Source: Parabacteroides sp. FAFU027 (GTDB taxonomy: Bacteria > Bacteroidota > Bacteroidia > Bacteroidales > UBA7332). Taken from it: 64,000 nt of DNA. The notes below the pieces were generated by a model. That model was not told the DNA's origin and searched no databases. It saw only the letters and a list, made by a program, of their open reading frames with translations. This document shows, piece after piece, positions 1 to 64,000 of this stretch. The position numbers and the translations under genes are program-made. Position 1 is the first letter of the stretch; each line of letters begins with the position of its first letter. The stretch spans positions 186,001-250,000 of the forward strand of contig NZ_JAKZKV010000003.1 of NCBI RefSeq assembly GCF_022808675.1, read 5' to 3'.

Positions 1-2
1 CT

Positions 3-3000
3 TTACTCGAAGACAACAATCGAAACATCTGGGTTGCTACAAAAGCCGGAAGTCTCTACCAATACGATCCTACTCTATCAACCCGGAAAACTGTTTTCGA
101 AAATGGATCCAACATCTACGGTATGTACCAGGATAAAGAGGGGACTATCTGGATGGCCTCTAAAGGAAACGGACTCTATGAACTAAAGGGGGGATCATTT
201 GCCAATGCCATAAACTACCGGAAAACAGATTCTCCCTCAAGCCTGAGCAATAATCAGGTTTATTCCATGCTTAAAGACCGAAAAGGCCGCCTTTGGGTAG
301 CTACCTTTGGAGGGGGAATTTGTGTAAAGACCTCTCCATCCGGAGTCAATGAGTTCAGAACCTTTTTCAATGATGATGACTGGCTCAAAAACATCCGCTA
401 TCTCATGATGGACAGAAGGGGCGAGATCTGGGCCGGAACAAGCAACGGAGTGTTCCGTTTTAATCCTGACGCCCTATTGAAAAATCCTAAAGCCTACAAA
501 CATTACACCTTTGACATAGAAGACAAAACAAGTCTCAGCAATCCTGAAATCCGCTATATTTATGAAGATTCCAAAGGGGGAATCTGGTTAGCAACAGCCG
601 GAGGGGGATTGAATCAGTTTATGGGCGAAAACGAAAAAGGGCAAGGCATCTTTAAGGTTTTTGGCACACATCAGGGTATGGCGAACGATAATATTATGGC
701 CATTCAGGAAGACAAATCAGGCTGCCTCTGGATCAGTACGGAAAGTGGATTACACAAGTACAATCCGAAAACCAATCTTTTCCAGAACTACAATTTCTCA
801 AATGATTTTTCTGCCAATATCTTTTCCGAGGCTGCGGCACTGACCTGTCGCAATGGAAAGATGTTGTGGGGTAGCCTCAACGGTTTCTATGCCTTTTTTC
901 CGAATAAACTCAACGAAAGCTACCGGGGAAAAAACAGAGTCGTGCTTACCGGGTTATTAATTTTCGATGAAGATGCCCCAATCGGTGAAAAGGGCGCTCC
1001 TCTGAAGAAAGCCATTACTTTTGCCGATAAGATTGTTCTGAAAGCTGCTGACAAGGTTTTCCACATCGAATTTGCCAATCTTAATTTCAAGAATCCGAAA
1101 GCTAACCAGTATATGTATATGCTGGAAAATTATGAAAAGCGCTGGAACGTATCGGGCTCATACAACGTGGCCACCTATCGCAACGTGCCTCCGGGCAAAT
1201 ATACATTTATGGTCAAATCGGCCAACAGTGAAGGGGGGTGGGACGATAATGTTACTACGATAGAGGTGATTATCGAACCTCCGTTCTGGAGGTCAAACAT
1301 TGCCATCCTCCTCTACATTATCTTGCTGGGCGCCGCCGGATATTTCGCCTATGGGTTGATTACGAAATTCCATCGTCTGAATAACGCAGTAAAACTGGAG
1401 CGCCAGTTGACCGATTATAAATTGCGTTTCTTTACCAATATCAGTCACGAATTCCGTACTCCGCTTACCCTGATTAAGGGTAGTGTAGATACCCTGAATG
1501 AACTGAAAAGCAAAATGGCGGATCCGTTGCAACATCTGGTGGAAGGGTTGGATAAAAACACCACGCACCTGATGCGTTTGATTGACCAGTTACTGGAATT
1601 CCGTAAGCTTCAGAACAACAAGCAGAAACTGAACCTTCAAAAGGTAGAAGCGGTTAAATTCCTCAAAGAGATATTCATCAGCTTCAGTGATGTCGCCGCT
1701 AAAATGAACATCGAATACAGATTCCTGCCTTCTCCGGATATGATTCCGATCTATCTGGATAAAAACAAGGTCGATAAAATCGTATTTAATCTCTTGTCAA
1801 ATGCCTTCAAATTTACCCCCCGTGGTGGGAATATCACGCTGACTGCCGAAGAAGACGATGCGGCAAACGTTTTGCGAATCTCTGTAGCAGATAATGGAAT
1901 CGGTATCCCCAAAGAGAAACAGGATCTGCTTTTCAGCCGGTTTATGCAGATTAATTTCTCGGTAACGGGCACTGGCATCGGATTATCTCTGGTCAATGAA
2001 TTTACGACATTGCACAAAGGGAAAGTCAGTTTTGCCGAAAACGAAGGAGGTGGCTCTGTTTTCACCATCGAACTTCCGTTAGAGAATCATATTTACGAAA
2101 AGGATGATTTTGTAAATGAGCAGGTGGTTGTTACGGGTAGTGACAATAAAAAAGAGGTGATGAATCTCTCTGAATTTATTGAAAATGGTAATGAGACGTT
2201 GCTCAACCTGCTTCCGAATGTACCGAGTGCGGATACCAAATACAAAGTACTGGTGATCGATGATAACGATGATATCCGTAATTTCCTCACTGAAAAGCTC
2301 AGCCCTCACTTTGAAGTAATCACGGCTGAAGATGGGAATATCGGTATCAAGCGCAGTATGGAAGATGACCCCGACTTGATCATCTGCGACGTGATGATGC
2401 CGGGTATGAACGGATTTGAACTGACCCGGAAGCTGAAAGATAACTTCGCTACTTGCCACATCCCGGTAGTGTTACTCACGGCCTACATTGCCGATGAATA
2501 CAATACCGAAGGAATCGAAGCCGGAGCGGATGCCTATATCACGAAGCCGTTCAGCATGAATCACCTGATGCTTCAGATCAATAAGTTGCTGGAAAAACGC
2601 GAACGTCTGCGCAAACATTACGGCAACAATGCGCCAATTGCAGAAGCTGAACCTGAGACTTTCAACCAAATCCCGGACAGAGACAGCCAGTTCCTGACGC
2701 TCGTGGAAGAGATTATGGATAAGAACCTCGACAATCCCGATTTCTCAGTAGATGAATTTGCTCAAATGACAAATACCGGCCGGACGCTCTTCTTCAAGAA
2801 GATCAAATATCTGACTGGTTATTCGCCAAACGAATTTATCCGTAACCGGAGGATGAAAAAGGCCGCCGAGTTGCTGATGACGCAGAAATACAACGTTTCG
2901 GAAGTCTCATACATGGTGGGTATCAACGACCCATTCTATTTCAGTAAATGCTTCAAAGCGCAGTACGGATGCTCGCCATCCCGCTTCCCTGAAGATTACA

Positions 3001-3014
3001 AGAAAGAGAGCTAA
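3..3014 (+). CDS. Hybrid two-component system sensor/response regulator (HTCS), 5' end cut by window
   Basis: One-component fusion of a sensor kinase and an AraC-type regulator, anchored in the inner membrane. Such proteins usually sense glycan breakdown products in the periplasm and switch on a neighbouring utilisation locus. The frame is open from position 3, so the true start and most of the propeller lie upstream. Counting from the Met at 123: beta-propeller repeats to about residue 290 (recurrent G-x-I/L-W motifs such as GEIWAG and GGIWLA), a Y_Y_Y domain at about 320-385, one membrane helix at about 390-412, the H-box SHEFRTPL near 440, HATPase motifs DNGIGI near 589 and GTGIGLS near 615, a receiver domain with phospho-acceptor Asp in CDVMMPG near 755, and an AraC HTH at about 860-960. 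The target locus is not visible. Confidence 0.95.
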   Translation, partial: LLEDNNRNIWVATKAGSLYQYDPTLSTRKTVFENGSNIYGMYQDKEGTIWMASKGNGLYELKGGSFANAINYRKTDSPSSLSNNQVYSMLKDRKGRLWVATFGGGICVKTSPSGVNEFRTFFNDDDWLKNIRYLMMDRRGEIWAGTSNGVFRFNPDALLKNPKAYKHYTFDIEDKTSLSNPEIRYIYEDSKGGIWLATAGGGLNQFMGENEKGQGIFKVFGTHQGMANDNIMAIQEDKSGCLWISTESGLHKYNPKTNLFQNYNFSNDFSANIFSEAAALTCRNGKMLWGSLNGFYAFFPNKLNESYRGKNRVVLTGLLIFDEDAPIGEKGAPLKKAITFADKIVLKAADKVFHIEFANLNFKNPKANQYMYMLENYEKRWNVSGSYNVATYRNVPPGKYTFMVKSANSEGGWDDNVTTIEVIIEPPFWRSNIAILLYIILLGAAGYFAYGLITKFHRLNNAVKLERQLTDYKLRFFTNISHEFRTPLTLIKGSVDTLNELKSKMADPLQHLVEGLDKNTTHLMRLIDQLLEFRKLQNNKQKLNLQKVEAVKFLKEIFISFSDVAAKMNIEYRFLPSPDMIPIYLDKNKVDKIVFNLLSNAFKFTPRGGNITLTAEEDDAANVLRISVADNGIGIPKEKQDLLFSRFMQINFSVTGTGIGLSLVNEFTTLHKGKVSFAENEGGGSVFTIELPLENHIYEKDDFVNEQVVVTGSDNKKEVMNLSEFIENGNETLLNLLPNVPSADTKYKVLVIDDNDDIRNFLTEKLSPHFEVITAEDGNIGIKRSMEDDPDLIICDVMMPGMNGFELTRKLKDNFATCHIPVVLLTAYIADEYNTEGIEAGADAYITKPFSMNHLMLQINKLLEKRERLRKHYGNNAPIAEAEPETFNQIPDRDSQFLTLVEEIMDKNLDNPDFSVDEFAQMTNTGRTLFFKKIKYLTGYSPNEFIRNRRMKKAAELLMTQKYNVSEVSYMVGINDPFYFSKCFKAQYGCSPSRFPEDYKKES

Positions 3015-3015
3015 A

Positions 3016-3076
3016 ACAGATGATACTAAAAATGCCTGAACAATCACATCGTTCAGGCATTTTTCATATCATCTGT
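3016..3076. terminator. Bidirectional terminator between convergent genes
   Basis: A 14-bp perfect stem (aaaaatgcctgaac at 3028-3041 with its complement at 3051-3064) has A/T runs on both sides. It is extended by an outer match, acagatgata (3016-3025) with tatcatctgt (3067-3076). It lies between the converging HTCS and helicase genes. Confidence 0.85.
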
Positions 3077-3086
3077 TCTGTTGTTC

Positions 3087-4412
3087 CTATTCGGCCAACT
3101 CGATTTTCGTCTTCATATTTTTAATCTTCTCGTTGCGTACAAGTTGTAGCAAAGTTTTCACTTTATCCCGCTTAATGGCTGCAAACGAGTAGAACTCCTT
3201 CACCTCCACGATACCCAGTTCGTCCTTTTGCAATTCCCCTTTCTTGAACAGGAACCCGACGATATCCATCTTGCTGAGTTTGTCTTTTTTGCCTTTCCCA
3301 ATGTAAAGTGTTGCCCATTCAGGCTGAGCTGGTTGTCCCAGCTTTCCCGGGAGAGTCATATTTTCCGGAACAGGTTGAATATATTCGGGTAAATATTCAT
3401 TCGGATTGAGCAAAAGAATGGAAGTACCGGTCGCTCCCATGCGCGCAGTACGACCGTTGCGGTGGATAAAGCTATCCTCATTGACCGGAAGCTGGAAATG
3501 CACTACATTTTTCACGGCCGGAATATCGAGACCGCGGGCAGCCAGGTCTGTCGAGATAAATACCGAACAGCTACCGTTGCGGAATTTCGATAAAGCCCGT
3601 TCGCGTTCCGGCTGTTCGAGGCCGCCGTGGAAGTATTCCACCTCCACACGATGCTCTCGCAAATAGTCTGCAACATTCTCTACAAACTCACGCTGATTGC
3701 AAAAAACCAGCGTTGACGCATTTCCCAGATGGCAAATCAATTGATACAGCGTCTGCATCTTATCGGACGTAGCACCGCAAAGAGTTTTCACAGAAAGACC
3801 TTCGAGTTCATTGTTTTCCACCAGATAATTCAGCTTCGCCGGACGATTCAATCCCGTAAATTCAGGAATCTCCTCGGTGTCGGTAGCTGAGGTCAGCATT
3901 CGTTTTTCAACCGATTTCAATGAAGAAATCACCGCCTCCATCTGTGCCTGAAAACCAAACTCCAGCGATTTGTCAAATTCATCCAAAACGAGGGTATGCA
4001 CTTTACTCAAATCAACGTGACCACGGTCAATGTGATCAATCAGACGGCCGGGAGTAGCAATCAGCAAGGCAGGAGGAGTCTCCAGCATCCGCTTCTCGTT
4101 GTTCATCGGACGACCACCGAAGCAGCAATTCACCTTATAACCGGTTCCCATACTGCGGAAAACCTGCTCGATTTGTTGCGCCAATTCGCGCGATGGAGCC
4201 AGTACCAAAGCCTGAATGGTGCTAACATCTGGGTTCAGTTTCAGTAAAAGAGGGAGCAGATAGGCGAGCGTCTTGCCCGACCCGGTAGGAGAAAGCAATA
4301 TCACATCGCTGTTCTTTTGGTTCGCTTCGAGAGAAGCCTGCTGCATTTCGTTGAGCGACGCGATGCCCATGTTGGACAGCGTCTTTTCGATTAAAGTGGA
4401 ATGTTGTAACAT
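3087..4412 (-). CDS. DbpA-like DEAD-box ATP-dependent RNA helicase (DEFD variant)
   Basis: ATP-dependent RNA helicase of superfamily 2, probably acting in ribosome assembly or RNA turnover. Counting from the start chosen here: Walker A SPTGSGKT at about 41-48, motif Ia APSRELAQQ, Ib TPGRL, motif II DEFD at about 144-147 instead of DEAD, motif III SAT, HRNGRTARMG for motif VI, and a C-terminal DbpA-type RNA-binding domain (from about residue 365). The frame allows an earlier Met at 4430, but the Bacteroidetes -7 element TATCTTTG (4417-4424) overlaps that stretch, so the Met at 4412 (441 aa) is preferred. It is a single gene converging on the HTCS. Confidence 0.9.
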   Translation of the reverse strand: MLQHSTLIEKTLSNMGIASLNEMQQASLEANQKNSDVILLSPTGSGKTLAYLLPLLLKLNPDVSTIQALVLAPSRELAQQIEQVFRSMGTGYKVNCCFGGRPMNNEKRMLETPPALLIATPGRLIDHIDRGHVDLSKVHTLVLDEFDKSLEFGFQAQMEAVISSLKSVEKRMLTSATDTEEIPEFTGLNRPAKLNYLVENNELEGLSVKTLCGATSDKMQTLYQLICHLGNASTLVFCNQREFVENVADYLREHRVEVEYFHGGLEQPERERALSKFRNGSCSVFISTDLAARGLDIPAVKNVVHFQLPVNEDSFIHRNGRTARMGATGTSILLLNPNEYLPEYIQPVPENMTLPGKLGQPAQPEWATLYIGKGKKDKLSKMDIVGFLFKKGELQKDELGIVEVKEFYSFAAIKRDKVKTLLQLVRNEKIKNMKTKIELAE

Positions 4413-4416
4413 GCTG

Positions 4417-4447
4417 CAAAGATACACCAAATAACGTTGTACCCCAA
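4417..4447 (-). promoter_or_regulatory. Sigma-ABfr-type promoter of the helicase gene
   Basis: Read on the minus strand: TTG, 20 nt, then TATCTTTG, the Bacteroidetes -33/-7 consensus. The -7 element ends only 4 nt before the ATG at 4412, so the 5' leader must be extremely short. Confidence 0.7.
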
Positions 4448-4638
4448 CGGGTTACTTTTATTTAAGTGGAAATGAGGCGGGTAGTTAAGTGACGTTAGGG
4501 ACATCCGGAGAAGTATCTTGTCGTCTCGCTACATTTTGGTGATTTTGGAATCTCATTCCCCTTCGGAAATGTAGGGAAATAAAATGCAGCTCCAACACCG
4601 ACAGGCGTCATCTATTTGGAAATGTTCTACTTAAATAT

Positions 4639-4654
4639 TTGGCACGATATATGC
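4639..4654 (+). promoter_or_regulatory. Possible sigma54 (-24/-12) promoter
   Basis: TTGGCACGATATATGC has the invariant GG and GC dinucleotides exactly 10 nt apart and matches TGGCACG-N4-TTGC except for one base. It lies 48 nt upstream of the ATG at 4703. One such match is expected by chance about once or twice in a window this size, and no NifA-type TGT-N10-ACA site was seen upstream. AATATTTG in the same place is a near match to the ordinary -7 element. Confidence 0.3.
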
Positions 4655-4702
4655 AAATGAGTCTATAGAATAAAACGTAAACTCAATCCAAACACCCCCG
4701 TT

Positions 4703-5110
4703 ATGCAAGAACTAAAAGAATTAAGCGACCTCGCTCTCGCTATTTATGAAGAAGGAGATAAATACCTCGGCACCCTCTCCCGTTCATTGGAGAAGAAGAG
4801 CCGCTTTGGCAACGACCTGCTTTACAGTATGGCCGTGATGTGTTGCGAAAAACTGTTTGTCGCTTTGCTCTATCACTACGACGAATTTGCAGAGCACCAC
4901 ATGCCTATCGCCCTCTATAACGATGCTGCAAAAGTGGAAACCGAGCTGACTCCGGAGATGAAAGATACCTGCCGACTGATTAATAAATTTGAATCCATCT
5001 GCTCCATTGATGGCTTTGGTTACAAAACACCGACCGATGAAGATTTGAAGAAAATGATTACCGGTCTTCAGGATATTCATGCGTTGGTGACTAAACGGAT
5101 AAAAGGGTAA
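4703..5110 (+). CDS. Conserved small helical protein, possibly HEPN-like
   Basis: A 135-residue soluble protein with no signal peptide. It appears almost wholly alpha-helical, with a Cys pair (MCCEK) in the second helix. Length and helix pattern resemble HEPN-domain proteins, but the catalytic R-x4-6-H motif of HEPN nucleases is absent, so no nuclease activity is claimed. It stands alone, with a possible sigma54 promoter upstream and a terminator directly downstream. Function unknown. Confidence 0.65.
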   Translation: MQELKELSDLALAIYEEGDKYLGTLSRSLEKKSRFGNDLLYSMAVMCCEKLFVALLYHYDEFAEHHMPIALYNDAAKVETELTPEMKDTCRLINKFESICSIDGFGYKTPTDEDLKKMITGLQDIHALVTKRIKG

Positions 5111-5144
5111 TACTTATCATCAGTTTAAATATAAGATCCTTTAC

Positions 5145-5183
5145 AAAATCCCCCTACCGCACCACTAGTGACAAGGGGATTTT
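5145..5183 (+). terminator. Rho-independent terminator
   Basis: Arms aaaatcccc (5145-5153) and ggggatttt (5175-5183) are perfectly complementary and close 35 nt after the upstream stop codon. Confidence 0.65.
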
Positions 5184-5188
5184 GAATC

Positions 5189-5608
5189 AAAAGCGTCTCA
5201 GAAGCACTCGTGACCGATAAATTAGCGCTCTGGAGTGCTAAATGGCGCTTCCGACCGCTAAGTTGGCGGTAATTACCGCCTCGCTGGCACTCCGGACCGG
5301 TAACTTAACGCTCAAGAGTGCTAACCTGGCACTCTTGAGCGCCATTCTGTCGGTCGAGAGCGCTAGATTGTCGCTCTCGACCGCTAATCTGGCGCTCCGG
5401 ACCATCTCCGGGACGCTCTCGACCGATAAATTGTCGGTCCGGAGCGACTTCAAGTCGGTAATTTCCGTCTCAGAGTCGAAACCGACCGACAAAAAGTCGA
5501 AATGGACCGACTCGGAGACACTCCGGAGCGACTCTGAGACGGTCGGAAGCGACTTCAAGTCGGAATGGAGCGACTCGAAGTCGGTCGAGAGCGAGTTGAA
5601 CTCGCTTT
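5189..5608. repeat. 21-bp-period degenerate array 1 (20 units)
   Basis: Exactly 20 consecutive 21-bp units with no phase slip, for example agagtgctaacctggcactc followed by t. A loose consensus is nGACCGCTAAnnTGGCGCTCn. Many units are hairpins whose arms change together: GAGTGC/GCACTC, GACCGA/TCGGTC, AGAGCG/CGCTCT, CGACTT/AAGTCG, AGCGAGTT/AACTCGCT. The first half uses GCTAA-type cores and the second half GACTC-type cores. Because 21 is divisible by 3, long open frames appear on both strands (5242-5634 plus, 5238-5771 minus). Those are treated as by-products and not genes. Confidence 0.9.
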
Positions 5609-5681
5609 TTCCTGATAAAATCAACAACCTCTGAAATAGGGTTAAGTCAATTTCAATCGGTGTATGATAGTTGAATTTTCG

Positions 5682-5689
5682 TACATTTG
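5682..5689 (+). promoter_or_regulatory. -7 element TACATTTG
   Basis: Match to TAnnTTTG located 41 nt before the ATG at 5731. No clear TTG is seen at the -33 position. Confidence 0.45.
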
Positions 5690-5730
5690 AACGCTTGATA
5701 TTCACCTCAAAGTTTAACCCGACTTCAGCC

Positions 5731-6414
5731 ATGAGAAAACTGACTTTGCTATTCCTTTTCCTGACCAGCACACTCTACATCATAGCTCAAACCGAACGTG
5801 ACGCCCAGCTTTGGCAAAAGGGCGAACTTGAGTTTGACATCAGCCGCCGTTACAGTTTCAGCCTGCAGGATGAAGCCCGACTGACCGACAACATGCAACA
5901 CCTCTCCTACTACTATTTCGACTTTGGCAATGTGATAAAATTCGGCAAATCCTTGCGTCTGGGACTGGATTACGTCTTGGTGGAAAAGGAGAAAAAGGAT
6001 GGTTTTTACAGTACCCGTAACCAGTACAACGTTTACCTGAGCATGCGTCATAAATACCACCGCTACCTCTTTTATAACCGCATACTTACCGAAGGGCAAT
6101 GGGTCGATTACAAAACTTCCGAGAATGGACACGAGTTGCAGGATAAATTCCTACGTGACAAAGTCACCCTACGCTACAAGCTAAAGAAATACCTCTATCC
6201 CTACGTAGAAGATGAGCTCTACTACCGCCTACAACGCGACGGTAACAAAAATCCGGATGGCTTTGACCGCAACCGCTTCTACGTCGGCCTGCTCTACAAC
6301 CTGACGGACAACTTCAAGCTCGATTTCTTCTCCATGTATGAGAATAACTTCAACTGCGTTCCGCATGCGCAAAACTTTGTGTACGGGGTGGGATTTTCGA
6401 GGACACTTTTCTAA
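5731..6414 (+). CDS. DUF2490 family outer-membrane beta-barrel protein
   Basis: The frame is open from 5671, but the Met at 5731 begins a clear signal peptide (MRKLTLLFLFLTSTLYIIAQ), so the mature protein is exported. The 227-residue product shows alternating aromatic/charged beta-strands, QLWQKGELEFDISRR near the mature N-terminus and a C-terminal strand ending in a terminal Phe (GVGFSRTLF), as in outer-membrane barrels. DUF2490 members are of unknown function. A very long palindrome follows its stop codon and may terminate the transcript. Confidence 0.8.
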   Translation: MRKLTLLFLFLTSTLYIIAQTERDAQLWQKGELEFDISRRYSFSLQDEARLTDNMQHLSYYYFDFGNVIKFGKSLRLGLDYVLVEKEKKDGFYSTRNQYNVYLSMRHKYHRYLFYNRILTEGQWVDYKTSENGHELQDKFLRDKVTLRYKLKKYLYPYVEDELYYRLQRDGNKNPDGFDRNRFYVGLLYNLTDNFKLDFFSMYENNFNCVPHAQNFVYGVGFSRTLF

Positions 6415-6430
6415 TGATTGGATAATTTGT

Positions 6431-6488
6431 TTGGTGGAATGGGTATATTTTTATTGTCTAGACAATAAAAATATACCCATTCCACCAA
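6431..6488. repeat. Perfect 58-bp palindrome
   Basis: Two 29-bp arms (ttggtggaatgggtatattt at the start, complement at the end) meet at a central TCTAGA with no mismatch and no loop. It begins 17 nt after the DUF2490 stop and ends 2 nt before the ATG at 6491. In RNA it would form a hairpin of roughly 27 bp that occupies the ribosome-binding region of the next gene. Confidence 0.95.
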
Positions 6489-6490
6489 TC

Positions 6491-7147
6491 ATGAAATATT
6501 TAATTAGCCTACTCTCTTCATTAATGTTACTACCTTGTCTTGCACAAGTTTGTGAAAATGATTTGATAATTGAAAACTTCATTCATAATCTTAAACAACA
6601 AGGTATTGATACGATAATGACCTATGATATCCGGAGTGTTGGTAGTGGTTCTACAATAATTATGAACGTTAAGGACACTTGCTATTACGATGAAGAACCT
6701 GATGTATCATATATAATGTGGAAAAATAAGGGTCAAACCTCTATTGCTAAAGTCAGCACTTGTGACTGTTTTGTATATGATACAATTCAATATAATCTTA
6801 ATCAAGTATGGAACTTCTATTTTAAGAACAAAACAGTCCTTAAGAAAGAGAAGATCTTCTCTCCTGAAATTCAACTTAAAACATATCGTGCAGCCTGTAA
6901 TGTTGATCATTACTCTTATACGCAAATATTGATTCAGGCTAAAAAGGATAAATTTATTTTCACGCTTAACCATTTCTATCTCACAAAATGGATTGAAGGA
7001 AAGTTGAACCTAAACCATTATAGAAATACAAGAACACTACAATATAGGCTACAAGTTCTTATAGAAAAAGAAGTGAAGAAGATAGAATCTGAGAAACTTA
7101 TACAAAGACGATTACGTCCAACTTACATTGGTTTTAAGAAACAATGA
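6491..7147 (+). CDS. Secreted protein of unknown function
   Basis: 218 residues from the Met at 6491. The frame extends upstream to 6338, but that part is read through the preceding gene and the palindrome. A signal peptide (MKYLISLLSSLMLLPCLAQ) is evident. The mature part is mixed alpha/beta, with several Cys (CEND, DTCYYD, STCDCF, AACNVD) and a basic C-terminus. The gene is clearly more AT-rich than its neighbours, which suggests recent acquisition or weak constraint. No family was recognised. Confidence 0.7.
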   Translation: MKYLISLLSSLMLLPCLAQVCENDLIIENFIHNLKQQGIDTIMTYDIRSVGSGSTIIMNVKDTCYYDEEPDVSYIMWKNKGQTSIAKVSTCDCFVYDTIQYNLNQVWNFYFKNKTVLKKEKIFSPEIQLKTYRAACNVDHYSYTQILIQAKKDKFIFTLNHFYLTKWIEGKLNLNHYRNTRTLQYRLQVLIEKEVKKIESEKLIQRRLRPTYIGFKKQ

Positions 7148-7174
7148 TTGAACCCAGTATTGCATTTAACGCAC

Positions 7175-7208
7175 AAAAGCCACCGCTCTTCCGAACGATG
7201 GCTTTTTT
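7175..7208 (+). terminator. Rho-independent terminator
   Basis: aaaagcca (7175-7182) pairs with tggctttt (7199-7206), followed by further T residues. It ends the secreted-protein transcript. Confidence 0.7.
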
Positions 7209-7277
7209 AGTGTAGATGCTAATCACACACTTCTTATTATAGAGGTGCACAGCAAGATTGCGGTACGTCTGAAATAA

Positions 7278-8798
7278 TTATTCCCACTCGATAGTTGCCG
7301 GTGGTTTAGAACTGATGTCATAAACTACGCGGTTCACACCTTTTACTTTGTTGATGATTTCGTTGGAAACGTGAGCGAGGAATTCGTAAGGCAAGTGCGC
7401 CCAGTCGGCAGTCATCGCGTCAGATGAAGTCACGGCACGCAGTGCAACGGTGTTCTCGTAAGTACGCTCATCACCCATTACCCCTACCGAACGAACCGGC
7501 AACAGGATAGTTCCCGCCTGCCATACCTTGTCGTAAAGATCCCATTCGCGCAAGCCGTTGATATAGATATCGTCAGCCTCTTGCAGGATGCGAACTTTCT
7601 CCGCAGTAATATCGCCAAGGATACGGATGCCGAGACCCGGGCCCGGGAACGGGTGGCGTTTGATCAAGTGAGGCATCATGCCAAGGGCTGTACCCACGCT
7701 ACGAACCTCATCTTTGAAGAGCAGACGAAGCGGCTCTACCAGTTTCAGTTTCATTTTCTCGGGAAGACCGCCCACGTTGTGGTGCGATTTGATAGTCGTT
7801 CCGGTAATCGAAAGCGACTCAATGATATCAGGGTAAATGGTTCCTTGTCCCAACCATTTTACGTCTTGTATTTTATGAGCTTCCTGATCGAAGATGTCGA
7901 TAAAGCCCTTACCGATGATCTTACGTTTTTCTTCAGGATCAGTCACGCCAGCCAATTCTCCATAGAATTTAGCTTTGGCATCCACTCCGATTACGTTCAG
8001 ACCGAGGTGAGCGTAGTCTTCGAGTACTTTCTCGAATTCGTTTTTGCGAAGCAGACCGTTATCTACAAAGATACAAGTCAGGTTCTCGCCAATCGCTTTG
8101 TTAAGCAACACTGCCACAACCGAAGAATCCACACCACCCGAAAGCGCCAGGATTACTTTATCGTTACCGATTTGTTCTTTCAGGTTTTTGACAGTCTCTT
8201 CGATGAATGAAGCAGGCGTCCAGTCTCTCTTGCATTCGCAGATGTCAAGGAAGTTGCTGAGGATCTGTGTTCCGCAAAGGCTGTGGAATACTTCCGGGTG
8301 GAACTGTACCCCCCAGGTCTCTTCGCCCTGCACACGATAAGCAGCAATGTCAACCTCTTTGGTACTTGCAATAATTTTGAAGTTATCAGGAATACGGGTA
8401 ATGGTGTCACCGTGCGACATCCATACCTGATCGCCCTGCTCTACACCTTTCAACAACGGATCGCTGTTTTCAAGGCTGGCGATGTTGGCACGACCATATT
8501 CGCGGGTACCTGCCGGTTCAACAGTACCGCCTGAAGTATGAGAAATAAACTGAGCGCCGTAGCAGATACCCAATACAGGCATTTTAGTGCGAAGTTCGCT
8601 CAGGTCAGCTTTGAATGCACTCTCATCATACACGGAAAAAGGGCTTCCCGAAAGGATTACACCTTTAACAGTAGGGTCATTATACGGAAATTTGTTGTAA
8701 GGAACAATTTCGCAATAGGTATTCATTTCACGGACTCTGCGGCCGATCAACTGAGTGGTCTGCGAACCGAAATCAAGGATAATGATTTTTTCGTGCAT
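7278..8798 (-). CDS. guaA: GMP synthase (glutamine-hydrolysing)
   Basis: Converts XMP, ATP and glutamine to GMP in the cytoplasm, the last step of de novo guanine nucleotide synthesis. The 506-residue length is normal. The N-terminal class I amidotransferase domain has nucleophile Cys79 in GICYGAQ and the His167/Glu169 pair in QFHPEV. The ATP-pyrophosphatase domain has the PP-loop SGGVDSS at 220-226. The C-terminal dimerisation domain ends with KPPATIEWE, the expected family terminus. It is a single gene with its own -7 element upstream. Confidence 0.98.
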
Positions 8799-8822
8799 GA
8801 TTGTGGATTTTTATTTGAGGTG

Positions 8823-8830
8823 CAAATTTA
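8823..8830 (-). promoter_or_regulatory. -7 element TAAATTTG of guaA
   Basis: Minus-strand match to TAnnTTTG, 24 nt upstream of the guaA start codon. No TTG at the usual -33 distance. Confidence 0.5.
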
Positions 8831-8892
8831 CGAAAAATAATTCTTTGCCCATACCCACCCATAAAGGCTTATCACTTTTTCAAGAAATTTGT

Positions 8893-8900
8893 TACTTTTG
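8893..8900 (+). promoter_or_regulatory. -7 element TACTTTTG of yraN
   Basis: Plus-strand match to TAnnTTTG 69 nt upstream of the ATG at 8970. It is divergent from the guaA promoter. Confidence 0.45.
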
Positions 8901-8969
8901 TTTAGGCCTGTAAATGTGACTTATATCATTTCGTTTCAGAAGGAAGAACAAAGATAAAAAGACTGAACT

Positions 8970-9335
8970 ATGGCACAACACAACGAAACCGGCAAGAAAG
9001 GCGAAATCGCCGCTCAAGAAATGCTCCTCAAAAAAGGCTATCGCATCCGTCACACCAACTGGATAGTCGGCAAACTGGAACTCGACATCGTCGCGGAGAA
9101 GGACAACACCCTCGTCATCGTGGAGGTAAAAACCCGTGACCGCCTCGACTACGGCAATCCGTGGGATGCCGTCTCCAACGCTAAAATCCGAAAGATAGTG
9201 GACGCAACCGACCACTACATCCGTATTTTCGACCTCAATATGGAGGTGCGCTTCGATGTGGTTTCGGTCACGAAACAGGGTGAGAATTACATACCGGAAC
9301 ATATTGAGGATGCGTTTTATCCGCCGATATGGTAG
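8970..9335 (+). CDS. YraN/UPF0102 family endonuclease-like protein
   Basis: 121 residues of the UPF0102 family, which has a restriction-endonuclease-like fold. Conserved elements are GKKGEIAAQEMLLKKGYRI near residues 7-25, ELDIVAEKD with the metal-binding Asp, and VEVKTRD with the E-x-K core. The cellular role is not settled. It has its own -7 element and lies head-to-head with guaA. Confidence 0.9.
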   Translation: MAQHNETGKKGEIAAQEMLLKKGYRIRHTNWIVGKLELDIVAEKDNTLVIVEVKTRDRLDYGNPWDAVSNAKIRKIVDATDHYIRIFDLNMEVRFDVVSVTKQGENYIPEHIEDAFYPPIW

Positions 9336-9376
9336 GGAGTGAAGGATTGAGGAATTGAGGGGATGAGGGAAACTTC
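9332..9376 (+). repeat. G-rich GGATTGAGG-type repeat, left flank of S23-like gene
   Basis: Short G-rich units (ggattgagg, aattgaggggatgaggg) start at the yraN stop codon. The same motif occurs in inverted orientation after the four-helix-bundle gene (9787-9830), and a further copy lies at 14041-14072. Confidence 0.7.
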
Positions 9377-9417
9377 TACCGTAAAATCAGATTTATCTAA
9401 CTATTATATTAAATATC

Positions 9418-9788
9418 ATGAGCGTAACTAATGATCAAAAGAAGCTTTAAAACAAAGACTTAAACAGTTTGATTTGAGAATAATCAAGTTATATCAAGCA
9501 TTACCTCATACAGGTGAAGCGCAGGTACTGGGCAAACAATTACTCCGTTCCGGCACATCTGTTGCAGCTAATTACCGTGCAGCATGTCGTGCAAGATCAA
9601 CCAAAGAGTTTTTCAGCAAGATTTCTATTGTAGTTGAAGAAGCTGACGAATCGTCATTCTGGTTGGAACTGCTAAGTGAAGCAGGCATTTTTTCGACTGA
9701 GCGACTTGAGCCATTAATGACCGAATCAACTGAAATTCTAAAAATAATGGCAACTGTCAGAAAAAACACAAAAGTCTCAAACAGCTAA
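9418..9788 (+). pseudogene. Four-helix-bundle (S23/23S rRNA IVS-type) protein, frameshifted near its start
   Basis: Residues RIIKLYQALP through LRSGTSVAANYRAACRARS and VVEEADESSFWLELL are the family signature of the S23 four-helix-bundle proteins, first known from intervening sequences in 23S rRNA. The expected N-terminus MSVTNDQKK starts at 9418, but continuing into ALKQRLKQFDLRIIK needs one extra base near 9441-9444. As read, the 5' frame stops early, and only an internal start near 9474 would give a shorter protein of about 104 aa. A real mutation and a sequencing error in the A-rich stretch are both possible. G-rich inverted repeats flank the gene. Confidence 0.75.
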
Positions 9789-9830
9789 TCCCTCACTCCC
9801 TCATTTAATCACCCCCTCATTCCCTATCCC
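9787..9830 (-). repeat. G-rich repeat, right flank of S23-like gene (inverted)
   Basis: On the minus strand this reads as GGGAATGAGGG and GAGGGAGTGAGGG units, the same family as at 9332-9376 in opposite orientation. It fills the gap up to the ATG at 9831. Confidence 0.7.
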
Positions 9831-10202
9831 ATGAACATCGAACAACTCCGCGACTACTGCCTCTCTCTTCCCGAAACAACCGAAGATTTCCCCTTTGATG
9901 ATGTTACGCTTGTCTTCAAAGTATGTGGGAAGATGTTTGCCCTGACTACTATTGATGAGCATCCGCTCAGCATGAACCTGAAGTGCGACCCGGAACTGGC
10001 CATCGAACTGCGGGAGAAATACGAATGTGTCACCGCCGGATACCACATGAATAAACGGCTGTGGAATACCATCGTGCTGAATGGCGAGATGAAAGAATCG
10101 GAAGTTACGCAATGGATTGACCATTCATACGATGAGGTGGTAAAGAAACTCCCCAAAGCAGACCGCGAAAGGCTGCAAAACAAAACCGGCCGAATGAAAT
10201 AA
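9831..10202 (+). CDS. MmcQ/YjbR family DNA-binding protein
   Basis: 123 residues, the normal length. The N-terminus MNIEQLRDYCLSLPETTEDFPF, the LVFKVCGKMFALTTI strand pair, NLKCDPELAIELREKY and the GYHMNKRLWNTIVL turn are typical of YjbR/CyaY-fold MmcQ proteins. The molecular role of this family is not well defined. It is a single gene converging on a small minus-strand gene. Confidence 0.9.
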   Translation: MNIEQLRDYCLSLPETTEDFPFDDVTLVFKVCGKMFALTTIDEHPLSMNLKCDPELAIELREKYECVTAGYHMNKRLWNTIVLNGEMKESEVTQWIDHSYDEVVKKLPKADRERLQNKTGRMK

Positions 10203-10220
10203 ATCACCCGGCCGGTCTTG
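10185..10220. terminator. Stem-loop between convergent genes
   Basis: accggcc (10185-10191) pairs with ggccggt (10210-10216), followed by cttgttt. The left arm lies inside the end of the MmcQ gene. Confidence 0.45.
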
Positions 10221-10232
10221 TTTATTGTTGAT

Positions 10233-10514
10233 TTATAAACGGTGAATCAACGTACCCAGTTCAATCAGAAATTTAGAGAGAGCTGTATAGGTCATATTGC
10301 CCAGATATTTTACCGGCATCGGCTCCTTATCTCCGTTGAGAACTAACGTTATCTCAACCGGATTTTCTCCGTAAACCATTTTCAGTTCGATCTTCACCAC
10401 CTCCTCATGGCAGGTGGTTAGTCTTAGTTTTTCAATCTCTACATTTGTTACTATTTCGCTGAAATGGCTGCAAATAATCTCCTTCAGCTCACTGTCATTC
10501 TGGAACTTCTTCAT
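10233..10514 (-). CDS. Small hypothetical protein
   Basis: 93 residues, soluble. It has an N-terminal helical segment (NDSELKEIICSHFSEIV) followed by a beta-rich part and a C-terminal helix (SKFLIELGTLIHRL). No signal peptide and no recognised family. The complete ORF with a clean start and a neighbouring stem-loop supports it as a gene. It lies just downstream of the large TPR gene's promoter-distal side and faces MmcQ. Confidence 0.6.
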   Translation of the reverse strand: MKKFQNDSELKEIICSHFSEIVTNVEIEKLRLTTCHEEVVKIELKMVYGENPVEITLVLNGDKEPMPVKYLGNMTYTALSKFLIELGTLIHRL

Positions 10515-10596
10515 AATTCGGATTCTTTGATTTGTATGGGACTTCCAATAAACATTCGTTGGTTTGGTTTTGTTCTCAATGCCCGAATTTACCCGG

Positions 10597-12678
10597 TTAT
10601 TTGATCCGTTTAATCACATTGTAAGCACCCGGAATGCCCAGCTCACCGGCTTTACTCAAATCTTCCACACTCTTTTCATTCTCGTTAAGGTAAAGATTTA
10701 CCAATCCCCGGTTGAAAAAGGCTTCAGCGAAATCGGGTTCCAGGCGAATCGCGGTATCGTAATCGGCAAGAGCCGCACGATAATCTTTATGCATACATCT
10801 GATATTCGCCCGGTTGAAGTATGCCCAGATAAACTTCGGCAGCTTTGCCGTAACATAGTCAAAGTCATGCAGAATCATGTCGTATTCAAGCTGAATATTG
10901 GATTTGCCGGCCACCGCCTCTGATACCGGCTTTTTAGCTTGCTTCAAGTTCGTTACCGAGAAGGTCTCTGCCAGCTCCGATTCTCCTTTATTCTCTTCTG
11001 ATAATTTAATTTTAAGTTGTTTGTAACGAACCACAGCCCGGTTGTAATAAGCCAGCATAAAACCGGGGTCTAATTTAATGGCACGATTCAGGTCTTCAAT
11101 CGCATTGTTAAAGTCCTGCATCAACAAAAATTCGATGGAGCGGGCAAAATAGACTTTGGCATCATTCGGATTTTGCTCAATCTGTTTCGACAATTCGTCA
11201 ACCGTTTTGAAGTGCTCCTTCACCTGATCTTCATCCAGGGAGGCTTCGTCGTTGGTCAGCAACAGTTTGTGCGGCAGTTTATATTGCTGGTTGAATTTAT
11301 CCAGTGCCGAATTGAAATAAGTCTTTGGCTTAACATTGCCTCCTTTTTCATAGTAAGTAAGCACGAAAAGGTTTTCGAGTTGCACATCAATGTTTTTGTC
11401 CTGCACACGACCTCGGGTTTCGTTGCTATATTTCGGCGCTTCGGTTTCGGTTTCATCAGCCACCAACAGACTTTTGAATTTATTCATATCCTTGTCTGAC
11501 TGTTTCCGCACCTTGTCCTTATCATCAGCCAGTTGTTCCTTCTGTTGTTCTTTTTGCTGCTCGCGGCGTTTTTGCTGGCGGATTTTATCAGCCTGCTTAT
11601 TGAGGTTAACCACAGTCCAGAAGTCCTTTTCCGAGCCTTTCATGTCTCCACTCTTTTTACGCGCTTCGGCCCGTTCGGAATAAGCAGGAAGGAAGTCTGG
11701 ATATTTGTTGATAACCTTGGTAAAGTCGGCAATCGCACCACGGAAGTTTCCGGTTTGGGCACGCAACGTTCCCCGGTTATAGTAGGCAAAATAGTTATCA
11801 TTTTCCTGCTGCAACACTTTATCGAAATCCTCGATGGCATGGTTGTTATCTCCCACCTGCATTCGCAACAAACCACGGTTATAAAGTGCCATCGCATTAC
11901 GAGGCTCCATTTCAATCACCTTGTCATAGTCTGCCATTGTTCCCCGCAGATCATTCAGATAATAACGGACAATCGCCCGGTTGATGTAGTAGCCGGCTAC
12001 CTTGGCATCCAATTTAATCGCTTCGTTGAAATTATCCAGCGCCTCCTTGTATTTATTCGCCTGACCGTACACCGTCGCCAGTGTAGCATAGACCTGAGGG
12101 TCGGTCTTGTCCATCGAAATCGCTTTTCTCAGGTCAGTAAACGCTCTGGCTGTATCTTTTCGTTCGCCATAGAAGCTACCTCTCGACACATAGGCATTGT
12201 AATAATTCGGATTGGTTTTTACGAGAAAATCAAATGTTTTCTCCGCGTTGACAGTATCCTTGCTTTGCTGAAATGCCACCGCTTTATTGATAAGGTAATT
12301 GCGGTTCTCCGGATCAAAAGTAAGGGCTTTATCATAATCGGAAACCGCTCCTTTGTAATCCTTCAGGTTTTGGCGGGCTACTCCCCGACAATGGTAAGCG
12401 CTGACGATGTAGGGATTCCGGTCAATGCAGGAAGAACAATCCTCTTCCGCCCCTTTATAATCCTCTAGGTACAACTTGGCTACCCCGCGATAGAAATAGG
12501 GTTCGGCCCAAAAAGGTTTAGCCTTAATGATTTGGTTGAAATATTGGATGGAAAGCACATAATCTTCGAAGTAAAGCGCATTCTTGGCAATCGCCATCAC
12601 CTGTTCCGTATTGATTTGGGAAAATGCTGTAATGACGAATGAGAATAAGGCGCAGAGCGTCAGTAGTGTTTTACGCAT
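10597..12678 (-). CDS. Secreted/periplasmic TPR-repeat protein
   Basis: 693 residues. A signal peptide (MRKTLLTLCALFSFVITAFS) precedes about ten TPR units, visible as recurrent A-Y-Y-N-R-G/F and D-Y-x-x-A-I motifs from residue 20 to about 360. A charged low-complexity linker (about 365-405, rich in K, Q, E) follows, then a spacer, and further TPRs at about 490-690. TPRs mediate protein-protein contacts and the partner is unknown. It has its own promoter. Confidence 0.85.
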   Translation of the reverse strand: MRKTLLTLCALFSFVITAFSQINTEQVMAIAKNALYFEDYVLSIQYFNQIIKAKPFWAEPYFYRGVAKLYLEDYKGAEEDCSSCIDRNPYIVSAYHCRGVARQNLKDYKGAVSDYDKALTFDPENRNYLINKAVAFQQSKDTVNAEKTFDFLVKTNPNYYNAYVSRGSFYGERKDTARAFTDLRKAISMDKTDPQVYATLATVYGQANKYKEALDNFNEAIKLDAKVAGYYINRAIVRYYLNDLRGTMADYDKVIEMEPRNAMALYNRGLLRMQVGDNNHAIEDFDKVLQQENDNYFAYYNRGTLRAQTGNFRGAIADFTKVINKYPDFLPAYSERAEARKKSGDMKGSEKDFWTVVNLNKQADKIRQQKRREQQKEQQKEQLADDKDKVRKQSDKDMNKFKSLLVADETETEAPKYSNETRGRVQDKNIDVQLENLFVLTYYEKGGNVKPKTYFNSALDKFNQQYKLPHKLLLTNDEASLDEDQVKEHFKTVDELSKQIEQNPNDAKVYFARSIEFLLMQDFNNAIEDLNRAIKLDPGFMLAYYNRAVVRYKQLKIKLSEENKGESELAETFSVTNLKQAKKPVSEAVAGKSNIQLEYDMILHDFDYVTAKLPKFIWAYFNRANIRCMHKDYRAALADYDTAIRLEPDFAEAFFNRGLVNLYLNENEKSVEDLSKAGELGIPGAYNVIKRIK

Positions 12679-12700
12679 TGTGTCAATGTATTTATTCGGG

Positions 12701-12708
12701 CAAAAATA
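12701..12708 (-). promoter_or_regulatory. -7 element TATTTTTG of the TPR gene
   Basis: Minus-strand match to TAnnTTTG, 22 nt upstream of the start codon. Confidence 0.5.
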
Positions 12709-12839
12709 GAGCTTTTTGGCTATGTTGCTTATTTAATTCAACTTAAAAATTGGCACACAGACAACGCAAATGCAAGCAACGTGGATTTACCCAGATTCTT
12801 CATCTGTGTTTATCGATTCAAATCAGTGTCATCAGTGTG

Positions 12840-13970
12840 CTATTTACACATGAATTCCTTTATCTTATTACAAATCCGCTGCTGCATCTCTTCCGTCAAC
12901 TCGGTGTGCATTGGCAACGAGAGTACCGTTTCGGATAGTTTCTCCGAGACAGCCAGCTCACCACTTATCCTACACTGCCCGGCAAAAGCCTGCTGGCGAT
13001 GCAACGGCACCGGATAGTAAATCATCGAAGGCACACCGGCATCCTGCAAGGCTTGCTTGAGTGCATCCCGTTTTTCCTTCGGTACTTGCAGGGTAAACTG
13101 GTGAAAAACGTGCTTGCTCCGCTCCTCCACGTTGGGCAGGATAACTTCAGGAACCTCTTTCAGCAAATCAAAATATCGTTCGGCAGCCGCTTGACGAGCT
13201 GCAATGTATTCATCCAGATGTTTCAACTTAACATCCAGAATAGCGGCCTGCAAAGTATCCAACCGGGAGTTACAGCCAATCAGACTATGATAATATTTCT
13301 TAGCCTGACCGTGATTGGCTATCATCCGCAACTTTTCAGCCAGCGCATCATCATTGGTCAGCATTGCACCGCCATCCCCAAAGGCTCCAAGATTCTTGGA
13401 AGGAAAAAAGGAGAGACAACCAATGTGCCCAATGGTTCCGGTTTTCCGACATATACCGCTTGAAAACCGAAAATCACTACCGATAGCTTGTGCATTATCT
13501 TCTAATACAAAAAGCTCTTGTTTTTTCGCAAATGCCATAACCGTCTCCATATCGCAGCTCTGGCCGAAAAGATGCACGGGAATAATCGCCTTGGTTTTAG
13601 GGGAAAGAGCAGCTTCGAGTTGGTTGACATCCAGGTTAAAGGTATTTTCATCCACATCCACAAAGACGGGAACAAGCCCCAATAAAGCTGCCGCCTCAGC
13701 CGATGCAATATAGGAAAATGCGGGCACAATCACCTCATCGCCCGGTTTCAGGTCAAGCGCCATCAGGGCAATCTGTAAGGCATCGGTTCCATTACCGCAG
13801 GGAATGACGTGTTTTACATTTAGATAACGGGATAGATTTTCTGCAAATTGTCGGACCGGAGCACCATTTATAAAGGCGGCGCTATCCAGCACCTGTTGAA
13901 TGGCTAGATTGATTTCGTCACGGATTTTATGGTATTGGCCGACCAAATCGACCATCTGGAGTGGTTTCAT
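12840..13970 (-). CDS. DegT/DnrJ/EryC1/StrS family aminotransferase
   Basis: PLP-dependent sugar aminotransferase making amino-sugar nucleotides for surface polysaccharides. The PLP Lys is in FFPSKNLGAFGDGG (about residue 192). CGNGTDAL binds the cofactor phosphate, and EDNAQAIGS carries the Asp that contacts the pyridine ring. At 376 aa from the preferred Met at 13970 (a Met at 13979 is also possible) the length is normal. Sugar specificity cannot be read from sequence. rfbB, another nucleotide-sugar enzyme, lies 3.5 kb away in a separate unit. Confidence 0.92.
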   Translation of the reverse strand: MKPLQMVDLVGQYHKIRDEINLAIQQVLDSAAFINGAPVRQFAENLSRYLNVKHVIPCGNGTDALQIALMALDLKPGDEVIVPAFSYIASAEAAALLGLVPVFVDVDENTFNLDVNQLEAALSPKTKAIIPVHLFGQSCDMETVMAFAKKQELFVLEDNAQAIGSDFRFSSGICRKTGTIGHIGCLSFFPSKNLGAFGDGGAMLTNDDALAEKLRMIANHGQAKKYYHSLIGCNSRLDTLQAAILDVKLKHLDEYIAARQAAAERYFDLLKEVPEVILPNVEERSKHVFHQFTLQVPKEKRDALKQALQDAGVPSMIYYPVPLHRQQAFAGQCRISGELAVSEKLSETVLSLPMHTELTEEMQQRICNKIKEFMCK

Positions 13971-13994
13971 GTTTATCATTTAAGGATAGAAACG

Positions 13995-14002
13995 CAAAGT
14001 TA
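13995..14002 (-). promoter_or_regulatory. -7 element TAACTTTG of the aminotransferase
   Basis: Minus-strand match to TAnnTTTG, 24 nt upstream of the Met at 13970. Confidence 0.5.
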
Positions 14003-14040
14003 AGGGTTCGTGGTATATTTCGGCGTCATTTTAATTAAAA

Positions 14041-14072
14041 GGATTGAGGGGGTGAGGGAATGATGGATTGAT
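14041..14072 (+). repeat. Solo copy of the GGATTGAGG G-rich repeat
   Basis: ggattgagggggtgaggg plus further gattgat units resemble the repeats that flank the S23-like gene. No S23 gene is present here. Confidence 0.6.
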
Positions 14073-14145
14073 AGAGCATTAGTGGTAATCTCTTTTTGCA
14101 AAATAAACCAAAATACCTACCTTAGCATCTTAAAATGTTGTTGAT

Positions 14146-16623
14146 ATGCAAACATCTACCAACCCACAGCTCGATTTAGCCTACAACTTTGTACAATATA
14201 CCCATCGCAATATTTACCTGACCGGAAAGGCAGGAACAGGGAAAACCACCTTCCTCCGAACCCTCAAAGCCTCGTCGCTCAAGCGGATGGTGGTCGTAGC
14301 CCCGACCGGTGTGGCTGCCATCAATGCCGGAGGGGTAACGATTCACTCCTTTTTCCAGTTGCCGTTTGGTCCGATGATACCGAAGGATGCAAATGCCCCC
14401 TTCGTACAGGAACAGGGAGGTTTTTCAGCCTCCAATTTCCGCATGAGCCGAGAGAAGATTCGGATTATACGCAGTCTCGACCTGCTGGTGATTGACGAAA
14501 TCAGTATGGTGCGGGCCGACCTGCTCGACGGTATCGACGAGGTATTGCGCCGTCACCGCCGCAACAGTCTGCCCTTCGGCGGGGTTCAGTTGCTGATGAT
14601 TGGCGATATGCAACAGCTCCCTCCGGTAGTGAAGCAGGAGGATCTGGAATTGCTCCGCCCCTACTACCGTTCGCTCTTTTTCTTCGAATCACTGGCGTTG
14701 AAGAAGACCAGCTTCGTTCCCATCGAACTGAAGCACATCTACCGCCAGAGTAACGAGAACTTTATCTCCATTCTCAATAAAATCCGGGACAACAAACTGG
14801 ACCGGGAGGCTTTGAATGAGCTGAACGCCCGCTTTATCCCCAACTTCAAACCCGCTTCGGAAGAGGGCTGTATCACCCTGACCACGCACAACCGGCAGGC
14901 GCAGGAGATTAACGAGTCGAAACTCAACGACATCAAACTCCAGAAGCACCTGTTCCGGGCAACTATCGAAGGGGATTTCCCGGAATACTCCTACCCGACC
15001 GAAAAGGAGCTGGAGCTAAAGGTCGGTGCTCAGGTGATGTTTGTCAAAAACGATTCCTCGCGTGACAAGCTCTACTTCAACGGGAAAATCGGCATCGTGA
15101 CCAACTTTGACGATGACGGTGTTTGCGTCAAATGCGAGGATTGGTTCGAGCCTGTCATCATCGGAAGGGAGAAGTGGGACAACTTGAAATATACCTTGAA
15201 CGAAACCACCAAAGAAATCGATGAATCCTCTATCGGTTCCTTCACCCAATACCCGCTCAAGCTGGCATGGGCTATTACCATCCACAAAAGCCAGGGTCTG
15301 ACCTTCGAAAAGGCGATTATCTATGCCGGAGCGGCCTTCGCACACGGACAGACTTACGTGGCATTAAGCCGCTGCAAGTCGCTCGAAGGATTGGTGCTGG
15401 GTACGCCCATCTCTGCCGACAGCGTCATCAGCGACCACGAGGTTACGGACTTCAACCACAACATTGACCAGAATGCGCCGAACGATGCGCAGCTCGACCA
15501 GTCGAAACGGGACTACCAGCTGGAGCTCCTGCTTGACCTGTTTGATTACCAGCCGGTTCTGCGTAACCTGTACGCATACCAGAAACAGGCCAAGGAGCAC
15601 GTGACCATTCTTCCCGATGGGTTGGCAAAGAGTGTGACAGAGATTATCGAGTCGATTAAAAACAATGCCGTGACGGTAGCCGAGAAGTTTGCCATCCAGT
15701 TGCAGCAACTCATCGCGGTCAATCCCGATATCGAAGGCAATGCCCCGTTGCAGGAGCGCATCCGCAAAGCATCGGCCTATTACCTTGACCTGACGGAGAA
15801 ATTGGTCGGTGAGGTGAAAAGCAACTGTATCGTTGAGATTGACAATAAAGCGGTACAAAAGGCATTGGATGAGCCATTAGAACGCATCTTTGCCGATATC
15901 CGGGTCAAAGAGGTTTGCCTGAATGCCTGCCTGACGGGATTCAACTTCCGCGACTATCTCTCCCTGCGTGCCAAGGCATTGATTGAGGAGCCGCAACGCA
16001 AGAAGACTACTCCTAAGATTCAGCTCAATGAGGATAACGCCCTCGTGAAATACCTCCGGGAGTGGCGCAAGGACAAAGCAGAGGAATTCGGGCTTGATTT
16101 GTACATGATTTTATCCCAAAAGTCTCTGGCTGAACTGGCAACTGTGATGCCGACCTCGATGAAAGAGCTCAAAGCCATCCACGGCATCGGTCCGCAGAAG
16201 CTGAAACAGTTTGGGGAGGAAATTCTGAATATTATCCTGCAATACCGACAGGCGAATAATATCCAGACCACCGTTTCGGCAGATAATTTCAAAATAGAAG
16301 AGAAGACAAAAGCGCCGAAGATCGATACCAAGAAAGTCTCCTTCGACCTCTTCAAAAGCGGGAAAAGCGTGGAAGAGATTGCGCAGGAACGCACCCTGAC
16401 ACCGAACACCATCGAAGGCCACCTCGCCCACTACATCTCCACCGGCGAGATTAGAATAGACGAACTGCTTGACCGCAATAAGGCGCAACAAATCATCGAC
16501 CAGTTCCACAAACTGGAAACCACCTCCATGACTCCCGTTAAGGAAGCCCTTGGGGACGATGTTTCTTACGGGGAAATCCGGTTGGTAGTAGCGCACATGA
16601 GGTTTGAAGGAGGGGTGGAATAA
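14146..16623 (+). CDS. Pif1/RecD-like helicase with HRDC and C-terminal helix-turn-helix
   Basis: 825-residue superfamily 1B DNA helicase. Walker A GKAGTGKTT is near residues 26-34, APTGVAA is motif Ia, DEISM is Walker B, and GDMQQLPP is motif III. The late motif AWAITIHKSQGLTFEKA and VALSRC (motif VI) lie near 370-425. After a linker, an HRDC domain (LVKYLREWRKDKAEEFGL to IHGIGPQKLKQFGEEIL, about 630-705) and an HTH_40-type domain (SVEEIAQERTLTPNTIEGHL, about 745-770) follow, as in RecQ C-termini. The fusion suggests a nucleic-acid unwinding role with structured-DNA binding. Substrate unknown. Confidence 0.9.
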   Translation: MQTSTNPQLDLAYNFVQYTHRNIYLTGKAGTGKTTFLRTLKASSLKRMVVVAPTGVAAINAGGVTIHSFFQLPFGPMIPKDANAPFVQEQGGFSASNFRMSREKIRIIRSLDLLVIDEISMVRADLLDGIDEVLRRHRRNSLPFGGVQLLMIGDMQQLPPVVKQEDLELLRPYYRSLFFFESLALKKTSFVPIELKHIYRQSNENFISILNKIRDNKLDREALNELNARFIPNFKPASEEGCITLTTHNRQAQEINESKLNDIKLQKHLFRATIEGDFPEYSYPTEKELELKVGAQVMFVKNDSSRDKLYFNGKIGIVTNFDDDGVCVKCEDWFEPVIIGREKWDNLKYTLNETTKEIDESSIGSFTQYPLKLAWAITIHKSQGLTFEKAIIYAGAAFAHGQTYVALSRCKSLEGLVLGTPISADSVISDHEVTDFNHNIDQNAPNDAQLDQSKRDYQLELLLDLFDYQPVLRNLYAYQKQAKEHVTILPDGLAKSVTEIIESIKNNAVTVAEKFAIQLQQLIAVNPDIEGNAPLQERIRKASAYYLDLTEKLVGEVKSNCIVEIDNKAVQKALDEPLERIFADIRVKEVCLNACLTGFNFRDYLSLRAKALIEEPQRKKTTPKIQLNEDNALVKYLREWRKDKAEEFGLDLYMILSQKSLAELATVMPTSMKELKAIHGIGPQKLKQFGEEILNIILQYRQANNIQTTVSADNFKIEEKTKAPKIDTKKVSFDLFKSGKSVEEIAQERTLTPNTIEGHLAHYISTGEIRIDELLDRNKAQQIIDQFHKLETTSMTPVKEALGDDVSYGEIRLVVAHMRFEGGVE

Positions 16624-16639
16624 AATGCCAGTTCTTTTT

Positions 16640-16672
16640 ATTGAGCAGATGACTTGAAGTCATCCGCTCAAT
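16640..16672. terminator. Strong stem-loop between convergent genes
   Basis: attgagc and gatgactt arms pair with aagtcatc and gctcaat around a single-base loop. One A:C mismatch interrupts the stem. No long T run follows on either strand, so termination is inferred from position. Confidence 0.5.
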
Positions 16673-16676
16673 AATT

Positions 16677-17056
16677 TCACTTCTTACGTTCAAAACTCAC
16701 ATGCTTCAGATTCTCTTTCAACCGCTTATCCGCCATAAAGCAAATCTTCTTCGCCTTCACCCGTTTAGGTGTACACTCTTCCGGAGTCTCATGTCCATCG
16801 CTCGTTACCGAAACGGTAAATCGCCCTAAATCCTCCAACCGGATGCTATAGCCCTGATGGAGATATTCCTCCATAATCTCGACCAATCCAATCAGCGTGG
16901 CCCGAACGTCGGTTTCCGTCAGAGTACAACGTTCTGATAACTCTTTAGCCAACCGACGTGTATCTATTTCACCCGAACGAACAGGTATTGCGTAATATTT
17001 GGCTTTCTTTCACCGACACCGCTACGCTTCGTCTTTACAATGTATTTGAATCCCAT
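16677..17056 (-). pseudogene. HU-like DNA-binding protein gene with one-base frameshift
   Basis: The downstream part (AIPVRSGEIDTRRLAKELSERCTLT through RLEDLGRFTVSVTSDGHET) is a typical Bacteroidetes HU-family (HU-HIG-like) nucleoid protein. The expected N-terminus MGFKYIVKTKRSGVGERK starts at 17056 in another frame. The two join properly (K-x-KYYAIPV) only if one base is added near 17000. As read, the upstream frame ends after about 30 residues. It may be a true pseudogene, a frameshifting gene or a base-calling error. Four palindromes lie directly upstream. Confidence 0.75.
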
Positions 17057-17135
17057 AGTTTTCTGATATTTATCCGTTACTTTTATTTCAATGATACGGT
17101 AAGTTTATTAATAACAACCTGATGAATTTCCATAA

Positions 17136-17216
17136 AGATGTACATCTATTCGATTATTAGATGTACATTTACATATCTTATAGATGTACATCTTTGGCAT
17201 ATACAAATGTACATCT
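17136..17216. repeat. Four AGATGTACATCT palindromes at exact 23-bp spacing
   Basis: 12-bp palindromes begin at 17136, 17159, 17182 and 17205. Three of four keep the AGATGTACAT core, and the fourth starts AAATGTACATCT. They sit 80-160 bp upstream of the HU-like start. Regular palindromes upstream of a gene suggest operator sites for a dimeric protein. The rest of the 17057-17308 gap shows no coding signal. Confidence 0.75.
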
Positions 17217-17308
17217 TTCCAGAATAAGTTGCTTTTCTTTTTCAAAAACAGTCAGTATCATTTCCGAGAAACTTCAATATGATTAGTATATTCAGACCAA
17301 ATCTATTT

Positions 17309-17359
17309 CCACAAAAAAGAAAATCCTGCACCTGACTAATAGCGTCGGATGCAGGATTT
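17309..17359 (-). terminator. Terminator of rfbB
   Basis: On the minus strand, aaatcctgca (complement at 17350-17359 and 17321-17330) closes a hairpin followed by TTTTCTTTTTT. A second hairpin (gtgagggg 17369-17376 with cccctcac 17392-17399) lies between it and the gene. Confidence 0.8.
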
Positions 17360-17428
17360 ATATCGTTAGTGAGGGGATGGCTCCAAGCTACCCCCTCACT
17401 GGCTTATTTAGTTAAAACAGAGACGCAA

Positions 17429-18565
17429 TTATCTCTTCGCGTACATCTCATCGTAATACTTCTGGTAGTCGCCACTGGCCACTTCCTCTACCCAGCCCTG
17501 ATTTTCAAGGTACCAACGGATAGTCTTCACGATTCCTTCGGCAAACATGGTCTCAGGATACCAGCCCAATTCGTCCTTGATCTTGGTCGGGTCAATTGCA
17601 TAACGCTGGTCATGGCCCAGACGGTCTTTCACGAAGGTAATCAGGCTCTCATTGATCCATTCGATGCTGATTTCACCATTGACGATCTCTTTCTTCTTCA
17701 ACACCTCGCGGTAAGCCTTATTTTCTTCCATCAGCTGACGAATGGTGGAGATAGTCAGCTTCACGATCTCGATGTTTTGTTTCTCGTTGTGCCCACCCAC
17801 GTTATACACCTGACCGATACGGCCGTTGTTGATGACCATATCAATCGCCTTGCAGTGGTCTTCCACATATAACCAGTCACGCACGTTGGTCCCATCACCG
17901 TAAACAGGCAGGGATTTACCTTCCAGGATATTTTTAATGATCAGTGGAATCAGCTTCTCAGGGAAATGGTAAGGACCGTAGTTGTTGGAACAACGGGTAA
18001 TGGTTACCGGCATTTTATAAGTCTCGGCATAGGCATTCACGATCAGGTCGGAGCCTGTTTTCGAAGCGCTATACGGACTACGTGGGTCAAGCGGCGTGGT
18101 TTCGGTAAAATAGCCCTCTGCACCCAGGCTGCCATACACTTCATCGGTCGAAACCTGGTGGAATTTCACGCCCTCTTTCCAGGTCGGATAGCCATTGGCA
18201 TCTTTACCGGTCACCCAATGTTTGCGGGCAGCGTCAAGCAGGTTCTGAGTACCGAGGATATTTGTAATCAGGAACAACTGCGGATTTTCGATACTGCGAT
18301 CCACGTGGCTTTCAGCCGCAAAGTTCGCTACATAGTTGAAGTTGTATTTGGCAAACAGCTCGTCGGCCAGTTTTGCATCACAGATATCGCCTTTCACGAA
18401 CACACAACGCGGGTCTTCCACCTCTTTGATGATCGTTCCCAGGTTACCGGCATAGGTAAGGGCATCAAGTACCACCAACTGGATGTCGCTGTATTTATTC
18501 AACATGTATTTCACAAAGTTGGCGCCAATAAATCCGGCCCCACCGGTCACGAGGTAAGTCTTCAT
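17429..18565 (-). CDS. rfbB: dTDP-glucose 4,6-dehydratase
   Basis: Second step of dTDP-sugar synthesis: dehydrates dTDP-glucose to the 4-keto-6-deoxy sugar using bound NAD. Short-chain dehydrogenase fold with TGGAGFIGANFV for NAD at residues 7-18, catalytic STDEVYG near 135, YSASKTGSD (Tyr/Lys pair) near 165, and the substrate-binding NNYGPYHFPEKLIPL. The 378-residue length is slightly long for the family but common in Bacteroidetes. No rfbA, C or D is adjacent, so this is a solo gene with its own promoter and terminator. Confidence 0.96.
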   Translation of the reverse strand: MKTYLVTGGAGFIGANFVKYMLNKYSDIQLVVLDALTYAGNLGTIIKEVEDPRCVFVKGDICDAKLADELFAKYNFNYVANFAAESHVDRSIENPQLFLITNILGTQNLLDAARKHWVTGKDANGYPTWKEGVKFHQVSTDEVYGSLGAEGYFTETTPLDPRSPYSASKTGSDLIVNAYAETYKMPVTITRCSNNYGPYHFPEKLIPLIIKNILEGKSLPVYGDGTNVRDWLYVEDHCKAIDMVINNGRIGQVYNVGGHNEKQNIEIVKLTISTIRQLMEENKAYREVLKKKEIVNGEISIEWINESLITFVKDRLGHDQRYAIDPTKIKDELGWYPETMFAEGIVKTIRWYLENQGWVEEVASGDYQKYYDEMYAKR

Positions 18566-18613
18566 ATCTGATTAATTTTAATTCTGTGGTTTTTACATCT
18601 TTTTAAAGTGCCA

Positions 18614-18621
18614 CAAAGATA
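18614..18621 (-). promoter_or_regulatory. -7 element TATCTTTG of rfbB
   Basis: Minus-strand match to TAnnTTTG, 48 nt upstream of the rfbB start. Confidence 0.55.
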
Positions 18622-18647
18622 AGGATTTATCTTTTTCACGAAACGGA

Positions 18648-18692
18648 CAAAAACAAAAAAGCGGGAAAGCTCCCGAAAGAACTTTCCCGCTT
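18648..18692 (-). terminator. Terminator of the OmpA-like gene
   Basis: Minus strand: AAGCGGGAAAG (from 18692) pairs with CTTTCCCGCTT (to 18659), followed by a run of T residues. Confidence 0.9.
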
Positions 18693-18711
18693 CTGAATAA
18701 TATTCGTAAGA

Positions 18712-19401
18712 TTATTTCAAAGTACCTGATTCGGCAGCTTTAATCATCTCTTCGTTTGCAGAGATATAAACCTCTACGCGACGGTTTTGAGCTTTACCTG
18801 CCGCAGTTGTATTGTCAGATACAGGCTGTGAAGAACCCAATCCCATTGCGGTGATTTTGTTGGTTAATCCCTGAGCCTGAAGGAATGATTGTACGCTAGC
18901 TGCACGTTTTTCTGACAAAGGAACATTGATTTTATCACCACCGGTGATATCAGTGTGTCCCTGAACCACGATGTCAGTCTGAGGATTGCCTTTAACTGAA
19001 GTCGCGAATTGAGACAATGCAGTTTTAGATGAAGCTGACAAGTTAGCCTTTCCGGTCTGGAACAAGATTCCTTCCTGGAAAGTCACTTTCAACGCTTTCA
19101 AACCGTTGATGTCAGTGATCTCTTCTGTTTTAGCACCCTGGATAGCCTCAAGTTCTCTTTTCTGCTTATCCATTTTCTTACCGATCAATACACCTGCTGT
19201 ACCTCCAACTGCTGTACCAATAGCAGCACCAATTACAGCACCTTTACCTTTTCCGGCCAATGCACCAATCCCTGCGCCCAAAGCGCCACCACCTGCACCA
19301 CCGATAAGTCCGCCTTTCACTGCATTTGACATGGATGAACAACCTGACAGCAATAAGCTACCGCTTAATAATACTGCAACGAAAATGTTTGATTTTTTCA
19401 T
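18712..19401 (-). CDS. OmpA-family outer-membrane lipoprotein with glycine zipper
   Basis: 229 residues. Lipoprotein signal peptide with lipobox LSGC (Cys at about 21). A Gly/Ala-rich glycine-zipper segment follows (GGLIGGAGGGALGAGIGALAG, about 30-75), probably membrane-inserted. The C-terminal OmpA-like peptidoglycan-binding domain (about 105-210) has VQGHTDITGGDKINVPLSEKRA and NRRVEV. It resembles YiaD/Pal proteins that tether the outer membrane to peptidoglycan. Monocistronic, with a strong terminator. Confidence 0.93.
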   Translation of the reverse strand: MKKSNIFVAVLLSGSLLLSGCSSMSNAVKGGLIGGAGGGALGAGIGALAGKGKGAVIGAAIGTAVGGTAGVLIGKKMDKQKRELEAIQGAKTEEITDINGLKALKVTFQEGILFQTGKANLSASSKTALSQFATSVKGNPQTDIVVQGHTDITGGDKINVPLSEKRAASVQSFLQAQGLTNKITAMGLGSSQPVSDNTTAAGKAQNRRVEVYISANEEMIKAAESGTLK

Positions 19402-19648
19402 AAGTTAGTTATTATGATTATTAGAAAAATATCTTATCTGGTAAAGTAAACAAAAAGAAGGCCTCATTGTTCCCGGATAAGAAAATTAAAACACCTGTTC
19501 TAATTGGATGAGTTGCAAATATATTCAAAAACAAACAAATAAAAAAGCATATTCGGGAAATATGATATTATTCCCGGGTATAGGAATATCCGGCTGCTTT
19601 TATTCGTATATTGGCAGTTTGTTTTTCAAATCCAGCAAAAAGGCCTTT

Positions 19649-20173
19649 ATGCTATACAACGACCACATATACCTCCGTGCTCCGGAACCGGAAGATCTTG
19701 ACGTTCTATATAAATGGGAAAATGATTCTACGCTGTGGAAATTCGGCTCCACACTCTCCCCTATCTCTAAATTTACGCTGAAAGAATACATCGCCAATTC
19801 GCATCTCGACATCTTCGAAGCGAAACAGCTCCGGTTAATGATTATCCTTAAAGAGAACGAACAACCGGTCGGAACGATAGACTTGTTTGATTTTGACCCG
19901 TTTCATAGGAGGGCTGCTATTGGCATCCTGATTGACTCCTCTGTCCAAAAGCAGGGCTTGGGACATGAAACGCTGGAGCTTATCAAAAACTATTGCTTTA
20001 ACTTCCTCCAGTTGCATCAAATCTATGCCCATGTGCCATCCGCAAACACCCCTAGCCTTCATCTGTTCAGCAAATGCGGTTTTATCCAAAACGGACTGCT
20101 TCGTGAATGGCTCAACACGGAGAATGGTTTTGAAAATGTTGTCTGGATGCAGTGTATCAATCCTAACAATTAA
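19649..20173 (+). CDS. GNAT family N-acetyltransferase
   Basis: 174 residues from the Met at 19649. The open frame begins at 19508, but the first 47 codons do not resemble the family. RAPEPEDLDVLYKWEND at the N-terminus and VQKQGLGHETLELIKNYCF (acetyl-CoA loop Q-x-x-G-x-G/H) place it in the RimJ/SpeG-like acetyltransferases. Substrate unknown. Its stop codon overlaps that of the converging asparaginase gene. Confidence 0.85.
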   Translation: MLYNDHIYLRAPEPEDLDVLYKWENDSTLWKFGSTLSPISKFTLKEYIANSHLDIFEAKQLRLMIILKENEQPVGTIDLFDFDPFHRRAAIGILIDSSVQKQGLGHETLELIKNYCFNFLQLHQIYAHVPSANTPSLHLFSKCGFIQNGLLREWLNTENGFENVVWMQCINPNN

Positions 20174-21231
20174 TCAACAACCGCAGCGACTGAAATTTCA
20201 CCGGCAATGGAGTCATTCATTTTTCGGGCAACCTGCTCCGCATTATAGCCTTGACCGAAAAGGAACATCAACTTGGTTACAGCCGCTTCTGTTGTAATAT
20301 CCCGCCCGCTGATTACCCCTATCTCCTGCAGTTTATGTCCTGTCTTGTACCGTTCCATGGAGACTGTTCCGGAAAGACATTGGGTTACGTTTACAATCAC
20401 GACCCCACGTTCGACAGCTCGTTTCAGGCTGGAGAGAAACCACTCCTTCTGCGGAGCATTTCCTGAACCGTAGGTTTCAAGGACAATGCCTTTCAGGGTA
20501 GGCAGGTCAAGTATCTGCTCCACAATCTGGGGTTGAATCCCGGGGAAGAGTTTCAGTATAACGACATTCTGGTTTAGGGAGTAATGAGGTCGAAGGGGCT
20601 GGTAGCGCCCGATTGTCTTGATAGCAGAAGCATTGATATTGATTTGTATTCCCGCAATAGCCAACGACGGATAGTTATGGGAGCGGAATGCATTAAAGCG
20701 GTCTGCATTTATCTTGGAAGTACGGTTCCCCCGCATCAGATGGCGCTCGAAGAATACACATACTTCGGGGAAGACTGCCCGATGGTTCTTTTTCATGGCA
20801 GCCAGTTCGATAGCGGTAATCAGATTCTCTTTCCCGTCTGTACGCAATGTTCCGATGGGCAATTGAGAGCCAGTGAAAATAACCGGTTTATTCAGATCTT
20901 CCAGCATAAAGCTTAAGGCCGATGCCGTAAACGACATTGTATCGGTACCATGTAGTATAACAAATCCATCATATTCCTCGTATTGATCAGCAATTACCTT
21001 AGCTATTTTAGCCCAATCGACAGGCTCAATTTCGGAAGAATCAATCGGTGGATCAAATTGCACACAATCAATGTGAAAATCGAACCGCTTCAGTTCCGGT
21101 ACATTATCCACCAGATGTTCAAAATTAAACGGACGTAGCAGGCCGGTTTCGGGATCTTCAATCATACCGATTGTACCTCCGGTATATACCAGCAAGATAG
21201 AAGCGTACGATTTTAAGCTGTCACTTTCCAT
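20170..21231 (-). CDS. ansA: Type I L-asparaginase
   Basis: Hydrolyses asparagine to aspartate and ammonia in the cytoplasm. 353 residues from the Met at 21231; the frame is open 21 codons further but that stretch runs into the upstream terminator. Catalytic motifs: VYTGGTIGM with the nucleophilic Thr near residue 18, and LHGTDTMSFTASAL with the second Thr/Asp pair near 95. No signal peptide, in line with the low-affinity cytoplasmic type. The gene is read after the TPR/TonB operon but is separated from it by a terminator. Confidence 0.95.
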   Translation of the reverse strand: MESDSLKSYASILLVYTGGTIGMIEDPETGLLRPFNFEHLVDNVPELKRFDFHIDCVQFDPPIDSSEIEPVDWAKIAKVIADQYEEYDGFVILHGTDTMSFTASALSFMLEDLNKPVIFTGSQLPIGTLRTDGKENLITAIELAAMKKNHRAVFPEVCVFFERHLMRGNRTSKINADRFNAFRSHNYPSLAIAGIQININASAIKTIGRYQPLRPHYSLNQNVVILKLFPGIQPQIVEQILDLPTLKGIVLETYGSGNAPQKEWFLSSLKRAVERGVVIVNVTQCLSGTVSMERYKTGHKLQEIGVISGRDITTEAAVTKLMFLFGQGYNAEQVARKMNDSIAGEISVAAVVD

Positions 21232-21271
21232 AGTAGTAAATGAATAGTTATATCTTCGTATAGCTAAATAA

Positions 21272-21296
21272 CAAAAAAGGTTGCCAAATGGCAACC
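21272..21296 (-). terminator. Terminator of the exb/tonB-TPR operon
   Basis: ggttgcc (21279-21285) and ggcaacc (21290-21296) form a tight hairpin with a 4-nt loop. On the minus strand it is followed by TTTTTTG. Confidence 0.9.
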
Positions 21297-21320
21297 TTTT
21301 CTATGGAATAAATAACATTA

Positions 21321-22988
21321 TTATTTTTTCAAGCTGGCAATCGCTTGTTTAGCCTGTGCATCGGTTGGATCAATCTGAAGCACTTGCTCATATTTTGCAA
21401 TGGCCTGTTTCTTCATTTCGTCCTTCTGTCCGTTAGTCGCACGGTCTGAATTAGCAAGATAATACCAACCGATAGATTTCAGACATTCAATCTTACTTTT
21501 TGCTCCTTTTTGAGGATCTCCTTGTGACAGAATATCAAATGCTTTTTGGTAAGCATCTTTTGACGCCGATGTCATTGCTTCCGGATCAACCTGAGCAGAA
21601 GCGCGTCCTTCCCATATATATCCCCAAACATAATTCGGGCTATATTTCTGTACTAACTTAAAGGCTTCGATACCTTTTTTGTAGTTGTCAGTAGCTTCGG
21701 GAGTTAATACGGGAGCGCCATTTGCAGATTTCGTTTTAGTAGAAAGATAATAACCCTCATAATAGTACTCTTTACCAATGCTAAAGTTGATATTAGCCGG
21801 ATCATTTTTCACTGTCAGCAATTTAGTATAAATACGAATTGCATTGAGGTGATCATTACGTTTTGAATAAATATCAGCTAAAGCGTCGTAGTTTTCAACA
21901 ACTGTTGAATCAACCGTAAGCGCTTTTTCGTATTTAGTGGCAGCGAGTGAATCCTGACCATCTTTCAACAACAACTTAGCGTAGTAAACGTAGTCAGAAG
22001 AAATGATTTTATCGGGATTGTGAGCAGCAAAGAATTTATTCATATAATCCAAACCACCTTTTACATCACCTGTTTCACAAGCAACATAACCTTTCACACG
22101 ATAAAGAACTGAAGCTGAAGCCCCTGTGCTAAGAAGTTCATCAAGAACCTTAGACGACTCACTGTATTTCTTGTTAAAGAAAAGAATGAAAGCATAGCGA
22201 GCCAGATTTTCAGTAGATTTTTCGCAACGATCCATATAGATCTTGTAGTTATCCTCTGCATCTGTATATTTACCAAATGTATAATACAAATCACCAAGAT
22301 TTTTATAAACAGTGATTTGATCTGAATCTAGTGTGATACTCTTCTTCAATGCTTCCAAACCATCACGGAAATTTTTTGCTTTTGTGTAAAGCACACCTAA
22401 TTCTCGGCTTGCTTCAGCATTGTTTGGATCAAAGAATAAAGCACGCTGATAGTCATTTGCAGCTGCACCAAAGTCACCTTTTATCGCAGAGATATTACCT
22501 TTAATAATCTGGAAAGATGAATATTTACTATTCACATCCAAACCTTTATTCAGGTATTTAATCGCAGTGGCTGTATCCGGTTTATCTAAAGACAGACAAA
22601 TACGCGAGATAATATCATAAGTAGGCGCATTCTTTTTGTTGACCTTTACAGCTTTGTCGAAATTCGCATTTGCTGCTACCAGGTCTCCTTTTTGCAAACT
22701 GAGGTGACCCAGGCCGACAATCCCCCAGGGACTTTTCACATCTGCTGCAGATTTATTGAAAAGTTCCTGAGCTTTATTCACATCGCCTTTTCTTAAGGCG
22801 ATTTCTCCGGAAATAAAATCGGTTTCACTACCGCTTAAGGATGTTGCTAATGTTGTAGCTTTTGAATATTGATCATCCTCTAGCAATAAAAATGCACTGT
22901 TGAACGCCGATTTTTGTGCTATAGCCTGCCCCATAGAGAAGGCAATAAGCAACATAGCTAAGATTTGCGTTTTCTTAATCATAATCAT
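21321..22988 (-). CDS. Secreted TPR-repeat protein of the TonB operon
   Basis: 555 residues. Signal peptide (MIMIKKTQILAMLLIAFSMG, cleavage after AIAQ), then TPR repeats over the whole length, visible as G-x-x-x-x-A and A-x-x-x-x-x-P pairs (for example GDFGAAANDYQRALFFDPNN and AIAKYEQVLQIDPTDAQAK). It is the last gene of exbB-exbD-exbD-tonB-pstS-like-TPR, 140 nt after the PstS-like gene. The context suggests a periplasmic scaffold for an energy-coupled outer-membrane process, which is an inference. Confidence 0.88.
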   Translation of the reverse strand: MIMIKKTQILAMLLIAFSMGQAIAQKSAFNSAFLLLEDDQYSKATTLATSLSGSETDFISGEIALRKGDVNKAQELFNKSAADVKSPWGIVGLGHLSLQKGDLVAANANFDKAVKVNKKNAPTYDIISRICLSLDKPDTATAIKYLNKGLDVNSKYSSFQIIKGNISAIKGDFGAAANDYQRALFFDPNNAEASRELGVLYTKAKNFRDGLEALKKSITLDSDQITVYKNLGDLYYTFGKYTDAEDNYKIYMDRCEKSTENLARYAFILFFNKKYSESSKVLDELLSTGASASVLYRVKGYVACETGDVKGGLDYMNKFFAAHNPDKIISSDYVYYAKLLLKDGQDSLAATKYEKALTVDSTVVENYDALADIYSKRNDHLNAIRIYTKLLTVKNDPANINFSIGKEYYYEGYYLSTKTKSANGAPVLTPEATDNYKKGIEAFKLVQKYSPNYVWGYIWEGRASAQVDPEAMTSASKDAYQKAFDILSQGDPQKGAKSKIECLKSIGWYYLANSDRATNGQKDEMKKQAIAKYEQVLQIDPTDAQAKQAIASLKK

Positions 22989-23129
22989 AGAATTAATTTA
23001 TGGTTTTATTTTCGACTAATCGAAAACGAAAAAGTTGAAGAGTGATACACATTTTTAATTCAAAACCAGAAACTCTGATATTAAATTAAAAAGGATCATT
23101 CTTCAACTTCATCTATAATAATCACAAGC

Positions 23130-24278
23130 TTATAGACTACTTCTCACGCTCACCACTCTGGTTTGCGCAATTGCAGGTACTATCCCGGTCTTTAAAATGA
23201 TACGCTGGCCTCTGTTACCGGCAATAAAGGATGCAAAACGCGAAGCCTTTCCACTAACGGGCTCAATGTTTATTGTATATATTTTCCGACCAAATGGATA
23301 TACTCCGTCTGAGATGTAAGCCTGATAAGGTTTAAAGCTATTTAGCGGATCTACTTCTTCACCTGGAGAAATAGACATAACCTTTATCTTTTTATGGAAC
23401 GAAAGATGCAAAGAATCATCTTTATCAACAATCCAAGATGTTCCGATAAAACCAAGTACTCCGGGAGTTCTCGCAACATAATCAATTACATCACGGTTTA
23501 CATCCATAGCAAAGGTATTTACAGCGAGTTTCTGTCCTTTACAGATCGAATCTGCCATATATCGCACTAAGCTTGAGTTTTGATTATCAAAAACAATCTT
23601 AATTGGCTGAGAAGGATTTTTTTTGTTCAGTTGGTTCCAGTTTGTAATTTTTCCGGTCAGAATATCACGGACATTTTTCTCAGAAAGAATTGTATCACCC
23701 TGAGAGAGATTTGTGATCAAAGCAATAGCATCGCTAGCTATCCAGGTCTGACGTGCAACGTAAGATTTTTCCTTAAGAAAATCTTCTTCTTTTTGCGTCA
23801 ACTGTCTGGTTGCAACAGCCATCATTGATTTCAAATCCAGCACATTTTTAATCGCTTTTCCTTCCGGAATATAGTCAATCTTCAACGTGCCAAGTGTATC
23901 CATAACCTCAAAAACTTCAGCTTCTGCTTTTATAACCGGTGTTACTGTTTCATCGACACAAACTATAGTAGTGTCAGTCGATGAATTACCTACACCGGGA
24001 TTTTTATATCCACAGCTTTGCAGACTCAAAACCAATATCAACAAGGTCATTATTGAACCTCTATCAATATTTTTTTGCTCAATATACCAGCTATAAACCT
24101 GCGTCAGACGATACAAACCGAATAGCAAAATCAGTACACCCATCCCAATTCGGGTTGCTCCGCTAATTGGCCATAATATATCTTTGGTTAATAATAATAC
24201 CAAGCCAAAAGCCAAATAGATAACGGTCATTGCAATCCCAAAGATTAGCTTAAATGACATTTTTCGCTTCATTCTCAA
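23130..24278 (-). CDS. PstS-like substrate-binding protein with N-terminal membrane segment
   Basis: 382 residues in one frame. Residues 1-75 hold two predicted membrane helices (FKLIFGIAMTVIYLAFGLVLLL and IGMGVLILLFGLYRL). Residues 77-90 then form a complete lipoprotein signal with lipobox LQSC, and a periplasmic phosphate-binding-type fold follows (about 115-370; TNWNQLN, FDNQNSSLVRYM, GVLGFIGTSW). An internal ATG at 24050 is preceded by an AGAGG Shine-Dalgarno-like stretch 7 nt upstream, so a separate lipoprotein may be made from it. It is part of the TonB operon. Phosphate as ligand is not established. Confidence 0.82.
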   Translation of the reverse strand: MRMKRKMSFKLIFGIAMTVIYLAFGLVLLLTKDILWPISGATRIGMGVLILLFGLYRLTQVYSWYIEQKNIDRGSIMTLLILVLSLQSCGYKNPGVGNSSTDTTIVCVDETVTPVIKAEAEVFEVMDTLGTLKIDYIPEGKAIKNVLDLKSMMAVATRQLTQKEEDFLKEKSYVARQTWIASDAIALITNLSQGDTILSEKNVRDILTGKITNWNQLNKKNPSQPIKIVFDNQNSSLVRYMADSICKGQKLAVNTFAMDVNRDVIDYVARTPGVLGFIGTSWIVDKDDSLHLSFHKKIKVMSISPGEEVDPLNSFKPYQAYISDGVYPFGRKIYTINIEPVSGKASRFASFIAGNRGQRIILKTGIVPAIAQTRVVSVRSSL

Positions 24279-24305
24279 AAAGATAATAGTTATAAATCAC
24301 TATTC

Positions 24306-25103
24306 TTACTTCAATGCAAATCTCACTGGCAAAGTAAACTTAACAGGTACTGCTGCACCTCCTTGTTTACCTGGTTTCCAGTTAGGCATCTTACGAACCA
24401 CACGAACAGCTTCTTCGTCACAACCAGAACCTAAACCACGTACAACCTGGATATCAGAAATCTGACCGGTTTTGCTTACTACAAACGAAAGAATTACCAT
24501 ACCCTGAATGCCATTTTCCTGAGCAATAACCGGATAACGGATATTGTTACCAAGGAATTTCATCATCTCTTCAGTTCCACCCGGGAATTCAGGCATCTCT
24601 TCTACGATGATAAAAGGCTCTGTGCTTTCTTCTGCAATAGTCGTTTGTGCAGGAGCTACAGTTACATCATCTGTACCTTTATCAAAGTTTACAGCACCTA
24701 CGGCTGCTGTTGATTCCATTACCTTATCCTGAGTAACCATTTCCTCTTCTTCATTTACCTGATCATCTGGTTTGATGACCGGAGGAACGAATTTGATGGT
24801 ATTACGGGCAGGAGGAGGAGGAGGAGCCAAAACAGCTTTCTTAATCTCTTCCGGTGCTTTCTTCATTTGAAGCTTTGACAGCTCGATTACAGTATTCTCT
24901 TCAACGTGCTTTTTAGGGATCAAATACTTAGCCAATAAAGGCGCACTGATTGCCAATACAAACAAAGTCGCTGAAATAAGAAACGCTTTAAGGTGGCGTT
25001 TTGAATTTGATTTACGAAGAATATAAGCTCCATATTGTTGGTTCTTACCTTCGAAAACCATTTCCACCCACTCACTATTATAAATATCTACTTTTGGTTT
25101 CAT
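24306..25103 (-). CDS. tonB: Energy transducer TonB
   Basis: 265 residues. A single N-terminal membrane anchor (about 37-60), then a proline-rich periplasmic stretch starting LAPPPPPARN, and the C-terminal TonB domain (about 170-265) with EFPGGTEEMMKFLGNNIRYP, GIQGMVILSFVV and MPNWKPGKQGG. It couples the proton-motive force, through ExbB/ExbD, to TonB-dependent outer-membrane transporters. 14 nt separate it from the upstream exbD. Confidence 0.96.
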   Translation of the reverse strand: MKPKVDIYNSEWVEMVFEGKNQQYGAYILRKSNSKRHLKAFLISATLFVLAISAPLLAKYLIPKKHVEENTVIELSKLQMKKAPEEIKKAVLAPPPPPARNTIKFVPPVIKPDDQVNEEEEMVTQDKVMESTAAVGAVNFDKGTDDVTVAPAQTTIAEESTEPFIIVEEMPEFPGGTEEMMKFLGNNIRYPVIAQENGIQGMVILSFVVSKTGQISDIQVVRGLGSGCDEEAVRVVRKMPNWKPGKQGGAAVPVKFTLPVRFALK

Positions 25104-25117
25104 TATTTTTCCTCCTT

Positions 25118-25732
25118 TTAAATATCAAGATTCTTAATCAAACCAAGATCGTAAGGTGTAACATCGATGATTGCATAACGGGCAATATTACAAATCGCCA
25201 TTTCATCCAATACATCAACCAAATCACTATACGATGCACCATTTGTAGCTTTAATCATGACAACAGGTGAACCCTTCTCGCCCATGATTTTCTTCTTTTG
25301 TTCCTCATAAACCTCCTTAGTAATCTTCATTTCACTAAGTTTTGCTTTCAGTTCTCTGATTTTAGTTACCTGATTATAGTTCTTCTGAAGAAGAATCTTT
25401 CTCAAGCCTTGAGTTCCCAAATCAGATGTTTCTACTTTAGGATCAACACCATTCGCTTGTGCTCCTATGTAGTAGAAGATTTTATGATTCTTGCCTAAGA
25501 TGACGGTTACTGCTCTCGAAGCTGCAACTTCAGGTGGATCTTCAACTTTATCATTTTTCGGAGGCATGGCTAATTCCATGGTCTGTGGTTTGATAAGAGT
25601 TGTTGTCAACATGAAGAAGGTAATCAACAAGAACGCAAGGTCAACCATGGGGGTAAAGTCAACGTGAGTTGACATCTTCTTGGGTTTCCCTTTTTTACCT
25701 TCCCCCCCGTGATCAGATGATATTTCTGCCAT
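25118..25732 (-). CDS. exbD: Biopolymer transport protein ExbD (second copy)
   Basis: 204 residues. One N-terminal helix carrying the proton-channel Asp (STHVDFTPMVDLAFLLITFFML, Asp in MVD). The periplasmic domain is longer than the roughly 140-residue classical ExbD because of an inserted helical segment (LRKILLQKNYNQVTKIRELK onward). It ends with NGASYSDLVDVLDEM, as expected. It lies 5 nt after the first exbD. Confidence 0.94.
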   Translation of the reverse strand: MAEISSDHGGEGKKGKPKKMSTHVDFTPMVDLAFLLITFFMLTTTLIKPQTMELAMPPKNDKVEDPPEVAASRAVTVILGKNHKIFYYIGAQANGVDPKVETSDLGTQGLRKILLQKNYNQVTKIRELKAKLSEMKITKEVYEEQKKKIMGEKGSPVVMIKATNGASYSDLVDVLDEMAICNIARYAIIDVTPYDLGLIKNLDI

Positions 25733-25737
25733 GTGGA

Positions 25738-26358
25738 TTACTTTTTAGTTGGGATTAATTCTTGTTCTGCTTCGAGACCTGTAATCAAGTTAAAACGGTT
25801 TTCATTTACATCCTGTAAAGTTCCCATTACCTTTTTGATAGCAGGATAGGTTGTACTTTTATCACCTTTGATTGCAATTCGAAGATCTTTATTCACGCTA
25901 CGTGCAGCCGAAACCCAGTCTTTCAACTGATTATCCAGCGAGTCGCAAGGGATACCTAAAGCTGACTCTTTGCTATCACGTTGTTCCGGAGACATGGCAA
26001 GAAAAGTTTTCATTGCACTCATTGGTACTCCGAAGCTACCGACAACACTGAATCGCTTATATTCTTCATCAGTAAAACTGATGTTATAGATTTCCCCCAT
26101 TTTTCTCAACACTTCAATTCTATCGGCTTGTTTATCTATACCCCAGAAAACCTTACCTTTATTATCAACCAAAATCTTCATTATATTAGTCTCAGGAATC
26201 TTAATTTCCGAGATTGATTTTGGGGTATCAATAATAGCAGGTTCTTTCTGAGTAAAATTTGAAGTAAGAATGAAGAAATTGAGCAAAAGAAACGCCATAT
26301 CGCACATAGGTGCCATATCTTGCACCGTACTTTTGCGAGGGATTTTTACTTTTGGCAT
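25738..26358 (-). CDS. exbD: Biopolymer transport protein ExbD (first copy)
   Basis: 206 residues, paralogous to the next gene. The channel Asp is in MAPMCDMAFLLLNFFIL, with Cys at the position usually occupied by a small residue. Two different ExbD paralogues in tandem are common in Bacteroidetes exb operons. Located 34 nt after exbB. Confidence 0.93.
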   Translation of the reverse strand: MPKVKIPRKSTVQDMAPMCDMAFLLLNFFILTSNFTQKEPAIIDTPKSISEIKIPETNIMKILVDNKGKVFWGIDKQADRIEVLRKMGEIYNISFTDEEYKRFSVVGSFGVPMSAMKTFLAMSPEQRDSKESALGIPCDSLDNQLKDWVSAARSVNKDLRIAIKGDKSTTYPAIKKVMGTLQDVNENRFNLITGLEAEQELIPTKK

Positions 26359-26392
26359 AATTTCTCAGTTTATTGATTTACAAAATAATGAA

Positions 26393-27202
26393 TTAGTGTT
26401 TAGCAGCGTAAGTCTGAACAATGCTGAAACCAGCTTCATCAATTGCGTAAGTCAACTTGTCAATTTTAGTAGTGAAGAAGTTGTACATGATAATTGCTAC
26501 AGCAGCAGTACCGATACCAAATGCAGTATTGATAAGTGCCTCAGAGATACCGGTTGCAAGTGCAGTTGAGTCAGGAGCACCGGCAGTTGACATCGCCGCA
26601 AACGCACGGATCATACCCAATACGGTACCGAGAAGACCAAGAAGAGTAGATACAGATGCAAGAGTTGCGAGGATTACAAGGTTTTGCTGCAAGCTAGGCA
26701 ATTCCAAAGAAGTTGCTTCTTCTACAGTTTTCTGGATCTCAACCACTTTCTGATCTTTGGTCATTGTGGTATCATTAACAGCGTGCTCATATTTAGAAAC
26801 CACCATTGTTACAACGTTAGCAACAGAACCTTTTTGTTTGTCACAAGCAGCATAAGCATCTTTGATTTTGTCTTGCTCCAACAAACCTTTGATTTTCTGA
26901 ACGAATTCATTCATTGAACCTTTACCAGAAGCTTTAGAGATTGCGAAAAATCTTTCAAAAGAGAAAGTGATTACAGTTAACAAACAAGTCATCAAAATAG
27001 GTACGATAAAACCACCTTTGTAGATTGTAGCCAACATGTTACCGGGAAGCGGGTGACCTTCAGGATTACCACCTTCGAAGTTTGCTCCGTTACCCATCAC
27101 AAATTTAAACACACAGATAGCAACAATTAATGCTACTGGGATTACTGCATAAGAGAACGCGATACTAGCCTTTCTAGACTTGTTTTTTTGTTGAGTTTTC
27201 AT
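26393..27202 (-). CDS. exbB: ExbB/TolQ/MotA family proton channel protein
   Basis: 269 residues, inner membrane. An N-terminal helix (about 14-32), a second near 60-80, and the conserved paired helices near 165-240 with LATLASVSTLLGLLGTVLGMI and TGISEALINTAFGIGTAAVAI, the TolQ/ExbB signature. It forms the pentameric channel around the ExbD dimer. First gene of the operon, with a promoter element upstream. Confidence 0.96.
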   Translation of the reverse strand: MKTQQKNKSRKASIAFSYAVIPVALIVAICVFKFVMGNGANFEGGNPEGHPLPGNMLATIYKGGFIVPILMTCLLTVITFSFERFFAISKASGKGSMNEFVQKIKGLLEQDKIKDAYAACDKQKGSVANVVTMVVSKYEHAVNDTTMTKDQKVVEIQKTVEEATSLELPSLQQNLVILATLASVSTLLGLLGTVLGMIRAFAAMSTAGAPDSTALATGISEALINTAFGIGTAAVAIIMYNFFTTKIDKLTYAIDEAGFSIVQTYAAKH

Positions 27203-27326
27203 AGTTTTGAAATTGTTTTGATATTAAATAATTGCTTTTAGAGTTTGTATTTCAACGATAAGAATGCGTATTAGACTATATAGTTCTATCATGTTGTGTT
27301 TATCTTGTACTTATATTTTGGAACTG

Positions 27327-27334
27327 CAAATTTA
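27327..27334 (-). promoter_or_regulatory. -7 element TAAATTTG of the exb operon
   Basis: Minus-strand match to TAnnTTTG 124 nt upstream of exbB, giving a long leader. No TTG is seen at the usual spacing. Confidence 0.4.
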
Positions 27335-27452
27335 ACAGCATCTATTAGAATACGAATAGTTCAGGGGAATTTATTTTATTAATAACATTTAATTCTCAAA
27401 TCTGACCTAGGATTCTATTTTAGCGTCCAAAGATCAAAGGTGTTACATTTTG

Positions 27453-29441
27453 CTACTTTCCAGGAGGCAAACCATCGATTCCAGCGGGAATTACAGTCAT
27501 TTTCACTTCTGAGCTATCCTCAAATATAGGTGTTATGTATCTTTTTGCTGCACCCAACAGAAACACATCCGGTTTTAAAGAATCACGCTCTAATTGACTG
27601 ATATATCCAGTCCTTAAGAGACGATCTGCAATTCGATGATAATACCAGGCCCGATTAGACTTCAACCTGCCACTGGCATCAAATGCGTTTGCAAACTTCT
27701 TCGGAGATGGAATAATCCCCGACAAAAATATAGCTTCATTCAGATTCAAATCAGCAGGTGATTTATCAAAATAAAAACGGGAAGCTTCGCCAATACCATA
27801 AACCAAAGGCCCCCACTCCGCAATATTCAAATAAACTTCAAACATCCGCGATTTTGAGGTTGTTCTATTTTCTTCAATCATCCAGACCAACAATGCTTCT
27901 TCCAGTTTACGGGCAATATTTTTATGCCGTGTCAGAAAAACATTTTTCACCAACTGCATGCTGATAGTGCTTCCACCCCGGGCAAAACGTCGCTTCTTAA
28001 TATCATAAACCAATGCGTTTCGGAGCGCATCCATTCGAAATCCCCGATGGTAAAAGAACTGGCCATCTTCTGACTGCAATACCGCTTGTTGAAGCAATGG
28101 GGAAATACTCTCCAAAGGACAATAATTGGGATTTGACAGCCCAACCTCAAAAGTACGTACAGGGAGATCATTCTCGTATGCTGTGTACAAAAAGGGAACA
28201 TTTATCTTACCCAGTTCCCCTAAAGAAGCAATCGAGAAATTATGTTTTTTTAATCTTGACTCAAGCCGAAGCTTATCAGGATTTACAAAATCACAATCAA
28301 AAAGAAAATGATAACTCAAATCTCCTTTCACCTTAATATCAGCCAGATTATGAAACAACCCTTTTGGCAATGAATTTAAAAGATCGCTTGCCGGAAACCG
28401 GTTTTTATTAATTAACGCCGTAATTTTCCAATCCGTATCTTTTTGGAGATAAAAATAGGGATGAAATGAAATTTTATTGAACTTCACCTCTGTCGCGCTA
28501 TCAAGTTCGGCAAAATTGGCACCAATATTCAGATGATAGTTTAAAGCACCATTTCCTAATTGAATCTTATCAGTTGACAATCGAGCATGCTCGACATCAA
28601 GGTCATTAAATGACGCTGTACCGGTTAAAGCCAGGTTATTGTGCCATTTTTTTTCCGGGTGTAGGCTAAAGGCAAGACTCCGGAATGCAACCCTGACATG
28701 GTACACCATATTAATATATGGTAGTATTGCTTTTTCAGCTCCCAATGATGAAATCTTTCCGGAGATAACCCGATTCGATTTATCAACAATACCTTGCACA
28801 TGCCATCTTTGGCTAACAAGGCTATCCTGAATCTGAATCGGGAAAGCGTAATGACTATTGACAATCTTCAGATTTTGAGACAAAACACGGCTCTTATTTC
28901 CATTATTATTTGAAGAGACATCTATATCCTGAATTTTCAAATCAGAAGGAAGAACTTTAAACAGAGAATTTAACAACGTTGTGATCCGATCAGAATAGTC
29001 TTTTTTGTGTGTTTTTCCCGGCTGTTTTTTGTCTTTGGTAAACAGGAAATTGTAATTGCAATAATCCCCAATCTTGATAAAACGACATTTCATGGAATTA
29101 GCGGAGATGGTATTGACATCCGGATCCAACATAAGTAGTTTCCAAAAGTTCAAATCGACTTCCAGATGATTGCATGTAAAGAAGGTATCATTTTTGAGTG
29201 GGATAATCCGGACCGAATCTATGCAAACATCACTCAGTTTCCGGAATTCAAATCCTTTTATTTCAATCTGAATATGCCTGTTTTGCTCTATCCGATGAAC
29301 TTCTCTGAAGAAAAAATATTTTGCTATGGAAGGAGTGAAAAGAACCAGTAACAAAAGAACGGTTAAAATGGAACCAGAAATCCGAAGAACAGTTTTTCGG
29401 GAAATGTGAATGTCTTTTATTCTGGAAAGGAAGCTTTTCAT
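27453..29441 (-). CDS. GT51 peptidoglycan transglycosylase with large N-terminal extension
   Basis: 662 residues. One N-terminal membrane helix (about 20-42), a long extracytoplasmic region of about 380 residues that may be AsmA-like, then the GT51 domain (about 430-600). Active-site motifs are SEDGQFFYHRGF with the catalytic Glu, RGGSTISMQLVKN and EVYLNIAEWG. No transpeptidase domain follows, so it should only polymerise glycan strands from lipid II. It is monocistronic, between the exb operon and pfkA. Confidence 0.88.
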   Translation of the reverse strand: MKSFLSRIKDIHISRKTVLRISGSILTVLLLLVLFTPSIAKYFFFREVHRIEQNRHIQIEIKGFEFRKLSDVCIDSVRIIPLKNDTFFTCNHLEVDLNFWKLLMLDPDVNTISANSMKCRFIKIGDYCNYNFLFTKDKKQPGKTHKKDYSDRITTLLNSLFKVLPSDLKIQDIDVSSNNNGNKSRVLSQNLKIVNSHYAFPIQIQDSLVSQRWHVQGIVDKSNRVISGKISSLGAEKAILPYINMVYHVRVAFRSLAFSLHPEKKWHNNLALTGTASFNDLDVEHARLSTDKIQLGNGALNYHLNIGANFAELDSATEVKFNKISFHPYFYLQKDTDWKITALINKNRFPASDLLNSLPKGLFHNLADIKVKGDLSYHFLFDCDFVNPDKLRLESRLKKHNFSIASLGELGKINVPFLYTAYENDLPVRTFEVGLSNPNYCPLESISPLLQQAVLQSEDGQFFYHRGFRMDALRNALVYDIKKRRFARGGSTISMQLVKNVFLTRHKNIARKLEEALLVWMIEENRTTSKSRMFEVYLNIAEWGPLVYGIGEASRFYFDKSPADLNLNEAIFLSGIIPSPKKFANAFDASGRLKSNRAWYYHRIADRLLRTGYISQLERDSLKPDVFLLGAAKRYITPIFEDSSEVKMTVIPAGIDGLPPGK

Positions 29442-29520
29442 TCAATTGAATAATGAGGGAAATACCCAAAAAGAAAAATATCAGGACTGGCTAACCAATC
29501 CTGATAAAATAATTTCATTA

Positions 29521-30498
29521 TTAAATAGACAAGGTATGCAATACGTTTAGCAACTCCTTGTTGATGGGTTTATCATTCTTAATAGCCTTCGAGAAAGGAA
29601 CATATACAATCTGGTCATTTTGAACGCCAATCATCACATTTCGCTGCCCTTCAAGCAAAGCGTCGATAGCTGCAGCACCCATACGGCTGGCAAGAATCCG
29701 GTCATTGGCAGTTGGCGAACCTCCACGCTGGATGTGACCAAGAATAGTTACGCGAACATCGTATTCAGGGTACTCTTTTTTCACACGGTCAGCAAGTCCC
29801 ATAGCACCTCCCGTAATTTCACTTTCAGCAACCAGTACGATACTACTGTTTTTAGACTTACGGAAACCACTTTTAATCAACTCTGCCAACTGGTCAACTT
29901 CTGTTGCTATTTCAGGAATAATGGCAGCTTCGGCACCGGAAGCAATTGCACCATTCAAAGCAAGGAAGCCGGCATCACGACCCATCACTTCAATAAAGAA
30001 AAGGCGGTCATGCGAAGTCGCCGTATCGCGGATTTTATCCACAGCATCCATGATCGTATTTAGTGCGGTATCGTACCCAATAGTAATATCTGTCCCAAAA
30101 AGGTCATTATCAATCGTACCCGGAAGACCAACGATGGGAACATTATGCTCTGAAGCGAAAATACGCGCTCCGGTTAAAGAGCCATCTCCACCGATAACAA
30201 CGAGACCATCAATACCTTCACGCTGCATCGTTTCGTAGGCAATTGCACGTCCTTCTGGTGTCATAAATTCCTTGCAACGCGCGGATTTTAGAATAGTACC
30301 ACCCTGTTGAATAATATTACTTACGTTTTGAGTTCTGAACGACACTATTTCACCTGAAATCAAGCCTTTATATCCACGATAAATTGCTTTAACCTCCAAT
30401 CCGTTGTAAATAGCAGCACGTGTCACCGCACGAATGGCGGCATTCATGCCCGGAGAGTCACCTCCGGAGGTCAATATCCCTACACATTTTAATGCCAT
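29521..30498 (-). CDS. pfkA: ATP-dependent 6-phosphofructokinase
   Basis: Phosphorylates fructose 6-phosphate in glycolysis. 325 residues, the length of the bacterial allosteric enzyme. Motifs: [14 protein letters not shown] at 11-24 (ATP site), [12 protein letters not shown] near 98 (Gly-Asp-Gly typical of ATP-dependent forms), [12 protein letters not shown] with catalytic Asp near 130, [10 protein letters not shown] near 165, and [15 protein letters not shown] near 250. Own -7 element upstream. Confidence 0.97.
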
Positions 30499-30547
30499 AT
30501 CAATTGCTTTGTTTTGTATGTAAATAATTTGAGTTTGTAATTTGGCG

Positions 30548-30555
30548 CAAATTTA
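30548..30555 (-). promoter_or_regulatory. -7 element TAAATTTG of pfkA
   Basis: Minus-strand match to TAnnTTTG, 49 nt upstream of pfkA. Confidence 0.5.
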
Positions 30556-30670
30556 ACTGATTACGTTGATTTACCTTACATAATTCTCTCAAAATTCGCA
30601 ATGAAATAGCATTTTAACAGCCCAAGTTGCAAAATCGTCAATTTTGATGACATTTTTCCACAGTATACTT

Positions 30671-31543
30671 TTATAAAATAGCACGCACCTGTTTTTCCAC
30701 TTCTTCCATCAACCATGTGGGTGTTGAAGTTGCCCCACAAATACCAATAGAGGAGGCTTTCTCAAGCCATTCAACTTTCAACTCACGGGCATCTTCTATC
30801 AAATAGGAATTTGGATTGACCTTGCGGCTTTCTTCAAAAAGCACCTTACCATTTGAACTCTTCTTTCCACTTACAAACAGTACGACATCATGCTTTCCTG
30901 CAAACTGGCGGATATTTGGTAATCGGTTTGAAACCTGCCTGCATATTGTATCAAAAGATTCAAAAGATACGTCAGGATTGAGGCGGGACTTAATCTCAGT
31001 GACAACCGATGAAAAACCATCCAGGGACTTTGTTGTCTGTGAATAGAGACGAATCCCCTTATTGAAGTCTATTTTATCAAGGTCTGCCAATGATTCGATA
31101 ACAATCGCTTTGCGGTTAGTCTGACCGACCAGGCCATTTACCTCAGCATGGCCAATTTTACCGTAGATCACGATTTGTAAATCATCAGACTCTGGAGAAT
31201 CGTGCATTTTCTTGATTTTTTTCTGAAGCTGCAACACAACCGGACAAGTGGCGTCTATGATTTCTATATTATTCTCTTTGGCCAGTTTATAAGTTTCTGG
31301 TGGCTCTCCATGGGCACGAAGCAATACTTTCGCATTTCTCAGTCCTTTCAAAGCTTCATGATCAATGGTAACAAGCCCCTTTCCTTCAAGACGCTCTACC
31401 TCATGACTATTATGAACGATATCGCCCAGACAGTACAGGGTACCTCCTTTGGAAAGCTCCTCTTCCGCTTTTTGAATAGCGGTTACTACCCCAAAACAAA
31501 AACCGGAACCTTTATCTATCTCTACAATCACATCTTTTTTCAT
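30671..31543 (-). CDS. ispH: 4-hydroxy-3-methylbut-2-enyl diphosphate reductase
   Basis: Last enzyme of the MEP isoprenoid pathway; a 4Fe-4S protein giving IPP and DMAPP. 290 residues from the Met at 31543, which sits 4 nt after the cmk stop; an upstream in-frame extension to 31603 would overlap cmk. The three cluster cysteines are in GFCFGVV (Cys16), DATCPVV and ICGATSTPTW. The substrate-binding His residues lie in RAHGEPPE and GKIGHAEV. Tightly coupled to cmk. Confidence 0.96.
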   Translation of the reverse strand: MKKDVIVEIDKGSGFCFGVVTAIQKAEEELSKGGTLYCLGDIVHNSHEVERLEGKGLVTIDHEALKGLRNAKVLLRAHGEPPETYKLAKENNIEIIDATCPVVLQLQKKIKKMHDSPESDDLQIVIYGKIGHAEVNGLVGQTNRKAIVIESLADLDKIDFNKGIRLYSQTTKSLDGFSSVVTEIKSRLNPDVSFESFDTICRQVSNRLPNIRQFAGKHDVVLFVSGKKSSNGKVLFEESRKVNPNSYLIEDARELKVEWLEKASSIGICGATSTPTWLMEEVEKQVRAIL

Positions 31544-31547
31544 ACAA

Positions 31548-32237
31548 TTAATTTTCTGCCACCCGTTGAAACTGGGCCAACAGCCATTGCTTTTGCTCAG
31601 CAATCGTCATATGAGAATTATCCAGCAGCAAGGCATCTTTTGCCTGACGTAGCGGACTCTCCTCCCTGTTTTGGTCTAAATAATCCCGATGCTTTACATT
31701 TTCCAGAATTTCATCAAAAGAGGCTACTTCATTCTTCTGAATCATCTCGTCAAATCGGCGTTGTGCTCTGATTTCGGGTGACGCGGTTACAAAAATCTTT
31801 AACTCGGCAGTAGGAAAAACCGTCGTACCAATGTCTCGACCATCCATCACTATTCCTTTCTGCATTCCCATCTGTTGTTGCTGCGCTACCATTGCCTTGC
31901 GTACAAATGCAATCGCGCTCACATAGCTCACATTTTGGGAAACTTCAAGGGTGCGAATTTCTGTCTCGACATTTTGGCCGTTAAGACAAGTCTCCGGCTT
32001 TCCTGTGCCGGGGTTTAAAACAAACGAAATCTGAATTTGTTCCATCCGGGGCAACAACTCCGGTTCATTTACAACGCCATCTTTAATCAGATTATTCTGG
32101 AGACAATAAAGCGTAACCGCTCTGTACATGGCGCCGCTATCAATGTAGATATAGCCAATCTCACGGGCCAGGTCTTTTGCCATGGTACTTTTTCCGCATG
32201 AGGAAAAGCCATCGATGGCAATGATTATTTTTTTCAT
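31548..32237 (-). CDS. cmk: Cytidylate kinase
   Basis: Phosphorylates CMP and dCMP. 229 residues with P-loop [12 protein letters not shown] at 10-21, [14 protein letters not shown], the NMP-binding insert, and [11 protein letters not shown] near 132. Sits between porQ and ispH; the cmk-ispH spacing of 4 nt implies cotranscription. Confidence 0.96.
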
Positions 32238-32302
32238 CGAAAATTGAGAGTTTATATAGCTAATTAAATGTGCTGTTATTGTATTAACAGCTATAGGTTT
32301 GG

Positions 32303-33316
32303 TTATAGTTTGCCAATGGTTGTATTTATTCCGACCATAAGGGTTGAAGCATTCACATGCTGTGAGTAATAGGCGGCACTTACATTAAACCGGCTCACCT
32401 TAAATCCCGTTCCAAACGAAAAGCCCTGCATGCCTTTCTGTTCCAACAACCGGAAGTCATCCGAGGTCTTTGGATTATATGCTAATGCGAGATAGAAGTT
32501 CTTAGATAAAAGCATGTCAACTCCAAACACACAATGCTTGGACAATGTCTTAAGAAAGTTATCAGAACTGCCTGTATAAGCCGTTGTAGAAATCGAAGCA
32601 TCTGTCGAACGATTAAGAGACATATCCCATACCGTCAGATAATGTAAAGTGGTATGGAATCGGAATGGAGCATGAGCCAATTTCTTTGAAAGACCAATCT
32701 GAAAATCGAATGGTAGCGATTCGTAAACGTTATCGTAACGGACAATCTGTCCTCCAAGATTTTTCAAAGCCATCCCCAATGAAAAATTGTGTGCTTCATC
32801 GTAATAATTCAGTCCTAAATCCACGCCAATTGCAAATGAGGTATAATCCGCCAAAGCTGAATAAATCGCTTTCCCGGTAATTCCCCCCGACCATTTATCG
32901 GTGAATTTATAGGAATAGATGCCGTTAAGAGCCATATCCTGAGCTGTAAATGTCCCCAGCTCCTCATTTATCTCATTCGTTTCTTTAAAAGTGCCATAGC
33001 TACAAAACTGCATGCCAATGGCCCAATTCGCACGGGGAGAAGCAGCCTTACTATACATAGCAGCCCCGGAATTTATATCAGCCACATAATTCATATACCC
33101 CAGGCTCAACTGCTTGTCAAAAGAGTGAGACAATAACGCAGGATTCTGATAAGCTGTTGAATTTTCCGAAGTCACCAATGACACATTCGTTCCTCCCAAA
33201 GCAGCAATGTAGGGAGAGGCCGGTAGCCGGAGGAATCCAAAAGCACTTTGCCCATCCTGTGCCAAAAGTGCCATAGCAGGTAAAATCAATAGTAAAGTCA
33301 ATATCTTATATCTCAT
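32303..33316 (-). CDS. porQ: Type IX secretion system protein PorQ
   Basis: 337 residues with a signal peptide ([20 protein letters not shown]) and an outer-membrane beta-barrel of the PorV/PorP_SprF-like group. The N-terminal [20 protein letters not shown] and [13 protein letters not shown] are family hallmarks. In Porphyromonas gingivalis PorQ is needed for gingipain secretion, and there too it is followed by cmk and ispH. Other T9SS genes are not in this window. Confidence 0.88.
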
Positions 33317-33420
33317 TGTTTTTCTTTTAGAAAGACAAAAATGAATTCATCATCATGGTAAAAACGCCTCTCATTCTAACGGAATATATTTTAATTTATT
33401 TCAAATTCCGGAATGTACGA

Positions 33421-35352
33421 CTATTCTGTAACAGGAGATTGCTGTTCCTCTTCTGTATTCTCTTTTACGGGAGTTGATGGAATCACTTTTCCCGTTATCG
33501 GGTCACGTTTCACCTTTTCTTTTGGCTTATTCTTCACCAGTTTACGTGGTTTTTGTTTATCCAAAGGCAAAGCAAGTGGATTCCAGCCCTGCTCTTCTAC
33601 ATCCCAGTTTGTCCGCAGTTGGAATTTCCCAGGATGATAATAGACTTGCTCCGGCTGCAATTTTTGCCCGAAATTACCGGTATCCCATTTCCCATTTTTA
33701 TTTTTATCCCAAATAAGACGTGCATAATAGGTTCCCGGATTGACATAGAAAAACTCTGCCACGCCTTTAATAACCGGTTCACGGCGAACCATCTTATCGC
33801 TTTCATTAAGCAATTCGACAAAAGCGCTATCGTTTATTCCTGCGACATTGATAAAGAATCCGGAATAATCCTCGACATTTTTAACCTTGAATGATTTCTC
33901 AATCGGTTTATTGCATAGGCCATTTATGCCGTAAATTGCCGCCGAATCCACCTTCAGACGATATTCCTGGCCGGGTGCCCACTTATATTTGAGATTAAAC
34001 CTCCGGATATTCAACGAATCATACGCAAATGGCGGAGTTTTTAAAGCATGCCAGAGCGAATCTCTCTTTTCTTCGAAATGGAACTTTTTCTCGTCAATGG
34101 AATCAATTGGAACAGGAAGAGAAAAGTCCATCAAGCCATACAAATCCATTGAACCTCCGAATTTTGATTCAACCTGAAGGGCAGGTTTTTCCACTTTGGC
34201 GTTCTCATCTTTCTTTTTAGGCTTTTTGGAGGGAGCTAACTTTATATCATGAAAAGTAAAAGTCAATGTATCCGTCTGAGGAATGAGCCTGCGTAAAGAA
34301 TCGGTATGCAAATAGGTAGCCTCCAGTCTTAAGGTATCACTCTTATAAATGGTGGAATCCTTAATCCAGAAGTTTAATGTATCGTTAGTTGCACTTCGCT
34401 CCAGTCTGGCCCAGTTTTTTGCAGGAAAATTGAGCGGGCGCAAACGGGGTAACTCTTTTGCCGGAGCAGCAAAGGTAATCAATAGATGATTGCGCTCTTT
34501 ACGCTCGGTTTTATCCAGGTATTGCGACTTGAAGTTCTCGTTGAAAGCGCGCAACAACAGATTATTCGGTAAATATTGCTTCGCTAGTACAGAGCGAACC
34601 GTATCCATTTTATGCTTAAGTTTATCTTTCCAAATCGTATCGGTTTTTTCAACCAATTTATAAGAAGGTATAATTACCGAATCGAGGAATGCAATATCTT
34701 CACCGGGTTGGTCAAATTTATAATCGCGGTTCGCATCTTTCAATGCATAAATGCGATACTTTCCTGCAGCTACATTTTTCAATGTAAAATTACCGGAAGC
34801 ATCCGAACGGGTAATTTTCACGAATGGCTTCTTGCGGAATGCCGAATCAACCAAATCCGGCTGCAAACCAACGTACATTCCCGTAACCGGTTCCAGATCT
34901 TCTGCATTGAGCAAAACACCGCCAACTTCCAGACTATCGATAGTGCCTCCGGTTGAGAACGAAAGGGCAAAATTTGGAAATGGATTCTTCTCGTTATTAT
35001 CGACAATCGCATCCGAGAAGTCAATTGTATAGGTCGTATTGTTACGAAGTGAATCTTTGAGTTCAACTATAATCTTTTTACCTGCCGTATAAATTTCAGG
35101 AGGATTCGTTTGCGGAGGAGAAACGGTAATTTTCTCGCCCGGTTTTTCCACCTGTATGATTTCATCGAATTCCAGCTCGATTTTCTTTTTCTTGAAAAAA
35201 GTTGCCCCCTGCTCCGGTGTGCTTTTCAATAATACCGGAGGCGTGACATCAATAGGACCACCTCCCGGACGGCCGATATTGGCACACGACGAAACGATAA
35301 AAGCGAAAACGGATGATATAAATAAGGAGAAATATGAAATTCGACTGTTCAT
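33421..35352 (-). CDS. Ig-like domain lipoprotein
   Basis: 643 residues. Lipoprotein signal with VSSC (Cys at about 23) followed by ANIGRPGGGPID. An N-terminal bacterial Ig-like (SbsA-type) domain covers about 35-140 (PPVLLKSTPEQGATFF, ELEFDE, YTIDFSDAIVDNN). A carboxypeptidase-like regulatory fold follows (GNFTLKNVAAGKYRIYALKD). The C-terminus is Pro/Lys/Glu rich. The family is common in Bacteroidetes. Function unknown. Confidence 0.83.
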   Translation of the reverse strand: MNSRISYFSLFISSVFAFIVSSCANIGRPGGGPIDVTPPVLLKSTPEQGATFFKKKKIELEFDEIIQVEKPGEKITVSPPQTNPPEIYTAGKKIIVELKDSLRNNTTYTIDFSDAIVDNNEKNPFPNFALSFSTGGTIDSLEVGGVLLNAEDLEPVTGMYVGLQPDLVDSAFRKKPFVKITRSDASGNFTLKNVAAGKYRIYALKDANRDYKFDQPGEDIAFLDSVIIPSYKLVEKTDTIWKDKLKHKMDTVRSVLAKQYLPNNLLLRAFNENFKSQYLDKTERKERNHLLITFAAPAKELPRLRPLNFPAKNWARLERSATNDTLNFWIKDSTIYKSDTLRLEATYLHTDSLRRLIPQTDTLTFTFHDIKLAPSKKPKKKDENAKVEKPALQVESKFGGSMDLYGLMDFSLPVPIDSIDEKKFHFEEKRDSLWHALKTPPFAYDSLNIRRFNLKYKWAPGQEYRLKVDSAAIYGINGLCNKPIEKSFKVKNVEDYSGFFINVAGINDSAFVELLNESDKMVRREPVIKGVAEFFYVNPGTYYARLIWDKNKNGKWDTGNFGQKLQPEQVYYHPGKFQLRTNWDVEEQGWNPLALPLDKQKPRKLVKNKPKEKVKRDPITGKVIPSTPVKENTEEEQQSPVTE

Positions 35353-35441
35353 GCAGAGTTATTTTTGGAGAAAACCGCTGATTTTTCGCTGACAAAAATA
35401 CACAAATTATTCGGGAGTGGAAGCAAATGCGGTTCTCTCCC

Positions 35442-36707
35442 TTATTTCCGGCTCAGAATGCGGTGCCCGATGCGGCAATAGAGACATTTCTTCTTGTCGC
35501 AATACTCCTTTTGCAACTGAATAACAGCCTGCGAATCATAAGCCGACTCCACCGACACTCCCGCTGATTTCCAATTTCTGACAATAGCATTATCCTCGCC
35601 CTGAATCTCTTCCAGCAAAGACAACGCTCGGTTACACAGTTCCTCCTGACCGGTTGACATTCCATAAGCAAACATCATCGGAACAACAGCATTAATCAGC
35701 GCCACCTGTAAAGCCGTTTTGCCCAGATGCTTGGTCCGTTTCACGCTTTCTGCCTCAAAGTCATAATGCGTTTGCCAATAAACACTCGGCTCAACCGTCA
35801 TCAATGCGTAAAATTCATCCGGTTTCACAATTTGTATGATTTTGGAAAATAACATCGGCATTTTGTGATAAAGAGCTGCCATTTGAGCCAAACGAATGTG
35901 CGGAAAATTGGCCGGACGAAGCCGCAGGAATCGCCACGCCTCAGGCTCAATCGGTTTGAGAGCGAATTTATTCTGCAAAAAACGATATTCCCGCTGAAGC
36001 AATTGCAGGTAAGCATTGTCAGGCTCCTCAATCAACAATCCGGCCTGACCGAAAAAGAATGCCTCGACCTGAAGCAACGAATCGCTGTGCTTTAAAATAA
36101 AATTCAACGGCAGACTGCGTGCCAAACGTTCGAATGCATCGCTGTTGATACCCATCCCAAAACTGCGTAACAGGGTAATATAGAAGGCCTCTTCCCAATT
36201 TTGCTTGTTTTGTTCCAATAACAAACGGATGGCTTCCGTTTTTCGTTCCAAACGTTCAGTCAACAATACATTTTTCCAGGAAGAAAAGAGAAACGGATCA
36301 ATTTCACCCAACTGATTGCGGCAGGGAATAGCCGAATCGGCAGCTACCAGATGGCGGTAATGCTCACGCATCGTTTCGGGAAAGGGCAATACTAATTGCG
36401 GGACAATCTCCCCATTAGAGCGGACAATCACCGCATCACAAACCTCTACCACATTTAGTATGACCGAGTCATAGGCTTTATCTTCGTGATGTCCGTGCCG
36501 CATCCAGTCGGATGAGCGGAGGTGAATCTCGACATTTCCCGCCCAGACCGTTCCATCGAGTTTGACTTTGGCATTAAAAAAGTCCGGGCCAGAATTTGTA
36601 TTGTGCTGGCCGGCATCAATCACATCCACCTCTGCTCCTGCGGTGGTTTGAAGAGAATCGGCGGTGTAAAGGCGGTATTTCCAGATGTATTGCAGCAATT
36701 GTTCCAT
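35442..36707 (-). CDS. DUF2851 family protein
   Basis: 421-residue soluble protein. The start MEQLLQYIWKYRLY, GQHNTNSGPDFFNAKV and WAGNVEIHLRSSDWMRHGHHED are characteristic of DUF2851, which is found almost only in Bacteroidetes. E-x-H and clustered His suggest a nuclease-like metal site, but activity is not established. The C-terminus has a Cys/His group (CDKKKCLYCRIGH) that could bind zinc. Divergent from dapB. Confidence 0.88.
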   Translation of the reverse strand: MEQLLQYIWKYRLYTADSLQTTAGAEVDVIDAGQHNTNSGPDFFNAKVKLDGTVWAGNVEIHLRSSDWMRHGHHEDKAYDSVILNVVEVCDAVIVRSNGEIVPQLVLPFPETMREHYRHLVAADSAIPCRNQLGEIDPFLFSSWKNVLLTERLERKTEAIRLLLEQNKQNWEEAFYITLLRSFGMGINSDAFERLARSLPLNFILKHSDSLLQVEAFFFGQAGLLIEEPDNAYLQLLQREYRFLQNKFALKPIEPEAWRFLRLRPANFPHIRLAQMAALYHKMPMLFSKIIQIVKPDEFYALMTVEPSVYWQTHYDFEAESVKRTKHLGKTALQVALINAVVPMMFAYGMSTGQEELCNRALSLLEEIQGEDNAIVRNWKSAGVSVESAYDSQAVIQLQKEYCDKKKCLYCRIGHRILSRK

Positions 36708-36770
36708 AAGATAAAGCCGTTTGAGATTTGGGATTTTCCGACGGGGCGCTTTTGGTTTCGGGGAAAACTA

Positions 36771-36778
36771 TATCTTTG
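36771..36778 (+). promoter_or_regulatory. -7 element TATCTTTG upstream of dapB
   Basis: Plus-strand match to TAnnTTTG. It would give a leader of about 160 nt before dapB (36946); no known riboswitch was recognised in that leader. Confidence 0.5.
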
Positions 36779-36945
36779 CAAATTAAAGAAAAACGGGGCG
36801 TAAATATGCATGTCCCGACAAAAAATCCAAAATAATTTAAACAGACTATCCTTTTATAAAACATCAAAAGCAGAAGAAAAGGCCGCAATCCGAGTGATTC
36901 AACCGAGATCCAGCCTGACATTCTGCCCATTTAAAACTGAAACAG

Positions 36946-37665
36946 ATGAAAATAGCATTGATTGGCTACGGCAAAATGGGTCACGAAATCGAACAAATCG
37001 CGATCAGCAGAGGACACGAAATCGTAAGTATCATTGATGTAAATAATCCGGATGATTTCACTTCCGAAGCGTTTCAAAGTGCAGAGGTAGCCATCGAATT
37101 TACCGCGCCATCGGTTGCGCTAGAGAATTACCGCAAATGTTTTGCTGTGAATATGCCTGTTGTGGCAGGTACAACCGGCTGGTTGGACAATATGCCGGAG
37201 ATTAAAGAGGCTTGTGACAACAATGGAAAAACCTTCTTCTACGCTTCAAACTACAGCCTGGGTGTGAATATCTTCTTTGCACTCAACAAACACCTGGCTA
37301 AAATCATGAATAATTTCCCTGACTATGATGTAAAAATGACCGAGATCCACCACATTCATAAACTGGATGCACCAAGTGGAACAGCAATTACATTAGCAGA
37401 AGGTGTACTCGAGAATATTGACCGCAAAACCAAATGGGCGCTCAAAGACGGTTCTAATAGTGCAAACGAGCTGGCAATCGAAGCTCTTCGTGAAGGTGAA
37501 GTTCCGGGTTACCACTCAATCATTTACGAATCTGTAGTAGATACTATCACCATCACTCACGATGCGAAAAGCCGCAAGGGTTTTGCCCTTGGAGCTGTGG
37601 TTGCCGCTGAGTTTACCGCGGGCAAAAAAGGCTTCCTAACCATGGAAGACATGTTGAAATTCTGA
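36946..37665 (+). CDS. dapB: 4-hydroxy-tetrahydrodipicolinate reductase
   Basis: NAD(P)H-dependent step of the diaminopimelate/lysine pathway. 239 residues, shorter than the E. coli enzyme but normal for Bacteroidetes. Motifs: nucleotide-binding IGYGKMGHEI at 5-14, VVAGTTGW near 77, catalytic HHIHKLDAPSGTA near 140, and C-terminal SRKGFALGAVVAAEF. lepB follows after 39 nt, so the two are probably cotranscribed. Confidence 0.96.
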   Translation: MKIALIGYGKMGHEIEQIAISRGHEIVSIIDVNNPDDFTSEAFQSAEVAIEFTAPSVALENYRKCFAVNMPVVAGTTGWLDNMPEIKEACDNNGKTFFYASNYSLGVNIFFALNKHLAKIMNNFPDYDVKMTEIHHIHKLDAPSGTAITLAEGVLENIDRKTKWALKDGSNSANELAIEALREGEVPGYHSIIYESVVDTITITHDAKSRKGFALGAVVAAEFTAGKKGFLTMEDMLKF

Positions 37666-37704
37666 TTTTGATTTTCAATTATCAACTTATTCATATTCAT
37701 CATT

Positions 37705-39174
37705 ATGAAAAAATTTGCACCGAAGCAGTGGATTAAGTTCATTGTCGCTGCTGTGCTTCTGATTCTCTTTGCAGACTGGGTTGGCAACTTCTGGATTTTG
37801 CTGTTGCTGCCGGTCATCTTTGACATTTACCTTTCAAAACGTGTTAATTACGGCTTTTGGAAGAAATGGGAAAATAAAACAGCCCGCAAAGTGATGGAAT
37901 GGGTCGATGCAATCCTTTTTGCACTTGTAGCCGTCTATTTCATCAATACCTTCTTTTTCCAAAATTACAAGATACCCTCTTCATCGTTGGAAAAGACGCT
38001 TTTGGTGGGTGATTTCCTTTTTGTAAGTAAGGTGAGCTACGGTGCACGCGTGCCAAATACTCCGCTTTCATTTCCATTGGCACAACACACGCTGCCAATC
38101 CTGGATTGCAAATCGTACATCGAGTGGCCGCAATGGGAATACAAGCGCCTTTCTGGCTTTGGCACAGTTAAACGCTATGACATTGTGGTATTTAACTTCC
38201 CGGCGGGCGATACCGTAGCGTTGAAGGTGCAAAATCCTGACATTTACTCATCGTATTATACCGAAGGCGATCGTCAGTTGCAAAGCATGGGGCAACCCTT
38301 CGTCAAAGATTCGATGAATCACAATGCATACGCCAATAAATGTATTGCCATTGGCCGTGAACTAGTAAAAGCCAACCAGGGAACTTACGGAGAGATTGTT
38401 TATCGTCCTGTTGATCGCCGGGAGAATTATGTAAAACGTTGCGTTGGACTTCCGGGGGATGTTTTACAAATCGTAAACAACCAGCTTTTTATCAATCAAA
38501 AGAAAATGGCGAATCCGGAACACCTTCAGTTTAACTATTTCGTGAAAACTGACGGAGCATCACTAAGTGAAGAATATCTTCGTTCACTTGGTATTAGCAA
38601 AGACGATATTCAGCTTTATGAAGCAGGCGATTGGCAGAGACAATTGGGCATTGAACCTGATGCTAACGGTCAATTTACCCAACTGTATCATTTCCCATTG
38701 ACCCAAGAGGTTTTAGGCAAACTGAAACAGAACAAATCTGTGGTGAAAGTCATCATTGAACCGGACCTGATGGGAGGACCAGTTTATCCATTGAACGGGT
38801 TCAAAGTTTGGTCACGCGATAATTACGGACCGCTCTGGATTCCACAGAAAGGCAAGACGCTTAAATTGAGTCTCTATAACCTTCCAATCTACGAACGTTG
38901 CATCCGTGATTACGAACGCAACAAACTGGAAGTAAAAGATGGCAAAATCATGATTAACGGCAAGATTACAGACCGTTACACCTTCAAAATGGACTACTAC
39001 TGGATGATGGGTGACAACCGTCACATGTCGGCAGACTCTCGTTACTGGGGTTTTGTACCCGAAGACCACGTTGTAGGAAAACCAATACTCATTTGGCTCT
39101 CTCTCGACAAGGACCGTGGTCTGTTTGATGGCGGTATCCGCTTTAAACGCCTGTTTAACGTGGTGCATAACTAA
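37705..39174 (+). CDS. lepB: Signal peptidase I, long Bacteroidetes form
   Basis: Inner-membrane protease that removes signal peptides. 489 residues. Two membrane segments near 10-42 and a third near 65-85, the catalytic Ser94 in KIPSSSLEKTL, and the catalytic Lys (about 244) in VKRCVGLPGD. A long insertion separates this from the final motif WMMGDNRHMSADSRYWGFVP (about 430). The extra length relative to about 320 residues in E. coli is typical of the phylum. Follows dapB closely. Confidence 0.95.
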   Translation: MKKFAPKQWIKFIVAAVLLILFADWVGNFWILLLLPVIFDIYLSKRVNYGFWKKWENKTARKVMEWVDAILFALVAVYFINTFFFQNYKIPSSSLEKTLLVGDFLFVSKVSYGARVPNTPLSFPLAQHTLPILDCKSYIEWPQWEYKRLSGFGTVKRYDIVVFNFPAGDTVALKVQNPDIYSSYYTEGDRQLQSMGQPFVKDSMNHNAYANKCIAIGRELVKANQGTYGEIVYRPVDRRENYVKRCVGLPGDVLQIVNNQLFINQKKMANPEHLQFNYFVKTDGASLSEEYLRSLGISKDDIQLYEAGDWQRQLGIEPDANGQFTQLYHFPLTQEVLGKLKQNKSVVKVIIEPDLMGGPVYPLNGFKVWSRDNYGPLWIPQKGKTLKLSLYNLPIYERCIRDYERNKLEVKDGKIMINGKITDRYTFKMDYYWMMGDNRHMSADSRYWGFVPEDHVVGKPILIWLSLDKDRGLFDGGIRFKRLFNVVHN

Positions 39175-39201
39175 GTACGAACATTCCAAATTCATATCTG
39201 T

Positions 39202-39236
39202 AAAAGCCGGGCTTCCACAAAGTCCGGCTTTTATTT
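39202..39236 (+). terminator. Terminator of dapB-lepB
   Basis: aaaagccgg (39202-39210) pairs perfectly with ccggctttt (39224-39232), followed by attttg. Confidence 0.85.
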
Positions 39237-39272
39237 TGCATTTAAAATCTAATCTGCCGGTTTATTTGTTTT

Positions 39273-39280
39273 TATCTTTG
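39273..39280 (+). promoter_or_regulatory. -7 element TATCTTTG
   Basis: Plus-strand match to TAnnTTTG 41 nt before the ATG at 39322. Confidence 0.5.
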
Positions 39281-39321
39281 ACTGAAATTACCAATTCCAT
39301 ATTTAGTTAAATCAAAATACC

Positions 39322-39807
39322 ATGAAAACAGAAACACAAAACGAAGAAATCTGCTGTCCTTTGATTGAAGTCGATAAATGGGACAACCAAATCCTGGAAT
39401 GGAATGATAAACTGTTCGCTAAAGAGCGTGTACGTACCTTCTTTTACATGCCGTTGAATTTTAGTCAGGTAATGAAGCGTTTCGATGCTAAAATGCGCGA
39501 GCACAACATCTCTTTCCCCGACTACCTCTGCCTTTCAGACCATACTTCTAAGTGGAATATGGATCTTTACCTCGCTGTGGACAAGGAAATCCCCGGCATA
39601 AATCACGCACGGCTGAGTGGAAAGATGTTCACAAAGGTTTATGAAGGGCCTTTCAAGGAAACAGGCAACTGGTGCAAGGATTTCCAACGAATTGCAGCCG
39701 AAAAAGGGTACAAAATCGGGAAAATGTATATGTGGTACACCGTTTGCCCCAAATGTGCGAAGAAATACGGAAAGAATTACGTCTTTATTTTTGGCCAAAT
39801 CGAATAA
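39322..39807 (+). CDS. Conserved protein of unknown function
   Basis: 161 residues, soluble. It has an N-terminal CC pair (EEICCPLIEVDKWDNQ) and a C-terminal CPKCAKKYGKN that could form a zinc or redox site. The middle (YEGPFKETGNWCKDFQRIA) recalls GyrI-like/SRPBCC small-molecule-binding proteins. Proteins of this type occur in many anaerobes, sometimes labelled hydrolase without evidence. First of a run of three small plus-strand genes. Confidence 0.7.
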   Translation: MKTETQNEEICCPLIEVDKWDNQILEWNDKLFAKERVRTFFYMPLNFSQVMKRFDAKMREHNISFPDYLCLSDHTSKWNMDLYLAVDKEIPGINHARLSGKMFTKVYEGPFKETGNWCKDFQRIAAEKGYKIGKMYMWYTVCPKCAKKYGKNYVFIFGQIE

Positions 39808-39836
39808 TAACCACCGCATAAAGACATACCAACAAT

Positions 39837-39860
39837 AGAGACGTGCTCTGGCGCGTCTCT
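39837..39860. repeat. AGAGACG...CGTCTCT hairpin repeat, copy 1
   Basis: agagacg (39837-39843) and cgtctct (39854-39860) flank a short loop. Related copies lie at 40301-40326 and 56241-56264. Confidence 0.7.
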
Positions 39861-39879
39861 CCTCCAAAAACAAACAATC

Positions 39880-40299
39880 ATGGACACGAGCATTTTCATG
39901 GATAAGGCAGTTCTTCCTGACGAAGAGGGATTAAAATCGGCCATCGGAAACACCTACCCATTGTGGCAGGCCTTAAAAGAATATGTGTACACAAAATACC
40001 CGAAGGCAACCGAGGAATGGTTTCATTCAGGCAAGAATTATGGTTGGGGCTTCCGTATAAAAGACAAGAAACGGGCTATTATTTACCTACTGCCCCGCGA
40101 TGGTTATTTCAAAGCGGCCTTTATGTTTGGGCAAAAGGCAACTGATGCCATCATGGCCAGCGATATTGAAGAGGCAATCAAGACCGAACTGATGGCAGCC
40201 ACCGTTTATATGGAAGGACGCGGCATTCGTATCGGTATTTTGGAAGAAAAACAGCTCGATGATATCAATAAACTGATTGATATTAAATTAACATTTTGA
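39880..40299 (+). CDS. DUF3788 family protein
   Basis: 139 residues. EEWFHSGKNYGWGFRIKDKKRAII and YFKAAFMFGQKATDAI match the DUF3788 profile, a small cytoplasmic family of unknown function that shares features with YdhG/DUF1801 proteins. Flanked on both sides by AGAGACG hairpins. Confidence 0.85.
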   Translation: MDTSIFMDKAVLPDEEGLKSAIGNTYPLWQALKEYVYTKYPKATEEWFHSGKNYGWGFRIKDKKRAIIYLLPRDGYFKAAFMFGQKATDAIMASDIEEAIKTELMAATVYMEGRGIRIGILEEKQLDDINKLIDIKLTF

Positions 40300-40300
40300 G

Positions 40301-40326
40301 TAAAGACGCGGCAGGCCACGTCTCTA
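40301..40326. repeat. AGAGACG-type hairpin repeat, copy 2
   Basis: taaagacg pairs with cgtctcta with one mismatch. It lies directly after the DUF3788 stop codon. Confidence 0.65.
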
Positions 40327-40350
40327 CTGTTATACAACCCCAAATCATTT

Positions 40351-40902
40351 ATGCAGACCTACATTGCCATATTACGCGGCATCAACGTCAGCGGAAACCG
40401 CATGATAAAGATGGATACACTCCGCCAAATGTTTTCCGACATGGGATTTACCGGGGTTAAGAGCTATATCCAGAGCGGAAACATAATCTTCCAAAGTAAA
40501 AATGGAAACGATACGAAGTTTGAGCAAAAAATAACGGAGGAAATCCTTTTCCGATTCGGATTTGACGTTCCGGTGATTGTCCTGAGCCGTGACGAACTGA
40601 GGATTATTATTGAGCAGAATCCCTATTTGTCTGATAAATCAAAGGAAAGCAACCACCTGCATGTCACTTTTCTGACCGAAAAGCCGTTACAATCTTTGGT
40701 TGATAAGTTAAATGCGGACAAAAGTCTTACAGATGATTTCAAAACCAGAGGACGAGTTGTCTATCTCTACTGTCCGAATGGATACAGCAAGACAAAAATC
40801 AGCAACAGCCTGATTGAAAACCGTCTCAAGGTCATCGCCACCACCCGCAACTGGAAAACCTGCAACGAACTCTTCTCTTTAGCGACCGATGAGCTGAAAT
40901 AA
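40351..40902 (+). CDS. DUF1697 domain-containing protein
   Basis: 183 residues. The start MQTYIAILRGINVSGNRMIKM, the VKSYIQSGNIIFQSK strand and C-terminal TTRNWKTCNELFSLA are diagnostic of DUF1697, a cytoplasmic family of unknown function. It ends a run of small plus-strand genes and is followed by a stem-loop (atgccggt 40912-40919 with accggcat 40933-40940) and then a 21-bp array. Confidence 0.9.
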   Translation: MQTYIAILRGINVSGNRMIKMDTLRQMFSDMGFTGVKSYIQSGNIIFQSKNGNDTKFEQKITEEILFRFGFDVPVIVLSRDELRIIIEQNPYLSDKSKESNHLHVTFLTEKPLQSLVDKLNADKSLTDDFKTRGRVVYLYCPNGYSKTKISNSLIENRLKVIATTRNWKTCNELFSLATDELK

Positions 40903-40937
40903 TAAATGAAAATGCCGGTATATGAAATCACAACCGG

Positions 40938-41294
40938 CATAAATTACTTCAGAGCGGGAATAATTCACTTCATAGCGTGCATATTCCAATCCATATTAAC
41001 AATATATAATTATATATTCCAAATATATCAATTCACATTCATCACAAATCACCTCTTAGATGTCAAATAATATTTCATAGTCTGAATATATTAAAACACA
41101 TTGACCTCAAATTAAATCTAAGAGAGAATAAATCACTTCTACGCGGCAATATTTTAGTTTGAAGAGTGGATAAATCAGCCACAAGACCCAATAAATAGGA
41201 ATCTAGCGCCGATAAATCATTCCCTAATCACTATTTTTCGCTTTCAATTCAGGATAAATATCCGATTACTCCGAATATATTGTTTCACAGTCGG
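40938..41294. repeat. 21-bp-period degenerate array 2 (17 units)
   Basis: Seventeen 21-bp units without phase slip fill the gap between the converging DUF1697 and GlmU-like genes; the last unit ends 4 bp before the GlmU-like stop codon. Loose consensus AATAAATCACTTCnnAGnGGn. Examples of the unit start are aataattcacttc, aataaatcacttc, gataaatcattcc and aatatattgtttc. Very AT-rich and more diverged than array 1. No coding potential. Confidence 0.8.
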
Positions 41295-41298
41295 TATT

Positions 41299-42477
41299 TT
41301 ATATCTTCTGCTCCAGCACCACTTCGCAAATGCGACGTTCTGCATCTGTGAGTTCTTTCTTCCGGCGGGCTTTGACTTTCTCTAAAGTTGCAAAGAAGTT
41401 TTTCATATTCGCCTCTTTAAAGCCTGATGCACCTCCTTCACTAAAAGACGGGATATAAGTACGTGGAAAATCGGAACCGTAGATATTACAACCAATACCG
41501 ATAACAGTTGCTGTATTAAACATCGTATTAATGCCTGCTTTGGAATAGTCACCCATCATCAAACCACAGAATTGCAGTCCGGTTTTAGCAAAACGGCGTG
41601 AAGAGTAGTTCCACAGCTTCACTTCTGCGTAATCATTTTTCAGGTTGGACGATTCAGTTCCGGCACCGAGGTTACACCACTCTCCGATAACGGCATTTCC
41701 CAGGAATCCGTCGTGAGCTTTATTGGAATAACCAAACATTACTACGTTATTGAGCTCCCCTCCTACTTTGCAGTAAGGACCTAATGTCGTTGCTCCGTAT
41801 ATTTTCGCACCCATATTCACAGTAGCGTGCTCACAGGCGGCAAATGGTGCCCGGATATGCGAACCTTCCATGATTTCAACATCTTTTCCCAGATAAACGG
41901 GACCGTTTTTCAGATTGATAGTTGCACATTCGATGGTCACGCCCTCTTCCACAAATAGCTTCGGAGTTCCATCTGCAAAGCAGAGCTCACCAATCACCTG
42001 TACAGTCGGGCTCAACGCAGCACTTTGGCGTCCAATGGTCAACCGACGGAAATCCACTTCCATCGCTTCTCCATTCAACGTGAAGATATCGTAACTTTGA
42101 CGAATAGCGAGCAGTTTTTCCTTGTATTCCACGCGTTCCAACGACTCCGCTTGCTCATAAGCTGTACGATTACCTTTTACCGCAATCAACAAATCGTCAT
42201 TAAACAGCGCTTCGCCTTCATTCAGGTGAAGAATAGCGTCAACCAGCTCAATCGATGGTAATACATTTCCAGCGATGTAGATATTTTCCTCGGTCTCATT
42301 CAAGGGAAACTTTTCTGAAAGGTATTCTTCAGTCAGATAGGAAAATTCAGCTTTAAACACTTTGGCCCATTTCTCGCGAATGGTCATTATACCGACGCGG
42401 ATGTCGGCTACAGGTCGGGTAAAGGTAAACGGAAGCAGGTCTGTTCTGCATTTTCCGTCAAATAGGATAATATTCAT
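41299..42477 (-). CDS. GlmU-like sugar-phosphate nucleotidyltransferase with left-handed beta-helix
   Basis: 392 residues from the Met at 42477; a longer frame to 42510 runs through a C-rich repeat. N-terminal nucleotidyltransferase-like domain (FDGKCRTDLLPFTFTRPVADIRVGI) with an altered pyrophosphorylase loop, then C-terminal hexapeptide repeats (about 180-350, for example INLKNGPVYLGKDVEIMEG and GEWCNLGAGTESSNLKNDY) ending in NIYGSDFPRTYIPSFS. Bacteroidetes have this protein in addition to true GlmU; the substrate is not known. Downstream of thyA-folA. Confidence 0.85.
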   Translation of the reverse strand: MNIILFDGKCRTDLLPFTFTRPVADIRVGIMTIREKWAKVFKAEFSYLTEEYLSEKFPLNETEENIYIAGNVLPSIELVDAILHLNEGEALFNDDLLIAVKGNRTAYEQAESLERVEYKEKLLAIRQSYDIFTLNGEAMEVDFRRLTIGRQSAALSPTVQVIGELCFADGTPKLFVEEGVTIECATINLKNGPVYLGKDVEIMEGSHIRAPFAACEHATVNMGAKIYGATTLGPYCKVGGELNNVVMFGYSNKAHDGFLGNAVIGEWCNLGAGTESSNLKNDYAEVKLWNYSSRRFAKTGLQFCGLMMGDYSKAGINTMFNTATVIGIGCNIYGSDFPRTYIPSFSEGGASGFKEANMKNFFATLEKVKARRKKELTDAERRICEVVLEQKI

Positions 42478-42483
42478 AATAAA

Positions 42484-42525
42484 AATAGCCCCTCCCCAAC
42501 CCTCCCCCAAAGGGAGGGAGTTGGA
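42484..42525. repeat. C/G-rich hairpin repeat (CCCTCCCC family)
   Basis: ccctcccccaaagggaggg forms a tight hairpin just upstream of the GlmU-like start. Same family as the hairpins at 59217, 60899, 60973 and 62424 in the nif operon. Confidence 0.7.
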
Positions 42526-42599
42526 TCAGAGCTCTTACTAATGTTTTGATTTTGATTTTTTCTTTTCACCTCCTTCGGTGGGGTCGGAAAAGGCCTCCC

Positions 42600-43097
42600 T
42601 TATCTCTTTCTCACGAAATCCACAAAGGTGTAATCATAAGCGTTCTTATCATCCGCTTTATGATCTTCGCGATTCACCTCTTCCCATTCGTCATAGTTGA
42701 CTTCGGGGAAATGCACATCGGCGTCAGGAAAAGTTGAATGGACGAAAGTCAGATACATTTTATCTGCTTTTGTCAAAGCCTCTTGATAGACGGAAGCTCC
42801 ACCAATAATAAAAATCTCTTTGTCGCTTTCACTTAACTGAATGGCCTCTTCCATCGTAGTACAAGCAATACAGGTGGTGCCCATGGCTTCGGGCATAGAG
42901 GTCAGCACAATGTTTTTCCGATTGGGAAGCGCCCCTTTCGGCAACGATTCAAACGTCTTGCGGCCCATCACTACAATATGCCCTTCAGTGAGGTTTTTGA
43001 AGCGTTTCATATCGTTGGGCAGTCGCCACAAAAGCTCCTGTTTTTTTCCGATACCACGGTCTTCGGCAAGGGCGCAAATAACTGAAATTGTTGACAT
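42600..43097 (-). CDS. folA: Dihydrofolate reductase
   Basis: Reduces dihydrofolate with NADPH. 165 residues. ISVICALAEDRGIGKKQELLWRLPNDMKRF at the N-terminus contains the substrate and Met20-loop region, VVMGRKTFESLP binds NADPH, and IFIIGGASVYQEAL is the conserved cis-Gly-Gly motif. Directly downstream of thyA (24 nt), whose reaction produces dihydrofolate, so the two form a functional operon. Confidence 0.96.
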   Translation of the reverse strand: MSTISVICALAEDRGIGKKQELLWRLPNDMKRFKNLTEGHIVVMGRKTFESLPKGALPNRKNIVLTSMPEAMGTTCIACTTMEEAIQLSESDKEIFIIGGASVYQEALTKADKMYLTFVHSTFPDADVHFPEVNYDEWEEVNREDHKADDKNAYDYTFVDFVRKR

Positions 43098-43121
43098 AGC
43101 TTACCTTGAATTTATTAGTTA

Positions 43122-43916
43122 TTAAACTGAAACATCAGCTTTAATATGGGGATGCGGATTGTAATCGCAAAGTGTGAAATCCTCATATTTAAAGGAGAAA
43201 ATATCTTTTACATCAGGATTAATCTCCATGCGGGGCAATGCGCGGGGTTCGCGCGAAAGCTGGAGCTTAACCTGTTCAATATGATTAGAGTAAATGTGTA
43301 CATCACCGAAAGTATGTACGAAGTCACCTGCTTTAAGACCTGTAGCCTGAGCAACCATCATCAGCAACAAAGCATAAGAAGCGATATTAAAAGGAACGCC
43401 GAGAAAGACATCGGCACTGCGTTGGTACAATTGCAGACTAAGGCGTCCATCTGCCACATAAAACTGGAAGAAAGCGTGGCAAGGCGGTAGCTTCATGTTT
43501 TTAATATCGGCCACGTTCCATGCACTTACTATGATACGGCGTGAATCGGGATTATTCTTGATTGTATCAATAATTTCGGTAATCTGGTCGATGTGACCAC
43601 CGTCATAATCAGGCCACGAACGCCATTGATAACCGTAAATGTGACCTAAATCACCATTCTCATCAGCCCATTCATTCCAGATACGGACTCCATTATCCTG
43701 AAGATACTTTACGTTGGTATCACCTGCCAAAAACCAAAGCAATTCGTGAACAATAGACTTCAGGTGAAGCTTTTTTGTGGTAAGCATCGGGAATCCCTCT
43801 TCGAGATTGAAACGCATCTGATGGCCAAATACGCTGATGGTTCCCGTACCGGTGCGGTCATCTTTACGCACACCTTCATCTAAAACACGCTGTAGTAAAT
43901 CTAAATATTGCTTCAT
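43122..43916 (-). CDS. thyA: Thymidylate synthase
   Basis: Methylates dUMP to dTMP with methylene-tetrahydrofolate. 264 residues, equal in length to the E. coli enzyme. The nucleophile falls at Cys146 in [31 protein letters not shown] binds dUMP and folate, and the C-terminus [13 protein letters not shown] is conserved, ending in Val. A good promoter lies upstream and folA follows. Confidence 0.98.
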
Positions 43917-43956
43917 GGTTTGACGACAATCTTTGTTTTGAGGTTTGCAAAACGCA

Positions 43957-43987
43957 CAAAAGTATGAATTCTGTGCAACAAAACCAA
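43957..43987 (-). promoter_or_regulatory. Promoter of thyA-folA
   Basis: Minus strand: TTG, 20 nt, TACTTTTG, a full match to the Bacteroidetes -33/-7 consensus, 40 nt upstream of thyA. Confidence 0.7.
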
Positions 43988-44046
43988 TTAATAGTTCTTT
44001 TTTAATTCGCGATGATTAAAACCTGTTACTGAGGTCTTATTTCCCA

Positions 44047-44084
44047 TCAAAAGAAACGCACCTGATTTCAGTCAGGTGCGTTTC
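44047..44084 (-). terminator. Terminator of the coiled-coil gene
   Basis: Arms gaaacgcacctga (44053-44065) and tcaggtgcgtttc (44072-44084) are perfectly complementary. On the minus strand they are followed by TTTTGATG. Confidence 0.85.
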
Positions 44085-44102
44085 ACTATGGTTTATTGAT
44101 TT

Positions 44103-44984
44103 TTACTTTTCCAGTTTAAAACTGCGGCTTCCAATCAGGTTGCCGTCAGCGAAAATGTCCACGCGGTAGTCTCCGGGGTAAAGGTATTCTTCGACATTCC
44201 AGTATAAGGTCAGCGGAATCTCCTCACCGGTATATTCAAACGCCTTTCGACAGGAATAATTGATGTCACGATTTTCGTATCTGAACAAATCCATCCGGTT
44301 TTTGGTCAGGATGTCGTTATCCGGTTTCATAATGCGCAGGTAAACCATCTTATCACCGGTTGCAGCCGTCACATTGCGGGCAATCTTGAAGTTAATCATG
44401 ATTTGGGTCATTTTCCCCACATCCTTGGTCGCCTTTCCTTTTTTATTCAGTCCCGAAACACTGATTTCCGTCGCGTTCAACTGCGCTGCGAGCGAAACTT
44501 TATCCGAAAGGTTTTTCTTCTCTTTTGATAATTGCGAAACGGTCTGTGAAGCTTCGTTGTAACGCTGCGTCACGTTCTGATTTTCATCGCGAAGCCTTTT
44601 GTTTTGCGCATTCAGAGAATCGACCTGAATGATATAAGTGCGCAATACGGCACGCACCGTTGCCAGCTCCTTCTGCAATTCACGGATACGACGGCCATTG
44701 GTCGATTTCACGGTACGAAGCTCTTCAAGCAGTCGCTGCACCTTCATCTTTTCGTTTTCGTACTGGGCAAAGAGGGAGTCATTATGAAAGTCCATCTTAT
44801 TATACCCTTCGTATTGCGTCGCAAGCTGTGAATATTCATTTTCCAGGTCGGACTTCTGAATATCAAACTCTTCGGTCATCCCTTTAATCTCGCTTTGTTG
44901 TCTGGTAATGTAAATTATAGCCCCTGCCAGCACCAAAGTCAGTGCCGCAACTGCCACAATAAGCCACTTTGTATTCTTTGTCAT
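44103..44984 (-). CDS. Membrane-anchored coiled-coil protein
   Basis: 293 residues from the ATG at 44984 (a GTG three codons earlier also fits). One N-terminal membrane helix (WLIVAVAALTLVLAGAIIYI), a long coiled coil (about 30-165, heptads such as VQRLLEELRTVKSTNGRRIRELQKE written here only in part), and a C-terminal beta-rich domain (about 180-290) ending in LIGSRSFKLEK. It probably faces the periplasm. Conserved in Bacteroidales; function unknown. Divergent from mdh. Confidence 0.75.
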   Translation of the reverse strand: MTKNTKWLIVAVAALTLVLAGAIIYITRQQSEIKGMTEEFDIQKSDLENEYSQLATQYEGYNKMDFHNDSLFAQYENEKMKVQRLLEELRTVKSTNGRRIRELQKELATVRAVLRTYIIQVDSLNAQNKRLRDENQNVTQRYNEASQTVSQLSKEKKNLSDKVSLAAQLNATEISVSGLNKKGKATKDVGKMTQIMINFKIARNVTAATGDKMVYLRIMKPDNDILTKNRMDLFRYENRDINYSCRKAFEYTGEEIPLTLYWNVEEYLYPGDYRVDIFADGNLIGSRSFKLEK

Positions 44985-45012
44985 AAGATTCACTTTTTCC
45001 GAAAATTCGCTG

Positions 45013-45020
45013 CAAATGTA
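45013..45020 (-). promoter_or_regulatory. -7 element TACATTTG of the coiled-coil gene
   Basis: Minus-strand match to TAnnTTTG, 28 nt upstream of the ATG at 44984. Confidence 0.5.
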
Positions 45021-45107
45021 GTGGTTTTAGGGCATTAGGGATAGCAAATTAATATTCTTTAATCGAAAGTGAATACGGAAATATTTCTGCAATCGAATCA
45101 TTTATCG

Positions 45108-45115
45108 TACATTTG
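45108..45115 (+). promoter_or_regulatory. -7 element TACATTTG of mdh
   Basis: Plus-strand match to TAnnTTTG, 47 nt upstream of mdh, with TTC (one mismatch to TTG) 20 nt further up. Confidence 0.5.
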
Positions 45116-45162
45116 CCCGCGTCTAAAATAGCACATTCTAACTCATAAAAACATTATAGATT

Positions 45163-46104
45163 ATGTCAAAAGTAACCGTAGTAGGAGCCGGCGCCGTAGG
45201 TGCAACCTGCGCAAACGTTTTGGCCGTTAACGAAGTGGCCAACGAAGTCGTTCTTCTCGATATTAAAGAGGGTTTCGCTGAAGGTAAAATCCTGGATATG
45301 TTTCAAACTTCTGCATTGCAGGATTTCGATACCAAACTGACAGGCGTTACCAACGATTATTCTAAAACTGCCGGTTCAGATGTAGTTGTAATTACTTCAG
45401 GTCTTCCACGGAAACCGGGTATGACACGTGAAGAATTAATCGGTGTAAATGCCGGTATCGTAAAAACCGTTGCTGAAAACATCCTGAAATATTCTCCTAA
45501 AGCATTCATCATCGTGGTAAGTAACCCGATGGATACCATGACTTACCTGGCATTGAAAGCTACCGGCCTTCCTAAAAACCAGGTATTCGGTATGGGTGGC
45601 GCATTGGATAGCTCACGCTTCCGTTGCTACCTGAGCAAAGCGCTTGATGCAAACATGAACGAAGTAGAAGGTATGGTAATCGGTGGTCACGGTGATACTA
45701 CTATGATTCCTGTAACCAGCATGGCAAACTACAAAGGTATTCCGGTTTCTGACCTGTTGAGCAAAGAAGAGCTGGATAAAGTAGTTGCTGACACTATGGT
45801 AGGTGGTGCTACATTGACTAAATTACTCGGTACTTCTGCATGGTACGCTCCGGGCGCTGCTGCTGCTTACGTAGCTGAGTCAATCATCCGCGACCAGAAG
45901 AAAGTAATTCCTTCTTGTGTATTCCTTGAAGGCGAATACGGACAAAGCGACATCTGCATCGGTGTTCCTGCTGTAATCGGCAAAAACGGTGTAGAGAAAA
46001 TCCTCGAAGTTAAACTGAGCGACGCTGAAAAAGCTGCTTTCGAGAAGAGCGCTGCTGCCGTTCGTGCAACTAACGACGTATTGAAAGAAATCGGTGTATT
46101 GTAA
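45163..46104 (+). CDS. mdh: Malate dehydrogenase (LDH-like type)
   Basis: NAD-dependent interconversion of malate and oxaloacetate; in propionate- or succinate-forming anaerobes it usually runs reductively. 313 residues. VVGAGAVGATCANVL binds NAD at 6-20. The substrate loop SGLPRKPGMTREE carries Arg residues typical of malate specificity. The catalytic His is at about 176 in IGGHGDTTM. Ends at a strong terminator. Confidence 0.96.
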   Translation: MSKVTVVGAGAVGATCANVLAVNEVANEVVLLDIKEGFAEGKILDMFQTSALQDFDTKLTGVTNDYSKTAGSDVVVITSGLPRKPGMTREELIGVNAGIVKTVAENILKYSPKAFIIVVSNPMDTMTYLALKATGLPKNQVFGMGGALDSSRFRCYLSKALDANMNEVEGMVIGGHGDTTMIPVTSMANYKGIPVSDLLSKEELDKVVADTMVGGATLTKLLGTSAWYAPGAAAAYVAESIIRDQKKVIPSCVFLEGEYGQSDICIGVPAVIGKNGVEKILEVKLSDAEKAAFEKSAAAVRATNDVLKEIGVL

Positions 46105-46126
46105 TCCGGTTCTTTTACAAAACACA

Positions 46127-46164
46127 AACTCCCCGATCGGTTCGTCCGGTCGGGGAGTTTTGCT
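46127..46164 (+). terminator. Terminator of mdh
   Basis: aaactccccga (46127-46137) pairs with tcggggagttt (46150-46160), followed by T residues. Confidence 0.9.
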
Positions 46165-46187
46165 TTCAGGAATATTCTTGTTGAAAT

Positions 46188-46229
46188 AAAAGCGGGGCAG
46201 CAACGGTAAACCCTAACCGTGCTGCCCCT
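46188..46229 (-). terminator. Terminator of the first lipoprotein gene
   Basis: ggggcagc and acggt pair with accgt and gctgcccc with one bulged base. The minus strand continues GCTTTTATTTC. Confidence 0.75.
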
Positions 46230-46289
46230 GAAAATTACAAGCAAAACAATTTGTCTTAATATCAAATTAAATCCTGCACAGCCGGATGA

Positions 46290-47060
46290 TTATTTTGATT
46301 TAAAGATGAGTGGTGTTTTCAGGAAATGTGCCTTAGCAGAATCATCAACCATTGCACTTTTAAGTGCATCAGACATAAGTCTCCATTTGAGGTCACTGGA
46401 AATAGTATTGGTCAAACTCAATTCTTCCGTTACAGTGGTTGTGGTATAGCTTACTTTGGAAACTTTATACACCAATTCATTCCATCCTTTTTTCAATGTG
46501 AAGTTGTAATTCTCGGTATAATTAAGTTGATACCCAGAGATATTCTCCGAGATCGATGATTTTCCAGAGACCTTTACGTCTTTATCGCTATAAACAAATA
46601 TAGAATATGCAGCACCTTGATTTTCGGTCAAATCAGTACTGGTAAAATTAGATTTGATCAATGCTCCGTTAACAGAAGTACCACTATAAGCTGCAAATAC
46701 TAATGATTCCTTAGAAATCAAAGCTGTAGTATCGCTGATAGTTCCAACAAAACTGCTATCCATACCAATCTTGCACAAACCAGCATTACCGGGAGCTACT
46801 AAGTTAATGGAAAAACTGCCAGTGGATGAGATCGCTCCTTCACCCACATTGATGTACGTATCTTCTGCATCAGAAGTATAAGCTAAAGCCTTTACCTGAC
46901 TAACACTTCCGTCAAAAGATTCAACCTTACCGCTCAACACCGAATTTGACAAACTGGTTGCATTCGCTGACGGCTCATCTTCATCACCACCGCAACTTAC
47001 AAACACCATTCCTACCGACAACGATAAAGCCAATAAGGACATTTTCAATAGATTTTTCAT
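46290..47060 (-). CDS. Lipoprotein of unknown function, tandem paralogue A
   Basis: 256 residues. Lipoprotein signal with FVSC (Cys at about 23) followed by GGDEDEPS. The mature protein shares an order of motifs with the next gene: SGKVESF, GTISDTTALI, an SxxDVxV strand, LKKGWNELVYKV and ISSDLKWRLMSD. Predicted all-beta, surface or periplasmic. No known family recognised. Confidence 0.75.
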   Translation of the reverse strand: MKNLLKMSLLALSLSVGMVFVSCGGDEDEPSANATSLSNSVLSGKVESFDGSVSQVKALAYTSDAEDTYINVGEGAISSTGSFSINLVAPGNAGLCKIGMDSSFVGTISDTTALISKESLVFAAYSGTSVNGALIKSNFTSTDLTENQGAAYSIFVYSDKDVKVSGKSSISENISGYQLNYTENYNFTLKKGWNELVYKVSKVSYTTTTVTEELSLTNTISSDLKWRLMSDALKSAMVDDSAKAHFLKTPLIFKSK

Positions 47061-47192
47061 AGAAATAAATTAGTTATCGCCTACTCGTCAGCTTTTCGGC
47101 ACCCGCTTTCCAATCTTGTTATACTGTATTTATAATTTGATATATAGGACCCAAATACCCCAAAAAGTGTTTCATCAATGAGACACTAATAA

Positions 47193-47948
47193 CTATTTAA
47201 GGAATATCGACTCTATTAAATTGACATTCTTGTTATACGCATTGCCATATTGATAATTAATATCTGACAATAGTTTCCATTTAAGATCACTTGTAATAGT
47301 ATCAGTCAAACTGGTCTCTTCAAGATGGCTATATGCCGTAATAACCCTCTTTGTTGTTTTATACACAAGCTCATTCCACCCTTTTTTCAGCCTGAAGCTG
47401 CAATATTGAACACTCTTACCACTATATTGGGGATCGGCATATTCATCTGTAATAGTATGATTGCCGAAAATCGAAACATCCTTATTGCTATAAACAAGAC
47501 ATGTATATGCTACCCCAACTTTCCTTAATTCATTTATTTGATTACAATTAGTCCTTATTAGACAATAAGAGGCTATTTCTTGATTTGACTTGAAGGTCTG
47601 TAATGCATAAAAACCAATCAATGCAGTTGTATCACTAATGGTTCCGACAAAAATACCGCCGTCAAATATTTCACGTAAACAATTTTCAGGAGGAGAGGTT
47701 AGCGGAAAAGAAAATCTACCCAAAGAAGAGATTGTTCCCGAACCAAGAATGTCGGTTCCCGTACCATAACAACTTACCGTAGTAACGTTAATGTTTTTAT
47801 TTTGGAATGAGTCAATGGAGCCACTTATCACATTATTATTTAGGCTACCCCCTTGATTTGAATTTGCAGAATCCGGCTCGTCACTACATCCCACAAACAA
47901 AAAACATACTCCCAGAAAAAGAGCGAATACTTTCAATAAACATTTCAT
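47193..47948 (-). CDS. Lipoprotein of unknown function, tandem paralogue B
   Basis: 251 residues. Lipobox FVGC followed by SDEPDS. Shared motifs with paralogue A in the same order: SGSIDSF, GTISDTTALIG, YSNKDVSIFG, LKKGWNELVYKT and ITSDLKWKLLSD. The two genes arose by tandem duplication and have diverged strongly. The gap of 132 nt between them has no evident terminator. Confidence 0.75.
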   Translation of the reverse strand: MKCLLKVFALFLGVCFLFVGCSDEPDSANSNQGGSLNNNVISGSIDSFQNKNINVTTVSCYGTGTDILGSGTISSLGRFSFPLTSPPENCLREIFDGGIFVGTISDTTALIGFYALQTFKSNQEIASYCLIRTNCNQINELRKVGVAYTCLVYSNKDVSIFGNHTITDEYADPQYSGKSVQYCSFRLKKGWNELVYKTTKRVITAYSHLEETSLTDTITSDLKWKLLSDINYQYGNAYNKNVNLIESIFLK

Positions 47949-48119
47949 AAACTAACGACTTGTACAAATCCCCTACTCTATTCCGGATTTTCGGGAAACC
48001 TCCTTATTTCTTTCAAAAAAAACAGATCGGGACGGCAACGTTATGACCTTAGTTAACTTTTGTCACCGCCCCTTTCTGTTGAACCGGCACTGTGTAGCTC
48101 CGGAACTTTTATCTTACTC
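47949..48119. other. Non-coding gap before array 3
   Basis: No convincing gene, RNA or promoter was seen here. It is the 5' side of paralogue B and leads directly into a 21-bp array. Confidence 0.5.
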
Positions 48120-48440
48120 TGCAAATGGGTACTTCAGGCTTGAATTAATCTACCTTTTACCCAAATTAATTCATCATTCAAGTGGGTGAGGGTACTTCAA
48201 TCCCGAATTAATTTACCTCTGACATGAATTAATTCATCTTTGATGTGAATTAATTTACCTCTGGGGTAAATTGATTTACCTCTGAAGTAAATTAATTCAA
48301 GTTGGAGGTAGTGGGGGGTACTTCAAGGATGAATTAATTTACCCGTAAAATGAATTAATTCACCTTCAACCCGAATTAATTCGTCTTTGATGTAGGAGGG
48401 GGTACTTCGGAAGTACCCCCTCCTACATCCGAAGTACCCC
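48120..48440. repeat. 21-bp-period degenerate array 3 (15 units, two unit types)
   Basis: Fifteen in-phase 21-bp units. Type A begins tgaattaattYAyct and has a GAATTAATTC-like palindrome. Type B carries gggtacttc (48120, 48183, 48309, 48393 and an inverted-looking unit at 48414). A and B are mixed, but never out of phase. The last units make a 35-bp palindrome (arms 48392-48408 and 48410-48426). It ends next to the stop codon of the gene at 48452. Confidence 0.88.
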
Positions 48441-48451
48441 ATTAGGGATAT

Positions 48452-48928
48452 TTAGTTGGTAGACGGTGTGGTATTTCCATTGGGGCCTTGCCCGTCAAAT
48501 AATTTGCTTAACTCGTCCACAATGCTTTGTGTTCCCGGAACACCCATCTTCGAAGCCCCTTTCGCTGACTTATAGATGGACAAAGCCGCCTGATAGGCAT
48601 CGCTTCCTGCTGCCAGGCGGGTATCAGACACCATTTCCGATAACGTAGCTAAATCCAGTGCGACACGACGCAACGAACTAAAGAGACTCAGGTCGTTCGT
48701 TAATTCATCCAACGGTGCAAACGGTGGTACAATCATCGGTTGTTGTTTACCAAAAAGAAGACTCTTTTCCACAAATGGAATTCTACCGTCATCTATTTTG
48801 GGCATGGTTTTACGGTCTGATGGAGACAATTTTATTACAAATGGAAGAATTTCTTTGAGCTCGGCAATCAATTCCAACGCGCGTTGCTCTTTTTCTTGAG
48901 GGAATGTGGCTGTGATGTAACCTGACAT
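48452..48928 (-). CDS. Conserved hypothetical protein
   Basis: 158 residues from the Met at 48928, which opens MSGYITATFPQEKEQRALEL; the frame extends to 48970 but that part lacks family-like character. Soluble and largely helical, with a Pro-rich middle (MIVPPFAPLDEL) and a Gly/Asn/Thr-rich tail. No domain recognised. It stands alone between an array and a long non-coding gap. Confidence 0.65.
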   Translation of the reverse strand: MSGYITATFPQEKEQRALELIAELKEILPFVIKLSPSDRKTMPKIDDGRIPFVEKSLLFGKQQPMIVPPFAPLDELTNDLSLFSSLRRVALDLATLSEMVSDTRLAAGSDAYQAALSIYKSAKGASKMGVPGTQSIVDELSKLFDGQGPNGNTTPSTN

Positions 48929-49500
48929 AATGATAAGTTTTAAACGGTTATAAAATATGGTCAAAAACAAAATCTATACGGAAACAAATGCAGACCGGCA
49001 AAATAAGCTGATGCCCTCCTTTCTTCTTAGTAAGTTGTCGTTATTGACTTTACCCTTCTCAGCTCAACCCGTCCTGTCGGCATGACAAAGGAATAAACTT
49101 AATTTTAAAATATCAAGTAGAAGAGTTCTATTTTAACAAGTACAAAATCCAAACCAGCCCCCTCTTTGCAGCATTTCCAACATCAATTATACCAATTTGT
49201 TTTTCAGTATTTTGCAAGGAAACGCCAGAACAACAATCAGGTTATCATCCTTCCAAAACAATCAATTTTATACCCTGTAGCGGTATCTAAAAGTTATCTA
49301 ATTTACTGGGAATCACACAATGCCCCAAATCCTGCATTTTAACAATTCAACAATACTTTTGCTCTTATCATTTCACCTTCAGACACCTCCGGCTATCCAA
49401 AATCCAAAGACTATTTTCTCTAAATCCTAAATAGGCACAAAACAGAATTATCAACTTATTTAACATTCGTAAAATCGAAGGAAGAAGACTCAAAACCACC
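48929..49500. other. Non-coding gap
   Basis: About 570 AT-rich bases without a supported gene, clear repeat or recognised RNA. A plus-strand TACTTTTG near 49346 has no gene behind it. An unrecognised small RNA cannot be excluded. Confidence 0.4.
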
Positions 49501-49501
49501 T

Positions 49502-49536
49502 TAAAAAGAAAAGGCCGGATTCACATCCGGCCTTTT
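49502..49536 (-). terminator. Terminator of amt
   Basis: aaaaggccggat (49509-49520) pairs with atccggcctttt (49525-49536) around a 4-nt loop. On the minus strand TTTTCTTTTT follows. Confidence 0.92.
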
Positions 49537-49616
49537 CCTCCAAAGAAGCAAACGAATCCGCTCCTTTGCACAGGTGTTATTATGTTTATGTTTAGTTTAT
49601 GCTTTGGATCAAAAGA

Positions 49617-50849
49617 TTAGTTCTGGCGTGCTACCTCACCGTGGTGGACGATATCAAGACCGACAGTCTGCTCTTTCACCGATACGCGTACCGGGATAAA
49701 CTTGTTGATCAGTTTAAAGAGCAACAGGGTGAAGAAGAATCCGGCGCTGATAGCCATCAGGATTGCAACACCCTCTTTGAGCAACAACGAAGCGTCACCT
49801 CCGTAGAACAGGCCGTTAGGAATAGCCGGGTTAATTGCTTTGTTGGCAAAGAAGCCCATACAGAGAGTTCCGATTACACCACCCATACCATGTACACCCC
49901 ATACATCGAGCGCATCGTCCCAGCCCTGGTGTTCTTTCCATTTAACGGCCATGAAACAACCGATTGAAGCAATCACACCGATAACAGCCGAAGAGTAGAT
50001 ATCAACATATCCGGCAGCAGGAGTGATGGTTGCCAATCCGGCAACAGCACCGGTCATCAAACCGATAAAGGTTGGTTTCTTTTTGCCTGTATTCCATTCG
50101 ATAATCAACCAGGTAACGGCTGCGAATGAAGCGGCAGTATCAGTATTCAGGAATGCTGAGATAGTTACAGAGTTAACGGCTAATTCACTTCCCGCGTTGA
50201 ACCCGTACCAACCGAACCACAACAATGCGGTACCGATGGCAACCAAAGGAATGTTATTGGGGTCACTTTTTTCAGGACGAGAGCCTACGAAATATACAGA
50301 AGCCAATGCTGCGAAACCTGCTGTTGCGTGTACGACAATACCGCCGGCAAAGTCAAATACACCCCACTGAGCGAGCAATCCGCCACCCCATACCATGTGT
50401 ACGAACGGGTAATAAACGAAAATCTGCCACAAAACGAGGAAGAAGATATAGGCTTTGAAAGTTACGCGATTGATAAATGCGCCGGTAATCAGGGCCGGAG
50501 TGATGATGGCAAACATCATCTGGTAGGCGATGAAGATATATTCAGGAAAACGTTTATCGGCTGAATAGAGCGTATTTGGGGTAATTCCGTGGTAAAATGC
50601 TTTGTTGAAATTCCCGATTATTCCGAAAAAGTCAGTTCCATGAGCCATATCACCGCTGAAACAAACCGAATAACCGAAAGCAAACCACAATACTGTAGAT
50701 ACGCCCATCGATACGAAGCTCTGCATCATAATGCTAAGGATGTTTTTCTTACATCCCAATCCACCATAAAAGAACGCCAGTCCCGGAGTCATTAACATCA
50801 CGAGGCTGGTAGCCAAAATCATAAACGTAGTTAATCCAATGTCGAACAT
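49617..50849 (-). CDS. amt: Ammonium transporter
   Basis: 410-residue inner-membrane channel with about eleven helices. MTPGLAFFYGGLG at the first helix, VHMVWGGGLLAQWGVFDFAGG, the pore His residues in GIVVHATAG (about 185) and WGVHGMGG (about 325) are diagnostic of Amt/MEP. It fits nitrogen scavenging next to the nif genes. No glnK-type PII gene is adjacent, unlike in many bacteria. Confidence 0.97.
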   Translation of the reverse strand: MFDIGLTTFMILATSLVMLMTPGLAFFYGGLGCKKNILSIMMQSFVSMGVSTVLWFAFGYSVCFSGDMAHGTDFFGIIGNFNKAFYHGITPNTLYSADKRFPEYIFIAYQMMFAIITPALITGAFINRVTFKAYIFFLVLWQIFVYYPFVHMVWGGGLLAQWGVFDFAGGIVVHATAGFAALASVYFVGSRPEKSDPNNIPLVAIGTALLWFGWYGFNAGSELAVNSVTISAFLNTDTAASFAAVTWLIIEWNTGKKKPTFIGLMTGAVAGLATITPAAGYVDIYSSAVIGVIASIGCFMAVKWKEHQGWDDALDVWGVHGMGGVIGTLCMGFFANKAINPAIPNGLFYGGDASLLLKEGVAILMAISAGFFFTLLLFKLINKFIPVRVSVKEQTVGLDIVHHGEVARQN

Positions 50850-50871
50850 AATGCTATTAGTTTTGTTGGTG

Positions 50872-50879
50872 CAAAGATA
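50872..50879 (-). promoter_or_regulatory. -7 element TATCTTTG of amt
   Basis: Minus-strand match to TAnnTTTG, 23 nt upstream of amt. No sigma54 -24/-12 element was found here. Confidence 0.5.
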
Positions 50880-51213
50880 TATACATTACAGCAACAAACC
50901 TACATTTTGGTTGTTAATTTCGAATAAAAACCTACACAAATGTATCTTTTCCATGTTTTAGGTATCATATTGCTCATTTTAAAACCAAAACAACGAATCC
51001 AATTTGAAACCAAACAAAGGCTACCAAATTGACATTTGTCTATCAAAATGCAATTACAGCGACAATTATCCAGATCAAAAAGGTAACCAAACAGATGTTT
51101 TGCAACATATTTATTGACATAATGACAAAACCCCACGAGAAATCCATGAGGCTTTACTTCTTAACCAGAAACAGAAATCAGTTCGCAAAACTTACAAAAT
51201 GGTTGATTTTCGA
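50880..51213. other. Non-coding gap upstream of amt
   Basis: 334 AT-rich bases between amt and the epimerase gene. An 80-codon plus-strand frame (51029-51271) overlaps the end of the epimerase gene and lacks any family resemblance. No terminator or operator was identified. Confidence 0.4.
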
Positions 51214-52086
51214 TTACAATACTTTCATTTGGCTACAAAGATGTCGGAGAGCCAGCTTTAGACTCTGGTAACGGAAGGCATAATCGTACTGAAAAAGCTT
51301 TCCGGGATAAACCATCTGGCCGGATGTCAACATATTTGCCCGTTCACCCAACGCGAGAAACAGCGCCCATTTCGGCACAGATAACAATGCCGGACGTTTG
51401 AGCACATGTGAGAGTACCCGGTTAAACTCGTCGTTAGTCACCCGTTCGGGTGAGGTAATATTAATGAGTCCGCTCAGCTCTTTATTTTCCACAATAAATA
51501 CCAACGCACCTACCAGGTCTTCCACATGCACCCAGGGAAATCCCTGACTACCGTTACCAATCTTTCCGCCTAACATATATTTATAGGGGCGAATCATTTC
51601 AGGCAATGCTCCTCCCTCGGCAGCCAGCACGACTCCGAAACGGGTAATGGCCAAACGGACTTCCGGGGAGACACGTCGTGCCTCTGCCTCCCAATCGCGA
51701 CAGACGGTGGCCAGAAAATCCGTACCGTATTCCGTAAAAGATTCATCACAATTGACATCCGGAGGATAAGCTCCTACCGCCGATGCTGAAATTAAGAGTT
51801 TCGGTTTACTATCCAGGCTGTTTATTGCAGAGACCAGGGCACGTGTGGTCAGGATACGGCTATTGTAAATTTCCTGTTTGTATTTTGGAGTCCAGGGATG
51901 ATTGATGGTTGCGCCAGCCAGATTGATTACCACCTGGCAATCCGCCAATACCTGAGCAAGCCGTTCCGAACGTTCCGGCTGATAGAGCGAGCGGTCGAGG
52001 TTGATCACCTCATTCCCCTGCCTGGTAAATTCATAATTCAAATGGTTCCCAATAAGGCCGGAACCACCGGATATAACTATCTTCAT
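51214..52086 (-). CDS. TIGR01777 family NAD-dependent epimerase-like protein
   Basis: 290 residues, extended short-chain dehydrogenase fold. ISGGSGLIGNHL binds NAD(P) at 4-15, VINLAGATINHPWTPKYKQEIYNSR is the family signature, and GNGSQGFPWVHVEDL follows. E. coli YfcH and the cell-division related SulA-like proteins are homologues; no substrate is established. Confidence 0.9.
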   Translation of the reverse strand: MKIVISGGSGLIGNHLNYEFTRQGNEVINLDRSLYQPERSERLAQVLADCQVVINLAGATINHPWTPKYKQEIYNSRILTTRALVSAINSLDSKPKLLISASAVGAYPPDVNCDESFTEYGTDFLATVCRDWEAEARRVSPEVRLAITRFGVVLAAEGGALPEMIRPYKYMLGGKIGNGSQGFPWVHVEDLVGALVFIVENKELSGLINITSPERVTNDEFNRVLSHVLKRPALLSVPKWALFLALGERANMLTSGQMVYPGKLFQYDYAFRYQSLKLALRHLCSQMKVL

Positions 52087-52161
52087 AATGAAAACGTTTT
52101 CAATTATAACACGTTACACGAATATATGTTGATTTCAATCGCAGTGTCTGAAAACATAAAC

Positions 52162-52188
52162 GCCGGACTGTATGGAAGACAATCCGGC
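52162..52188 (-). terminator. Terminator after the nifA-GNAT pair
   Basis: gccggactgt (52162 onward) pairs with aca and tccggc (52183-52188). On the minus strand GTTTATGTTTTC follows, a weak T tract. Confidence 0.55.
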
Positions 52189-52279
52189 ATTTTACTATTA
52201 TATAGGTAAATGCTTTCCGTGATTAATAGAATATTCCAATAGGAAATCACTATTTAGCTGGCAACCACAAGGATCAGCC

Positions 52280-52762
52280 CTACAAATATTTCCGCCAATA
52301 ACGCATCGGTGGCTCAGTTTCATCGAAGCCCATGCTTTTGTATAGCTGCTGTGCGACCTGATTATCTTCACGCACTTCGAGGGTGATGCGACTGCATCGC
52401 AGTTCTTTAGCTCTGAATTCAAGCGCCTCCATCAGTTTGCGGCCTATACCATTTCCCCGAAACTCTTTTTTCACGATGACGTCATGGATATTAACCATGG
52501 GACGGGCTGTAAAAGTCGAGAAGTTCTCGAACGCGACAATCATGCCGCCGCATTTCCCTTCAACAGAGGCCAACAAAACAATTTTCTTGGGGTGTTCATT
52601 CAGCCCATCCACAAAGCGAAGCTGCTGGATTGGCGAAAGTGGAGCGCCCCCTCCCATTTCATCCTGTATATAGCAATTAATCAGCTCCACCGCCGAGGTT
52701 AGGTGGTCCGGATTGCTGAAATCACAATCTTCAATATCTATTTTTTCAATTCTCTTCATCAT
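52280..52762 (-). CDS. GNAT family N-acetyltransferase
   Basis: 160 residues from the Met at 52762 (or 52759). The coding frame overlaps the last codons of nifA by about 15 nt, so translation is probably coupled. [20 protein letters not shown] is the acetyl-CoA loop and [21 protein letters not shown] is the C-terminal motif. Substrate unknown. Overlap with nifA suggests it is expressed together with the nitrogen-fixation regulator. Confidence 0.85.
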
Positions 52763-54314
52763 CAGCCAAATGTTTATAGTTCTTCGGATTGATCTCATAT
52801 TTATGAACACGCAGACCCAAAATTCGTTCGGTAACCCCCAACTGTGTCGCTGCTTTGGCAACATTTCCACGGGTGGCGATAAGCGTATCCAGAATGAGCT
52901 GTTTTTCTACCTTCTCGATAACGGAATTTAATGTACCCTTGGTCACCGTATCGGATGAAGCTCCCGTCTGAAGCGTCGGCGGCAGGTTATAGGAACGGAT
53001 TACATCGTCGGTACTCATAATCATCGAGCGCTCAATCACATTCTCCAGCTCCCGGATATTTCCCGGCCAGGAATACATCATCAGCATGTCTATGGCCTCA
53101 CCGGTGATGCGCTTCACATTGGTACCGTTTATTTTATTCAGCTTATCGATAAAGTGATCCACCAAAATCGGAATATCTGCCCGACGCTCACGAAGCGCAG
53201 GAACATATATCGGGAAAACGTTGATCCGGTAGTAGAAATCTTCCCGGAATTCGTTCTTTTTAATCATCTCTTCCAGGTTACGGTTCGTAGCCGTGATGAT
53301 GCGAACATCAATATTGATGGTTTTGTTTCCGCCTACACGTTCAAACTGTCGCTGCTGTAACACACGTAGCAATTTCACCTGCAATGACAACGGAACTTCC
53401 CCTATTTCATCCAGGAAAATAGTTCCGCCGTCAGCCATTTCGAAACGGCCTACGTGCTGGGAGTTTGCTCCCGTAAATGACCCTTTCTCGTGGCCGAACA
53501 ATTCGCTTTCGATCAGATTCTCCGGCAATGCCGCGCAGTTGACTTTAACAAACGGACCGTTCGCCCGTGAGCTGGCCTTATGAATCGCTTCGGCTATCAA
53601 CTCTTTACCCACACCGCTTTCACCCCGGATCATCACCGTTGCATTGGTTTGAGCCACGCGGTTAATCATTTCGAAAAGATCGTTCATCAGGGATGAATTT
53701 CCCACAACATTATCCGGACGGAGTGAGACCAGGCCACCTTTCAGACGACGGTTTTCTTCACGAAGCAGTTCCAACTCCTCCATTTGGTTCTGGCGTACCT
53801 CTACGCTACGCCCCACCAACAATCCTACGATATTGAGGAATTTCGCTTCGGCAGAAAAATCAATCCGGCTCTTGTGGTGCATGTGAATACTCAGCGTTCC
53901 GGTCACTTCTTCCTCTGCACAAATAGGGACACAGATAAATGCGGTCGAATGACCGGCTTTGCGGGCGATACCTGTCTTGTTCAGGTAAGTCTGTTCTTTA
54001 TAGATATCGGGAATAATGATGGGTTTCTTTGAATTCACCACCTCGCCGACAATGCCTTCACCCATCTGGTAAACGCCCCTACCCTTCTCCTCCTCGGTCA
54101 TTCCGTATGCAGCTCCGATTTTGATGTGAGCAAAATGACGGTTCACGATCGTAATCATGCTGTGATCTGCCCCAAGGAAATTGCACAGACTGGCAAGTAC
54201 CAGCTCCAGGTCACTGTTAATATCCTGGCTCCGGCTGATAATATTACTAATATTAAACAGGAATGTCAGATCCGACTCCGCGTAACATTCCCTTTTCATA
54301 CGATCACAATACAT
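52746..54314 (-). CDS. nifA: Nif-specific sigma54-dependent activator NifA
   Basis: 522 residues. GAF domain at about 30-170, coiled linker at 175-195, AAA+ domain at about 205-430 with Walker A GESGVGKE (231-238), sigma54-contact loop GSFTGA (278-283, Ser in place of Ala), Walker [11 protein letters not shown] and arginine region YYRINVFP. A Fis-type HTH near 480-510 has [27 protein letters not shown] in two pieces; this form is typical of NifA. The interdomain linker ([16 protein letters not shown]) lacks the Cys pair of oxygen-sensitive rhizobial NifA. It should activate the nif operon through the GAF domain signal. Confidence 0.93.
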
Positions 54315-54358
54315 ACCTAATACCTATTTAAGAGTTGTCATTTTGTCATTATTCAATG

Positions 54359-54387
54359 CAAAGGTATGATATTATGTCAATTTACAA
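54359..54387 (-). promoter_or_regulatory. Promoter of nifA
   Basis: Minus strand: TTG, 18 nt, TACCTTTG, close to the Bacteroidetes consensus, 44 nt upstream of nifA. It suggests expression from the housekeeping sigma factor. Confidence 0.5.
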
Positions 54388-54441
54388 GCGTATTTTGTGT
54401 TATATATCTCTTTTAGCATGGTAAATAGTGATAAAAGCAAC

Positions 54442-54460
54442 GCTAAAACACGATTTTAGC
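54442..54460 (-). terminator. Stem-loop directly after nifV
   Basis: gctaaaa (54442-54448) pairs with ttttagc (54454-54460), adjoining the nifV stop codon. The minus strand continues GTTGCTTTTATC, a modest terminator. Confidence 0.55.
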
Positions 54461-55591
54461 TTACAATTCAGTGTAGAACGATTCTAATTCAAAAGGATAA
54501 ATTTCTCGTTTTTGCTGACGGGCAGTCTCGTGAATCCGATTCATAATCAGGGCGATTTCCAAAGCGCTCAGACAAATATCCCTTTCAGCAAAAAAGTGAA
54601 TCACGGCAGCTTTACCGGAATGCTTGCCAAAAATATTAAAAGAAGTTTCTCTTCCCACCATTTTTCCGTCAAAAGCCTGAAATGCGGTCGGGTCTTCCAG
54701 TGTGCTGCGGGTATGTACGCCCGATTCGTGGCTAAAGACCCGCTTGCCGGTGATGGCTTTACCTTCAGAAATGGGTCGGTTTGATATTTTGGCCACATAT
54801 TCGCACAATTCGCTAATGACAGGCGTGGAATATTTATGGCATTTGAAAGCAGTCACCAGAGTCATGACAACCTCTTCCAAAGCGGAATTCCCTGCTCGCT
54901 CTCCGAGGCCGTTCACTGTTACACTCAGATTTTCGGCTCCGGCTTGCCAGGCGGAAACCGCATTAGCAGTAGCCATTCCCAAATCATTATGACCGTGAAA
55001 ATCAATCGCCAAACCGGGAATTTCGTCTTTAATCTGACGTATCAGTTCCATCGTGGAAAGCGGAGTAAAAACCCCGACCGTATCAGCAATTCGAACACGA
55101 CAAACGCCTTCAGATGCAGCAAGTTTAAAGTATTCCATCACCCGGCTACGGTCAGCCCGACTGGCATCCTGAGCTCCTACACTTACAAATTCGAAGGATT
55201 GACGGGCATAAGCGATCAGGGCGGGCAATTCTTCTTTGACCCAGCCCCAATCTTTATTGATGGTTTTCAGTTGAATATCGGAAAGGGGAAATGCGATATG
55301 AATGCCTTGCGCTCCGGTGCGGGCACAAGCATCAATGTCCTGACGAAGAGCACGACTCCATACGGAGATACGGCAATTGAGATTCAATCCTACAATGGCA
55401 CGGATGGTTTCAATTTCTTCTTCACCCATGGCCGGTATTCCGGCTTCGATTTCATCCACGCCAAGAGTATCGAGCAGACGGGCCAGGTGAATTTTTTCAT
55501 TATGCGTAAATACGACTCCCGGAGCTTGTTCTCCCTCACGAAGGGTAGAGTCGATGATGCGGGGCGGTGTTATTGTTGTTGAATGTGTCAT
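54461..55591 (-). CDS. nifV: Homocitrate synthase NifV
   Basis: Condenses acetyl-CoA with 2-oxoglutarate to homocitrate, the organic ligand of the FeMo-cofactor. 376 residues. DSTLREGEQAPGVVF near 14-28 is the DRE-TIM metallolyase signature, DFHGHNDLGMATANA near 197 binds metal, and NGLGERAGNSALEEV near 227 is the second family signature. It lacks the long C-terminal regulatory domain of LeuA, as expected for NifV. Nif context makes the NifV call secure. Confidence 0.95.
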   Translation of the reverse strand: MTHSTTITPPRIIDSTLREGEQAPGVVFTHNEKIHLARLLDTLGVDEIEAGIPAMGEEEIETIRAIVGLNLNCRISVWSRALRQDIDACARTGAQGIHIAFPLSDIQLKTINKDWGWVKEELPALIAYARQSFEFVSVGAQDASRADRSRVMEYFKLAASEGVCRVRIADTVGVFTPLSTMELIRQIKDEIPGLAIDFHGHNDLGMATANAVSAWQAGAENLSVTVNGLGERAGNSALEEVVMTLVTAFKCHKYSTPVISELCEYVAKISNRPISEGKAITGKRVFSHESGVHTRSTLEDPTAFQAFDGKMVGRETSFNIFGKHSGKAAVIHFFAERDICLSALEIALIMNRIHETARQQKREIYPFELESFYTEL

Positions 55592-55913
55592 AGTCGTTGT
55601 TGTTTAGAGATGAAAGGAAATAGCATTTAGACAAAAGATCAAAGACATCAGACTTTTAGGTCTAACATCTTAGTTCTTACGTCTTCTATCTTATTGTCTG
55701 GAATCTAAGAAAACAGATTAAGGCATCCCGTTTGACGAAAGATCAGAATATAACAAATGACTAATGACAATCCTCTCTCAAACTTTTTTACAACTCTAAT
55801 CCTTTCCGAAAATCTCCCAAAAACTTCCGTCCGGGGATGCCTAACCTGTCACAGAATCAAACCACGTATTTTGAATTACCCGGGAATTGAAACCGGGCAA
55901 TTTTTATGCGATA
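55592..55913. other. Gap between ferredoxin and nifV with degenerate AGAC/GTCT repeats
   Basis: About 320 nt without a gene. From 55628 to 55701 short degenerate words related to AGAC on one side (agacaaaagatcaaagac) face GTCT words on the other (gtcttctatcttattgtct), giving a weak overall inverted structure. A second inverted pair, aggcatccc near 55720 with gggatgcct near 55837, encloses the next 100 nt. No promoter was identified. Confidence 0.45.
55874..55902 (-). terminator. Stem-loop after the ferredoxin gene
   Basis: aattacccgg (55874-55883) pairs with ccgggcaatt (55893-55902) with one mismatch. On the minus strand no T run follows; the T run is on the plus strand. Confidence 0.4.
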
Positions 55914-56219
55914 TTATTTAGCAATAAGGTATTCCTCAACAGCTTCGTCATTTTCCAAAGCATCGAGAATTTCCTCCAATCTGTCTTCGGTAACTCCGCC
56001 ATACCAGTAGTTGTTAGGCTGGATCACTACGATCGGACCCTGGCTGCATACGCTCAGACAGGCGGTAGTGGTTACCAAAGCATCGATGCCGCGATCGCCG
56101 CATCCTTCGCTAATCATTTGTACAAATGAAGTTGCTCCCTGTTTGTTACAGAATCCCTGAGCATCTCCGGCAACCCTGTAAGAGTTGCAAACCATAATCA
56201 TGTAATCGGGCTTTTGCAT
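55914..56219 (-). CDS. Thioredoxin-like [2Fe-2S] ferredoxin of the nif cluster
   Basis: 101 residues. Cys11, Cys24, Cys54 and Cys58 (C-x12-C-x29-C-x3-C) match the ligand pattern of thioredoxin-fold ferredoxins; Cys40 is additional. GPIVVIQPNNYWYGGV is the conserved C-terminal strand motif. Small 2Fe-2S ferredoxins next to nifB commonly serve electron transfer in nitrogen fixation or cofactor assembly. 174 nt downstream of nifB. Confidence 0.9.
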   Translation of the reverse strand: MQKPDYMIMVCNSYRVAGDAQGFCNKQGATSFVQMISEGCGDRGIDALVTTTACLSVCSQGPIVVIQPNNYWYGGVTEDRLEEILDALENDEAVEEYLIAK

Positions 56220-56240
56220 AATCTTTTATTTTTATATTGA

Positions 56241-56264
56241 AGAGACACACGACCGTGCGTCTTT
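56241..56264. repeat. AGAGACG-type hairpin repeat, copy 3
   Basis: agagacacac pairs with gtgcgtcttt, partly through G-T pairs. Related to the hairpins around the DUF3788 gene. Confidence 0.55.
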
Positions 56265-56288
56265 ACTGATTTTTAAATAGTAATCAGT

Positions 56289-56316
56289 ACCTTCCTCCCC
56301 GGGGAAAAGGAGGAAG
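56289..56316. repeat. Pyrimidine/purine-rich hairpin between nifB and ferredoxin
   Basis: ccttcctcc (56289-56297) pairs perfectly with ggaggaagg (56308-56316). It could end or attenuate the transcript after nifB. Related in composition to the C/G-rich hairpins upstream in the operon. Confidence 0.7.
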
Positions 56317-56393
56317 GCTGATCATCTGAAAAAAGAACTCGGAGTGTGGCGCTACTGCGAGCGCCAATATATATAGTGATAGTGAATTCAAAA

Positions 56394-57656
56394 TCATCCG
56401 CAACCCATGCTGTTGCCGCGACAAGATTCACCACACTTGGCAAAGTCAGATTTACAAAGAGTCTTCAACGGTTTGTTGAGATATACAGCGTCAAGTCCTG
56501 AATCAATCAATCCGCTCATTTGTATTACACGTACACCGTTATTCTGGAGAATGGTAGAGGGTCTTTCACCGACTCCGGCAACCAATACGGCCTGGCAATC
56601 GTAGAGAACGTCATTCGCAATCTTTGTCCAACGTTCATCGCCGCTACCTTGCGGAGGAGTTGCCCGTTTTTCGATGAACTTATAGCCGTTTTTGGTTTGC
56701 TCGAAGATGTGGAGATGTTTCGCTTCTCCCAGGTGCAGGTTTACCAACAGGCCTTCGTGAGTCGCTACCGCTACATTTTTGCGCTCTTCGTTTTGGTTAA
56801 CCACCAGGGCGGAAAATTGCTTAATCATATCCATCGCTTCGGTAAGGTCTTTGCCCAGCAATCCGGCAGCATCGGCACGGCAGCGGGCACAGTGTCCCAT
56901 CGGTTTGATGTATTTCGAAATTTTCGCCTTGATCTCCTTCATCATCTCTTTGGATGGCTCTTCCAGTTCCTCGAAAGCCGTATTGGCTGTCGGATACATC
57001 GGGATGCAATTCATTGTGTCGGCTCCCATCTCCGCCATTTTCTTTGCCAACTCTTCGATGTCCTGGTCGTTTACGCCGGGGATGATCACGGTATTAATCT
57101 TGACCATCATACCCTTCTCCTTGAGTTTCTCTACACAATAAAGTTGTTTTTCCAAAAGAAGTTTGGCTCCTTCCAGTCCACGATATACCTTCTTGTTATA
57201 GCGTACCCAAGAGTAAATCTGAGCCAGGGTCTCTACATTGAGCGAGTTTATTGTAATTGTAACGTGAGAAACATTGAGTTCAGCGATGCGGTCGATGTGT
57301 GGAGCAAGGTCCAGCCCGTTGGATGACAGGCAATAGATCATTTCAGGATGCTCTTTTTCAATCAACTCGATGGTACCGAGAGTTTCGTCCGGATTGGCGA
57401 ATGGATCACCGGGACCGGCAATACCGATTACGCTCAGGTTGGGAAGTTTCTCCATCAGGGCGTTTGTGTATAACGCCGCTTGCGCAGGAGAAAGTACTGA
57501 ACTGGTTACGCCCGGACGGCTTTCGTTGCAGCAATCGTAGAGACGGTTGCAATAGTTGCACTGTATGTTGCACTTCGGAGCTACCGGCAGGTGAACGCGA
57601 GCCTGAGTATGTTTGGCTCCTTCGTTAAAGCATGGATGTAATGATAAATCTTTCAT
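56394..57656 (-). CDS. nifB: FeMo-cofactor biosynthesis radical SAM protein NifB
   Basis: Builds NifB-co, the 8Fe-9S-C precursor of FeMo-co, by radical SAM chemistry. 420 residues. The SAM cluster motif is CNIQCNYC (Cys29, 33, 36) and NESRPGVTS follows. GIAGPGDPFANP near 90 is conserved in NifB. A C-terminal NifX-like domain (about 295-400, VAVATHEGLLVNLHLGEAKH) is fused, as in many diazotrophs, and the tail is Cys-rich (CGESCRGNSMGCG). Follows nifN by 126 nt. Confidence 0.97.
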   Translation of the reverse strand: MKDLSLHPCFNEGAKHTQARVHLPVAPKCNIQCNYCNRLYDCCNESRPGVTSSVLSPAQAALYTNALMEKLPNLSVIGIAGPGDPFANPDETLGTIELIEKEHPEMIYCLSSNGLDLAPHIDRIAELNVSHVTITINSLNVETLAQIYSWVRYNKKVYRGLEGAKLLLEKQLYCVEKLKEKGMMVKINTVIIPGVNDQDIEELAKKMAEMGADTMNCIPMYPTANTAFEELEEPSKEMMKEIKAKISKYIKPMGHCARCRADAAGLLGKDLTEAMDMIKQFSALVVNQNEERKNVAVATHEGLLVNLHLGEAKHLHIFEQTKNGYKFIEKRATPPQGSGDERWTKIANDVLYDCQAVLVAGVGERPSTILQNNGVRVIQMSGLIDSGLDAVYLNKPLKTLCKSDFAKCGESCRGNSMGCG

Positions 57657-57782
57657 TTTTTTACCCTTTCACGTTTTGTTAATAGCTCCTTGTAAAACCT
57701 CCGGTAGAAGAGTCAGTCGCCAATAACGATTAATACCTAATTACCTATTGAATCTTTGATTTGCCTGAACATGAATCAGGTC

Positions 57783-59270
57783 TTACATATACTTGTAGCC
57801 TACCGGCGATTTTCTTTGTTTGTCTTCCAGCAACGTGTTTACGATTTGCGAGAAGAAGGTGGTCGCACCCTCGTATCCGAGCATCCGGAAATGTTGTGCA
57901 CCGATGCGATCATGGATCGGGAATCCACAACGGACAATCGGGATGTCCATTTTACGGGCGATGTAGTATCCCTTGCTGTTTCCGATCATCAGGTCGGGCT
58001 TGATTTGCTGCATCACTTCGTCCATGCGGTCGAAGCTCATTCCCTGGCCGATGATGGTTTCTTCATCATACATTGGGCCAAGCAACTTTGTGAGGGTTTC
58101 GCGGAGTTTACCGCTTTCACCACCGGTTGCACAAAGGACAGGTTTGATTCCGATTTCGGATGCAAAGGCCGCTAAAGCTACTACCATGTCCTCTTCGCCA
58201 AATATGACGGTTTTTTTTCCTGACAGGTATTTGTGACCGTCAATGTAGAGGTCCACCAAACGACCGCGCTGGCGTTTGTACTTCTCAGGAACCGGATTAC
58301 CGGAGAGTGATGACATGATTTCAAGGAACTTGTCGGTCTCATTAATTCCTACCGGAAGTCCGGTTTCGAAACAAGGGACATCGAATTTATCTTTCAGGAA
58401 TTGTCCGGCTGATTGTACAAGGTAGTTGTCCTTGATTTTGCCATTCATTCCTCCTGAATTTTTAATAAAACCCAGTTCTACTGTTGCTCTGGCCGAACCG
58501 CTGGCCTTGAGTTGTGAAATGGGTGTACCTCCGTCGGGGATCCGGGTGTAGGAGTCCCAGGAAGTATTATCGAGAGTGTCGGAATAGTCCGGGAAGAGCA
58601 TTGCCTCCAGGCCGAAATCCTCCAATATCTCTTTGAGGTGGCGGATATCTTCGGGTGAAACCAGGCTGCTAATCAGATTGATGTGACTCCCTGTTTTTTC
58701 ACCGCTTTCGGCCAGTGTTTTGACCGCTGCCAGTATGGCATTGAAGAATCCTTCGGCGTGGGTTCCGTTGTAACTCGGAGTAGAGGCGAATATCATTTCC
58801 GGGACTTCCGGTTTATCCGCGTTGATCGCTTTATATTCGTTTATCAGTTTAGGGACATCTTCGCCAATCGTTTCACTCAGGCAGGTACTTGCGATGGCTA
58901 CCACCTTGGGTTGGTATTGGCTGATGATGTTGTCGATTCCGGTGTTGAAATTTCTATTTCCTCCGAAAATGGTTGTCTCTTCACTAAAGTTGGAAGAGGC
59001 AATATCCACCGGCTCGCGGTAATGGCTGATCAGGTAACGGCGGATGTAAGTGGCACATCCCTGTGACCCGTGCAGCATGGGCAGTACACCTTCGATCCCC
59101 TTGAAGGCAATACAGGCTCCCAGCGGTGTGCATTGCTTGCAAGCATTGCACGAAGAGGCAAAGGAGTCGCCCGTTGGCATGTCTTTTTTAATCTTTTCCA
59201 TGAGTTCTTTTTTTGACAGACCCCTCCCCTGCCCTCCCTGATGGGGAGAAAGCAGCTTAGTGGAGTTCAT
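57783..59270 (-). CDS. nifN: FeMo-cofactor scaffold protein NifN
   Basis: Beta-like subunit of the NifEN scaffold on which NifB-co matures. The frame gives 495 residues, but the first 23 (MNSTKLLSPHQGGQGRG) are read through a C/G-rich hairpin repeat, so the Met at 59201 (472 aa) may be the functional start. SCNACKQCTPLGACIAFKG, LHGSQGCATYIRRYL, SNFSEETTIFGG and STCLSETIGEDV align with NifK/NifN. GNSKGYYIARKMDIP is the C-terminal motif. Adjacent nifE supports the call over nifK. Confidence 0.92.
   Translation of the reverse strand: MNSTKLLSPHQGGQGRGLSKKELMEKIKKDMPTGDSFASSCNACKQCTPLGACIAFKGIEGVLPMLHGSQGCATYIRRYLISHYREPVDIASSNFSEETTIFGGNRNFNTGIDNIISQYQPKVVAIASTCLSETIGEDVPKLINEYKAINADKPEVPEMIFASTPSYNGTHAEGFFNAILAAVKTLAESGEKTGSHINLISSLVSPEDIRHLKEILEDFGLEAMLFPDYSDTLDNTSWDSYTRIPDGGTPISQLKASGSARATVELGFIKNSGGMNGKIKDNYLVQSAGQFLKDKFDVPCFETGLPVGINETDKFLEIMSSLSGNPVPEKYKRQRGRLVDLYIDGHKYLSGKKTVIFGEEDMVVALAAFASEIGIKPVLCATGGESGKLRETLTKLLGPMYDEETIIGQGMSFDRMDEVMQQIKPDLMIGNSKGYYIARKMDIPIVRCGFPIHDRIGAQHFRMLGYEGATTFFSQIVNTLLEDKQRKSPVGYKYM
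59217..59252. repeat. C/G-rich hairpin repeat overlapping the nifN 5' end
   Basis: acccctcccctgccctccct and tggggag form a hairpin that coincides with the first codons of the long nifN frame. It probably hides or replaces the start of nifN. Confidence 0.7.
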
Positions 59271-59297
59271 TTTTTATTTTGATAAAAGGAATTCCCC

Positions 59298-59528
59298 TTC
59301 CTTACCTATCATTTTGGGTTCCTTAAGGACGTTTATGTATTCCTTAAGGCCATTTGTTTGCTCCTTAAGGCCGTTCTTGTGTTCCTTAACATATTTCATG
59401 TACTCCTTAAGGGCATTCATGTGTTCCTTAACATACTTCTTGCGTTCCTTAAGGCCATTTATCTATTCCTTAAGGCCAATCTTATGCTCCTTAACACATT
59501 TCTCATATTCCTCAAAGGTCAAAAGAGA
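59298..59528. repeat. 21-bp-period degenerate array 4, inside the nif operon (11 units)
   Basis: Eleven 21-bp units in strict phase between nifE and nifN. Consensus YTCCTTAAGGCCATTYnTGTr, with an 8-bp palindrome CCTTAAGG in most units and a variant TTCCTTAACAta in four. On the minus strand, the transcribed direction, the units read as L-K-E-x-x-x-x heptads, but a stop at about 59463 interrupts that frame. A plus-strand open frame (59260-59550) is also a by-product of the 3n period. Confidence 0.92.
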
Positions 59529-59551
59529 CGTTACAGGATTCCACTCTTGAT

Positions 59552-60886
59552 TTATCCCCTCTTGACAAACTGCCAGACGGGGCTGGTCACTGTTTCATAG
59601 ACCTCTTTGGCGAAGTTGAGCATTCCTTCATAACCTGCCAGTGCCAATTTGCGCTCGTGATTGTGGTCGCAAAATCCAATCCCCAGTTTGTAGGCAATCG
59701 GTCGCTCTTTTACACCTCCGATGAAGAGGTCGGCGCCGGTAAGTTTGACAAACTCTGAAAGTTCAACCGGGTTGGAGTCGTCCACCAGAATACAACCATC
59801 GTCGCAAATCGCCTGGAGCAGTTTATAATCTTCGGTATTTCCGGTCTGTGTACCGGCAATCACCGTTTTCATTCCAATAAGTCGAAGAGCTTTTACTAAG
59901 GAAATGGCTTTGAATGCCCCGCCCACATAGATGGCGGCTTTGCGGCCTTCGAGGGCCTGACGGTAAGGCTGGAGTGCGGGCAATAATTTCGACAATTCAT
60001 CTTTCACCAACTCCTGCGCCTTTTCCATCATCTCATCGCTTTTAAAGTAGCGTGCCACTTCATATAAGGCATCGGACATATCTTCTATACCGAAATAGGA
60101 TACCTTCATGAAGGGAATATCGTGCTCGGCTTTCATTGATTTAGCCAGGTGCATCATCGAGCCGGAGCATTGCACCACATTGAGTGCCGCCCTGTGGGCG
60201 TTGCGGATGTCATTGACACGTCCGTCTCCGGTAATGGAAGCAACAATCTGGATTCCCATTTTTTCGTAATACTCTTTGAGCATCCAGAGTTCGCCTGCCA
60301 GGTTAAAATCGCCGAGGATGTTGATACTGTAAGGAGAGATCTCCTTATCGTCTGCCGTGCCTACCAGAGTATTCATGGCGTCACAGGCAATCTTGTATCC
60401 GTCTTTTTTAGAGCCCTGGAATCCTTCGGACTGCACAGGGATGACGGGAATTCCTTTTTCCTTTTGCACCCTTTTGCATACCGACTGTACGTCGTCTCCG
60501 ATAACGCCTACAATACAGGTTGAATATACAAAAGCGGCTTTAGGTGAATGTTTGTCAATGAGCTCGTTTAGAGCATTGTAAAGTTGAGTTTCTCCTCCGA
60601 AAATAACGTGTTTCTCGCGCAAGTCTGTCGAAAAACTGCTTCTGTGAAGCTCGGGGCCAGATGACATTGCTCCCCGAATGTCCCAGGTGTACGATGCACA
60701 ACCAATAGGACCATGAACTAAGTGAAGGGCGTCTGCTATCGGGTAAAGTACTACCCGTGAACCACAGAAGACACAAGCTCTTTGTGAGACAGAGCCTGCC
60801 AAACTGGGTTTTCCCCCCACCAGTTCGTGCGAATCTTTACCCTTGGTAACGATTTGCTTTCCTCTATCTTTTAAAAAGTCGCCCAT
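59552..60886 (-). CDS. nifE: FeMo-cofactor scaffold protein NifE
   Basis: Alpha-like subunit of NifEN. 444 residues. SQRACVFCGSRVVLYPIADALHLVHGPIGCASYTWDIRG, given in part, keeps the two conserved Cys positions of the NifD/NifE family; STCIVGVIGDDV supplies a third. QSEGFQGSKKDGYKIAC lacks the HH pair of NifD (NifE lacks the active-site His). GVKERPIAYKLGI is in the place of the FeMo-co His region. Ends with a short basic tail before array 4. Confidence 0.95.
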   Translation of the reverse strand: MGDFLKDRGKQIVTKGKDSHELVGGKPSLAGSVSQRACVFCGSRVVLYPIADALHLVHGPIGCASYTWDIRGAMSSGPELHRSSFSTDLREKHVIFGGETQLYNALNELIDKHSPKAAFVYSTCIVGVIGDDVQSVCKRVQKEKGIPVIPVQSEGFQGSKKDGYKIACDAMNTLVGTADDKEISPYSINILGDFNLAGELWMLKEYYEKMGIQIVASITGDGRVNDIRNAHRAALNVVQCSGSMMHLAKSMKAEHDIPFMKVSYFGIEDMSDALYEVARYFKSDEMMEKAQELVKDELSKLLPALQPYRQALEGRKAAIYVGGAFKAISLVKALRLIGMKTVIAGTQTGNTEDYKLLQAICDDGCILVDDSNPVELSEFVKLTGADLFIGGVKERPIAYKLGIGFCDHNHERKLALAGYEGMLNFAKEVYETVTSPVWQFVKRG

Positions 60887-60898
60887 AATGAAAAGATA

Positions 60899-60936
60899 AG
60901 CCCCCTCCGGCTCCCCCCTAGGGGGAGAGATGGAGC
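60899..60936. repeat. C/G-rich hairpin repeat, nifK-nifE gap, copy 1
   Basis: ctccccc and gggggag arms around cta. It lies just before the nifE start codon in the direction of transcription. Confidence 0.7.
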
Positions 60937-60972
60937 ATTTATAGTTTGTAGTAATAATATTCAGCCTTACAT

Positions 60973-61007
60973 ATCCCCTCCCTATCGGGGAGGGTTAGGG
61001 TGGGGCT
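60973..61007. repeat. C/G-rich hairpin repeat, nifK-nifE gap, copy 2
   Basis: tcccctccc pairs with gggaggg across tatc. It ends at the nifK stop codon, so nifK and nifE are separated by two such elements. Confidence 0.7.
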
Positions 61008-62386
61008 TAGAGTACCAATTCGAATTTTTCTTCCGGACAAGTACGGTCTTTGTGATCCAGGAATGCTTCCAGGATTTTGATCGCCAGATTAGCTGCTCCT
61101 GTGTAACCGGTGAATGGGAAGAAGTTGAATCCCGGGCGGTCAGTAACAGGGAATCCTAAGCGAACGAAAGGAACGTTTTCATCACGTGCGATGTATTTTC
61201 CATAAGTGTTACCAATCAGGAGATCAACACCTTCCTGTTTGATCCACTGGTGCATTTGGAACATATCGGCACGCTCACCGCTTTTGAATTTAGCTTCCGG
61301 AATATCTTTCAGGATTTCCGCCATTTGCTCATCGAAGTATTTACCCGGAGTACCGGTTACGATGTAAACAGGTTTCATATCCAACGATACCAGGAACTCT
61401 GTCAATGGAACCAATGTGTCAGGGTCACCCCACAAAGCCACACGTTTGCCATAGAAGTATTTTGAGTTGTCAGCGATAAGGTCGATCAGTTTACCACGTT
61501 CTTCGGTGATTGCATCAGGTACAGGCACATTGGCATGACGGCTCAAAGAGGTGATGAAACGGTCAGTTGCTTTCAAACCGATTGGGATATCCAATACTTC
61601 GAAAGGAACTTTACATTTGTTCTCCATTTTGACACAAGCATCTTCGGTAGTGTATTTACCCAAACCGATAGAGAACTTGCTGTCACCTGTAGTAGCCATG
61701 TCTGCCAAAGTAATGCCACCTTTCGGATACATTTCGTAGGTTCCGGTCATCGGAGCATCCAGTACGCCGGTCATATCAGGGAACATCAATGTACGGGTTT
61801 CCATTACTGAAGCGAGACGTTTGATCTCTTTCATATCAGCTGGCTCCATCCATCCTGCCACGAGGTTTATCACGTTTCTCTTTTTGGGAGTAGCTACAGC
61901 CAGGTGTTTTACGAAAGCTGCAACCTGGTTAGAGTAACCGGTAACGTGTGTTCCCACGTAACTTGGGGTGTTACAGTAGATTACTTTCTTACCATCAGGC
62001 ACTTTACCGTCTTCATAAGCTTTAGCGATGATCTGAGTCATGTCATCACCGATAGTTTCGGAAAGACAGGTCGTGTGAACAGCTACCACTTCAGGATCGT
62101 AAACGCTGAAGATGGTTTCGATTGCTGAAACAAGGTTGGATAAACCACCGAATACAGATGAGCCTTCAGAGAATGAAGAAGTAGAAGCAACCACCGGTTC
62201 TTTGAAGTGACGGGTCAAAGCACTTCTGTGGTAAGAACAACATCCCTGAGAACCGTGGCTGTGAGGCAAACATCCGTGAATACCGAGCGCTGCATACATG
62301 GCGCCTACTGGTTGACAAGTCTTAGCCGGGTTGATGGTCAACGCTTGTCTGTCTATTTCTTTTGCGGTCGTATGTCGTAGTAACAT
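61007..62386 (-). CDS. nifK: Nitrogenase MoFe protein beta chain
   Basis: 459 residues. P-cluster ligands are Cys24 (KTCQPVGA), Cys49 (GSQGCC) and Cys107 (TTCLSETIGDD), equivalent to Cys70, 95 and 153 of Azotobacter NifK. The protein begins only about 24 residues before the first ligand and so lacks the roughly 50-residue N-terminal extension of Azotobacter, as in Clostridium-type (group II) enzymes. The N-terminus and GNTYGKYIARDENVPFVRLG are conserved. It pairs with NifD upstream. Confidence 0.97.
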   Translation of the reverse strand: MLLRHTTAKEIDRQALTINPAKTCQPVGAMYAALGIHGCLPHSHGSQGCCSYHRSALTRHFKEPVVASTSSFSEGSSVFGGLSNLVSAIETIFSVYDPEVVAVHTTCLSETIGDDMTQIIAKAYEDGKVPDGKKVIYCNTPSYVGTHVTGYSNQVAAFVKHLAVATPKKRNVINLVAGWMEPADMKEIKRLASVMETRTLMFPDMTGVLDAPMTGTYEMYPKGGITLADMATTGDSKFSIGLGKYTTEDACVKMENKCKVPFEVLDIPIGLKATDRFITSLSRHANVPVPDAITEERGKLIDLIADNSKYFYGKRVALWGDPDTLVPLTEFLVSLDMKPVYIVTGTPGKYFDEQMAEILKDIPEAKFKSGERADMFQMHQWIKQEGVDLLIGNTYGKYIARDENVPFVRLGFPVTDRPGFNFFPFTGYTGAANLAIKILEAFLDHKDRTCPEEKFELVL

Positions 62387-62423
62387 GATTTTGAAGTTTT
62401 GCGTTTTACATTCCTGTGTAATT

Positions 62424-62485
62424 CTCTGTTCTCCTCCGCTCGTCCCCCTCCTTCAGGGAGAGGGAGAGGCAGAAAGAGAATCTAT
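62424..62485. repeat. C/G-rich hairpin repeat in the nifD-nifK gap
   Basis: ccccctccttcagggagagg forms an imperfect stem-loop in the 135-nt gap between nifD and nifK. No delta-subunit (vnfG/anfG) gene is present, which supports a molybdenum enzyme. Confidence 0.65.
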
Positions 62486-62521
62486 GTCAGAAAAAAAGCT
62501 TCAGGTAAAATGTATCACTGG

Positions 62522-64000
62522 TTAGTTATACATATATTCTGCTTCTACAATTGCTTCGCTTTCCCAAGGTGCTTTCACCTCTTTCCAGATGGTGGTACAA
62601 GCGATCATTTCGATATCGGTGTAGAAGTTGATAGCCCCTTTGAATCCGGCGTAAGGACCGCCGTAATCGTAGCTGTGAAGCTGTTTCAAAGGCACACCCA
62701 TTTTTTGTACGCAGTATTTTTCTTTGATACCGGCGCAGAACACATCGGGTTTGTAGAGCTCGATCAGTTTTTCCATCTCGTAGTGGCTGAGGTCGTCGAT
62801 TACCAGGGTACCTTTCTGCATTTGCTTCATCATACCTTCGTATTCGGTGAAGTCCATTCCGTTTGCATCGAGTGCTGCCAATTCCTCTTCAGTTTTGCGA
62901 GGGTTGTAGCGAGTTGGATCTTTATCAACTGTAATCTCTTCGATGTTACGGCTGTCTGCGTCGATTTTGATAGTCGGGATGACTCGGCGGCCTTCGTAGT
63001 CGTCACGGTGTCCGAACTCGTAACCTGCTGAAAGCGTAGTCATACCCAGCTCTTCGAACAGATCCTGGTAGTGGTGAGCGCGTGATCCACCCACGAAGAG
63101 CATCGCTGTTTTGCCTTTGGTTTTAGCCAAAGCTTTAAGACGGGCTGCTTCCACTTCTACCATTTCGTCTGCGATTACCTCTTCCACTTTGTCTTTCAGC
63201 TCCTGGTCACCGAAGTACTCAGCAATTTTGCGAAGCATTTTTGCAGTAGAACCGGCACCGATTGGCTGAACTTTAATCCATGGAATACCGAAAGCAGTTT
63301 CCATCATCTCAGCCACATAGTTGATCGAACGGTGGCACATTACCATGTTCAGGTCAGCAGTGTGTGCATTTTCGAATGACTGAATGGTAGAGTTACCAGA
63401 GAATGTAGAAATCAGGTTGATTCCACATTTTTCGAATACTCTTTCCAATTCGAATGCGTCACCACCGATGTTATATTCACCCAAAAGGTTAACGCGATAT
63501 TTGAGGCTTCCTCTTACTTCGTCATCACGACCGATCAGGTTTTTGAACAAACCGTTGTTGGCAATGTGGTGACCGGCTGACTGTGATACTCCACGGTAAC
63601 CTTCGCAAGAGAATCCGAAGATGTTGATTTTGTCCTCACCGATCTCTTCTTTCATGTGGCGGGCGACACGGTGAACGTCGTCACCGATCAAACCAACCGG
63701 ACAGGTAGAGAAGATTGCGATTGCTTTCGGATGGAACAGTTCGTAAGCTTCACGGATCGCCTGTTTGAGTTTTTCTTCACCACCGAAAACGATGTTAGAA
63801 TCCTGCATATCGGTTGAGAAACAGTAAGTGATGAAGTTTTCCTCTTGCTCGGTCATTGGCTTAGTCTGGTTACGACGGGTCAACCACGAGTAGAAACCGC
63901 AACCGATAGGACCGTGAGTAATGTTGATGATGTCGCGGGTCGGTCCAAGTACCACCCCTTTACATCCTGCGTATGTACATCCGCGCTGAGTGATAGAACC
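62522..64000 (-). CDS. nifD: Nitrogenase MoFe protein alpha chain, N-terminus beyond the window
   Basis: Catalytic subunit holding FeMo-co. The frame is open to the right edge (GSITQRGCTYAGCKG before the GTG at 63955), so about 40-50 residues are missing. P-cluster Cys in RGCTYAG and GPIGCGF; a third in STCPVGLIGDDV. The FeMo-co Cys is in VMCHRSINYV and the His in LKQLHSYDYGGPY. Active-site GVSQSAGHHIANN has the Gln and His pair. An extra stretch of about 50 residues (DYEGRRVIPTIKIDADSRN to MQKGTLVIDD) is the insertion known from Clostridium pasteurianum NifD. Confidence 0.97.
   Translation of the reverse strand, partial: GSITQRGCTYAGCKGVVLGPTRDIINITHGPIGCGFYSWLTRRNQTKPMTEQEENFITYCFSTDMQDSNIVFGGEEKLKQAIREAYELFHPKAIAIFSTCPVGLIGDDVHRVARHMKEEIGEDKINIFGFSCEGYRGVSQSAGHHIANNGLFKNLIGRDDEVRGSLKYRVNLLGEYNIGGDAFELERVFEKCGINLISTFSGNSTIQSFENAHTADLNMVMCHRSINYVAEMMETAFGIPWIKVQPIGAGSTAKMLRKIAEYFGDQELKDKVEEVIADEMVEVEAARLKALAKTKGKTAMLFVGGSRAHHYQDLFEELGMTTLSAGYEFGHRDDYEGRRVIPTIKIDADSRNIEEITVDKDPTRYNPRKTEEELAALDANGMDFTEYEGMMKQMQKGTLVIDDLSHYEMEKLIELYKPDVFCAGIKEKYCVQKMGVPLKQLHSYDYGGPYAGFKGAINFYTDIEMIACTTIWKEVKAPWESEAIVEAEYMYN

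Follow-up and report, generated by a model that had tools for sequence, protein, structure and literature searches.

Array 1 and its surroundings

Within the window, a 64,000-nucleotide stretch of the genome of Parabacteroides sp. FAFU027 to which coordinates refer unless another locus is named, a tandem array (array 1) lies between two genes on the forward strand. The features of the locus are as follows.

4703..5110, plus strand: upstream gene, 135 aa (ORF list), its 3' end facing array 1
5144..5184, plus strand: terminator-like hairpin in the gap between the upstream gene and array 1, with a 10-bp AAAATCCCC-type stem (RNA fold -16.4 kcal/mol, z -4.3)
5193..5612, no strand: array 1, 20 x 21 bp (Tandem Repeats Finder period 21, unit table and dyad statistics)
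5193..5444, no strand: array 1 units 1-12, mainly the CGCTAAnnTnGCG subfamily, block border approximate (unit table)
5445..5612, no strand: array 1 units 13-20, mainly the CGACTTnnAGTCG subfamily (unit table, own-genome matches and clustering)
5587..5613, plus strand: last unit of array 1, a terminator-like near-perfect hairpin AAGCGAGTT/AACTCGCTTT followed by T5 (RNA fold -12.0 kcal/mol, z -3.2)
5731..6414, plus strand: downstream gene, DUF2490 (PF10677, Pfam E 1.1e-21)

The upstream protein has no match in Pfam and one relative, with 50% identity, in a Bacteroidota MAG where the flank carries no array. The DUF2490 protein has no relative at E<=1e-20 among 59 related genomes, so that the array 1 locus has no ortholog for comparison. 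A simple terminator scan calls neither of the two hairpins, and the Rfam and tRNA scans gave no match. A perfect 58-bp palindrome (no spacer, 29 pairs, centre TCTAGA, read by eye) occupies 6431-6488, after the DUF2490 gene and ahead of the following start codon (6491).

The best register of the array is 5193-5612, the earlier note having placed the same 20 units of 21 bp at 5189-5608. The units combine a main CGnnTnnnAnnCG-like dyad with a half-period CGSTCnnnGASCG-like dyad, and they fall roughly into two subfamilies, CGCTAA..TTGGCG-like in units 1-12 and CGACTT.AAGTCG-like in units 13-20, the latter CGACTTnnAGTCG subfamily being common to array L041 (G000:C1:522 kb). All five arm pairs that the earlier note had quoted are present, among them GAGTGC-TAACCTG-GCACTC, GACCGA-TAAATTG-TCGGTC, CGACTT-C-AAGTCG and AGCGAGTT-G-AACTCGCT. 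Array 1 is an intergenic, non-coding minisatellite of partly palindromic 21-bp units, and belongs to a small dispersed family, of which the 0.84 Mb covered contains five arrays. Its units abut and differ from one another, whereas a CRISPR would have identical repeats and unique spacers.

Complementarity of arms within and between units

It had been proposed in the earlier note that the arms of single units change but stay complementary, and that this reflects selection on dyad symmetry or on a folded nucleic acid and not on the sequence itself. The excess of complementary arms is real, and the result that the earlier note had named as refuting, no excess over shuffled units, was not obtained. 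On the main axis of array 1, 113 of 190 pairs are complementary against 89.6 expected from column composition, the figures for a second axis at a distance of 10.5 bp being 108 of 209 and 93.7. When right arms were permuted among units the main dyad fell from the observed 0.750 to 0.516 (P<2e-4), and joint permutation of the 21 columns gave a null mean of 0.46 for the best dyad, which is 0.75 in the array (P=0.001). The second axis scored 0.640 against 0.579 permuted (P=0.08). Any periodic sequence with one dyad automatically has another half a period off, and since the 10.5-bp spacing follows from the period and that one dyad it is no independent evidence of helical phasing.

Because duplication of blocks mimics covariation between the arms of tandem units, neighbouring units are the necessary control. 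Permutation only inside blocks of four neighbouring units gave 0.663 for the main dyad of array 1 (P=0.004), and right arms were 0.60-0.65 complementary to the left arms of neighbouring units, compared with 0.75 within their own. Much of the covariation in array 1 is thus owed to its two unit subfamilies, or block structure, which only partly explains the residual own-unit excess (P=0.004). When the 69 units of the five-array family were pooled, own-unit complementarity was 0.722 and 0.713 for the two dyads and neighbour-unit complementarity 0.695-0.722 and 0.684-0.715, both higher than for pairs drawn at random across the family (0.615 and 0.559). Arms in the pooled family pair with their neighbours about as well as with their own partners, and therefore vary together between blocks of units. 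Only array 1 and L044 show an own-unit excess over local permutation at P<0.01. Across 29 arrays mean complementarity was 0.605, compared with 0.560 permuted and 0.576 locally permuted; six arrays exceeded full permutation at P<0.05 and three exceeded local permutation.

Distribution of 21-bp arrays in the genome

A lag scan covering 0.86 Mb (about 0.84 Mb unique), sampled as stretches of the 4.9-Mb genome, revealed 39 periodic stretches, with lags of 21, 42 or 63 in 28 and of 41-44 in six. The 31 intergenic arrays taken from the scan correspond to about one per 27 kb in the 0.84 Mb, from which about 180 non-coding arrays per genome are estimated by extrapolation. Grouping by blastn divided 32 arrays into 24 or more sequence families, that of array 1 having five members, and the unit length of 21 bp, or two helical turns, is mostly common across these families. 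A significant consensus dyad was found in 11 of 28 arrays tested (about 40%) and was lacking in 17. The cores include GGAC..GTCC, AGCG..CGCT, CAGTCATGACTG and CACTC..GAGTG. At least 13 of the 31 arrays are free of overlap with ORFs of 80 aa or longer.

Flanking genes were tandem at 18 arrays, convergent at seven and divergent at six against a background of 184:43:45, and this unbiased orientation suits a feature of the DNA itself. Where the flanking genes are in tandem, the 3' gene end is the nearer to the array in 14 of 17 cases; the difference in distance itself was not significant (P=0.07-0.10), with distances that rest on longest-ORF approximations of genes. At L029 (8500-8520) the first unit of a 21-bp array contains the stop codon of the gene before it. 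Three further arrays lie in the window, two of which have orthologs in G002, a genome of the same genus.

40900..41110, no strand: fourth 21-bp array, AT-rich (lag scan and unit table), the G002 ortholog being longer by exactly 63 bp
48145..48434, no strand: array 2, intergenic, 21 bp, AATTAATT core (dyad 0.72, P=0.001), the G002 ortholog having 97-98% identity
59313..59520, no strand: array 3, 21 bp, CCTTAAGG/CATnnATG, between two nitrogenase-type genes (dyad not significant, P=0.54)

Array 2 terminates in a long inverted repeat, GGAGGGGGTACTTCGGAAGTACCCCCTCC (48404-48433). Repeats of other kinds were also encountered. Near-perfect palindromes recur every 41 bp or so, about four helical turns, at L035 15785-16062 (TGCAAAATGCA) and at L052 8120-8410 (CTACAAAATGTAG, with both orientations of its centre). 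A 31-bp tandem repeat with a lag identity of 0.9 (L132 1813-2023) adjoins an IS200/IS605-type transposase gene, and a 303-bp repeat present three times in tandem (L128 962-1867) adjoins a Y1_Tnp (RAYT-like) gene.

Comparison with related genomes

Two genomes of the same genus, including G002, were available for comparison. In G002 the alignable array position and both flanks were kept at 22 of 25 loci compared, and array lengths were mostly equal or differed by whole units (0, -1, -1, +2, +3, +3, +3 and +9, with a few larger or irregular differences), although the assembly is fragmented, with 8% contamination, and some of these differences may be assembly effects. The sister arrays of array 1, which itself has no ortholog, thus behave as minisatellites or VNTRs do, whose tandem units of about 10-60 bp vary in number between close genomes, with 21-bp units and changes of -1 to +9 whole units. 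At the locus of array 3, G002 has a different, longer 21-bp array instead (L079 680-1500), despite 99% identity in the protein of the flanking nitrogenase-type gene.

Base identity between the source genome and G002 was 0.924 in genes and 0.908 in arrays, with 0.896 for the remaining intergenic DNA; the array value, hardly above the last, gives no argument for strong constraint. Seven orthologous dyadic arrays, all of them sister loci and not array 1, provided 480 arm pairs, in which there were no compensatory double changes, 26 changes from match to mismatch and 13 from mismatch to match, the power of this comparison being low at 2-11% divergence. Matched arm pairs changed as often as a shifted control (26/344 and 36/599, P=0.41). 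Arm positions changed less than other positions (5.6% vs 8.1%, P=0.028).

The phenomenon extends beyond the source genome, the periods being close to two or four turns of the helix. G003, a genome of the same family, has 21-22-bp arrays of a AAAGATACnGTATCTTT-type palindrome, some of which adjoin runs of N; G001 has arrays of 21 and 42 bp, G020 one of 23 bp, and G031 arrays of 21-46 bp, for example TTTCGCCCCGGGGCGAAA at 42 bp. The runs of N in G003 (L091, L093 and L094), of which some lie within GATACGGTATC arrays or adjoin them, may be masking or else assembly gaps to which such arrays gave rise. G001 also contains a 48-bp tandem repeat with 98% lag identity (L166 17561-17830, CCCATAAATGGGACGGCAATGAATAG...).

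Competing explanations

It is possible that the arrays are neutral minisatellites, lacking any function, in which slippage and unequal exchange have spread 21-bp units, the symmetry being derived from an ancestral palindromic unit or kept up by mutation through template switching between arms (quasipalindrome correction). Arrays that change length by whole units, a substitution rate resembling that of other intergenic DNA and the 17 of 28 arrays with no significant dyad all agree with this, and template switching is described in PMC8604942 and PMC8794818 as able to create and maintain hairpins and to homogenise the arms of inverted repeats. It has left little trace here, however, as an inverted copy lay nearby for only 5 of 226 clusters of array substitutions, compared with 14 for a direct copy; moreover, cores are conserved above spacers, and a single period over at least 24 sequence families demands a cause. 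A coding origin, in which 21 bp would be seven codons of a heptad repeat, is very improbable and was rejected. Two ORFs do cross array 1 (5238-5771 on the minus strand, 177 aa, and 5242-5634 on the plus strand, 130 aa), but a 21-bp unit free of stops yields such ORFs trivially, many arrays have no overlapping ORF and stops abound in several sister arrays.

Selection on a folded RNA, whose hairpin beads would serve after transcription as terminators, as stabilisers of a 3'-UTR or as sites of processing, would account for the frequent contact of arrays with 3' gene ends, for the hairpin and T5 that end array 1 and for single-strand folding far above mononucleotide shuffles (z -10). It is nevertheless improbable, given that arm mismatches oriented by the flanking genes show no excess of G.T over A.C (80 and 87), that swapping second unit halves shifts folding energy by only about one standard deviation (z -1.1), that compensatory changes and Rfam matches are lacking, and that divergent gene pairs carry arrays at the background rate. 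A mobile palindromic element, whether a REP/BIME moved by a RAYT transposase or a BrickBuilt-like MITE with an internal minisatellite, is likewise an improbable source, even though array families are dispersed across several loci and the source genome has eight Y1_Tnp matches, some in proteins of RAYT-like length. An element bounded by terminal inverted repeats is largely ruled out, as the longest match between flanks is 6 bp for array 1 and averages 6.9 bp over 26 arrays, equal to the null of 6.9. The units of array 1 have no conserved GTAG or GGAG tag, and a link to RAYTs was rejected, transposases being present but with no association with arrays (only two of the eight Y1_Tnp loci have one nearby).

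The proposal of the earlier note has therefore to be divided. Dyad symmetry is genuine, both in array 1 and in the 11 of 28 arrays, but its attribution to selection on symmetry or folding rather than on sequence does not survive the comparisons of neighbouring units, of orthologous sister loci and of RNA properties: selection on a folded RNA has left no sign, and unit-by-unit selection on symmetry little.

Origin and possible role of the arrays

The account regarded as probable, taken as a whole, is that of a dispersed, block-descended minisatellite, whose likeliest role would be at the level of the DNA. An array would grow or shrink by whole units or blocks of units, as is seen between genomes for the sister arrays, and neighbouring blocks would descend from a few palindromic parent units of differing sequence. 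Arms would then vary together as a consequence of block descent from palindromic parents, and not of upkeep of self-complementarity in each unit. Block descent as the origin of the arm covariation is supported, and the residual own-unit excess of array 1 counts against its being the full account.

The functional step is doubtful, if possible: phased symmetric sites, two helical turns apart, might be displayed on one helix face in intergenic DNA, often in contact with a 3' gene end, and could serve to load a topoisomerase or a DNA-binding protein that acts as a dimer or oligomer, as in the BIME elements of enterobacteria, of which BIME-2 binds DNA gyrase (PMC2817692). The common period and the conserved symmetric cores would fit such an arrangement. 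Column conservation is more uneven than in simulated neutral duplication of units (combined P 3.5e-8, with 7 of 24 arrays significant singly) and weakly symmetric around a dyad (combined P 0.002), but these combined values are optimistic, arrays that share a family not being independent, and the simple simulation may understate the variance from nested duplications. The unevenness is not significant for array 1 alone (P=0.14). Some units do resemble sites, with fixed AGCG..CGCT or GGAC..GTCC cores and free spacers. It counts against a site role that 24 different cores are beyond reading by any single sequence-specific protein and that 17 of 28 arrays have no significant consensus dyad. It has further been considered, as an unlikely proposal, that these arrays may form a large intergenic class in such Bacteroidales genomes in which sequence varies by locus and architecture is fixed, with a symmetric core every two turns; their reader would then be a DNA-binding system that senses structure or symmetry, such as a nucleoid protein or topoisomerase, in place of a regulator specific for sequence.

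Relation to known repeats and significance

Bacterial minisatellites and VNTRs resemble the arrays in their tandem units and in whole-unit differences of length between close genomes. The unit length of minisatellites normally varies from locus to locus, whereas here unrelated arrays have it in common and about 40% of them show a consensus dyad; the occurrence in one genome of at least 24 families mostly with a two-turn unit, several with conserved symmetric cores, is notable against usual minisatellites. In plasmid iterons and parC-type arrays, sites recur on one face of the helix about every two turns (iterons) or every turn. The arrays described here are chromosomal, occur at many loci and were seen with no linked replication or partition gene, so that this is a resemblance only.

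The nearest published relative is BrickBuilt of Porphyromonas gingivalis, a 23-nt minisatellite/MITE (Klein et al. 2015, PMC4596501), which is likewise found in Bacteroidales, is intergenic, and consists of tandem units, abutting with no spacer and about two helical turns long, at multiple loci per genome. In BrickBuilt, however, a single sequence is repeated, leader and tail segments are present and the terminal inverted repeats resemble those of IS5-family elements (PMC4596501), whereas the present arrays have no such terminal repeats, fall into 24 unit groups among 32 arrays and have palindromic units. REP and BIME elements are extragenic and palindromic, occur at many loci and form tandem clusters (PMC2817692), a description that fits the dyadic minority of the arrays, but REPs belong to one sequence class per genome and carry a GTAG-type tag (PMC2817692), while here cores differ between arrays, units abut at a fixed 21 bp and a RAYT link is absent. 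PARCELs, too, are tandem repeats with dyad symmetry, but they encode units of 25 residues (PMC2996958) and the present arrays are non-coding with 21-bp units. Nothing direct on 21-bp palindromic intergenic arrays in Bacteroidales was found in the open-access literature.

Should a DNA-binding or topological function prove true, the arrays would be an easily spotted and testable class of chromosomal organiser in Bacteroidales; should their regularity be mutational, they would be a good system for studying the origin of palindromic tandem repeats.
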